36,251 nucleotides of DNA from Candidatus Brockarchaeota archaeon (GTDB taxonomy: Archaea; Thermoproteota; EX4484-205; JAAOZP01): the NCBI GenBank assembly GCA_017601395.1, contig JAFNIQ010000013.1, forward strand, positions 1-36,251, given 5' to 3'. The position numbers and the translations under genes were made by a program. The notes below the pieces were generated by a model. It did not search any database. It had not been told where the DNA came from and was given only the letters and a program-made list of their open reading frames with translations. Each line of letters begins with the position of its first letter. Position 1 is the first letter of the stretch. Positions 1 to 36,251 of the stretch are shown here, in pieces.

Positions 1-392
1 GGTTTAAGGAGGAGGGGTTGAAGCCGCCTGGTAAAACGATAGAGGAAGCCGTGGAGCTCTTCGACGGGATTGTCGGATGGCTAGTATTCTTTGGAAGGTC
101 TTACGCTGACGGGGTGAGAAACGTTAGGAGGGTCTTCGACATGGCGGTTAACTTGGCGTTGGAGGAGTTGAAAAAGCTTAACGATAGGGAGAAGATTATT
201 CTTAAAGCTATAGCTGAGGGTGCGGACTCATGGTCTAGAGTTAGAAGCCTCGTCTCTGAGAAGAAGGGAGTTGTACTACCTAAGTCGACGGTGACTAGGA
301 TAATCGACAAGCTTGAAATGATGAGCATTGTGAAAGATTACGAATTCCTTGATCCCATATGCAGGGAAGCGTGTAGGAAACTGAGGCCTTAA
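1..392 (+). CDS. Archaeal ATPase (PF01637-type), C-terminal part, truncated by window edge
   Basis: The reading frame is open from base 3 with no start needed, so the gene begins outside the window. The visible protein is the tail of the large archaeal AAA-type ATPase family: the 'GIVGWLVFFGR' segment is the family's conserved lid/linker motif, followed by a winged-helix region ending near 'ICREACRKLRP'. The same 'GYVGWLTYYGN' motif occurs in the broken paralogue at 4876-5855, which supports the assignment. The Walker A and B regions lie upstream and cannot be judged, so whether this copy is intact is unknown. These ATPases are multi-copy in thermophilic archaea and have no firmly assigned function. 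The end is TAA at 390-392. A TTG at 18 could be mistaken for a start, but it falls in the middle of the conserved domain. Confidence 0.8.
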   Translation, partial: FKEEGLKPPGKTIEEAVELFDGIVGWLVFFGRSYADGVRNVRRVFDMAVNLALEELKKLNDREKIILKAIAEGADSWSRVRSLVSEKKGVVLPKSTVTRIIDKLEMMSIVKDYEFLDPICREACRKLRP

Positions 393-714
393 TCATAGAT
401 GGTTTGAGCATTCTGTTGTCCGAGGCGATGAAAGGGGGCAGCATGCATATGAAGATATTAACTCCTTCTCATCTTTTTTCATCCTACGTTTTTAGCCTAA
501 TCGTCAGAAGCTCTTCTGATTCCCTGAGGAACTCGCATAGAAGGTCTTAACCTTCTTAGTGGCGGCAGTCACCCTGAGGTTCATCCCGGTGTGTCTCAAA
601 TACCTTCTACGGTTTTCTCCTGGTTTAGTGAAGGTTTACGCGTTTCCTGTTTCTGAAACAGGTTCTTTTTACGCCTGGGTCCTTTGAAAAACTTATATTT
701 CGGGAAGCGTTCTA
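393..714. other. Intergenic stretch with no supported gene; one hairpin
   Basis: No open frame here looks coding. It contains a 17-base near-perfect inverted repeat at 646-662 (CCTGTTTC, one base, GAAACAGG) followed by a T-rich run (TTCTTTTT), which could act as a terminator or a protein site. A TATA-like box for the next, broken, gene follows at 691-700. Confidence 0.4.
691..700 (+). promoter_or_regulatory. TATA-like box of the broken beta-propeller gene
   Basis: ACTTATATTT lies about 25-30 bases upstream of the first recognisable signal-peptide codons of the pseudogene, the spacing expected of an archaeal promoter. Only the sequence match supports it. Confidence 0.45.
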
Positions 715-2271
715 ACTGAGACGAGGAGGGTTCTTAATTCGATCCTGGTTCTTTTCACCATAGGGGTGGTCACGCCTGTTTTCAGTATTGCTTCAAATAT
801 TGTGGGCCGGCGGGGGTTCAGCCGCCGTTGGCTCTGCTATTTTAACGCTTTTGACGAGCCTCGAGTACCCGAGAGGATTATGGGTTAAGGGGGTAGAATA
901 TGGCTGACGGAGACGGCTGGCCGTAACACGCCTTACGGGGGTAAAGTCTGTCTTGTTCAATACGATATCGCGACGAGACGGAAAAGAGTGTTGGTGAACA
1001 ATCCTAGGGCCTGTGATGCGGTGGTTGTTGCGAGCAACTACAGGATTTACCTAACGTCTTATGTCGGAAGAATTCCTGGGGAGAGGAGGGTTGTTACTAA
1101 GTCGATCCTGGGACGAATATTGAGACTCTCCTGCTCAACATAGAGATTGCTTCTAACGACATGTTTATCGATGAAAATGACAATATCTTGATTATTGGTT
1201 CGAGCGATCAGCCGATGCTAAGAGCGTCTATCTGCTTCCAGCTAGCAACTACTTGAATCTTGTTGCTCTGAAAACCGGGCTTGGCAGGACGAATAGCGTT
1301 TCGAAGTATGGGGGATAAGTGTATTTTTCAGATTTCGTCTCGATCAAGCGCTTCAGATATCCGGATGGGGCGGTAGAAACTTTTCTGGGAAAATCTGTGG
1401 CGTCGATGTCCTTCAGCTCGGAGCATCTTTACTATGCTGACTATCGTGACGGGGTTGTGGGCCGGATTAATAATTAAAACTAAGGTTGACGAGGTGCTTG
1501 CTTCGAGTCTTAAGGGCCCGGTCGCGGTTAGATATGATGAGTCGACGGCGACCTGTATTTCTTGGAAGTGGGTACGAGCACTCAGAAGTATAAAGATGGT
1601 ACGCTTAAGGTTATTCATCTCGGTCCTTCTTTGAAGAAGACTGGCTTAACGGTAAGCATCAATCCTCCGGAAATATTGGAGAGTGAAAGCGTAACCGTGG
1701 CGATTACTGGCAGATTGATTGATGAAAGCAGCGTGGGATTAGATGGGAGGCCAGTCGGCATCTATAGGGATGGCGATGCTATCGGCAGCATTACAACTGA
1801 TTCGGATGGGCGCTACAGCTATGATGGAAGAACGTCTATTTGGAAAAGGGAGATTATGAGATTACTGTAGTTTTCAAGGGGGACTCCGCTCACAGAGGTT
1901 CAAACGCGAGTGCCACTTTAACTGTTACGGCTAAATACAGGGTTGAGGTTTTCAGTGAAAGAGGTGTTGCAACCGGTTCTGGATGGTATAGGCAGGGGGC
2001 GACGGCAACAGTATCAAATAAGTCCAATTGTTATTGAGAGGGATTTCCTCACTAAATATGTCTTTGAGGGTTGGAAGGTTAATGGAGTAATCGTCTCGAC
2101 TTCGCCAACCTATTCTTTCACTGAAAACCTCAACCCTGTATTTAAGAGATGAATCTTGTTAACATCGGCTTAATAGCTGTAGTAATCCTGTTGATAATAA
2201 TAGTTTCAGTTATTCTGGCGACTAGGAGGAGAAGTGCACCATTGCCACCCCCTCCGCCACCAACTATGTAG
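715..2271 (+). pseudogene. Shattered secreted protein: signal peptide, beta-propeller, Ig-like and stalk repeat, TM anchor
   Basis: Reading all three plus frames in turn reconstructs one protein. It has a hydrophobic signal peptide (about 730-800), then propeller-like segments such as 'RIWLTETAGRNTPYGGKV' (about 895-950), 'NDMFIDENDNILIIGSSDQ' (about 1160-1215) and 'HLYYADYRDGVVGRINN' (about 1425-1475). An Ig-like domain containing 'GRLIDESSVGLDGRPVGIY' follows (1640-1870). Next is one stalk repeat with 'ERGVATGSGWY' and 'VFEGWKVNGVIVSTSPTYSF', then a transmembrane helix and an Arg/Pro-rich tail ending in TAG at 2269-2271. At least six frame changes or stops interrupt it, including an in-frame TAA near 880 and frame slips near 1100, 1215, 1475-1560, 1845 and 2015. 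The propeller resembles the streptogramin-lyase/Vgb-like class. The stalk and anchor match the C-terminus of the NosD-like protein at 7932-10520, so both belong to one cell-surface family. A functional product is very unlikely. Confidence 0.8.
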
Positions 2272-2295
2272 AGGCTAAGTGCGTCTGGTGGGGCG

Positions 2296-2326
2296 TGTGC
2301 TTTTACTCTTATTTTTCTTCTTTATT
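2296..2326 (+). terminator. T-rich run after the broken surface-protein gene
   Basis: Several closely spaced T-tracts (TTTTACTCTTATTTTTC and onward) follow the pseudogene stop. Archaeal transcription often ends at such T-runs without a hairpin. This is a weak call based on composition only. Confidence 0.3.
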
Positions 2327-2549
2327 GAAGACGCATCTTGGCCTTTTTTATCTGTTCTACAAGGCCTCCAGCGATCTTCTTTCTTAAAAAGAGGTTTGAC
2401 TTACTCAATGAGGTACTTGCTTTTTTAACCTGGGGTCTTAGCTTCTCGAAACGGTTTCTTGGATATGTGCAATTGATGTGGGCTCTAACGGTTTCTGCCA
2501 GTTGGAAGGACGTGCGTATCCTTGAATTAAACAGCTTGAGAATTGGTTC

Positions 2550-2951
2550 TTAGAATAATCTTTTTACCCAGGGCATTTTATCGAAATCTTTATCGTTCGA
2601 ATATATTTCTTTTATATTGATTCTTTTCATCTGTGCACTGACCACTATGTCGTCCCAGATTGTCCATGGTAGGTTTTGCTGTTTCTGCAAGTTTCTCGCC
2701 TCCTCGAAGTCAAGTATGCTTGTTTCGATTTTCTGCAGGGATGTGAGTCCTTTTAAGAATGATAGGAATAGCGGTATTACGTCATGCTTTTTCTTCCATT
2801 TCAAGTAGCCGCATACTTGGGCGATCACGAGCGTAGACGTGTAGGATTCTTCACCGTTTTCTATTCTCTCTATTATTTTTCTCGCTGTCTTACCGTATAG
2901 GGGGTCGGCTGTCAAATGGTACACGAAGATGTTTGAATCTACGAAGGGCAT
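2550..2951 (-). CDS. vapC: VapC-like PIN-domain toxin ribonuclease
   Basis: A 133-residue PIN domain, the normal length for VapC toxins, which are Mg-dependent ribonucleases neutralised by a VapB partner. The acidic positions visible are Asp5 in 'VDSNIF', Asp100/Asp101 in 'WDDIVVSA' and Asp120/Asp122 in 'SNDKDFD'. The second conserved acidic residue, usually Glu in the 'TSxLVIAEV' helix, is Gln45 here ('TSTLVIAQV'), which may weaken or abolish metal-dependent cleavage. The start ATG lies 3 bases after the stop of the upstream vapB-like gene (2955-3170), the standard toxin-antitoxin arrangement. The pair sits among broken genes, a usual setting for such modules. The family assignment is secure; activity is uncertain. 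Confidence 0.88.
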   Translation of the reverse strand: MPFVDSNIFVYHLTADPLYGKTARKIIERIENGEESYTSTLVIAQVCGYLKWKKKHDVIPLFLSFLKGLTSLQKIETSILDFEEARNLQKQQNLPWTIWDDIVVSAQMKRINIKEIYSNDKDFDKMPWVKRLF

Positions 2952-2954
2952 TTT

Positions 2955-3170
2955 TCATTCCTTACCCAAGGCTTCTTCTATCTCCTCTATTTCTACTCTC
3001 CCTATTTTCGCTATGCCCCACAATTCTTTAGAGGAGGGGGCTTTTGGCTTAAGGAGTATGCCTTTGCTCGTAATCTCAACTTTTAACAAATCGCCTTCTT
3101 TAATTCCCAGTGAAGCCCTTATTTTATGCGGAAGGGTTATCCTGCCTTTATCGCCGATTTTAATTTCCAT
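2955..3170 (-). CDS. vapB: VapB-like antitoxin, AbrB/SpoVT swapped-hairpin DNA-binding fold
   Basis: A 71-residue protein whose first 45 residues form an AbrB/MazE-type swapped beta-hairpin. The hallmark 'GDKGRITLPHKIRASLGIKEGD' pattern is present (residues about 6-27, with the central Arg-Ile-Thr-Leu-Pro). The acidic C-terminus ('EIEEIEEALGKE') is probably the toxin-binding helix. It should bind and block the downstream PIN toxin and autoregulate the operon. A TATA-like box lies at 3196-3210 on the minus strand, about 30 bases upstream, and a GGTGGG ribosome site lies about 8 bases before the ATG. Confidence 0.88.
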   Translation of the reverse strand: MEIKIGDKGRITLPHKIRASLGIKEGDLLKVEITSKGILLKPKAPSSKELWGIAKIGRVEIEEIEEALGKE

Positions 3171-3195
3171 TTTTATTTCCCACCATAAAAAGGGA

Positions 3196-3210
3196 TTTTA
3201 ATATATAAGT
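3196..3210 (-). promoter_or_regulatory. TATA-like box for vapBC
   Basis: Read on the minus strand, ACTTATATATTAAAA is a strong archaeal TATA match about 30 bases from the vapB ATG at 3170. The 235 bases between here and the next gene end at 3446 show no supported gene. Confidence 0.6.
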
Positions 3211-3445
3211 TTTACGTCAGCCAGATACGCGTTCTTGGTAGCGCGTTTAAGCGAGGAGTTAGGTGCTGGGGCTTCTCGGGATAGGTGGAGCTTGACCGGT
3301 TATTGAAGGGGTGCTTAAGATTTGATAGTAATATGCTAGGCCTATGGACTTGTCTCTATTGAATATGCACTTAGTTGTTATTTAAAAAGTAAACTAGGTC
3401 ACCTTTAAAACACTTCTTAATGAATATTCAGTTCTCCTTGTTTTC

Positions 3446-4369
3446 CTAATTTCCTAGGCCTTGATAGGTCACGTCATATTTCCAGCCGGAGACCGATTGA
3501 TGTTCAAGATAATTATAGAAGTAATTAGCCGTCGTCTCTAATATCCATCTGTTTCCGCTCTTAAATTCAACCTCGATCAAAGCGTGGTTTACATTGACTG
3601 GGTCTGAGATGTGTTGTGCATCGACGTACCATATGTAGATTTTCATACCGTAGTTCATTAGGTGATTTCCCTCGATTATCATGCTTGCCATTAAAATAGT
3701 AGTATCTCCGCATTGTCCTCTGCCTTCAACCAGTGTTTCGACAGGCCACCTGTAATGGTCTCCAAGACCAGTTCCATAGACAACTATCTGATTCTTAACG
3801 TTATCCACTTCCCGCACGAATTCCTCATCTGTTCGGCCACGTGTCAACTCAAGTATAACATTGGAGAAGAATTTTGGCTCAATGTAGTTTCTCATGTCGA
3901 GAACTTTTACAGTAGTACCGTTTTTGAAGGATAGTTTTACATAGTCTTTGCTTTTCTCCCTGTTTACATATGCCCTGTACGTATCGATTGGAACCTGCCA
4001 TTTCAAGATGTTTCCCCTCATATCCTTGAATAACCATTGTATCGTTCCGTTGTAGATGAGGGTGTACGGGATTGTGGGAGAAAACCTGTATTTTTCTTGA
4101 AGCTTCTGATACTCTGCATTAAGCGAATCATACGATGCTAGAAGCGAGTCGTAGGATGTTTTTAGCTGCGTTATCTGGTATTGCAGCTGAGCATTGTTAT
4201 ACTGCAGGTTAGTGACTTCATTCCGAAGAAAATCTATCTGTTCCCCACTCACCCAGTAACCAAAGACTAATCCGGAGACTATGCCTGAAACAAATAGAAG
4301 TATCGCGATACTCAGCCATTTATAAGGTGGTGGAGAAGGTGACCTTTCATATTCTAAACCTTCCATCAT
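3446..4369 (-). CDS. Membrane-anchored transglutaminase-like protein
   Basis: A 307-residue protein with a short N-terminus, one transmembrane helix (about residues 18-40) and a coiled coil (about 45-95, rich in Gln/Leu/Tyr heptads). The C-terminal transglutaminase-like papain fold carries Cys220 in 'GRGQCGDTT' and His262 in 'VNHALIEVE'. The third catalytic position, normally Asp, appears as Glu278 in 'WILETT'. Topology suggests the catalytic part is extracellular. Archaeal members are usually considered proteases or amidases, and the substrate is unknown. The TATA-like box at 4391-4404 is about 26 bases from the ATG at 4369, so the message may be leaderless; the next codon is also ATG. It is monocistronic, between the vapBC module and a broken ATPase. 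Confidence 0.82.
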   Translation of the reverse strand: MMEGLEYERSPSPPPYKWLSIAILLFVSGIVSGLVFGYWVSGEQIDFLRNEVTNLQYNNAQLQYQITQLKTSYDSLLASYDSLNAEYQKLQEKYRFSPTIPYTLIYNGTIQWLFKDMRGNILKWQVPIDTYRAYVNREKSKDYVKLSFKNGTTVKVLDMRNYIEPKFFSNVILELTRGRTDEEFVREVDNVKNQIVVYGTGLGDHYRWPVETLVEGRGQCGDTTILMASMIIEGNHLMNYGMKIYIWYVDAQHISDPVNVNHALIEVEFKSGNRWILETTANYFYNYLEHQSVSGWKYDVTYQGLGN

Positions 4370-4390
4370 TAATCGTTAGAGATTAGCGCG

Positions 4391-4404
4391 CGTTATATAA
4401 AGCT
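4391..4404 (-). promoter_or_regulatory. TATA-like box of the transglutaminase-like gene
   Basis: AGCTTTATATAACG on the minus strand is centred about 27 bases from the ATG at 4369, implying transcription starts at or next to the start codon. Confidence 0.6.
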
Positions 4405-4846
4405 GACCATCGTTACGTGCTTAAAATATGGATAGACAGCTTATACTCTGTAGAGAATGGGAATCGAAGTATTATTCAGCAGCCATGCTGTTAGCATAGT
4501 GCTATGCGTGTGCACTAGACTATTTGCAGCCGGTGAATCACACCTATATTATGCTTACGAAAGGCTAACCAGAATACTGCGTGTCCTCTTAGTAACTTCC
4601 TTCTGCAATACTTGTGGAACAATAAATGTTAACTATCGGTATTATCAGTAACCAGGCTGTGGTATTTTAAACAAAAGGTGAATGAGCGCTTGGAGCATAG
4701 AATCAGTGGAGAAAGCGGATCCCGTGTGTTACTATTCCGAGAACATATAATTCCAATAAACTTCTTTTACCAAATAATTAATCAAGCGCGCGGGGCAGGA
4801 GGATTAGGAAGGCATGTCTTGTTTAGGCATTTCTTGAAGAAGATGT
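4405..4846. other. Intergenic stretch with no supported gene
   Basis: A 64-codon frame at 4457-4651 has no ribosome site, no TATA box at a sensible distance and no recognisable motif, so it is not called. A small inverted repeat (GCATAG TG CTATGC) occurs near 4493-4506. The stretch may be old decayed coding sequence, given the neighbouring pseudogenes, but nothing in it can be identified. Confidence 0.4.
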
Positions 4847-4874
4847 TTTAAAATTTATTAGTTACCTAGGTAAC
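4847..4874 (+). promoter_or_regulatory. TATA-like box plus 14-bp perfect palindrome at the start of the broken ATPase gene
   Basis: A TTTAAAATTTATTA box (about 4847-4860) is followed at once by GTTACCTAGGTAAC (4861-4874), a perfect 14-base palindrome ending one base before the ATG at 4876. The box is about 25 bases from the ATG, so the transcript should be leaderless and the palindrome would lie over the initiation region, where a bound repressor would block transcription. This is a likely operator; its protein is unknown. Confidence 0.6.
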
Positions 4875-4875
4875 C

Positions 4876-5855
4876 ATGTTGTTCGACCTCAAGCCTAAAG
4901 AAAGCCGCAGAGAGCTATTCGACAGGGATGAAGAGTATCAGGAGCTCAAGCGTCTGGTAGACTCAGGGTTATGGGTGGCTGTAGTTGGTAAGAGGATGAC
5001 AGGCAAGACAAGCCTGCTTAAGACTTTCGCCAATGAAAACAGGGGGAATTTACGTAAATCTGTTGGGTGCCAGAAGTATTGGGGACTTAGAAAATTGGCA
5101 GCTGAATCCGGGTTTAAGCTTGACGAGGTTGGCCTCGACCTAAAGTTCATACAAGTCAAGTGGAGCAGGGTCTGAGAAGACATTTTCTCGCATGTCAAGG
5201 ATAAGGTGGTTGCTTTAGACGAAGTGCAGGAAGTATCCTCATGTTATTTTTTAAAGGTTTTGAAAAGCGTTGGGATAAATACAGAGGAATAAAGCTAGTT
5301 TCCTCAGGATCATAAGTTGGGATTCTGCACAGGCTCTGGAGCCGAAGCCGGCTTCACCCCTCTACGGAAGAAAGCCCGCTAAACTCGTACTGAAGCCGTT
5401 CAGCCGCGAGGCGTCGAAAAAATTTCTTGAAAGTGGTTTCAGAGAAAGCTGTAGAGTCGGGGTAAGGAACGAGGAGATAGAGGAAGCTGTAGACAGGCTG
5501 AATGGATACGTGGGCTGGCTAACGTACTACGGCAACTTCAGATGTATAAGAAGGCTTTCTCACGACGAGGCTTTGAAGGAAACTCTCAGCGAAGGCTCGA
5601 AAATAATTTTAGAGGAACTCAATAATTTCCTGAAGGGGAGGAGAAGAGAGCTATATGTAAAAACGTTGAGGACAGTCAGCAATGGAGCCAGATGGAGCGA
5701 AGTTAAAAAACGCTGAATGCGAACAGCAAGGTGGTGAAAATAGTCTCAGAAACCCTTTGCTCCGCCATGATATAGAAGAGAAAGAAGGCTATTACTGGGT
5801 AGAGGACCCGATAATAAAGGAAGCCATTAGAAGAATAAAGAGCCGTTTAAAGTAA
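4876..5855 (+). pseudogene. Broken archaeal ATPase (PF01637-type)
   Basis: The first 99 codons hold the family N-terminus and a Walker A motif ('VVGKRMTGKTSLLK', about residues 36-49). An in-frame TGA (5173-5175) then interrupts, but the same frame goes on to a good Walker B ('KVVALDEVQEVSS', about 5203-5241). Further stops and frame slips follow near 5260-5320 ('YRGIKLVSSGS', stop, 'VGILHRLW'). Beyond them are intact pieces: 'PLYGRKPAKLVLKPFSREAS' (about 5357-5416) and 'GYVGWLTYYGN', then a stop at about 5714. A final piece containing 'YYWVEDPIIKEAIRRIKSR' ends in TAA at 5853-5855. This is the family's complete architecture with at least four lesions. The ATPase cannot be made whole, although the start region and promoter look undamaged. 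Confidence 0.88.
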
Positions 5856-5946
5856 TTGCTTAATCAGCTGGTTCCATTACTCATGTTCTCAACCCTATGC
5901 TCGTCGAACTCTAAAGCGAACCATGCCCAATCTACACGCGGTCTAA

Positions 5947-6373
5947 ATAGACCATGCTTGTCAACAGATGAGCGCGCGGGATTTGCTTTCTGGATTAATA
6001 AAGGATATTCCTGGAATAATTTCTGTACCTGTAACCGGAGGAGGTTGTCATTCTTACTGGGAATATTGTTTTAAGATCGTTGGTTCTAACGCTAAGGAAT
6101 TCGTGAAAGCTCTTATTGGCGAAGGGGTTCTCGCTACTTACGGTTATACTGGAAAACCGATTTATCTTTGCATGGGATGCTCATTAAAAATAGGACCTTC
6201 CAGACCTACAGATACGATTTAACTCTTCCTACTATGGTAGGGAAATAGAGTATGAAGAGGCTTTTGCCCTGTTGCTGAATAAGTTGAGCACATCGGGGCG
6301 ATCCCTATAAATGGAAACTGGACTGAGTGCGCACTACCGAAAAGCCTTTTTAGTCTGGTAAAAAGAGACATAT
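5947..6373 (+). pseudogene. C-terminal remnant of a DegT/DnrJ/EryC1/StrS aminotransferase
   Basis: The frame with ATG at 5968 reads 'LLSGLIKDIPGI' then 'CHSYWEYCFKIVG', 'EFVKALIGEGVLATYGYTGKPIYL'-type sequence. This is the C-terminal domain of PLP-dependent sugar aminotransferases of the DegT family. After 'LCMG' (about 6180) the frame slips: the homology goes on as 'SSYYGREIEYEEAF' (about 6222-6263) and then, in a third frame, 'AIPINGNWTE' (about 6298-6327), both recognisable DegT tail motifs. The whole N-terminal and PLP-lysine part is missing. The remnant ends just before the intact ceramidase-like gene. It probably once served surface-sugar synthesis. Confidence 0.72.
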
Positions 6374-6381
6374 CACTCACC

Positions 6382-7779
6382 ATGCGTGACGGAATGCTTC
6401 GAATCGGGGCAGCTCAGGTTGACATAACACCGAAAGCAGGCATTCAATTAGCGGGAAACGTTGGAGTCCATCGTCCAGCTCAAGTGGTGAGCGACCCGCT
6501 TTTTTCCAAGGCATTAGTGTTGGAATGCGAAAGGCGTAAGGCCTGTTTCATAACTCTCGACTTGTGCATAGCAACTAAACAATATTGCGATGAGATTAGG
6601 AGGGTTGCGGCTGAAAAATTCGGGTTTGACTTTCAAGGTGTAATGGTGCATTCTCTTCAAATCCATTCTGCCCCTTCACTGGGCCATTTTATGCTTTCCG
6701 AAGATTTTGAAGGCATTCCTCTGGAGTCCGATTGGCTGCGTGGTGGCGATGAGCGTTACAATCAGTTTGCTGTTAAACGGATTCTTGAGTCCATAAGGCT
6801 TGCAAACGAGGCGCTGGAACCCGTTCAAGTCGGTGTTGGCAGTGGCGTCGAGGGAAGAATGGCTTTCAATAGGCGTGCAGTAAAACGTGACGGCACGGTG
6901 ATGATGCCATGGTTCTGGGACCCTAGGAATCGTCCTCTAGGATTTACGGAAATCCTTTATCTTGAAGGGCCTATGGATCCTGAGCTTGGAATCATGTGTT
7001 TCCGCACGGATACCATGCGTTTTCCCGCTATGATAGTTAACTATACTTGTCACCCGGTGGTTGTTTACGGTAAGGATGATCATGGACGTGTTGTGTCTGC
7101 AGACTGGCCTGGAGCCTTGGCGGAGGAACTTAGGAAAACATACGGCGCGGATTGCGTGCTTGTCTTCAACGGTGCCTGTGGAAACATTAATCCTTGGAAC
7201 CCGTTTGACCCGGATTACAGAAGTGACCATCTTCTCATGGGCAGGACCTTGGCTGAAACAGCTAAGAGGGTTGTTGAGAAAATGGTTTTCAGGGAGGAAG
7301 CAGTTCTAGACTGGAAATCAAAGGTTTTAAAGATCCCCGTTAGAAAGGTGGATGACAGGGCGCTTGAGGAAGCCAGAAGGATTTTGGAAAACCATCCTGA
7401 ACCCGTCTGGATTGATGCTGAACATACACGGGTGGATGGAAAATGGTATGACGCAGCCTTGCTATGGAGCATGCACCTGATCCGACAGCGCGAACCAGAG
7501 TTAGGATATGAGGTTCAAGTATTTCGAATAGGCGACGCGGCTTTTGTCTCCCTCCCCGGTGAACCCTTTGTGGAAGGTGGGCTGAGGATAAAGATGGCTT
7601 CACCCGCTGGCTCAACTTACATTGTTCATTGCACGAATCAATATGTTGGCTACATTCCAACCATGGAGGCTTTCAAACGGGGCGGCCATGAAGTAAAGTG
7701 GTCTAGACTAGTTCCAGAAGCATTAGACCTTATCGTAGAAGCAGCGATTAACCTGCTTAACGAGGTTTTCTCTAATTAA
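6382..7779 (+). CDS. Neutral/alkaline ceramidase-like (PF04734-type) protein
   Basis: A 465-residue intact protein. The N-terminus 'RIGAAQVDITPKAGIQLAG' is the usual opening of the neutral ceramidase N-terminal family. Likely metal-site segments are 'HSLQIHSAPSLGH' (about residue 93) and 'NYTCHPVVVYG' (about 220). The 'FNGACGNINPWNPF' motif (about 256-269) corresponds to the catalytic loop, which carries a nucleophilic Ser ('GDVSP') in true ceramidases; here it is 'GNINP'. It has no signal peptide, unlike secreted ceramidases, so it is probably cytoplasmic with a different amide or ester substrate. The ATG at 6382 or 6394 could start it; neither has a clear ribosome site. It stands alone downstream of decayed genes. 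The family call is good, the substrate unknown. Confidence 0.75.
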   Translation: MRDGMLRIGAAQVDITPKAGIQLAGNVGVHRPAQVVSDPLFSKALVLECERRKACFITLDLCIATKQYCDEIRRVAAEKFGFDFQGVMVHSLQIHSAPSLGHFMLSEDFEGIPLESDWLRGGDERYNQFAVKRILESIRLANEALEPVQVGVGSGVEGRMAFNRRAVKRDGTVMMPWFWDPRNRPLGFTEILYLEGPMDPELGIMCFRTDTMRFPAMIVNYTCHPVVVYGKDDHGRVVSADWPGALAEELRKTYGADCVLVFNGACGNINPWNPFDPDYRSDHLLMGRTLAETAKRVVEKMVFREEAVLDWKSKVLKIPVRKVDDRALEEARRILENHPEPVWIDAEHTRVDGKWYDAALLWSMHLIRQREPELGYEVQVFRIGDAAFVSLPGEPFVEGGLRIKMASPAGSTYIVHCTNQYVGYIPTMEAFKRGGHEVKWSRLVPEALDLIVEAAINLLNEVFSN

Positions 7780-7900
7780 GCGTAGGACCATAAATAGTGT
7801 ACCTGTCAAAAATAAGATAAAGGGGTTTACTCATTGACGCGAATTCGCGTTTCGCTCCGTTTCAAGGGCTTGCTTTAACACTCTAGAGTTTTCGAGTAAC

Positions 7901-7911
7901 GTTTAAATTTA
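7901..7911 (+). promoter_or_regulatory. TATA-like box of the NosD-like gene
   Basis: GTTTAAATTTA is centred about 27 bases before the ATG at 7932, implying a leaderless transcript. Further upstream a perfect 14-base palindrome ACGCGAATTCGCGT lies at 7837-7850. Confidence 0.55.
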
Positions 7912-7931
7912 GACACCCCTTATTACTCAGA

Positions 7932-10520
7932 ATGAAGAGGATATTTGCAGTCGTCCTGATTCTGCTGACGTTAAGCGTTCTTATCCCTTTTTTCAGCGTT
8001 AAAGCCGGTTGGAGCGGCAGAACTATTTGGATTAGGGCTGACGGCACGGTTGAGCCCGGGGATGCACCGGTTAGGAGGGAGGGAGATACTTATTTTCTGA
8101 CCGGTGATGTTGAGGCTTCTGCAGACGGGATTGTTGTCCAGAAGGATAATGTGGTTATAGATGGTGGGAACCATCTGCTTAAGGGGATGGTTGGCGGATA
8201 TGATGGAGTATATTTGGATGGTAGAAGCGGCGTGACGGTTAGGAACCTTAGGATTCAGTGGTTTCAAATAGGCTTCTCCCTCTGGAATTCTAACGGTAAC
8301 GAGCTGAATGGAAACATCGTGGAAAACAGTGAAATCGGTATTTACCTTGATAACTCTTCTAACAATAGAGTGTTTGGAAATAGGCTCTCTGGCTGCGGCC
8401 TGTATGTTTGGGATTCCTATGGCAATGTCGTTACGGATAATACTGTAAACGGCCAGCCGCTGGTATATTTAGAGGGAGAGTCTAGCAAGAGGATTAGTGA
8501 CGCTGGGCAGGTGGTTCTAGTGAAATGCGGCAACATTGTGGTTGAGAACCTTAACGTCTTCAACGCGACCATAGGGGTTGAACTGTTCAAGACTGACAAT
8601 AGTGTAGTTAGGAATAGTAGGATACGGAATAGTGTTGAGTATGGCATCAGCATCTGTAGTTCCTCAGGGAACGAGTTGGAGGGAAACATTGTGGAGAACA
8701 GCGGGGCCGGTATTTCACTCTGGAATTCTTCGAATAATAAGGTAACAGGCAACATCGTGGAGAATGCTTCGGACGGTGTTTACCTTGCCAGTTCTTCCAA
8801 TAGGAATCAGTTAACCGAGAACAGGTTTGTTAATTGCGGTCTGCGCGTCTCGGATTCCTATGATAATATTGTTGCGGACAACACTGTGAACAATAAGGCT
8901 CTGATATATCTCGAGGGCGAGTCTGGAAGAATAATTAGGGATGCTGGCCAAGTAATACTTGTGAAATGCAGTAGCATCGTAGTTGAGAACCTTAACGTCT
9001 TCAACGCGACCATAGGGGTTGAACTGTTTAAGACAAACAATAGTGTCGTGAAGAACAACAATATAGGGAGCATGGCTCGGGCAGGCGTTTACATCTACAA
9101 GTCCATGGGCAACAGGATGGTTGGGAACAACGCGGAGAAAAACGGTTATGGCATATATCTTAGAGATTCCTTTAACAACGAGGTTGCTGAAAACATTTTG
9201 GAGAACAATGCTGTTGGTATTGTGCTAACAAGTTCTTCTGAAAACAACATTACCGGAAACGATGTTAAGAATAATACGCGTGCGATCTATCTTTCAAGTT
9301 CATCTAGCAACAAGTTGGCTGGAAACATTGTAAGGAACAGTATAGCGCTGGGCATCTTTCTCATCTCCTCATCGAGCAACAAGATTTTTGAAAACATTGT
9401 TGAAAACAATATGCACGGCATCTACCTTGACAGGTCTTCGACAAATAATGAGGTTTCCGGAAACATTCTGGTGGGCAATGGGCGCGGCATTTTTCTCAGG
9501 GGGTCTTCTTCAAACAACAAGTTTTACCGTAACGATTTCGTCAGCAATAAACTGCAGATTGACAGCTATAAGTGTGTGAACACTTGGGATGACGGGTCTA
9601 AGGGGAATTATTGGAGCGATTACACGGGCGTGGATTCCGACAAGGACGGGGTTGGCGATATCCCTTACGTTATTGACGAGAACAATAAGGATAACTTCCC
9701 CTCTATGAAGCCCTATTTTTCTTTATTCATCGTCAACGTATCAACCCCATACGGAATAGCAAAGGGCTCGGGAAGGTACAAGGGAGGCTCGGTTGCAACA
9801 GTTTCAATATCCCAAGTCGTCATCGACCATGGCAACGGTACTAGGAGGGTCTTTAAAGGCTGGTTTGAAGACAGTTCTTTGATAAGCGTAGAGCAGAGTT
9901 TCTCGATAACGGTTGATAAGTCCAGGGTTATTTTTGCAGAATGGGGGAAGGAATACGAGGTTGAAGCCTATAGCGACTGGGGGACTGTAACCGGCTCAGA
10001 ATGGTATGGAGCTGGAGAAACAGCGACCATTTCAATAGGTCAAACTCTTATTGACCATGGAAACGGGACGAGAAGAGTATTTAAAGGCTGGTTTGAGGAT
10101 GGTTCTCTAGCTGGCAGCGAGCAGGTTCTTAAGGTGACTGTTAACGAGCCGAAAAGAATAGTTGTGAGATGGGATACTGAGTATGAGGTCACAGTGTCCA
10201 GCGAGACGGGAAGCGTGGCTGGTTCAGGATGGTACGCAGTTGGAGAAACAGCGACAGTTTCAATATCTCTGACTCAGACGGGGAAGGATTTCCTCGCCAA
10301 CCATGTTTTCGAAGGATGGAGGATTGATGGAAACATTGTTTCAACTTCACCGACCTACTCCTTCATCGTAGAAAAGCCCGTCAAGCTGGTTGCAAGCTGG
10401 AGGACTGAGATAAGTATTGTGGCTGTTGGCTTAATAGCAGGAGTTCCACTGATAGTTGTCTTGCTAGCCGTCCTAATGTTGAGAAGAAGGCGTGCAGCAC
10501 TACCTCCACGCCACCCATGA
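7932..10520 (+). CDS. Secreted NosD-type right-handed beta-helix protein with stalk repeats and TM anchor
   Basis: An 862-residue surface protein. In order: signal peptide (about 1-25, ending 'FFSVKA'); NosD/periplasmic copper-binding-type parallel beta-helix repeats (about 55-555, many 'N.v.gN.i.nn..GIyl..Ss.N' turns); the Asp-rich 'GNYWSDYTGVDSDKDGVGD' end motif common to this family (about 555-585). Three stalk repeats of about 75 residues follow (about 598-672, 673-748, 749-826), each with 'G.v.GSgwY..Get.ti' and 'vFkGW' motifs. The end is a transmembrane helix (about 828-850) and a short Arg/Pro-rich cytoplasmic tail. Such beta-helices usually bind or degrade polysaccharide; no catalytic residues could be assigned. 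The stalk and anchor match the broken gene at 715-2271. Two helix blocks are internal duplications (see the repeat entry). Confidence 0.85.
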   Translation: MKRIFAVVLILLTLSVLIPFFSVKAGWSGRTIWIRADGTVEPGDAPVRREGDTYFLTGDVEASADGIVVQKDNVVIDGGNHLLKGMVGGYDGVYLDGRSGVTVRNLRIQWFQIGFSLWNSNGNELNGNIVENSEIGIYLDNSSNNRVFGNRLSGCGLYVWDSYGNVVTDNTVNGQPLVYLEGESSKRISDAGQVVLVKCGNIVVENLNVFNATIGVELFKTDNSVVRNSRIRNSVEYGISICSSSGNELEGNIVENSGAGISLWNSSNNKVTGNIVENASDGVYLASSSNRNQLTENRFVNCGLRVSDSYDNIVADNTVNNKALIYLEGESGRIIRDAGQVILVKCSSIVVENLNVFNATIGVELFKTNNSVVKNNNIGSMARAGVYIYKSMGNRMVGNNAEKNGYGIYLRDSFNNEVAENILENNAVGIVLTSSSENNITGNDVKNNTRAIYLSSSSSNKLAGNIVRNSIALGIFLISSSSNKIFENIVENNMHGIYLDRSSTNNEVSGNILVGNGRGIFLRGSSSNNKFYRNDFVSNKLQIDSYKCVNTWDDGSKGNYWSDYTGVDSDKDGVGDIPYVIDENNKDNFPSMKPYFSLFIVNVSTPYGIAKGSGRYKGGSVATVSISQVVIDHGNGTRRVFKGWFEDSSLISVEQSFSITVDKSRVIFAEWGKEYEVEAYSDWGTVTGSEWYGAGETATISIGQTLIDHGNGTRRVFKGWFEDGSLAGSEQVLKVTVNEPKRIVVRWDTEYEVTVSSETGSVAGSGWYAVGETATVSISLTQTGKDFLANHVFEGWRIDGNIVSTSPTYSFIVEKPVKLVASWRTEISIVAVGLIAGVPLIVVLLAVLMLRRRRAALPPRHP
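8541..9028 (+). repeat. Exact 47-bp direct repeat inside the NosD-like gene (8541-8587 and 8982-9028)
   Basis: The two 47-base segments are identical and encode 'VENLNVFNATIGVELF'. The surrounding about 145-residue blocks are similar but diverged, so an older block duplication seems to have been kept locally identical by recent conversion, or is under strong constraint. Confidence 0.8.
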
Positions 10521-10597
10521 CTTGAAGACGTTTAAAAGCCTATCTATCTGTTTCCAGAAGATGTTTGAAAACGAGGCTTGTTAGAGGCTTCCCGCAA

Positions 10598-10612
10598 CGT
10601 TTTTTAAAAACC
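10598..10612 (+). promoter_or_regulatory. TATA-like box upstream of the UroD-type gene
   Basis: ACGTTTTTTAAAAACC-type A/T run centred about 40 bases before the ATG at 10647. It leaves room for a short leader with a GAGG ribosome site. Sequence match only. Confidence 0.4.
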
Positions 10613-10646
10613 TTAAGAAGCCTAGAGGAAGAGGTTGGGGAAACAT

Positions 10647-11867
10647 ATGGCTTGCAGCGGAATACCCCGCGAGGATAAAGAGGTTCTTCGAGAGCTTGGA
10701 AGACAGATAGTTGAAATCGCAGCCTCACCCCTTAACGAGGAGTATTTTGAACTTCAGAGAAGAGCAATTAATCTGGAGATGGTGAAGCCTCCGATCTATG
10801 TTTACGAGATTCCTTGGCATGAGATGAATGTTGACGATGAGCTAACGCTGAAAACTAGGCACCCGTTATGCAAGAGATATGAGGAGAGACTTAGACGTTT
10901 GATCTACAAGTGGAGGCACGGCTTAGGGGTGCTGGTGGACGATCCCCGTTTCACCAGCAGTCTGAGTCTAGAATCGGTTGTCGAGCAGCCGCTTCAGGAT
11001 TATGTTACCGACACTGGTATAGGTATTCGTGTCAAGGAGGATATTGTTAGGACTGATGAGAAGAACCCTGTGGTTTCCCACCGCTATCACGTCCAAATCA
11101 TGTCTGAAGAAGATATTGAAAAGATAAGAATGCCTCAAGTGTTTTTCGACGCGGAGAAGGCTGAGGAGGATTTCGAGAGGCTTTGCGAGATTTTCGACGG
11201 GGTTCTGCCTGTTGAGAAGCGCGGGGTCAGCGCCTTCTGGTTCACCCCCTGGGACGAGATCGTTATGCTGACCGGGGTTAAGGAGATCCTGATAGACATG
11301 TATCGCAGGCCAGCATATGTGCATAGGCTTGTTGAAAGAATGGTTGAGGCTTGGCTTCACAGGCTTGACCACTATGAGAAGCTCGGATTGCTGCGTGACT
11401 CTCCCATGAGGCTTTGGGGAGTTGGAGCAGCCCAAGCCTTCTCAGCCGTGTCCCCGGCTATGCATGAAGAGTTCGCGTTGAAGCATGAGAAGCGCTGGTA
11501 TGAGAAATGGGGGTTGAACTACTACGGGTGCTGCGAGCCGCTCCACAATAAGGTTGAAGTATTGAGGAGGAATATTCCCAGGCTGCGAAGGATCTCGATG
11601 AGCCCGTTCATCGATTTCGACAAGGCTGTTGAAAACGTGAGGGGTGACTTCATATTCGCCTGGAAGCCTAATCCCGCTGTACTGGCTGAATCAACCTGGC
11701 AGCCTGAGGCGGTTCGCCGGGATCTGGAGGAGAAGCTTAGCAAAGCCAAGATGTTTAACTGCGTGGTGGAGATCCATATGAAGGATATCAGCACTGTTAG
11801 ATATCAGCCTCAACGCCTCTGGGACTGGGCGAGAATAGCCTCTGAGGCTGTGGAGAAATATTTTTGA
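10647..11867 (+). CDS. Uroporphyrinogen decarboxylase-type (UroD-fold) methyltransferase-like protein
   Basis: About 406 residues, with the C-terminal two thirds matching the UroD fold shared by uroporphyrinogen decarboxylase and the MtaA/MtbA/CmuA corrinoid methyltransferases. Recognisable pieces are 'VSAFWFTPWDEIVMLTG', 'YGCCEPLHNKVEVL' (Cys-Cys about 295-296) and a late 'CVVEIHMKDIST'. MtaA/MtbA enzymes bind zinc with His-x-Cys and a later Cys. Here the first site reads Gly-Cys-Cys, so the metal set is altered. It is also longer than MtaA (about 340 residues) because of an N-terminal extension. Start: ATG at 10647, 6 bases after a GAGG/GGGG stretch, preferred over the TTG at 10635, which abuts that stretch. 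The next gene, an MttB-family methyltransferase on the same strand, suggests a shared methyl-transfer pathway, probably demethylation of a small quaternary or tertiary amine. Confidence 0.8.
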   Translation: MACSGIPREDKEVLRELGRQIVEIAASPLNEEYFELQRRAINLEMVKPPIYVYEIPWHEMNVDDELTLKTRHPLCKRYEERLRRLIYKWRHGLGVLVDDPRFTSSLSLESVVEQPLQDYVTDTGIGIRVKEDIVRTDEKNPVVSHRYHVQIMSEEDIEKIRMPQVFFDAEKAEEDFERLCEIFDGVLPVEKRGVSAFWFTPWDEIVMLTGVKEILIDMYRRPAYVHRLVERMVEAWLHRLDHYEKLGLLRDSPMRLWGVGAAQAFSAVSPAMHEEFALKHEKRWYEKWGLNYYGCCEPLHNKVEVLRRNIPRLRRISMSPFIDFDKAVENVRGDFIFAWKPNPAVLAESTWQPEAVRRDLEEKLSKAKMFNCVVEIHMKDISTVRYQPQRLWDWARIASEAVEKYF

Positions 11868-11878
11868 GCATGCTTAAA

Positions 11879-11947
11879 ATTTAACATTGGAGGAAAAAGT
11901 CTGCTTCATTTAAAAAGGCATATAAGTATTGATATTGAATGTTAAAT
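11879..11947 (+). promoter_or_regulatory. mttB-like promoter: TATA box flanked by a 10-bp inverted repeat
   Basis: ATTTAACATT (11879-11888) and AATGTTAAAT (11938-11947) are perfect inverted copies lying either side of a TATA-like GCATATAAGT (11918-11927). The second arm covers the expected transcription start about 16 bases before the GTG at 11964. This arrangement could be an operator pair bound by a dimeric regulator, or chance in an A/T-rich gap. Confidence 0.45.
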
Positions 11948-11963
11948 CGGCGGTGGAGAAAGA

Positions 11964-13412
11964 GTGAGGCTCGCTTTTAACAGGAGGCTGGAGCTGCTTC
12001 CCAGAGAAGGTGTTGAAGCAATAAAGGAGAACGCGCTGAAAATACTGGAAGAGGTTGGTTTCGCGTACAGACATAAAGGTGCTCTCAAGATGCTTGAAGA
12101 GCATGGGGCGATTGTAGACTATAGTAGGGAGGTTGCAAAGCTTCCCAGAGGACTTGTCCTAGATTGTCTTAAAAAGGCTCCTAAGCAGTATATTGTTGAG
12201 CCTCCGCAGGGTGATGCTGTATGCTTTGGAGACGGGAGCATAAAGGCCACTATGGGGTTGGAGATTCAACTCGTAGATTATGGTAAGATGGAGCGTCGCC
12301 CAGGCAGGACTGAAGACTGCGTGAAATCCATAACCGTCGGCAACGAGCTTGGAAACGTGGGTGTTGTATCCCCTTTCGTCGTGCCCAGCGACGTGCCCGT
12401 GAGGATGGCGGATGTGAGGGAGCATAGGCTCCTCTTCACATATTCGCGTAAACCGTTTTACGCCTGGATATATTCAGTTGAATCCTGCAAGTATATTCTG
12501 GACATGGCTAAGGCTGTGGCTGGGGGAGAGGATGAGCTTAGGAGAAAGAAGATAGTCGGCTATGGAGCTGAGCCTACGAGCCCGCTTCAGCTTTCGCGTC
12601 ACGCTATAGAGATTCTGATGGAGATGGCTGAGTATGGGCTTCCCATAAGCGCGTCAGGCTCCATGAGCCTCCTGGGAGGTACTGCGCCTGTGACAATAGC
12701 TGGCGCGTTAAGCCTGCATGCAGCCGAGGTTCTGGCAGGCATAGTTTTAGTCAATCTCATCAATCCAGACTCTCCCGTTGGCTTCTCAACGTCAATACAC
12801 GTTTTAGACCAGAGGACTGCCATATGCTCCTTCGGAGCACCCGAGAACACGTTAGCATCCCTAGCTGGAATCCAGGTGGCTAGGGAGCTTGGTTTAAGCT
12901 GCTTCGCCAATGTGGCCCTGACTGATTCAAACACTCCAGACTTTCAAGCCGGCTTTGAGAAGGCGGCGAGTAGTGCTCTGGTATTGGCAGCGGGGGCGGA
13001 GGGCATAGGTCAACAGGGGATAGTTGGAGCAGATCAAGGCGCGAGCCTTGAACAGCTTGTAATCGACAACGAGTGGTTCAACTATGTTAACCGTATACTT
13101 AAAGGGTTTGAAGTAAACCAGGAGACTTTAGCGCTTGAAGTAATAAAAAGAATCGGGGTGGGAGGCAGCTTCCTGAAGGAGCAGCATACTTTGAGGAAAA
13201 TGCGGGAGGAACTTTGGTATCCGAGCCTTTTCAACAGGGATGACTGGATAGGATGGGAGAAGAAAGGATGTCTAGACCTGCTTAAGAGATCACGGGCTGT
13301 CTTAGAAAGGATTATTAGAGAGCATTATCCTCCGGAGCCGGTTATTGACGAGCAGGTTATCAACCGGCTTTCAGAGATAGAAGCGAAGGCAGCCAAGGAT
13401 TTAGCAGGATAA
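11964..13412 (+). CDS. MttB-superfamily (trimethylamine methyltransferase-like) protein without pyrrolysine
   Basis: A 482-residue TIM-barrel methyltransferase of the MttB family, which moves a methyl group from a methylated amine to a corrinoid protein. The family's C-terminal block is clear: 'DFQAGFEKAASSALVLAAGAE' region, 'GIVGADQGASLEQLVIDNEW' and 'GGSFLKEQHTLRKMREELW' (about 400-418). There is no in-frame TAG, so it is not a pyrrolysine enzyme; it belongs with glycine-betaine-type and uncharacterised MttB homologues. The start is GTG with a GGTGGAG ribosome site 5-6 bases upstream. The adjacent UroD-type gene could supply the second methyl-transfer step. No corrinoid protein gene is in the window, so it must be encoded elsewhere if the pathway is complete. 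Substrate unknown. Confidence 0.85.
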   Translation: MRLAFNRRLELLPREGVEAIKENALKILEEVGFAYRHKGALKMLEEHGAIVDYSREVAKLPRGLVLDCLKKAPKQYIVEPPQGDAVCFGDGSIKATMGLEIQLVDYGKMERRPGRTEDCVKSITVGNELGNVGVVSPFVVPSDVPVRMADVREHRLLFTYSRKPFYAWIYSVESCKYILDMAKAVAGGEDELRRKKIVGYGAEPTSPLQLSRHAIEILMEMAEYGLPISASGSMSLLGGTAPVTIAGALSLHAAEVLAGIVLVNLINPDSPVGFSTSIHVLDQRTAICSFGAPENTLASLAGIQVARELGLSCFANVALTDSNTPDFQAGFEKAASSALVLAAGAEGIGQQGIVGADQGASLEQLVIDNEWFNYVNRILKGFEVNQETLALEVIKRIGVGGSFLKEQHTLRKMREELWYPSLFNRDDWIGWEKKGCLDLLKRSRAVLERIIREHYPPEPVIDEQVINRLSEIEAKAAKDLAG

Positions 13413-13417
13413 AGCCT

Positions 13418-13432
13418 TCTTTAGTTCTTTTA
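13418..13432 (+). terminator. T-rich run after the MttB-family gene
   Basis: TTCTTTAGTTCTTTT directly follows the stop codon; T-rich tracts of this kind often end archaeal transcripts. Weak, composition-based call. Confidence 0.35.
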
Positions 13433-13523
13433 ACAGCACTTGCTATTCAGACTCCCTTGATAAGAGCCACGCTAGCTGACCACTATGCGTCACACCGTCT
13501 GGACAGGGAAGGTTAATCTCGAT

Positions 13524-13540
13524 AAAGCTTTAAAAGCTTT
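13524..13540 (+). promoter_or_regulatory. TATA-like box in a near-symmetric AAAGCTTTAAAAGCTTT element upstream of the MscS-like gene
   Basis: The central TTTAAAA works as a TATA box about 45-50 bases before the TTG at 13581. The element is a 17-base repeat-palindrome. Confidence 0.45.
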
Positions 13541-13580
13541 AAGGATGTTATTTGCGCTACTGCTTAAGGTGTGTTGAGCC

Positions 13581-14588
13581 TTGACGCTTCCCGACGAAGG
13601 TATTCGAGAAAGAGCTGTTGAAAGAAAGATTCCGAGTCTTCGCGCCGGATGGTTTAAGACGGTCTTCTACATCGTTATACTTGGAGTCTCCCTATCGATT
13701 GTCGACATGATGTTTGGCTGGACCACCGTCGAGACCATCCCGCCGTACTTGCAGCATTTAAGTGGAATAATACTGCTCGTAAACCCGTATGTCCAGTATA
13801 TTCAAGCCATACTTATTTTCTGCTTAGGCTATCTTATCGTGAATGCTCTCAGCGGAGTCATGTATACGTATATGAGAAGATTTACGGACCATCCTACTGC
13901 CGCGACTGTCCGTACGTTGACTAGGATCGCTGGCCTCGCCGTCTTGCTCTCGCTCATAGCGTCAGTGTTCAACGCTAATCCTGCAGCCGCCCTAACCGTC
14001 GGCTCGTTCGGAGGACTCGTCGTAGGCTTCGCGACTCAGACCATATTGTCCAACGTGGTTGCAGGAGTCTTCCTATTGCTTTCCAGGCCCTATACTTTCG
14101 GGGATACGATAACCGTCGCCGGTCAGACCGGGGTTGTCAAGGAGATTAGGCTGATGCACCTCGTGTTAGAATCCACGGACGGCACTAGGGAGATACTTAT
14201 ACCTAGCGGGACCGTTGTAACACAGATTATTCATAAGATGAAGCCTCCCATGCAGGTTAAACCCGTTAAAACCGTGTTGAAACTGGAGACACCCCCGGCT
14301 AGGGTTAAAATAGGCTCGCCACTCGTGTTCAGGGGCAGGCTTCTGGAGGCTGAAACCGGGAAGCCAATTGCCAACGCTAAAATAATGATAATGGAGAGGG
14401 ATGTTGGAAGGGATGACTTGCTTGCTTCTGGTACGACAGGCGAGGATGGAGGCTTCGCCATTGAGTGGAAGGCTAGGAAGACTGATTTGGCTTCTGATAC
14501 TGCTGAGGTCTACGCGAAGTTCGACGGGGACGAGCAGTATCAGCGTTCTAGAAGCGAGCTATTCGTCGTAAAGATAGAGAGGAGGTGA
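13581..14588 (+). CDS. MscS-type mechanosensitive channel fused to an Ig-like domain
   Basis: 335 residues. Hydrophobic helices at about 25-48, 56-90 and 108-133 lead into the MscS pore helix and beta domain ('VGSFGGLVVGFATQTILSN', about 138-156, then 'LLSRPYTFGDTITVAGQTG' and 'LIPSGTVVTQIIHK', to about 215). The usual C-terminal alpha/beta vestibule domain is absent. In its place residues about 225-335 form an Ig/CNA-B-like beta sandwich ('RLLEAETGKPIANAKIMIME', 'TTGEDGGFAIEWKA', 'AKFDGDEQYQRSRS'), a type normally seen in secreted proteins. In MscS the C-terminus is cytoplasmic, so this placement is odd. Start TTG at 13581; a good GGAGG for the next gene overlaps its end. It probably releases osmolytes under membrane tension; the Ig-like part may replace the vestibule as a filter or assembly domain. 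Confidence 0.82.
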   Translation: MTLPDEGIRERAVERKIPSLRAGWFKTVFYIVILGVSLSIVDMMFGWTTVETIPPYLQHLSGIILLVNPYVQYIQAILIFCLGYLIVNALSGVMYTYMRRFTDHPTAATVRTLTRIAGLAVLLSLIASVFNANPAAALTVGSFGGLVVGFATQTILSNVVAGVFLLLSRPYTFGDTITVAGQTGVVKEIRLMHLVLESTDGTREILIPSGTVVTQIIHKMKPPMQVKPVKTVLKLETPPARVKIGSPLVFRGRLLEAETGKPIANAKIMIMERDVGRDDLLASGTTGEDGGFAIEWKARKTDLASDTAEVYAKFDGDEQYQRSRSELFVVKIERR

Positions 14589-14597
14589 GGATGCAGA

Positions 14598-14765
14598 TTG
14601 AGTACTGGGGGTAAAACTGTTAAGAATAGGCCTGTTTGCTTCAAGTGTGGTGCAGAGATGGTTTCGTTCACCTTCATCGAATATCCTTTGAGCGACAAGC
14701 TGCTTACGATAGTGTTCTGCAAGGAATGCGGCGCGGTTCAAGGCATAGTCGCTAAAGAGAAATAA
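14598..14765 (+). CDS. Small zinc-ribbon protein
   Basis: A 55-residue protein starting with TTG, preceded by a strong GGAGGTGAGG ribosome site 7 bases upstream that overlaps the stop of the MscS-like gene. Two Cys pairs, 'CFKCG' (about residues 14-18) and 'CKECG' (about 41-45), make a zinc ribbon; the ending is 'GAVQGIVAKEK'. It was missed by simple ORF length criteria. Ten bases separate it from the MscS gene, so the two are probably co-transcribed and translated together. No partner is evident; it could be a regulator or a small nucleic-acid-binding protein. Confidence 0.72.
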   Translation: MSTGGKTVKNRPVCFKCGAEMVSFTFIEYPLSDKLLTIVFCKECGAVQGIVAKEK

Positions 14766-14790
14766 GTTTCTCACCAACACTAAGCTACAA

Positions 14791-14800
14791 GATTTATATG
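14791..14800 (+). promoter_or_regulatory. TATA-like box setting the creatininase start
   Basis: GATTTATATG lies immediately in front of, and overlaps, an ATG at 14798. Transcription about 26 bases downstream would begin at the ATG at 14822, which is therefore the better start (leaderless). Confidence 0.6.
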
Positions 14801-14821
14801 CTTGACAAAAGGATTAACCTT

Positions 14822-15586
14822 ATGGTTGCCTGGAATCTTCAGGAGTCTACGCTTAAGGATGTTAAGGAGTCAAGGTTTGAGGTTGCTGTCCTACCGGTTG
14901 GCTCAACCGAGCCTCATGGCCTCCACTTGCCTTATGGGATGGATTACTATCAGGCTAAGGCTGTTGCCGAGAAGGCTTGCGAGAAAGCTGTGGAGATGGG
15001 CGCTAAGGTGGTCATGCTCCCTGCCATACCCTACGGTTCGAACAGGAACTCGCTCGGCTTCCCGATGACGATAAGCCTCGACCAGTCGACGCTGAACATG
15101 GTTGTCAGAGATATTGTGGACTCGCTCGAGCACCACGGGGTTAGGAAGCTGGTGATTCTGAACGGCCACGGTGGCAACGATTTCACACCCCTGATGCGGG
15201 ACCTCTACGGCAGGACTGGGGTTTTCATCGTGACGGTCGACTGGTGGAAGACCGTTGAAGACGTTAGGAGCATTATTATAGAGGAGCCTGGGGAACATGC
15301 TGACGAGTTTGAGACGAGCATAGGGCTTGCCCTTTTCCCGCATCTCGTGCACATGGAGGATGCAGAGGAGGGCTTTGTGAACACTCCCAAGGTTAAGTCT
15401 CTAACCTATCCCTGGGCTAGGTTTACCAGACCCTGGAATTTTTTAACCATGAATTCCGGCTTCGGAAACCCGTTGAAATCCTCCAAGGAGAAGGGAGAGA
15501 AAATCCTGGAGAAGGCTGTAGAGAGGATTGCCCATCTTATTAAGGAGCTCTCTGACCCTGAGGTTAGCGAGGGTTTCCCCTACTAG
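14822..15586 (+). CDS. Creatininase-family metal-dependent amidohydrolase
   Basis: 254 residues from the ATG at 14822, which fits the TATA box; an ATG at 14798 would add eight residues but lies in the promoter. Family metal ligands are present: Glu30 and His32 in 'GSTEPHGLHLP', Asp41 in 'GMDYY', His116 in 'NGHGGND' and Glu162 in 'GEHADEFETS'. The family contains creatinine amidohydrolase, the FAPy deformylase ArfB of archaeal flavin synthesis, and peptide-processing relatives such as MftE; the sequence does not decide between them. It follows the zinc-ribbon gene by 56 bases but has its own promoter. A cytoplasmic cyclic-amide or formamide hydrolase role is the safe statement. Confidence 0.85.
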   Translation: MVAWNLQESTLKDVKESRFEVAVLPVGSTEPHGLHLPYGMDYYQAKAVAEKACEKAVEMGAKVVMLPAIPYGSNRNSLGFPMTISLDQSTLNMVVRDIVDSLEHHGVRKLVILNGHGGNDFTPLMRDLYGRTGVFIVTVDWWKTVEDVRSIIIEEPGEHADEFETSIGLALFPHLVHMEDAEEGFVNTPKVKSLTYPWARFTRPWNFLTMNSGFGNPLKSSKEKGEKILEKAVERIAHLIKELSDPEVSEGFPY

Positions 15587-15702
15587 TGTTCTCGACAAAC
15601 CCTTTGCGAAGCCGGCTTGACTTTTCAGACTTGCCCGCTTAATGGGTAACGCTATCCTTAAGAGCCTGCGCGGGTTTCCGGTGGAAGGAGAATTAACCAG
15701 CA

Positions 15703-15713
15703 ATTTTTATATA
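15703..15713 (+). promoter_or_regulatory. TATA-like box of the LSm gene
   Basis: ATTTTTATATA is centred about 26 bases before position 15734, placing transcription start just ahead of a TTG at 15741. An ORF start at 15642 would lie upstream of the promoter and is rejected. Confidence 0.6.
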
Positions 15714-15740
15714 GGGAGCAGTATGCTGTTTTTTCTGGAG

Positions 15741-16001
15741 TTGAGCAACCGGAGTGTCGAGGAGACTGTTAACAAGAGGCCGTTGAACGTTCTTAGAAGC
15801 ATGGTTGGCAAGAGGGTTTTCCTCAGGCTTAAAAACGATCACTCGGTATACAGGGGAATGCTGCTCAACGTGGATACTCAGATGAACCTTATTATGAGCG
15901 GTACAATGGAGTATGAGGGAGACAGGGAAGCCGTGAACTTCAACCTTGTGCTTGTCAGAGGGAGCAACATCCTTTTCGTAGGAAGATCCGAAGAGATATA
16001 G
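15741..16001 (+). CDS. LSm (Sm-like) RNA-binding protein
   Basis: 86 residues from TTG at 15741, the typical size of archaeal Sm proteins. Sm1 motif: 'GKRVFLRLKNDHSVYRGML' into 'DTQMNL'; Sm2 motif: 'LVLVRGSNILFV'. It should form a heptameric ring binding U-rich RNA and take part in RNA metabolism. The ATG at 15723 is possible but lies before the predicted transcription start. The tail meets the convergent DUF460 gene with only 4 bases between stops. Confidence 0.92.
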   Translation: MSNRSVEETVNKRPLNVLRSMVGKRVFLRLKNDHSVYRGMLLNVDTQMNLIMSGTMEYEGDREAVNFNLVLVRGSNILFVGRSEEI

Positions 16002-16005
16002 CTGC

Positions 16006-17115
16006 CTACTTTAAGCTCAGCTGAGTCAGTCTTTCAATCAGGGCTTCGGTCAGCAGGCTCCTCTTCCTGTTTAAAAGATCCCTGATGTCGCTCCTCCTCA
16101 CGTAGAGCCTCTCATCCTGCTTCTCCAAGGGTAGGCTTCTAATGTCGCAGAGCAGGAGACCATGGTAGGCAGCCTCCTTCACAGCCTCCTCGTCTACAGT
16201 GTCAGCATCCAGTATAAGGATCCTGACTCCTTTTAAAGAGAGGGCTTTAAAGATCTTCCTCAGATCCCCCTTAAGGGTTGCGGCAGCCACAACCATGCTG
16301 CTTACCTCGCTCTTAGCCTTCTTCGAAGTCAGCTCTGTGAACACGTCAACCTGGAGGAACTCGCCGGAACCCTTCTCCCGCCTCCCGAGAACCGGGCTTA
16401 AGCTCGTCAGCCTACTTGCCTCCGGCGTGAAGCTTACGATGCTTTTCAACCCGGCTTCTTTAGCGGGCTTCTTCAACTCCGTTTTCCTAAGCACGCTTCT
16501 AAGGCTTTCAAGCTTAAGCGTGAGAACCTCAACCTTTCTCCTTTCCTCGAGCAGCTGTTTCCTAAGCTGCTCAACAAGGTTTGCGTCAAAGCTTTGAACA
16601 GTCGTCTGAGATAGCCGCTCCCTAATCGAGCGTTCAGGCGGAATCCCCCTGATAAGATCGCTTTTAACCTCGTCTATGAGAGCCTCCTTAAAGTCGCTTA
16701 TCCGCCTCTCCACATTCAGCTCAATGTTTCTGAAATCGTTTTTAAAACTGTTGAAGGCCTTAAGCGCAGCATAGAGCGCTGAAGCCTGATGGTCATCCCC
16801 AATGCTGACACTCCTTTTAGAAGCATACTCGTTGATAACGCTGATCTTGTCCCCCAACGCTTCCTCCTTCCCTGTTTCAAACACGGCTAAGTTCAGCGAC
16901 TGAGCTAGCTCCCTGACTGCTCTAGGAGCCTCAGCCCTGTCGGTCGCTATCAGAACAGGATCTCCGACGCTCAAAGCTTCAAGAATTATGCTGCTCCTGT
17001 TCCAGTGTCTAAGACTCTTCAGGAGAAGCAGCTCCCCGCTTAGGTTCAGTACAGCCAGGCCAGCCGTGGTCCCGGGGTCGAAGCCGACTATGGTTTTCGG
17101 CAGGCGTTTAGACAC
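16006..17115 (-). CDS. DUF460 protein with RNase H-like/RuvC-type fold, short form
   Basis: 369 residues. The first about 120 residues carry the DUF460 RNase H-like core: 'VGFDPGTTAGLAV' (Asp13), 'LIATDRAEAPRAV', and 'DDHQASALYAA' near residue 106-116, matching the three acidic sites of RuvC/RNase H folds. A coiled coil (about 170-220) and a C-terminal domain with 'VRILILDADTVDEEAVKEA' follow. Known DUF460 proteins are usually around 600 residues, so this one is shorter, apparently missing a middle section. Suggested roles are nuclease or RNA/DNA-junction processing; none is proven. GTG start at 17115; an in-frame TGA upstream limits the extension. It lies 59 bases after MTAP on the same strand. 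Confidence 0.78.
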   Translation of the reverse strand: MSKRLPKTIVGFDPGTTAGLAVLNLSGELLLLKSLRHWNRSSIILEALSVGDPVLIATDRAEAPRAVRELAQSLNLAVFETGKEEALGDKISVINEYASKRSVSIGDDHQASALYAALKAFNSFKNDFRNIELNVERRISDFKEALIDEVKSDLIRGIPPERSIRERLSQTTVQSFDANLVEQLRKQLLEERRKVEVLTLKLESLRSVLRKTELKKPAKEAGLKSIVSFTPEASRLTSLSPVLGRREKGSGEFLQVDVFTELTSKKAKSEVSSMVVAAATLKGDLRKIFKALSLKGVRILILDADTVDEEAVKEAAYHGLLLCDIRSLPLEKQDERLYVRRSDIRDLLNRKRSLLTEALIERLTQLSLK

Positions 17116-17174
17116 GCGTATCCGTTTCCCCCGTCTGCTGAGCCCTCCTCAAAGCTATGGGATCCTCACCCTCC

Positions 17175-18029
17175 TTAATAGAGTGAAACATCCAGCACAG
17201 TACTGCAACCACACTTCCTTTCCCTAGGTATAACCGGGATTGTCTCATAGATAAGCTTATTGACGTTTGCAACATTCTCCCTCATGCTTTTAGCGACTCT
17301 TTCAGCCGTAACCGGCATTAAGCCGTATACATCCGTGTCAGTGATGAGCGCTATGCTGAGAAAACATATCTCAGCCTCCCTAGCCAAGTATGCTTCAGAA
17401 ACGGCTGTCATACCTACGACCGAAAACCCTAGGCTCTTGTAGAAGAGCGATTCAGCTCTTGTCGAGAACCTTGGGCCCTCAATAGTTACGTAGGTGAACG
17501 ATTTTCCCTCAGCCTCCTCCTCAGGCGTCGGATGAATCTTCACGTTGGGAAGCACCCTCCTACCTGAGTCGAGAAATATCCTCCTTAGCTCCGGGCAGAC
17601 CGGGTCGCTGAAGGGCACGTGCCCGACGACCCCGCCCTCGTAGAAGGAGAGGCTTCTCCTGTTCGTCGTCCTGTCGAAAAACTGGTCTACCACTACGAAC
17701 TCGTAGGGTTTTATGAACTCCGGCTGAAGGCTTCCGACGGCCGCTGGGCTTATTATCCTTGTTACACCCATTGTTTTGAAAGCCCAGACGTTCGCCCTAT
17801 AGTTAACCCTGTAGGGCGGTATTGTGTGGTGCCTGCCGTGCCTAGGCAGGAAGGCAACCTTCCTGTCCTTAACCCACCCTACTGTTACAAGGTCTGAGGG
17901 CGGCCCGTAGGGCGTGTATACTTTAAACTGTTTAGCGTCCTGGAGATAAGAAGGATCGTAGTTGCCTGTTCCCCCGAAAATACCGATTTCAGCTGTTTCA
18001 GGAGGCCTGTATCTTACGCTAGCGCACAT
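17175..18029 (-). CDS. mtnP: S-methyl-5'-thioadenosine phosphorylase
   Basis: 284 residues of the PNP/MTAP family. It cleaves 5'-methylthioadenosine with phosphate to adenine and 5-methylthioribose 1-phosphate. Clear motifs: 'GIFGGTGNYDP', 'LPRHGRHHTIPPYRVNYRANV', 'TIEGPRFSTRAES', 'VVGMTAVSEAYLAREAEI' and 'LITDTDVYG', with both adenine-contacting Asp residues kept, so it is MTAP rather than a guanosine phosphorylase. Cys273 and Cys275 form the C-terminal C-x-C motif reported in the thermostable Sulfolobus enzyme. Its product is the substrate of the MtnA-type isomerase at 26289. A TATA-like CATTTATTTATTT at about 18056-18069 (minus) implies a short leader. Confidence 0.93.
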   Translation of the reverse strand: MCASVRYRPPETAEIGIFGGTGNYDPSYLQDAKQFKVYTPYGPPSDLVTVGWVKDRKVAFLPRHGRHHTIPPYRVNYRANVWAFKTMGVTRIISPAAVGSLQPEFIKPYEFVVVDQFFDRTTNRRSLSFYEGGVVGHVPFSDPVCPELRRIFLDSGRRVLPNVKIHPTPEEEAEGKSFTYVTIEGPRFSTRAESLFYKSLGFSVVGMTAVSEAYLAREAEICFLSIALITDTDVYGLMPVTAERVAKSMRENVANVNKLIYETIPVIPRERKCGCSTVLDVSLY

Positions 18030-18088
18030 GGCTTGCTCGACTAGCCTCTATGGCTGAAATAAATAAATGTTTTCCCCTCTAAACCTGT

Positions 18089-20537
<2,449 letters not shown>

Positions 20538-21308
20538 ATGCTGCCGCCACTTATGAGGATGATGATTAAACCCGACTTGAAGGAGGCGGTGGAACAGCTT
20601 AAGAAGGCTGTTAGCACCAAGGAGTTCATCGCGCTAGTCTGCCTGTGCGAGGCGGACTACGTTGGAAGAGCAAGATCATTCCTAGAGAATGGTGAGAGAC
20701 TCCTAATCATCAAGGAGGACACTTCCTTCCTGATCCACAGGCCTCGCGGGCTTGAGCCCGTTAACTGGCAGCCTCCCCCTAATTACGTTGGGGTTACCGT
20801 CAAGGGGGATCATATTGTCCTCACTGTTAAAAGGGTGAGGAAGCCTGAGAAAGTCGTGGTGAGAATACACAAAGTGAGAAGCATTTTCTCAGGAAGGCTC
20901 GAGGATAAGGGGGGATTCCAAATGTACTTGAGCGAGAAGGAGATTTCTGAAATTCTCCGCATGCACCCTGAGCTCGTAGAGGAAGGGTTTAGAGTAACAT
21001 CTGCGGAAGCAAGGGAGAAAACCGGGGTTGTTGACATCGTTGGGGTTGACGCGAACAACCGTAGAACAATAGTGGAAATAAAGAAGGACAGGGCGGGGTT
21101 GGAGGCTGTTAGACAGTTGACAAGATATGCTGGAGGCATTGGCCAAGGCGTCAGGATCGTGCTCTTAGCCCCAGGCGTTACGGAGGAGGCTGAGAGAATG
21201 CTTAGGAGAAACAGGATGGAGTTTAGGAGGATCAGCATGCTCGATTTGACGAAGATACTTGTGCGCGAGAGAAGCTTGGAGAAGAGCGGTATTAAAAAGT
21301 ATCTCTAG
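20538..21308 (+). CDS. nucS: Endonuclease NucS/EndoMS (DUF91 family)
   Basis: 256 residues. The N-terminal beta-barrel DNA-binding domain (about 20-115, including 'ADYVGRARSFLENGERLLIIK') is followed by the RecB-like nuclease domain (about 130-235). The catalytic residues lie in 'GVVDIVGVDANNRRTIVEIKK' and 'RQLTRYAGG', giving the Asp, Glu-x-Lys and Gln-x-x-x-Tyr set of this superfamily. NucS cleaves both strands at mismatches and associates with PCNA; the C-terminal 'SGIKKYL' may be a degenerate PCNA contact. The start at ATG 20538 is plausible. Further in-frame ATGs lie at 20553, 20559 and 20562. Confidence 0.9.
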   Translation: MLPPLMRMMIKPDLKEAVEQLKKAVSTKEFIALVCLCEADYVGRARSFLENGERLLIIKEDTSFLIHRPRGLEPVNWQPPPNYVGVTVKGDHIVLTVKRVRKPEKVVVRIHKVRSIFSGRLEDKGGFQMYLSEKEISEILRMHPELVEEGFRVTSAEAREKTGVVDIVGVDANNRRTIVEIKKDRAGLEAVRQLTRYAGGIGQGVRIVLLAPGVTEEAERMLRRNRMEFRRISMLDLTKILVRERSLEKSGIKKYL

Positions 21309-21318
21309 GCCTCATCCC

Positions 21319-22449
21319 TCAGCCAGACTTGAACAGCCATTCTTCAAACTTTTCAGAATACCTCATTTTCTCATCGTGTTTACTCTTCAGCTCGGTTATC
21401 AGTCTGACGGGGGCAGGGTCAACCCCCCGCAGTATTGCAAGATAATAGCTCACCCAGTCCCCCATGATTATTGCTGAAAGCATTTCCTCAAGCATAGTTT
21501 CGCCCAGCGGTTTAACCATGCTTAACCCAACACCCTCTCGTTTAATCGTTGAAACAAGCTGGTTTACGCTTTCAGCAAGATAAGGGTTTTTGAAACGGCT
21601 GTCGATGAAAACAACATGGAGAAGCTCCTTGAAATCAATCTTCTCCCATGCTTCAACCTCGTTATGGTTTGCCTCCGGAAGCTGGTCGCACATAGCCCTC
21701 ATCTTAGCGTTCTCATTAATCTGATCCTTAAACCGCAGGGCTACAGACTTCAAGTGGCCCATGGAGTATATGATGGGGAGTTTCCCATGTAGCCTGGCAG
21801 CTAGCTGTTTAGCAGGATTCCGACTTAAAGGGTTCTCCGGGGTAAGCTTATTATTGTACTCTTCAACCAGCCTTTGGGCTTCAGCCAGCTCACCCTCGCC
21901 CACAAGTGGAAAACCTATTTCCTCAGCCACCTTCAACAACGGTATAAAGAGCAGGGGGAGAGCTGACCTAGGCGTGTACCCCGATGGAACCCCTAGGAAC
22001 GGTATTCTAAGCTTGGAACAAGCCTTCTCCAGCAGACCGTTGGAGGCGATTGCAACAATGTGTGAACCCTTCTCGTAAGCCTGCTTGAAAGCCTCCAGGG
22101 TTTCCTCAGTGTTTCCGGAGTAGCTAACCGCCACCACCAGGCTGTTCTCATCCACGTGCCGAGGCAGGTCGTAGTCCCTGATTATGGAGACGCTTAAAGG
22201 GATGTTATTTTGAGAAAGGTCTTTGAAAAGATCCCCGCCTATGGCTGAACCGCCCATTCCGCACACAACAATCTCCTTGACGTTCCTGTAGTCCCTGGGG
22301 AGAGCCAGGCCCCGGGACAGTGTCACCGCCTCTTTCAACAGCCTTGGGAACGAGGATATCATCATCCCCATGTTTCCCTTGTCGACCATCCTGATTGCTT
22401 CAACATCGTCAAGCATCGAAATGCTGTTTGAACACGCTTCAGGCTTCAA
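21319..22449 (-). CDS. Bifunctional phosphoglucose/phosphomannose isomerase
   Basis: 376 residues. A double SIS-domain aldose-ketose isomerase of the archaeal PGI/PMI type, interconverting glucose-6-P, mannose-6-P and fructose-6-P. Motifs: 'VCGMGGSAIGGDL' (about 62-74), 'SYSGNTEETLEAF' (about 109-121), the substrate Arg in 'SGYTPRSALPLL' (about 156-167) and 'LPEANHNEVEAW' with Glu259 and His262 as acid/base residues. Start TTG at 22449, 7 bases after a strong GAGGAGG ribosome site. It is divergent from the DedA gene. Activity of both kinds is inferred from family membership. Confidence 0.9.
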   Translation of the reverse strand: MKPEACSNSISMLDDVEAIRMVDKGNMGMMISSFPRLLKEAVTLSRGLALPRDYRNVKEIVVCGMGGSAIGGDLFKDLSQNNIPLSVSIIRDYDLPRHVDENSLVVAVSYSGNTEETLEAFKQAYEKGSHIVAIASNGLLEKACSKLRIPFLGVPSGYTPRSALPLLFIPLLKVAEEIGFPLVGEGELAEAQRLVEEYNNKLTPENPLSRNPAKQLAARLHGKLPIIYSMGHLKSVALRFKDQINENAKMRAMCDQLPEANHNEVEAWEKIDFKELLHVVFIDSRFKNPYLAESVNQLVSTIKREGVGLSMVKPLGETMLEEMLSAIIMGDWVSYYLAILRGVDPAPVRLITELKSKHDEKMRYSEKFEEWLFKSG

Positions 22450-22567
22450 CCGTTATCCTCCTCTGCCTCTTGGGAATAAGCGTCTTCCTTAAGAAAGTTT
22501 TTTAAAGGTTTCCTCGCCGGCTAAGCATTAATAAGGGCTCTGCGCAGAAGGCGAGGGAGGCCTGGAG

Positions 22568-23308
22568 TTGAAGCTGGACGTTAAGCTGCTGCTTTCAATA
22601 ATCGTGGTTATAGCAATCATCATGGTTAACGTTGCCCCCAGGGTTTTCTCCGAGTATTTCAACCAGATTCAGGAGGCAATGTTGAAAGGAGGATTGCTCG
22701 GCTTCTACCTGCTCATGGTTATCCAATCGATTATAGCGGTTATACCCGCTGAAGCAGTGCTGATTATGGGCGGCTCTGCTTTCGGCTTCGAAGCCTCCTC
22801 AGTGTCTGGGACACTCGGACTGATGAGCGGCGCCCTGATAAACTATGCGATAGGCTTAAAGTTTGGAAGACCTCTGGTTGAAAGGCTGGTGAACGGGGAA
22901 CAGCTGGAGAAAGTGGAGAATCTTTTCGTTAAACACGGGTATAAAATAATTTTCGCAGCCAGATTCATACCCTGGATTTCCTTCGACGCCGTATCCTACT
23001 TCGCTGGGGCGACTGGAATAGCCTTAGCATCGTTCACCGTCGCAACCTTCTTAGGGACGGTTCCAAGAGCCCTCTTCTACAGCTATATGGGTGAGAAGGT
23101 TGGAACAAGCATCAGCGAGGGGGATGTTACTCTGCTGAACTACCTGCTTCTCGCGACGTTTATAGCAGTAGTGTTACTAATACTGGTTTCCCGCAGGGAG
23201 AAGACTAGTCGAAAGCCTGTTGAAGAAGACGGAGGGGCATCCCTATCAGCGCCACCTCTCTCCGAGACGGGTTATAGTCCAGCAGCCCCTCTAAGTGCAG
23301 CCTCTTAA
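22568..23308 (+). CDS. DedA/VTT-family membrane protein with an extended tail
   Basis: 246 residues. An N-terminal hydrophobic helix, then the VTT/DedA domain ('IPAEAVLIMGGSAFGF', 'KFGRPLVERL', 'FIPWISFDAVSYFAGATGI', about 55-185) and a final transmembrane helix (about 190-210). DedA proteins are transporters or flippases that matter for membrane homeostasis. The last about 35 residues ('EEDGGASLSAPPLSETGYS' region) are low-complexity and overlap the 3' end of the convergent Orc-like gene by 104 bases, suggesting the original stop was lost. Start TTG at 22568, with a GGGAGG ribosome site upstream. Confidence 0.85.
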   Translation: MKLDVKLLLSIIVVIAIIMVNVAPRVFSEYFNQIQEAMLKGGLLGFYLLMVIQSIIAVIPAEAVLIMGGSAFGFEASSVSGTLGLMSGALINYAIGLKFGRPLVERLVNGEQLEKVENLFVKHGYKIIFAARFIPWISFDAVSYFAGATGIALASFTVATFLGTVPRALFYSYMGEKVGTSISEGDVTLLNYLLLATFIAVVLLILVSRREKTSRKPVEEDGGASLSAPPLSETGYSPAAPLSAAS

Positions 23309-24320
23309 GCTTCTCAACAACGTTGCTATCCCTCGTTCGAACACCATGCTCCTCAAGCGTCTTGAAGCCTATGAAAGGCTCCTCGCAAGACTCGAAAACG
23401 CGTAGAAGCCTCTCGACAAGCCGGCGTACTTCAGGATCCTGAGAGAAAACCGTTTTCAAATCCTCCGGAGTAATAATGCTTTCAATCCTGAACTGGGCCT
23501 CTCTCACATGTTCGGGAACCACTCTGGAAGACCCCTCGTAGCTCGCGTTAAGCCCGCTTGCAAGCAGGAGCTCAATGCCATACCTTGCTGAACCATACCC
23601 GAATCTTTCAGTCAGCCTACCTATAAAGTATACGAGGGAATCGTCGACACTGTTTTCGTTGAAGGAGAGCTCCACCCTGTCCTTAAGTATGACCGATATT
23701 TCTTCAGCACTGTATGGTTTGAAGCTCCTGCCTATCTTCCAGAAGAAGGAGGTTGCCCAAGAGTCTTTAACCTTACGGGAAACATCCTCTATCCCGATGA
23801 GTATCAGGATTAACTTAACCCTGTCCTCATACTCCTCTGAAATCTTTAAAAGATCCGTGAAAAACCTGCTTCTAACACCGCTAAGGAAACTGTCGAAATC
23901 ATCCAGGACAAGCAGGAAGCTACTGCCTGATTTTTCAAGATAGTCGAAGACCGTGAAAAGGAGCTCCCTGCTGCCGTATCCCCTGCCAGGTATGTTGGGC
24001 ATTAGGCTGAGCGCAATCATCTGCGCGAGAGTGAAGTCTGAGGAAGCAAACCTGGTGTTTAAATGCCTGTATTCAAGCTTAATACTCCTCTGGCTGCAGT
24101 ATTTTAAAACCTGTTCAGAAGCCTTCTTCACAGTGACGGTTTTACCCGAGCCGCTTGGACCGTTTACAACCATGGCTTTCAGTGGAAGCCTGCCTTCTAG
24201 GAAGCCTATTACAGTGTTGAATATCTCAAGCTGGTGTGCCTCCCTATTGGGAATTCTTTCAGGAATGTAGCTTGCACTAAGCCTGTGAAGCCCATCCTTC
24301 TTGAAGACTAGGCTCTTCAT
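23205..24320 (-). CDS. Orc1/Cdc6-like AAA+ ATPase with winged-helix C-terminus
   Basis: 371 residues: 'YIPERIPNREAHQ' (the Orc1/Cdc6 initiator-specific opening, about 18-30), Walker A 'NGPSGSGKTVTVKK' (about 53-66), Walker B 'LLVLDDFDSF' (about 136-145), sensor 1 region 'ILILIGIEDV', a lid domain and a winged helix to the end ('ALIGMPLRLLQQAFD'). In the Walker B the catalytic Glu of the usual 'LDExD' is Asp141. It could be a diverged replication initiator or an Orc-derived ATPase with another role. The ATG at 24320 overlaps the stop of the preceding dehydrogenase (ATGA), so translation is coupled. It overlaps DedA's 3' end by 104 bases. Confidence 0.82.
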   Translation of the reverse strand: MKSLVFKKDGLHRLSASYIPERIPNREAHQLEIFNTVIGFLEGRLPLKAMVVNGPSGSGKTVTVKKASEQVLKYCSQRSIKLEYRHLNTRFASSDFTLAQMIALSLMPNIPGRGYGSRELLFTVFDYLEKSGSSFLLVLDDFDSFLSGVRSRFFTDLLKISEEYEDRVKLILILIGIEDVSRKVKDSWATSFFWKIGRSFKPYSAEEISVILKDRVELSFNENSVDDSLVYFIGRLTERFGYGSARYGIELLLASGLNASYEGSSRVVPEHVREAQFRIESIITPEDLKTVFSQDPEVRRLVERLLRVFESCEEPFIGFKTLEEHGVRTRDSNVVEKLKRLHLEGLLDYNPSRREVALIGMPLRLLQQAFD

Positions 24321-25546
24321 CTCGCATCTGACAATAAGCGTTTGGATTCCTCTAGAACCGCGTCTCCCATTTCGCTCGTCTTAGAGTCTCCACCCATGTC
24401 TGGAGTCCTACACCTGCCGCTTGCCAAAACATTCTCCACAGCGGTCTCAATTATCCTAGAGGCCTCTAGCAGACGCTTATCCCCGCTTCTGCTCCACAAG
24501 TGTTCAAGCATGAGGGAGAACGAGAGTATTGCTGCAACAGGGTTAGCTATGTTCATGCCAGCCTTGTCGGGAGCACTTCCATGAACAGGCTCAAACATTG
24601 AAACGCCCTCGGGATTAATGTTTCCACTCGGCGCGAAACCTAGCCCGCCCTGGATCGCAGCCCCCAAGTCCGTTAAAATGTCTCCGAACATGTTCGGTGC
24701 AACGATTATCTTGAAGCGCCAAGGGTTTAAAACCATGTGGAGCGCCGCAGCGTCAACATACATGAATTCTATCCTAACCCTGTCAGCATACTCTTCGCCT
24801 ACTTTCTCGGCAACCTCCCTCCATAGGCCATATGCTTCAGTAAGCACGTTAGCCTTGTCGACGAAGGTTAAGAGTTTCAAGCCTTTTCTAACAGCGTATT
24901 CGAAACCATATCTCACTATTCTTTCAGCGCCCTTAACCGATATCACCCCTATTTGAAAAGCCTCGCCGTGCTTACTTTCAACCTCAACCCTGTACCTGCT
25001 CCCCCTGGCCCCGCCGGTTTCAACAGTGTAGTCGAAGACGCTCGAGCATCCTTCACACACCCTTCCACCCAAGTCTACGTAGAAATCCTCAGTGTTTTCA
25101 CGTATGACTACGAAGTCGACACTACTATTCTCAGGTATTTTCAAAGGTGTTGAAACACCTTTAAGAAGCCGGACTGGCCGGAGGTTAACGTAAAGATCCA
25201 GCGAGAAGCGCATCCTTAGGAGAATACCTTTCTCGAGAACCCCCGGTTTAACCCTAGGGTCCCCGACGGCTCCGAAGAAAATCGCGTCGAAACCCTTCAG
25301 TCTCTTCAAAGTATAGTCTGAAAGTGTTTCACCGGTTTTAAGGTAATGGTTAGCACCATTGGGAAACTCCTCGAAAACCATCGGGATGCCCATGGCTTCA
25401 AGCAGGCCTCCTCCCACTTTAACAGCCTCCCTCACCACCTCGGGCCCAATCCCATCGCCAGGCATTAAAGCAACCCTGTACGGTGACAAAGCTATGTTGA
25501 CCACTCGTGGTCCGGATATATGTTTTTCCGCCAGACTACTCTTCAA
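24317..25546 (-). CDS. Isocitrate/isopropylmalate dehydrogenase-family oxidative decarboxylase, tartrate/malate-type
   Basis: 409 residues of the beta-decarboxylating dehydrogenase family. It opens with 'RVALMPGDGIGPEVV' and has 'DLYVNLRPVRLLKG' (substrate Arg site), 'VIRENTEDFYVD' (Tyr kept), 'VDKANVL' (Lys), 'YVDAAALHMV' (Asp), and the Mg site 'NMFGDILTDLGAAIQGGLGF'. All catalytic positions are present. The 'YVNLRPVRLL.GV..PL' stretch is closer to tartrate/malate-type (TtuC) relatives than to LeuB, and the substrate may be a 2-hydroxy-dicarboxylate; this is not decided. Start TTG at 25546 overlaps the TGA of the DeoC-like gene by 4 bases, and its own stop overlaps the Orc-like gene. No leuA/C/D genes are nearby, which argues against a leucine-pathway role. 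Confidence 0.84.
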   Translation of the reverse strand: MKSSLAEKHISGPRVVNIALSPYRVALMPGDGIGPEVVREAVKVGGGLLEAMGIPMVFEEFPNGANHYLKTGETLSDYTLKRLKGFDAIFFGAVGDPRVKPGVLEKGILLRMRFSLDLYVNLRPVRLLKGVSTPLKIPENSSVDFVVIRENTEDFYVDLGGRVCEGCSSVFDYTVETGGARGSRYRVEVESKHGEAFQIGVISVKGAERIVRYGFEYAVRKGLKLLTFVDKANVLTEAYGLWREVAEKVGEEYADRVRIEFMYVDAAALHMVLNPWRFKIIVAPNMFGDILTDLGAAIQGGLGFAPSGNINPEGVSMFEPVHGSAPDKAGMNIANPVAAILSFSLMLEHLWSRSGDKRLLEASRIIETAVENVLASGRCRTPDMGGDSKTSEMGDAVLEESKRLLSDAR

Positions 25547-26244
25547 GCCGTTTTTTCAGAACCTTCTTCCGAAACAACCCTGTAGTCCACCGTGCATACT
25601 TTACGAACGCCGTTTTCAAACAGGTTACGCAAATCCCGTAAGGAACCCAGCCTGCAGTGAGCCTCAACCATAACATCCTGTTCGACAGTGCCGATAATCC
25701 TCAGCTCTTTAAGACTCATGTTCCTCAAGCCGAAGCCTGCTGAGAAAACCACCGTGTCGAAACCAGATGTTTCGAAAATACTGGTGAGCTCTCTCAACTG
25801 CTTCTCTGAAACCAGGTCCATCTCGACGACCGGTTTAACGTTTTTCAAGCCGACTAGCTGAGAGCCCTCCGTAATTCTAGAGAGCTCAGATTCGAACTCT
25901 ACGACCCTACTGTCCAGATAGTTCCCCAAATTCGGGTAGAAGTAGACTTCTTCAACACCATGCTCAGAGGCAAGCCTGGCCTCCATCATTTTCAGCTCGA
26001 CAGGCGCCAAACCGGTTGGGAAAGATATCATTGTAGACAACTTTAGACCAGTATTCTCAAGGACGGTTGCAGCCTCCCCCAGGTATACGCTGGGTATGCA
26101 GACATCCCTAATACCGTGTTTCAAGGCCTCCGTGCAAACCTCGTATATGTCGCTCAGCTTAACACCAGGCCTCACTCCGGAGGCAACTATTATCTCGGCA
26201 GGCTTGAAGACCCAGGCTCCCTGCCTTCCAGCGTCGCGCCCCAT
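25543..26244 (-). CDS. DeoC-fold aldolase-like protein lacking the catalytic residues
   Basis: 233 residues with clear DeoC/deoxyribose-phosphate aldolase landmarks: 'RDVCIPSVYLGEA' (family 'VCVNPSYV'), 'MISFPTGLAPVELKMMEAR' (family 'IGFPLGATTTEVK'), 'KPVVEMDLVSEKQL', and 'VVFSAGFG'. Yet the Schiff-base Lys ('KTSTGF') is Val166, the second Lys ('VKASGGIR') is Glu194, and the catalytic Asp ('EVDMVIN') is Tyr101. The N-terminal 'DHT.LKP' motif is also gone. This should not be a class I aldolase; it may bind a sugar phosphate or act structurally. The frame is intact and constrained, so it is not a decayed gene. It is the first gene of a three-gene coupled operon (with the dehydrogenase and Orc-like ATPase), with a TATA box giving a leaderless ATG. 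Confidence 0.78.
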   Translation of the reverse strand: MGRDAGRQGAWVFKPAEIIVASGVRPGVKLSDIYEVCTEALKHGIRDVCIPSVYLGEAATVLENTGLKLSTMISFPTGLAPVELKMMEARLASEHGVEEVYFYPNLGNYLDSRVVEFESELSRITEGSQLVGLKNVKPVVEMDLVSEKQLRELTSIFETSGFDTVVFSAGFGLRNMSLKELRIIGTVEQDVMVEAHCRLGSLRDLRNLFENGVRKVCTVDYRVVSEEGSEKTA

Positions 26245-26260
26245 ACGTGATGCTTAGTGA

Positions 26261-26277
26261 GGGATAAAGATAAAAAC
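26261..26277. promoter_or_regulatory. Shared divergent promoter of the deoC-like operon and mtnA
   Basis: A GATAAAGATAAAAAC stretch reads on the minus strand as GTTTTTATCTTTATC, a TATA-like box centred 26 bases from the ATG at 26244. It also offers a box for the plus gene starting near 26289. The two genes are only 44 bases apart. Confidence 0.5.
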
Positions 26278-26288
26278 TTCCGGAACAT

Positions 26289-27581
26289 TTGAAAACCCTG
26301 AAATTGGAGTATTTGAAACATGTTTCAGACAAGCTTGGGCTTGAGGAGGATCCTGCGCTGGGCCTCCCGTTACACAGGAAGACAAGCCTCCCAGTAACCC
26401 TCTGGTATAACCATGAGAAGAACAGGCTCATCCTTCTAGATCAGAACAAGCTTCCCTTTGAAGTCGCCACACGGGAAATAGGCGACTGGAAGGAGGGGGT
26501 TCAAGCGATAAAAAACATGGTTGTGAGAGGGTCGCAGGCCATAGGTGTTGCCGGTGCTTACACCCTGCTAGTAGGCGCCTCGCAGGCTAAGCATGCCTCA
26601 GACCCGCTCGGAGAGTTAAGCAAGATGGCTCGGGAAATAGCTTACGCGAGGCCCACCGCAGCCCCGTTGGCCTGGGCCACGATGCTAGCCTACAACTATT
26701 GTAGGAAGGTTTACGACGAGACTGGAAGCCTGGAGAAAACCATTGATGCCCTGCGCAAAATCTCGGACTTCATACTTGCCCAAGACATGGCTTTAAACTA
26801 CTATATGCGCAGTTACGGCTTAAGGATAGTCGGAAACGGCGACGTGATCATGACGCACTGCAACGGCGGAAGCCTCTCTTCCACACTCATGGGGCATGCT
26901 CTAGGCATAATAGAGGAAGCATACTCGAACGGTGTTGACGTTAAGGTTGTCTCTAAGGAGACGAGGCCGAGGAGCCAGGGATATAGGCTAACCGTGTGGG
27001 AGCTGAACAGGGTAGGGGTTCCTACGACAATAATTACCGACAATATGGTTTCAATATCGTTCGAAAGGCTAGGGGTGAACAAGGCTATTCTCGGGGCTGA
27101 CAGAGTGGCTAGAGACGGCTCAGTGGCCAACAAGGTTGGCTCGGCTGACATCGCCCGGCTTTTCAAGTATTTCAAGTCACCCTTCTACTATGCTACCTCT
27201 TACTCTACGATATCGCTTGACGTTAAAAAGGGGAGGGATATAGAGATTGAAGAGAGGAGCATAGATGAGGTAACATACCCGTATAGTCTAATCGCGAAGG
27301 ACATGAAGAGCAAGGGACTGGTTTCCGAGAAAGCCCTGGAGGAGTGGCCTCCTTCGGAAAGCATTGTGACGCGTGAGCCTGATAGGAAGCAGGTTAGGAT
27401 TTTCAACCCTGCTTTCGACGTGACACCGCCAAGGTTCATAACAGCCATTGTAACAGACATAGGTATACTGCAGCCCACAAGCATTAGAAGGCTAAGCAGT
27501 AAGAAGATAATGAGCATGGTTAAGAAGAGGATTTCAGACTTCGGGCTGGAGTTTCCAGAGGGCCTGACCAGCCTGTCTTAA
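26289..27581 (+). CDS. mtnA: S-methyl-5-thioribose-1-phosphate isomerase-type (MtnA/eIF2B-alpha family)
   Basis: 430 residues. It has the MtnA opening 'LILLDQNKLPFEV', 'VVRGSQAIGVAGAYTLL', the catalytic Cys191 in 'MTHCNGGSLSS', 'KETRPRSQGYRLTVWEL', Asp271 in 'GADRVARDGSVANKVGS', and 'IEIEERSIDEV' near the end. It should convert methylthioribose-1-P, made by MTAP, to the ribulose form. The 'LDQ..LP' start favours MtnA over ribose-1,5-bisphosphate isomerase or aIF2B, though all share the fold. At 430 residues it is longer than typical MtnA (about 350), with a basic C-terminal extension. Start TTG at 26289; TTGs at 26304 or 26313 are also possible. Divergent from the DeoC-like operon. Confidence 0.86.
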   Translation: MKTLKLEYLKHVSDKLGLEEDPALGLPLHRKTSLPVTLWYNHEKNRLILLDQNKLPFEVATREIGDWKEGVQAIKNMVVRGSQAIGVAGAYTLLVGASQAKHASDPLGELSKMAREIAYARPTAAPLAWATMLAYNYCRKVYDETGSLEKTIDALRKISDFILAQDMALNYYMRSYGLRIVGNGDVIMTHCNGGSLSSTLMGHALGIIEEAYSNGVDVKVVSKETRPRSQGYRLTVWELNRVGVPTTIITDNMVSISFERLGVNKAILGADRVARDGSVANKVGSADIARLFKYFKSPFYYATSYSTISLDVKKGRDIEIEERSIDEVTYPYSLIAKDMKSKGLVSEKALEEWPPSESIVTREPDRKQVRIFNPAFDVTPPRFITAIVTDIGILQPTSIRRLSSKKIMSMVKKRISDFGLEFPEGLTSLS

Positions 27582-27699
27582 ACACTATGCTTGGCTCCTC
27601 ATGGTAATTTAGGCTTTCAAAACCTGATTACCCGCATGTCAAAAGGCATGGAAATCTTAAAAACGCGGGATAAGACCCTTTGGGCAGAGGTCTGAAGAG

Positions 27700-28002
27700 A
27701 TGGGTGAAGAAAGCGGGAAAAGGGATGCGACGGGAGTCGAGAAGCTGGTGCTGAAGGCGAAGACGATTCTTAAAGAGAAGAGGATCAGCCAGCTGGACAA
27801 ATCAAGCTACGAGGTTAAAGGCGATCACGGGATTTACATAGTTTCTAGAGACGCGTATGGCAATTATAACTGCAGCTGCCTAGGCTATTTGAAGAGGAGA
27901 ATGTGTTCACACTCGCTGGCTGTGAGGATGTATGAGCAGAATAAGGAGCAGAGAAAAATGTTGAAGAAAGGAGTTGTTAAAGGAGCTGGATACATCCCTT
28001 GA
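27700..28002 (+). CDS. SWIM zinc-finger protein
   Basis: 100 residues. Contains 'CSCLGYLKRRMCSH', the C-x-C-x8-C-x-H SWIM zinc motif (about residues 66-79), flanked by charged, mainly Lys-rich sequence. SWIM domains bind DNA or proteins, often in recombination or repair. The ATG at 27700 has an AGAGGTCTGAAGAG leader with a plausible ribosome site. Its last 26 bases overlap the 3' end of the convergent ComB-like gene. The partner is unknown. Confidence 0.8.
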   Translation: MGEESGKRDATGVEKLVLKAKTILKEKRISQLDKSSYEVKGDHGIYIVSRDAYGNYNCSCLGYLKRRMCSHSLAVRMYEQNKEQRKMLKKGVVKGAGYIP

Positions 28003-28669
28003 AAGGATCCGCTCCAGCCACTATCCTGATGCTGTCGGGATTAAGAGAATACTCGACATCCCTTTCCAAGCCTAGTTTAACAAGCTCCAAAGCATGAAGC
28101 GACCTCTTCACGATACCTATGTTAAGCTCAGCTATCTTCATCACGATCTCAGCGTTTCCATCGCACTCCTTCCAAGGAAGGTTTTTAGCGATCAACCCGG
28201 CGCAATAAGAGTCTTCAAGAGCAGGTAAGCCGATTTTACCGGCTGTGACGATCGCCACGTTTTCGAAACCTTCTTCAGCGATGTACTCCGCCAGCGTGGA
28301 AACATTGACAATCGCCCCCACCAATACTTTTTTCGAAACAGCCATCAGAAACCTTAAGAGCCTTGTTCCACTCGACGTGTAGAGCACAACCTTTTTACCG
28401 CCTATCTTATCCCGAACATATTCAAGCGGAGAGTTCCCAAGGTGAAACATAAGGGGCTTAACACTGTTCACCTCCCCGCCAATCACTGCTTGAAGCCTAT
28501 TTCCGACTGTTAGAGCTTCATCTACAGATGCGACAGGAATAACGCTTTCAGCACCATTTGCCAAGGCTGTTAGAATGGTTGTAGACGAGCGTAAAACATC
28601 TATAGCAACAACCGCATCAGAGTGAAGCAGCGAGCTGTCGATAGTTCCAAACAGCACTCTTATCCTCAT
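27977..28669 (-). CDS. comB: 2-phosphosulfolactate phosphatase-like protein (ComB family)
   Basis: About 230 residues from the ATG at 28669; a TTG at 28723 would add 18 residues but is upstream of a TATA-like TTTATC near 28705. Family motif 'AVVAIDVLRSSTTILTALANGA' (about 20-41) carries the Asp and Arg-Ser-Ser-Thr pocket; 'YTSSGTRLL' and 'GALEDSYCAGL'-like segments also fit. ComB dephosphorylates 2-phospho-3-sulfolactate in coenzyme M synthesis, but ComB homologues occur in non-methanogens and may make sulfolactate or other products. No comA, comC or mcr genes are seen in the window. It sits 81 bases after the SDR gene on the same strand. Confidence 0.85.
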   Translation of the reverse strand: MRIRVLFGTIDSSLLHSDAVVAIDVLRSSTTILTALANGAESVIPVASVDEALTVGNRLQAVIGGEVNSVKPLMFHLGNSPLEYVRDKIGGKKVVLYTSSGTRLLRFLMAVSKKVLVGAIVNVSTLAEYIAEEGFENVAIVTAGKIGLPALEDSYCAGLIAKNLPWKECDGNAEIVMKIAELNIGIVKRSLHALELVKLGLERDVEYSLNPDSIRIVAGADPFKGCIQLL

Positions 28670-28750
28670 CGTGTTTGCAGTGGGGTTCGGTCTGCTTAAG
28701 ATAAACCTTATTGCTTTAACCAAGAGCTTATAAGACCTGCATGCTTACCA

Positions 28751-29746
28751 TCAGATATAGCCGTTCTCCCTGTACCATTCCAAGGTCTCCCGTAAGCCCG
28801 TCCTAAGATCGTATTTTGGCTTAAACCCTAGCTCCCTCATTGCTTTCATGACGCTGTATGCCCTGTCACACGTCAGATCGTTCACAGTACTGGTTTTCCA
28901 AGTGAAAACAGTTCTTCCCCTTAGCCTGTTTAAAAATTCCACCGGAGCCACAAACACCTTTGCAAGAATAGGGGGAACATGAATCCTAGGAGGAGCCCTG
29001 TTGCAAAGCTCAGACAATATTTCATAGACCTCCAGGTAGGTGTATGCCTTGTCCTCGCTTATGAAATAAATCTGGTTTCTAGATATGTCAGGCTTATCTA
29101 AAACCAAGAGGAAACCCTGAACCACATCCTTCACATACGCGAATTGTATAAGGTTCCTCCCGTCTCCGACTATAATCCTCGTTGGGAGAGCGTTTCTAGC
29201 GAAAGCAGTGATAAACCAGTAGGATATGTCGTCAACATTCCTTGGACCATATATTCCGGATGGTCTGAGGATCGTGTATTCGACACCTTTCTCACCGTAA
29301 CTCCTAACTATTTTTTCAGCCTCGAGTTTAGACCTTCCGTACTCGTAGGAAGGGTTCGGCGGGGAATCTTCCTCCGCCGGCGGGCTCTTAACAGGACCTA
29401 TGGCCTCAGTAGAGCTGCAGTATACGAATCTTTTCACACCGTTTCTTAAAGCCGCTTCTAGAAGAAGCCTAGTTCCCTCCACGTTAATCCTCCTGTACAT
29501 CTCTTTCTTCCCGAAGAAAGTGTAGTATGCTGCAAGATGTATGACGATATCAATGTTCTCAGTAGCCCGGCTTAGGCTTTCAGGATCAGTCAGATCCCCA
29601 ACCCTCAGCTCCACACTTAGGCTTCTAAGGAGACTCGTGTCACTGCTTTTCCGAACCATGCCGATTACACTAAACCCCTTTGAAACCATTTCCTCAACCA
29701 GATGGCCGCCTAGAAAGCCAGACGCGCCGGTTACGAGTATCTTCAT
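28751..29746 (-). CDS. NAD(P)-dependent extended SDR (epimerase/reductase)
   Basis: 331 residues. Rossmann motif 'TGASGFLGGHL' (residues 6-16), 'SSTEAIG' (111-117), catalytic Tyr136 and Lys140 in 'YEYGRSKLEAEK', 'LRPSGIYGPRN', and a C-terminus ending 'LRETLEWYRENGYI'. It resembles NAD-dependent 3-beta-hydroxysteroid/dihydroflavonol-type reductases and sugar epimerases; the neighbours favour a reductase of an aldehyde or ketone. The ATG at 29746 overlaps the end of the LuxC gene (stop 29743), so it is the third gene of the operon. Confidence 0.87.
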   Translation of the reverse strand: MKILVTGASGFLGGHLVEEMVSKGFSVIGMVRKSSDTSLLRSLSVELRVGDLTDPESLSRATENIDIVIHLAAYYTFFGKKEMYRRINVEGTRLLLEAALRNGVKRFVYCSSTEAIGPVKSPPAEEDSPPNPSYEYGRSKLEAEKIVRSYGEKGVEYTILRPSGIYGPRNVDDISYWFITAFARNALPTRIIVGDGRNLIQFAYVKDVVQGFLLVLDKPDISRNQIYFISEDKAYTYLEVYEILSELCNRAPPRIHVPPILAKVFVAPVEFLNRLRGRTVFTWKTSTVNDLTCDRAYSVMKAMRELGFKPKYDLRTGLRETLEWYRENGYI

Positions 29747-31203
29747 GGCTTGAACAGCTGTAAATCCCTATGGTAAACTATTTTTGTAAACGCGGAGAGC
29801 ATGGGGACGCCGTCATAAGGCTCAATGGGACTCCTCATGAACATGTCGCTCAACGGCACAACCCTGAATACTCCAAGGGAAACTAGTTTTTCAAGAACCT
29901 TTTCATCCATGCTCATAGAGTACCCAACTGTTTGAACACCGTCAACGTCTTTGAAGGCAGGTGATCCAGGAATCTTCCTAACGTGCTCCAATGCTTCCTC
30001 AATGGAGCCTACAACCACCAGTTCCAAGAATCTTCTGCGAGCATAGATGTTGAAGGCTGGAAGAGAATTGACCACCTCGTCCAGAACCATTTTCTCCTTC
30101 GACACTACCAGAGTCCAAAAATTCCTAGGGTTTTTTGAAGACAGTACATGCGAGCCTTTCAACTGGAAGATCTTTCTAGCGGACTGTGTTAGAAAAATAC
30201 TGGCATCGTCTAAGTCAGAATCGAAGTCTGAACCAATTTCGTTCAGAAACTTTTCGACCATACTGGCGAAGGAAAGAGCGTTCTGCCAGGAGCCAATGAA
30301 AAACCCGGAGGTTGGGGAACTGCATAGCTGCTGATCGTATAGGATAATGTTTCTCGCTAAGCTTTCAGCCGTTTTCTCCTCAGCAGACTTTTCATCTATA
30401 AGGGCACATCCCGTTAAAGGCCCGTTCACAACAAGCTTAGGTCGATGAGGATTTTCCGAAACTATTCTCGCAACACTAGTTCTAGCGGGCTCACCACCCC
30501 AAAAGTTCACCACGCCGAGTTCAGCCTCGCTAAGAAGGTATTTTAGGGAAGCACTATCATGCGTAAAATAGCTTATGACGAGCGCGTCCCTAAGGGTTCC
30601 CGCCTCCTCGGAGATTGAAGCGATTTCCGATAAAGCCCCATAGGTTTCAACAACCCCCAAGTAGTTTGAAAGCGAGGGTTTTACTATAGTTAGGTTTCCG
30701 GTTGCGAGGGATATTGTTGAAGGAATTATTGCTGGGAGAAGCGAGTTCCCCGAGCTTATAATGAATACCGGCCCGGCGGGAGCAATTCTAAAGCTCTCAC
30801 CATTCTTTATCTCGACGAACCTTTCAAACGCCAGAATACTCCCGGCTGGGGAGCACGCAAGGTTTTCACAAAGGCTTTCCTTGCTTAAAACCATGGGGAT
30901 TAGGGAGAACTCCATTTCTATAAGCTTCTCACCGTACCCTGTTGTCCTAGCGATAGTTTTTTTCAACTCTTCAAGCCTGCCATCGTTAAGCTTCTCCCTC
31001 CAAATTTTACCAATCTCACCAATTACTCCAAGCCTTTCCTGAATCCCTATGCTCGAAAGCCTTTCCTGAATCACTGGAGACATGTTAATGATCTCCCTCA
31101 TGCTTCCACTGCTGATCTCCAGGATTCTATAGCGATTCTGCGTTTTCTCCACAACAGTATGACTGTGGCTGCAAAAAGGCTTAAGCTCAAGCATGATGTT
31201 CAA
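29743..31203 (-). CDS. LuxC-type acyl-CoA/acyl-protein reductase
   Basis: 486 residues, of usual LuxC length, aldehyde-dehydrogenase-related. It reduces an activated acyl group (from LuxE or CoA) to an aldehyde with NADPH. The catalytic Cys294 is in 'LYDQQLCSSPT'; cofactor-site segments are 'APAGPVFIISSGNSLLPA' and 'NFWGGEP'. The start is TTG at 31203, directly after the LuxE stop; an ATG at 31194 nine bases on is an alternative. Coupled to the LuxE-like gene before it and the SDR after it. No LuxA/B or LuxD is present, so it is not bioluminescence; the substrate is unknown. Confidence 0.86.
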   Translation of the reverse strand: MNIMLELKPFCSHSHTVVEKTQNRYRILEISSGSMREIINMSPVIQERLSSIGIQERLGVIGEIGKIWREKLNDGRLEELKKTIARTTGYGEKLIEMEFSLIPMVLSKESLCENLACSPAGSILAFERFVEIKNGESFRIAPAGPVFIISSGNSLLPAIIPSTISLATGNLTIVKPSLSNYLGVVETYGALSEIASISEEAGTLRDALVISYFTHDSASLKYLLSEAELGVVNFWGGEPARTSVARIVSENPHRPKLVVNGPLTGCALIDEKSAEEKTAESLARNIILYDQQLCSSPTSGFFIGSWQNALSFASMVEKFLNEIGSDFDSDLDDASIFLTQSARKIFQLKGSHVLSSKNPRNFWTLVVSKEKMVLDEVVNSLPAFNIYARRRFLELVVVGSIEEALEHVRKIPGSPAFKDVDGVQTVGYSMSMDEKVLEKLVSLGVFRVVPLSDMFMRSPIEPYDGVPMLSAFTKIVYHRDLQLFKP

Positions 31204-32460
31204 CTAGCCTCTACCCATTAGTTCCTCAAGGGTTCCTCCGCACGCCCTCTGAAGACTCCAGCCCTCGTCTACGCTCAGCCTCCTAACGTAAACATACTCC
31301 CTCCCGTAATACCTGTTGGAAGGATGGCTGCGCATAATATCTCCAGGATAAAATATTTCAAGCCAAGATGTCGTGAAAGGATTAAATATTCCGACAACAC
31401 CCTCAGCATTCTCCTCTCTGGCTAACTCGAAGGTTTTAGGGTTCAGGATGAAAACTTCTGAAAGCGGGTGCGGTATCTTATCCATTTCTCCAAACTTGTC
31501 CAGCATAGCGGTTAATGTTTCAGTCATCCCGTAAACATCCATGAAGGGGACGGCCTGAGCACTTCCATCATGCCCGCGTGAAACAAAATATTTCCTTGAG
31601 AACTCTACAATCTTATCGTAGGGCGGCAGGTCAAAACCCTTGGTTCCACCTCCTGTTACAACGACACCCCCCTTTCCAAGGTTTATCGGGAGGATTTTAA
31701 TCAGCCTATATAGTAGCCGTTGAGCAATGTTCATATCCTCAAACTTTTTAGACAGCAAATAGACGCCGGCGGGTGCGGTGAAAAGGAGCTTCGGCTCTTC
31801 CCTGCTTCTCAGGAAACGGAGGACATTCTCCTGGTTTGGGACAAGTTTCTGCCAAGGCTTACCATCCGTAGTTCCTTCAACCAGGTTCATACCGTAGAGA
31901 AGAGGAATTTTCTTCGATTCTAAAGTAAGATGCACGAAAGCAACGAAGTTAAGCCTGTATCTGAGCTCCGGGGCAGCCATGAAAAGCGCGATCCCCTTCT
32001 CGCTTTCAACCTCCTTCCCGTAAACGTATTCGAAAAGAAAAGTATTGCCCCTTATCATGATCGCCAAGTCGAGAGGGCTCCTATAGACCTTTACAGGATT
32101 AGGATTGGTCGTGCCGCTTGACATGAAATACTCTCCATTCTCCTCCACGTCTTTGATCAGAAACTGCTTATGGCCTTCCCCCCTTAGAATATCAGATGGA
32201 ACTGCAAGCTTAGCTAAATCTTCAAGCTCAGCATCCTTAGGGCTTACTTCAAGCCTCTCGAAAAGCTCACGGTAATAATCACTATGTCTTGAAAAATAGT
32301 TTAACGCGTCTCTAAAAAGGCTCTTCCTCAATTCACTGAGATAATCCGGAGACTTTGAGAAAAGACTTTCATCATTCATCAAACTCCATATTTTTTCTAC
32401 GTAGGGATCTTTTAAAAGTCGGCTTTTAGAAGCGGCTTCAAATATTTCTGAGGAATTCAT
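31204..32460 (-). CDS. LuxE-type acyl-protein synthetase (ANL superfamily)
   Basis: 418 residues. An adenylate-forming enzyme: P-loop 'SSGTTNPNP' (114-122), 'GGTKGFDLPP', and 'YGMTET' (310-315) are the LuxE/PaaK-like motifs. It should activate a carboxylic acid as acyl-AMP and pass it on, here to the adjacent LuxC-like reductase. LuxC and LuxE immediately adjacent, with the stop-TTG junction, imply a two-subunit reductase. The TATA-like box at 32481-32497 is about 30 bases before the ATG at 32460. In archaea fatty acids are not membrane components, so the acid is more likely an aromatic, branched or intermediary metabolite. Confidence 0.86.
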   Translation of the reverse strand: MNSSEIFEAASKSRLLKDPYVEKIWSLMNDESLFSKSPDYLSELRKSLFRDALNYFSRHSDYYRELFERLEVSPKDAELEDLAKLAVPSDILRGEGHKQFLIKDVEENGEYFMSSGTTNPNPVKVYRSPLDLAIMIRGNTFLFEYVYGKEVESEKGIALFMAAPELRYRLNFVAFVHLTLESKKIPLLYGMNLVEGTTDGKPWQKLVPNQENVLRFLRSREEPKLLFTAPAGVYLLSKKFEDMNIAQRLLYRLIKILPINLGKGGVVVTGGGTKGFDLPPYDKIVEFSRKYFVSRGHDGSAQAVPFMDVYGMTETLTAMLDKFGEMDKIPHPLSEVFILNPKTFELAREENAEGVVGIFNPFTTSWLEIFYPGDIMRSHPSNRYYGREYVYVRRLSVDEGWSLQRACGGTLEELMGRG

Positions 32461-32480
32461 AGTGGTAGGATTATGACAAC

Positions 32481-32497
32481 AATAAGATATATAAACC
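32481..32497 (-). promoter_or_regulatory. TATA-like box of the luxE-luxC-SDR operon
   Basis: GGTTTATATATCTTATT on the minus strand, centred about 28 bases from the ATG at 32460, so the transcript would have almost no leader. Confidence 0.6.
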
Positions 32498-32666
32498 TGA
32501 TGCTTAGGCCGATGCGAGGTTCACCGAGTGTCGAAGAATATTTGGAAGACACAATCCTGTGTAAAGCATTGGCCCTGCTTAGAAAGAGTTTTTTAATTCT
32601 GTAAAACAGTTTTAGTTTCCACCGTAAACCTTAAATCCACACTGCCTCAACAATCCGGGGGAGCCT

Positions 32667-32987
32667 TTGTTGAAAATAGTTGAGACGGGGCAGCCCGATA
32701 GGTATACCAAGGTCTTTAGCATAATCTATGGCGACGGGGAGATTGCCAGTGGTAAGGTTTACCTGGCTGACGAGCAGGAGGCGAAAATATTCAGGCAGAA
32801 GCTCAAGAAGAGGATGAAGGAAGGCGACCCTTATTCAGTAAAGATAATCTTTAAGAGCGAGGAGTATGCGCGAAGACACATGGAGGAAACTAGACGCATC
32901 GTTTCAGAAAAATACAGCCAAGTTGACAGTAAACACATATTCTTACTAGTTGAAAGAAACGGGAGGCTGGAGAAAGTATCGGAGTGA
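32667..32987 (+). CDS. Small conserved-looking protein of unknown function
   Basis: 106 residues. TTG start behind GGGGGAG (about 32657-32663). Charged, mixed alpha/beta composition ('SIIYGDGEIASGKVYLAD' then a Lys-rich helix 'EAKIFRQKLKKRMKEG'), with no membrane segment or cysteines. I do not recognise the family. It ends 7 bases before the ATG of the membrane protein at 32995, so the two are probably one unit with the signal peptidase beyond. Confidence 0.6.
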   Translation: MLKIVETGQPDRYTKVFSIIYGDGEIASGKVYLADEQEAKIFRQKLKKRMKEGDPYSVKIIFKSEEYARRHMEETRRIVSEKYSQVDSKHIFLLVERNGRLEKVSE

Positions 32988-32994
32988 GGAAGAA

Positions 32995-33624
32995 ATGGAT
33001 GTTGGGAAGAAATGTTTAATCATGGCTATCGTAGGCGTGGTACTCGCATCCGTTTCATCACCCTTCGTAGTCAACATGCTTTTCAACGGGAAACCCATCA
33101 CCATGCTTACCCCCAAGGAGGTTTTAATACCGTTCCAACCCCAGGAATATGGGCCATTTTCCAAGGTTATAACCGGCATGGAGAAGATAACGGAGGTTTC
33201 TTTAAACCCGGCAAGAGGGGAACAGTATAAAGTGAGCCTTAACGTTGAAACTAACGGTACGATTAACATACTAGTATTCGCGAAGAACAGTGCCAGTATT
33301 ATTCAAGAAAGTTTCAACGCTGGAAACCATACTAGGGATCTAATGATAAGTGCTAACGGCACATACGTGTTGAACGCGACCACCCCTGATAATAGTGCTG
33401 TTAAAGCAACGTTCAAAATAACGGAGTCGTGGTTCCTCAGGGTCACTGAATGGGAGGAACAGGTTGACATTCTGAGAACAGTGGGGCCCTCCGTAGGCTT
33501 CGCAGCTGGACTCGCGATCCTTGTATACTCCTTGATCAGGCTTAGAAGAGAGGCTGAAGGGGCTCGGCCTGAAGCAGCCGGGGGGACTTTTGAAACAGGA
33601 TACGTGGAGGTAGAGGAAGACTAG
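32995..33624 (+). CDS. Two-TM membrane protein with an extracytoplasmic beta domain
   Basis: 209 residues from the ATG at 32995, which has a GGAGTGAGG ribosome site 5-6 bases upstream; a start at 32950 would overlap the preceding gene and lack that site. N-terminal transmembrane helix (about 7-27), a roughly 120-residue beta-rich, Asn-rich domain with glycosylation-type 'NGT' sites (about 35-155, 'QYKVSLNVETNGTINILVF'), a second transmembrane helix (about 163-182), and an acidic cytoplasmic tail ('ETGYVEVEED'). Family not recognised. It lies 12 bases before the signal peptidase gene, so it may act with it in secretion. Confidence 0.7.
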   Translation: MDVGKKCLIMAIVGVVLASVSSPFVVNMLFNGKPITMLTPKEVLIPFQPQEYGPFSKVITGMEKITEVSLNPARGEQYKVSLNVETNGTINILVFAKNSASIIQESFNAGNHTRDLMISANGTYVLNATTPDNSAVKATFKITESWFLRVTEWEEQVDILRTVGPSVGFAAGLAILVYSLIRLRREAEGARPEAAGGTFETGYVEVEED

Positions 33625-33636
33625 ACGGGCTAGAAA

Positions 33637-34191
33637 ATGGATAAGAGGTTTAAAGAAACTTTAAACGTATTCCTTACTACAATCATACTTCCAGTGGCAA
33701 TAATAGCGGTGGCAATATCTCTTCTAAACAGTCTGATGGGCACCAGCAGCCCGCTGGCAGTCGTGGAGATAGACATGAGCCCCTGGTATGTCAGCAGCAT
33801 GTATCCAACCCTGTTCCCAGGGGACCTGCTGCTCTTAAGCGGGAAGGAGAATCTACAGGTGGGCGATGTAGTCGTCTATAGAAACCCATACTCAGGGAAG
33901 AATATCGTACACCGCATAATAGGGGTTAAAGTGGACCAGTATGGCGGCCAGCGGTATGTTACGAAAGGGGATTACAACGCTTATCCAGACAGTTATAATC
34001 CAAGCGCCGAGGACATTGTTGGGAAATGGGTCGGGGTAAAAATACACCTGGTCGGCTTCATCCTGCTGCTGGCCAATACGAGTTTCGGCAGAATAGTGCT
34101 GATTACCCTTCTAGTAATACTGCTGTTCACGGAGTTTATCAGAATAATCAGGGAGAACAAGGATTCCGGAGTTGAAACGGGGTCTGCTTGA
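33637..34191 (+). CDS. Signal peptidase I (archaeal/ER type, S26B)
   Basis: 184 residues. An N-terminal transmembrane helix (about 12-32), then Ser54 in 'VSSMYPTLFPGD', His92 in 'NIVHRII' (the archaeal/ER form has His where bacterial enzymes have Lys) and the 'VTKGDYNAYPD' motif with the conserved Asp. A second helix (about 135-165) leads to a short charged tail. It cleaves signal peptides from secreted proteins such as the NosD- and GH18-type proteins nearby. ATG 33637 follows the membrane protein by 12 bases. Confidence 0.92.
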   Translation: MDKRFKETLNVFLTTIILPVAIIAVAISLLNSLMGTSSPLAVVEIDMSPWYVSSMYPTLFPGDLLLLSGKENLQVGDVVVYRNPYSGKNIVHRIIGVKVDQYGGQRYVTKGDYNAYPDSYNPSAEDIVGKWVGVKIHLVGFILLLANTSFGRIVLITLLVILLFTEFIRIIRENKDSGVETGSA

Positions 34192-34196
34192 GAGGG

Positions 34197-35267
34197 CTAA
34201 GGCTTCCTGCTTATAACCTCCCAGACTCTTGGATCCTCCTGTCCAACCCTCCAAGCAGCTATCTTGTCTATCCCGGATGAAAGCACTGTGGAAGCCTTAA
34301 GCTCAACCGACTTCGCACCTTGGAACCAAACCTCGTACGATCCGTAGGAATAGTGGTATTCACCATCCTTCTCGCTGAAAAAAACCTGCGTATCAACGTT
34401 TTTAGCGGTTTCCAATGCTTGTTTGAAAGTCAGGGCAACACCATTCCTACCAAGCCACCTGTAACCGTAGAATGGAATCCCGATTATTATCTTCTCCCTC
34501 GGTATTGTTGAAAGCGCGTATTCAACCACCTGCCTAAGCCAGCCTAACGGTCCTATTGGGCCTGCTTCGCTTCCAGACCAGTGGTAGTCGTAACACATTA
34601 TGCAAACATAGTCGCAAATCTCACCTAGGGCCCTATATTCCCATGCCCCGCCCCAACCCGAGGTATCGTCCCAGGTTTTACCTGAAACATCTATCGTGAC
34701 AATCTTCCCATGGGAATGCAGGATTGAAGCCAGCTCCCTCATGTAGGAGTTCAACGCTCCCCTATCCTCCGGAGGAATATTCTCGAGATCTATGTTAACC
34801 CCTGAGAAATTGTTCTCAACGATGAAGCGGACTATGCTTTCCATTGTGCGTCTTCTAACATCCTGATCCGTCAGGATCCTGTGAGCCAAACTCCTGTCGA
34901 AGCCGGAGTTTGCCACGAGCGGAACAATGCTAACATTACTCCTTCTAGCGGCCTCGACAACCCTGCTGTCTATTTTTGGAGTGAAAAATCCGTTTGCATC
35001 TATCACCGAGCCCGTTGGAGAGACCCAGGTGAACTTGCCGGCGTTAGTCAAAAAGCTGTTAACGCTTTCATCGTCGGGAGTAACCCACCCGAAGAACTTA
35101 ACCTCCAATCTCTCCAGGGGAACTGTTTTGAAATACTCCTCGATACTGCTTGAGTTCCCCTGCGAAAACCTTCTCCCAGGCTGCTGCATCATAAGCAGGC
35201 TTATGCAGGAAACCGTTGTAATAAGTATTGCTAGCGGGAGGAGAATCCTTAAATTCAGCTTGGCCAT
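34197..35267 (-). CDS. Secreted GH18-type glycoside hydrolase-like protein
   Basis: About 356 residues from the ATG at 35267, which matches a TATA-like box at 35290-35300 (leaderless); TTG 35285 and ATG 35276 lie upstream of that. N-terminal hydrophobic signal or anchor (about residues 5-27). The GH18 TIM barrel shows 'GVNIDLENIPPEDRG', with the acid Glu162 and Asp160 in the D-x-E core, 'DYVCIMCYDYHWSGSE' and 'KIIIGIPFYGYRWLG', the pattern of YaaH/chitinase-like hydrolases. It should act on an amino-sugar polymer outside the cell. Convergent with the signal peptidase gene, with 5 bases between the stops. Confidence 0.85.
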   Translation of the reverse strand: MAKLNLRILLPLAILITTVSCISLLMMQQPGRRFSQGNSSSIEEYFKTVPLERLEVKFFGWVTPDDESVNSFLTNAGKFTWVSPTGSVIDANGFFTPKIDSRVVEAARRSNVSIVPLVANSGFDRSLAHRILTDQDVRRRTMESIVRFIVENNFSGVNIDLENIPPEDRGALNSYMRELASILHSHGKIVTIDVSGKTWDDTSGWGGAWEYRALGEICDYVCIMCYDYHWSGSEAGPIGPLGWLRQVVEYALSTIPREKIIIGIPFYGYRWLGRNGVALTFKQALETAKNVDTQVFFSEKDGEYHYSYGSYEVWFQGAKSVELKASTVLSSGIDKIAAWRVGQEDPRVWEVISRKP

Positions 35268-35289
35268 TCTAGGCATCTTGCCCAAACTA

Positions 35290-35300
35290 TCTATAAAACG
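35290..35300 (-). promoter_or_regulatory. TATA-like box of the GH18-like gene
   Basis: CGTTTTATAGA on the minus strand, about 27 bases before the ATG at 35267. Confidence 0.55.
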
Positions 35301-35422
35301 ATTACTATAATACTGTGATCAGCCTTGAAAAGGGATTTTTGAACGTGTTCAATACCCTGGTTACTGCAAGAATCAAGTGCAGCGGCCTGTGCGGGAAACC
35401 GACCATCTTAAAAGCATAAGAG

Positions 35423-35450
35423 AAATATATAAGTACCCCCCTATATATAG
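35423..35450 (+). promoter_or_regulatory. TATA-like box and palindrome upstream of the threonine-synthase-like gene
   Basis: AAATATATAAG (35423-35433) predicts transcription near 35454, just before the TTG at 35463. A self-complementary CCTATATATAGG (35440-35451) follows. Confidence 0.5.
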
Positions 35451-35462
35451 GTTGAACATAGC

Positions 35463-36251
35463 TTGAATCATGCTCTCAGATGCACGAGCTGCGGGGCAGC
35501 CTACAGTTTCAGCGTTGAAAGAAAGCTGTGCGACAAGTGTGGACAGGGATTAACGCTGGAGATGAAACCATCCTTCTTAGAGGAGCCGGGAGAGCACGGA
35601 ATCTGGAGGCACAGTGGAATACTTCCGGCTGTTGAGAAAAAGTTCAGAGTCTCCTTAGGAGAGGGACACACAATGCTCCAACACGGCTTAAGAATCGGGA
35701 GAAGCATAGGTGTTGAAGAGCTATGGATTAAGGATGAGACCGTAGAACCAACGGGCTCATACTTGGACAGGAGCTCAGCCTTATTCGTGTCGGTTGCCCT
35801 AAGTCTAGGTTACGGAAGGATCTCCACCTATTCAACCGGGAACCTTGGCGCATCGCTGGCAGCATACTCCTCTAAAGCCGGTTTAAAGACGCATGTTCAG
35901 GTTAAGCCCACGATAGACGTTGGGAAACTTTACCAGATGATAATATACGGTGCGGAGGTTAGCGTAGTCGACTCCTTCGGGAAACGCGCCTCGAAGGGAA
36001 CTATCGTCGCGGCGGAGCACGATCCGTTGATAAACGAGGCTAAGAAAACAATCATGCTTGAAATACTTCTGCAGCTTGGGGGGAGCCCACTTGACTACGT
36101 GGTTCTTCCAATGGGTGAGGGAGGCCTCGTCTACGCAACCTATAAAATGATGAGAGAGCTGAGGGAGCTTGGCGTCGCTAAGGGCAGCGTAGGAATAGTC
36201 GGAGTCCAGACGGAGGACTGTAAGCCTATAGTGAAGGCTTTTGAAAAAGGC
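35463..36251 (+). CDS. Threonine-synthase-like protein lacking the PLP lysine, cut by the window end
   Basis: 263 codons to the edge, open throughout. An N-terminal zinc ribbon (Cys7, Cys10, Cys23, Cys26) is followed by the PLP fold II of threonine synthase: 'ELWIKDETVEPTGSYLDRSS' (about 86-105), 'STGNLGASLAAYSSKAGLK', 'KLYQMIIYGAEV' and 'VVLPMGEGGLVY'. In the family the motif is 'PTGSFKDR', whose Lys forms the PLP Schiff base; here the codon is TTG, Leu101. Frame and neighbouring motifs are intact, so it is not a simple frameshift. The gene may be a regulator, a pseudoenzyme or a differently acting PLP protein. Start TTG at 35463. The C-terminal part is outside the window. Confidence 0.8.
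   Translation, partial: MNHALRCTSCGAAYSFSVERKLCDKCGQGLTLEMKPSFLEEPGEHGIWRHSGILPAVEKKFRVSLGEGHTMLQHGLRIGRSIGVEELWIKDETVEPTGSYLDRSSALFVSVALSLGYGRISTYSTGNLGASLAAYSSKAGLKTHVQVKPTIDVGKLYQMIIYGAEVSVVDSFGKRASKGTIVAAEHDPLINEAKKTIMLEILLQLGGSPLDYVVLPMGEGGLVYATYKMMRELRELGVAKGSVGIVGVQTEDCKPIVKAFEKG

Follow-up and report, generated by a model that had tools for sequence, protein, structure and literature searches.

Canonical channels of the MscS family, typified by E. coli MscS (PF00924 plus PF21082), possess an alpha/beta cage and a C-terminal barrel in addition to a pore helix and a beta-domain. MscS channels without the cage are already known from T. cruzi, where such a channel is functional, and from microsporidia. 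The T. cruzi channel TcMscS is reported to be a heptameric, tension-gated channel with 478 pS openings and without a cage (PMC12334622), and its structures (PDB 9BGQ, 9BGS and 9BGT) stop after the beta-domain. The reduced MscS2 of Nematocida displodere has kept TM3 and the beta-domain and has partly lost the vestibule; TM1 and possibly TM2 are lost too, and it has no Ig domain (PMC11262690). From the archaea, the crenarchaeal MscS-like protein MSC of Thermoproteus tenax (TTX_1304a, 197 aa) inhibits growth of E. coli, an effect that is partly relieved by osmolarity, and carries no Ig domain (PMC3634074).

Here we analyze a gene of the window, that is, the whole stretch of 36,251 nucleotides of Brockarchaeota DNA under study, whose product shares the pore helix and the beta-domain with canonical MscS and ends in an Ig-like domain; neither the alpha/beta cage nor the C-terminal barrel was detected in it. 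We are confident that its architecture is that of a cage-less MscS-family channel with an appended Ig-like domain. For the whole explanation, a cage-less MscS channel that carries a cytoplasmic Ig collar, we estimate a probability of roughly 0.6, with architecture and location weighing most. In the literature searched, which comprised few subscription papers, no MscS-Ig fusion is described, and the archaeal family to which the channel part belongs is nowhere described as cage-less.

Architecture of the fusion protein

The features of the gene, together with the small gene that follows it, are collected in Table 1.

Table 1 Features of the fusion gene and its downstream neighbor, in window coordinates
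Feature	Position	Strand	Details or basis
MscS-Ig fusion gene	13581..14588	+	335 aa, TTG start, TGA stop
Extra N-terminal membrane helix, residues 27–46	13659..13718	+	Hydropathy, charge, model
Two membrane helices, about residues 61–93 and 114–130	13761..13970	+	Counterparts of E. coli MscS TM1 and TM2
Pore-lining helix, residues 134–168	13980..14084	+	Alignment to E. coli MscS, model
MscS beta-domain PF00924	14040..14231	+	Pfam
Channel-Ig linker, residues 219–230	14235..14270	+	Same length across fusions
Ig-like beta-sandwich, residues 231–333	14271..14579	+	Pfam, models, fold matches
Zinc-ribbon-like gene, 55 aa, two CxxC pairs	14598..14765	+	Motif reading; Pfam zinc-ribbon matches all below cut-off

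Pfam places PF00924 at residues 154–217 of the window protein (45.1 bits, cut-off 20.2), and the same family was present in all 21 relatives scanned. A PDB sequence search aligned residues 65–224 with residues 23–183 of E. coli MscS; the match begins at residue 65 and leaves the N-terminal helix without a counterpart there. Within the pore helix, which is Gly/Ala-patterned, G145, G149, F150, A151 and Q153 occur in 21 of 21 relatives, and residue 146 is L or M in every one of them. L146 and F150 align with L105 and L109, which form the hydrophobic gate in E. coli MscS. AlphaFold2 modeling of the full-length protein from a 21-row alignment reached middling confidence (mean pLDDT 77.5, pTM 0.42) and predicted four membrane helices, at about residues 6–45, 55–101, 104–129 and 134–168, followed by beta strands (176–208), a short helix to residue 220, a low-confidence linker (221–225) that is the least confident stretch of the model, and a sandwich at residues 231–333. 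Among solved structures, the channel model is matched best by E. coli MscS itself (6rld_A; Z 10.8, rmsd 6.0, 141 aligned). The first-pass annotation of this DNA, made from the letters alone, had called the pore and the beta-domain complete, and a pore helix and a beta-domain are indeed present.

The cage domain PF21082 (MS_channel_3rd) gave no Pfam match at E ≤ 10 in the window protein and is absent among the 25 of 27 families listed in the Pfam scan of the 21 relatives, and the PDB sequence search with the window protein left the cage region of E. coli MscS unmatched. The PF21082 model itself works, since it scores both in a paralogue from the window's own genome (L033; 26.5 bits, cut-off 21) and in an unrelated haloarchaeal MscS (49.8 bits). 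A second MscS paralogue of this genome (L031, 1192–1941; 249 aa) has a beta-domain and about 100 residues after it, and gave no PF21082 match at E ≤ 1; because of this case, a missing Pfam match alone is no proof of a missing cage, and models and tail lengths add support. In both models, of the full-length protein and of the Ig part alone, the C-terminal part is all-beta, without an alpha/beta cage. Structural modeling, which the first-pass annotation had proposed as the check on its claim that the cage is missing and an Ig-like sandwich sits in its place, thus returned no ordinary MscS cage.

The wider channel family and the spread of the fusion

A profile of the channel (A5) matched 343 of 398 sampled Thermoproteota genomes at E ≤ 0.001, the weaker matches including caged MscS. 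At E ≤ 1e-40 there are 141 match rows in 139 of the 398 genomes, whose open frames have a median length of 218 aa. In 133 of these 141 strong matches the frame does not exceed 260 aa; among the eight longer ones, seven are fusions and one (G018) is longer only N-terminally. The loci examined hold 58 channel matches, of which 13 are fused and have 111–125 residues after the beta-domain. Of the 45 unfused ones, 44 have 0–28 residues there; the exception is a weak spirochaete match (L094) with 103. We define the cage-less family by a strong A5 match and by a tail behind the beta-domain that, added domains aside, is no longer than about 30 residues, a definition that includes the window protein. 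The cage is missing throughout this Thermoproteota MscS family of ~210 aa, as it is in TcMscS, which matches profile A5 with E 3.5e-4. The Ig domain is therefore carried by a channel that had no need of the cage and, because the family already lacks it, was added and not exchanged for it. The idea of the first-pass annotation that the Ig domain replaced the cage accordingly stands in part: the cage is absent and the Ig domain occupies its position, but the wider family, already cage-less, speaks against a swap. T. tenax MSC resembles the family in length. No mini-channel was found beside tpsp, its neighbor in the T. tenax msc-gt-tpsp operon, in five stretches from f13 genomes, so T. tenax MSC is not tied to the cage-less Thermoproteota family.

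Full-length copies with 86–97% identity to the window protein are present in three other genomes of the same genus, and in 4 of 12 genomes of the class searched the Ig part is fused. A scan of GTDB species genomes returned 22 loci, made up of 13 fusions (L073–L085), seven Ig-less channels (L086–L092), one fragment and one weak spirochaete match; the scan was based on two short peptide patterns, and a spread outside Thermoproteota is possible. With the window included, there are 14 distinct intact fusions, plus one copy with a broken frame (G021). The intact ones come mostly from Brockarchaeota and Bathyarchaeota (nine), and also from records titled Thaumarchaeota, Nitrososphaeria and uncultured archaeon. 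A search for the same fusion in related archaea, suggested along with the original annotation, has thus yielded 13 further distinct intact copies. No relative was found in viral contigs, where none of 55 pattern matches was confirmed, and the Ig part alone had no match among plasmids at E ≤ 0.01. A match on a Haladaptatus plasmid whose alignment extended to query residue 334 turned out to be an ordinary caged MscS.

All 14 intact fusions are free of gaps between residues 204 and 256, and the linker is therefore of one length; in the alignment, unfused relatives end where the Ig domain joins in the fusions. Comparison of the window protein with three close relatives gave dN/dS values of about 0.06 for the channel and of 0.20, 0.10 and 0.11 for the Ig part; purifying selection therefore acts on both parts, more loosely on the Ig part. 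In the G021 copy (L005, 1468–2456) the channel is encoded in one frame and the Ig part in another, with the switch inside the linker, which may reflect a sequencing error, a real mutation or a programmed frameshift, all three being possible. This broken linker, and the fact that most of the genomes are assemblies from uncultured organisms, could be taken to mean that the fusion arose artificially when the metagenomes were assembled. However, the 14 intact copies are distinct, come from different assemblies and have a constant junction, and selection acts on the channel side as well as on the Ig side. We dismiss an assembly accident because the copies are independent, and its probability is negligible.

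The history of the fusion was approached with a channel tree of 52 rows (IQ-TREE, outgroup chosen by us), from which L013, L022, L030, L093, L094 and matches below 150 bits were left out. All 14 fused rows of this tree, the broken one included, fall into one group of 28 rows (support 100/99), which also holds 13 unfused rows intermixed with them; five changes are needed. Forcing the fused rows into one clade lowers the log-likelihood of a 31-row channel tree by 135, and such a clade is rejected there (p-AU 4.35e-5). It is not rejected on a 28-row Ig tree (p-AU 0.40), which is poorly resolved, with nine of 25 inner branches starred. Rejection by the channel tree but not by the Ig tree fits one gain and later losses, and the simplest reading of the two trees would be one gain followed by about four losses of the Ig domain; several independent fusions may also have occurred. 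One fused and one unfused member (L082 and L086) are close neighbors on the channel tree, and the three forward frames downstream of the L086 stop contain no Ig remnant.

A zinc-ribbon-like open reading frame, as found behind the window's fusion, also lies directly downstream of the fusion in L073–L076 and in G021, and the same motif search did not find it near the other fusions examined. This gene is not part of the channel and may be an operon partner of the fusion. Elsewhere in the window, positions 10635–13412 hold a URO-D (MtaA-type) match that is weak and falls short of its cut-off (15.5 bits) and then a clear MTTB methyltransferase gene (248.7 bits), which is without an in-frame TAG and is apparently not of the pyrrolysine type, and a creatininase-family gene (210.3 bits) is situated downstream of the fusion at 14798–15586.

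Fold, relatives and location of the Ig-like domain

Modeled alone from 14 rows, the Ig part reached a pLDDT of 92.8 and a pTM of 0.85 with AlphaFold2, and is predicted to form a seven- to eight-stranded beta-sandwich resembling Ig-fold structures. A structure search with the Ig part aligned 1000 chains, all at Z ≥ 5 and 361 of them at Z ≥ 8. The Nir2 C-terminal domain comes out first (9jtz; Z 11.0, rmsd 2.9, 99 aligned, 17% identity), followed by a CelAly domain (Z 9.9), MG4 of complement C5 (9.7) and PD-1 (9.1). At the level of sequence profiles, a lipoxygenase is nearest, through a stretch that is transthyretin-like (E 3.7e-5). Pfam matches over residues of about 238–328 remain below cut-off in the window protein, namely TTR-52 (PF01060, 21.9 bits, cut-off 24.9), CarboxypepD_reg (18.1 bits) and Big_3_5 (PF16640, 16.3 bits, cut-off 35.5); in the fusion L076, TTR-52 rises above its cut-off (26.3 bits) and Big_3_5 stays below (31.2 bits). 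The Ig-like sandwich of this part thus has no Pfam family assigned to it. The label "CNA-B type" that it had been given finds no backing in a Cna_B model, which is missing at E ≤ 10 from the window protein and from the 25 of 27 families listed for the relatives; as absence from the fold lists is no exclusion, Cna_B and other Ig families may still apply.

Two of these likenesses point toward lipids. The Nir2 domain, whose Ig-like part is the nearest fold, was solved with phosphatidic acid, and the Ig-part profile weakly matches C. elegans TTR-52 (E 0.17), a protein that binds phosphatidylserine. They would be consistent with the Ig domain being a membrane-facing lipid sensor that tunes gating. 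Yet other Ig-like folds follow close behind Nir2, at Z 9.9 to 9.1, a common fold says nothing of function, and the Ig subdomain of Nir2 may itself not contact lipid. The net charge of the Ig part is moreover near zero in most members (20 K+R versus 18 D+E in the window protein). We therefore consider a lipid sensor improbable.

The Ig family of the fusion was found by profile search in 41 of the 398 sampled Thermoproteota genomes, and 17 of the 30 returned loci were read. Reading identified the same Ig family on DUF1508 (YegP-type) proteins (L052, L053, L054, L058 and L060; DUF1508 in L053 scores 122.5 bits in Pfam), a combination that is an uncharacterised architecture in Thermoproteota. The family also occurs on two-domain proteins without an apparent signal peptide (L034, L056, L057 and L059), whereas its carriers in f7 genomes (L061–L069) have apparent signal peptides, signal peptides being judged here by reading of the sequences and not by a predictor. 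The separate two-domain Ig protein (in L034, region 3365–4967) is preceded in L034, L056 and L059 by a protein of 70–74 aa with hydrophobic stretches; in L034 it also follows a protein that matches Snf7 (ESCRT-III) below threshold (11.9 bits, cut-off 27.3). The next gene is a longer MscS-type one of 344–362 aa in three of the four loci (L056, L057 and L059), with a sub-threshold cage match in L056 (12.7 versus 21 bits); no MscS gene was seen near the Ig protein within the 9 kb of L034. Strict in-trans pairing of separate Ig proteins with mini-channels is not supported, as f14/g36 genomes show mixed combinations: the two occur together in G212 and G224, the mini-channel stands alone in G099 and G288, and the separate Ig protein stands alone in G056 and G265.

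Over 20–21 relatives, the K+R count averages 5.0 in the first 26 residues, against 0.2, 2.6 and 0.0 in loops 1, 2 and 3, a distribution that under the positive-inside rule points to an N-in, four-helix, C-in arrangement. The first-pass annotation had suspected an unusual topology, on the ground that such Ig folds are normally extracellular. Neither part of this holds up well: the charge bias fits an ordinary arrangement, the same Ig family is also found on DUF1508 proteins and on proteins without apparent signal peptides, and the closest fold among solved structures belongs to human Nir2, as the Ig-like portion of the C-terminal domain with which Nir2 binds lipid. Because relatives sit on DUF1508 and signal-peptide-less proteins, the Ig fold is no proof of an outside location. 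An extracellular C-terminal domain, comparable to the Ig folds of archaeal surface proteins, would require the channel to be inverted or to have an odd number of helices. The f7 relatives with apparent signal peptides would agree with such an arrangement, but the loop charge bias is opposite in the 20–21 relatives and the Ig part is free of cysteines in 14 of 14 fusions. The beta-domain directly before the Ig domain is, furthermore, cytoplasmic in solved MscS structures. An extracellular position is thus very improbable, and a cytoplasmic Ig domain is strongly favored by the sequence evidence.

A proposed cytoplasmic collar and its relation to known channels

As in the MscS family at large, seven subunits would assemble into a heptamer with TM3-type helices lining the pore, and membrane tension would open this pore and release solutes. 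By this analogy, tension gating of the fusion channel is somewhat probable, and the cage is unnecessary for it, because the T. cruzi channel opens under tension without one. With N- and C-termini inside, the seven Ig domains would hang as a ring below the pore mouth. We propose that this ring would serve as an optional docking or regulatory collar, not required for folding or conduction; "optional" since the channel family exists without the Ig domain, which has apparently been lost repeatedly. The collar might bind a cytoplasmic partner, bind the inner face of the membrane or screen the pore mouth, and such a docking or regulatory role for the Ig domains is put forward tentatively. A broader and more speculative suggestion is that a large, unrecognised family of cage-less channels exists in Thermoproteota, in one branch of which a seven-fold Ig ring couples tension to a cytoplasmic partner or to the inner face of the membrane.

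The ring could alternatively be a structural substitute for the cage, packing into a fully or partly closed vestibule, open at the sides, that stabilises the heptamer and filters solutes. The constant linker length in 14 of 14 fusions favors a defined placement of this kind. A truncation of the E. coli channel points in the same direction: MscS without both the alpha/beta domain and the barrel is reported not to insert into the membrane (PMC11262690), and loss of the cage is hence not always tolerated. Against a substitute, the wider family ends after the beta-domain with no further domain, the fused L082 and the unfused L086 are close on the tree with no Ig remnant behind the latter, and the linker is the part of the model with the lowest confidence. 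A structural replacement is therefore unlikely, and with modest confidence we favor the optional docking or regulatory collar over it.

Compared with E. coli MscS, the fusion has one additional N-terminal membrane helix and the C-terminal Ig-like domain. TcMscS, unlike the fusion, has only two membrane helices in each subunit and carries no extra domain (PMC12334622). Four PDB entries (9sdb, 9sdg, 9sed and 9seh) contain a "small-conductance mechanosensitive channel" of 171 aa that is matched by positions 62–211 of the 214 in the channel profile; this protein is cage-less by length, because its chain ends about eight residues after the matched region, and, judged likewise by length, it has no Ig domain. 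The DUF1508-Ig proteins of Thermoproteota share the Ig family with the fusion and carry two DUF1508 repeats instead of a channel. The closest fold to the Ig part, in the C-terminal (LNS2) domain of human Nir2, is likewise a cytoplasmic Ig-like part, in eukaryotes, but it belongs to a lipin-like lipid-binding module and not to a channel, and the likeness is one of fold. With its probable location, the fusion would clearly exemplify an archaeal membrane channel that bears an Ig-like domain on its inner face. Collectively, the Thermoproteota data provide a natural set of cage-less MscS channels, and pairs such as L082 and L086 offer a natural comparison, with and without the Ig domain, for the effect of a cytoplasmic attachment on tension gating.
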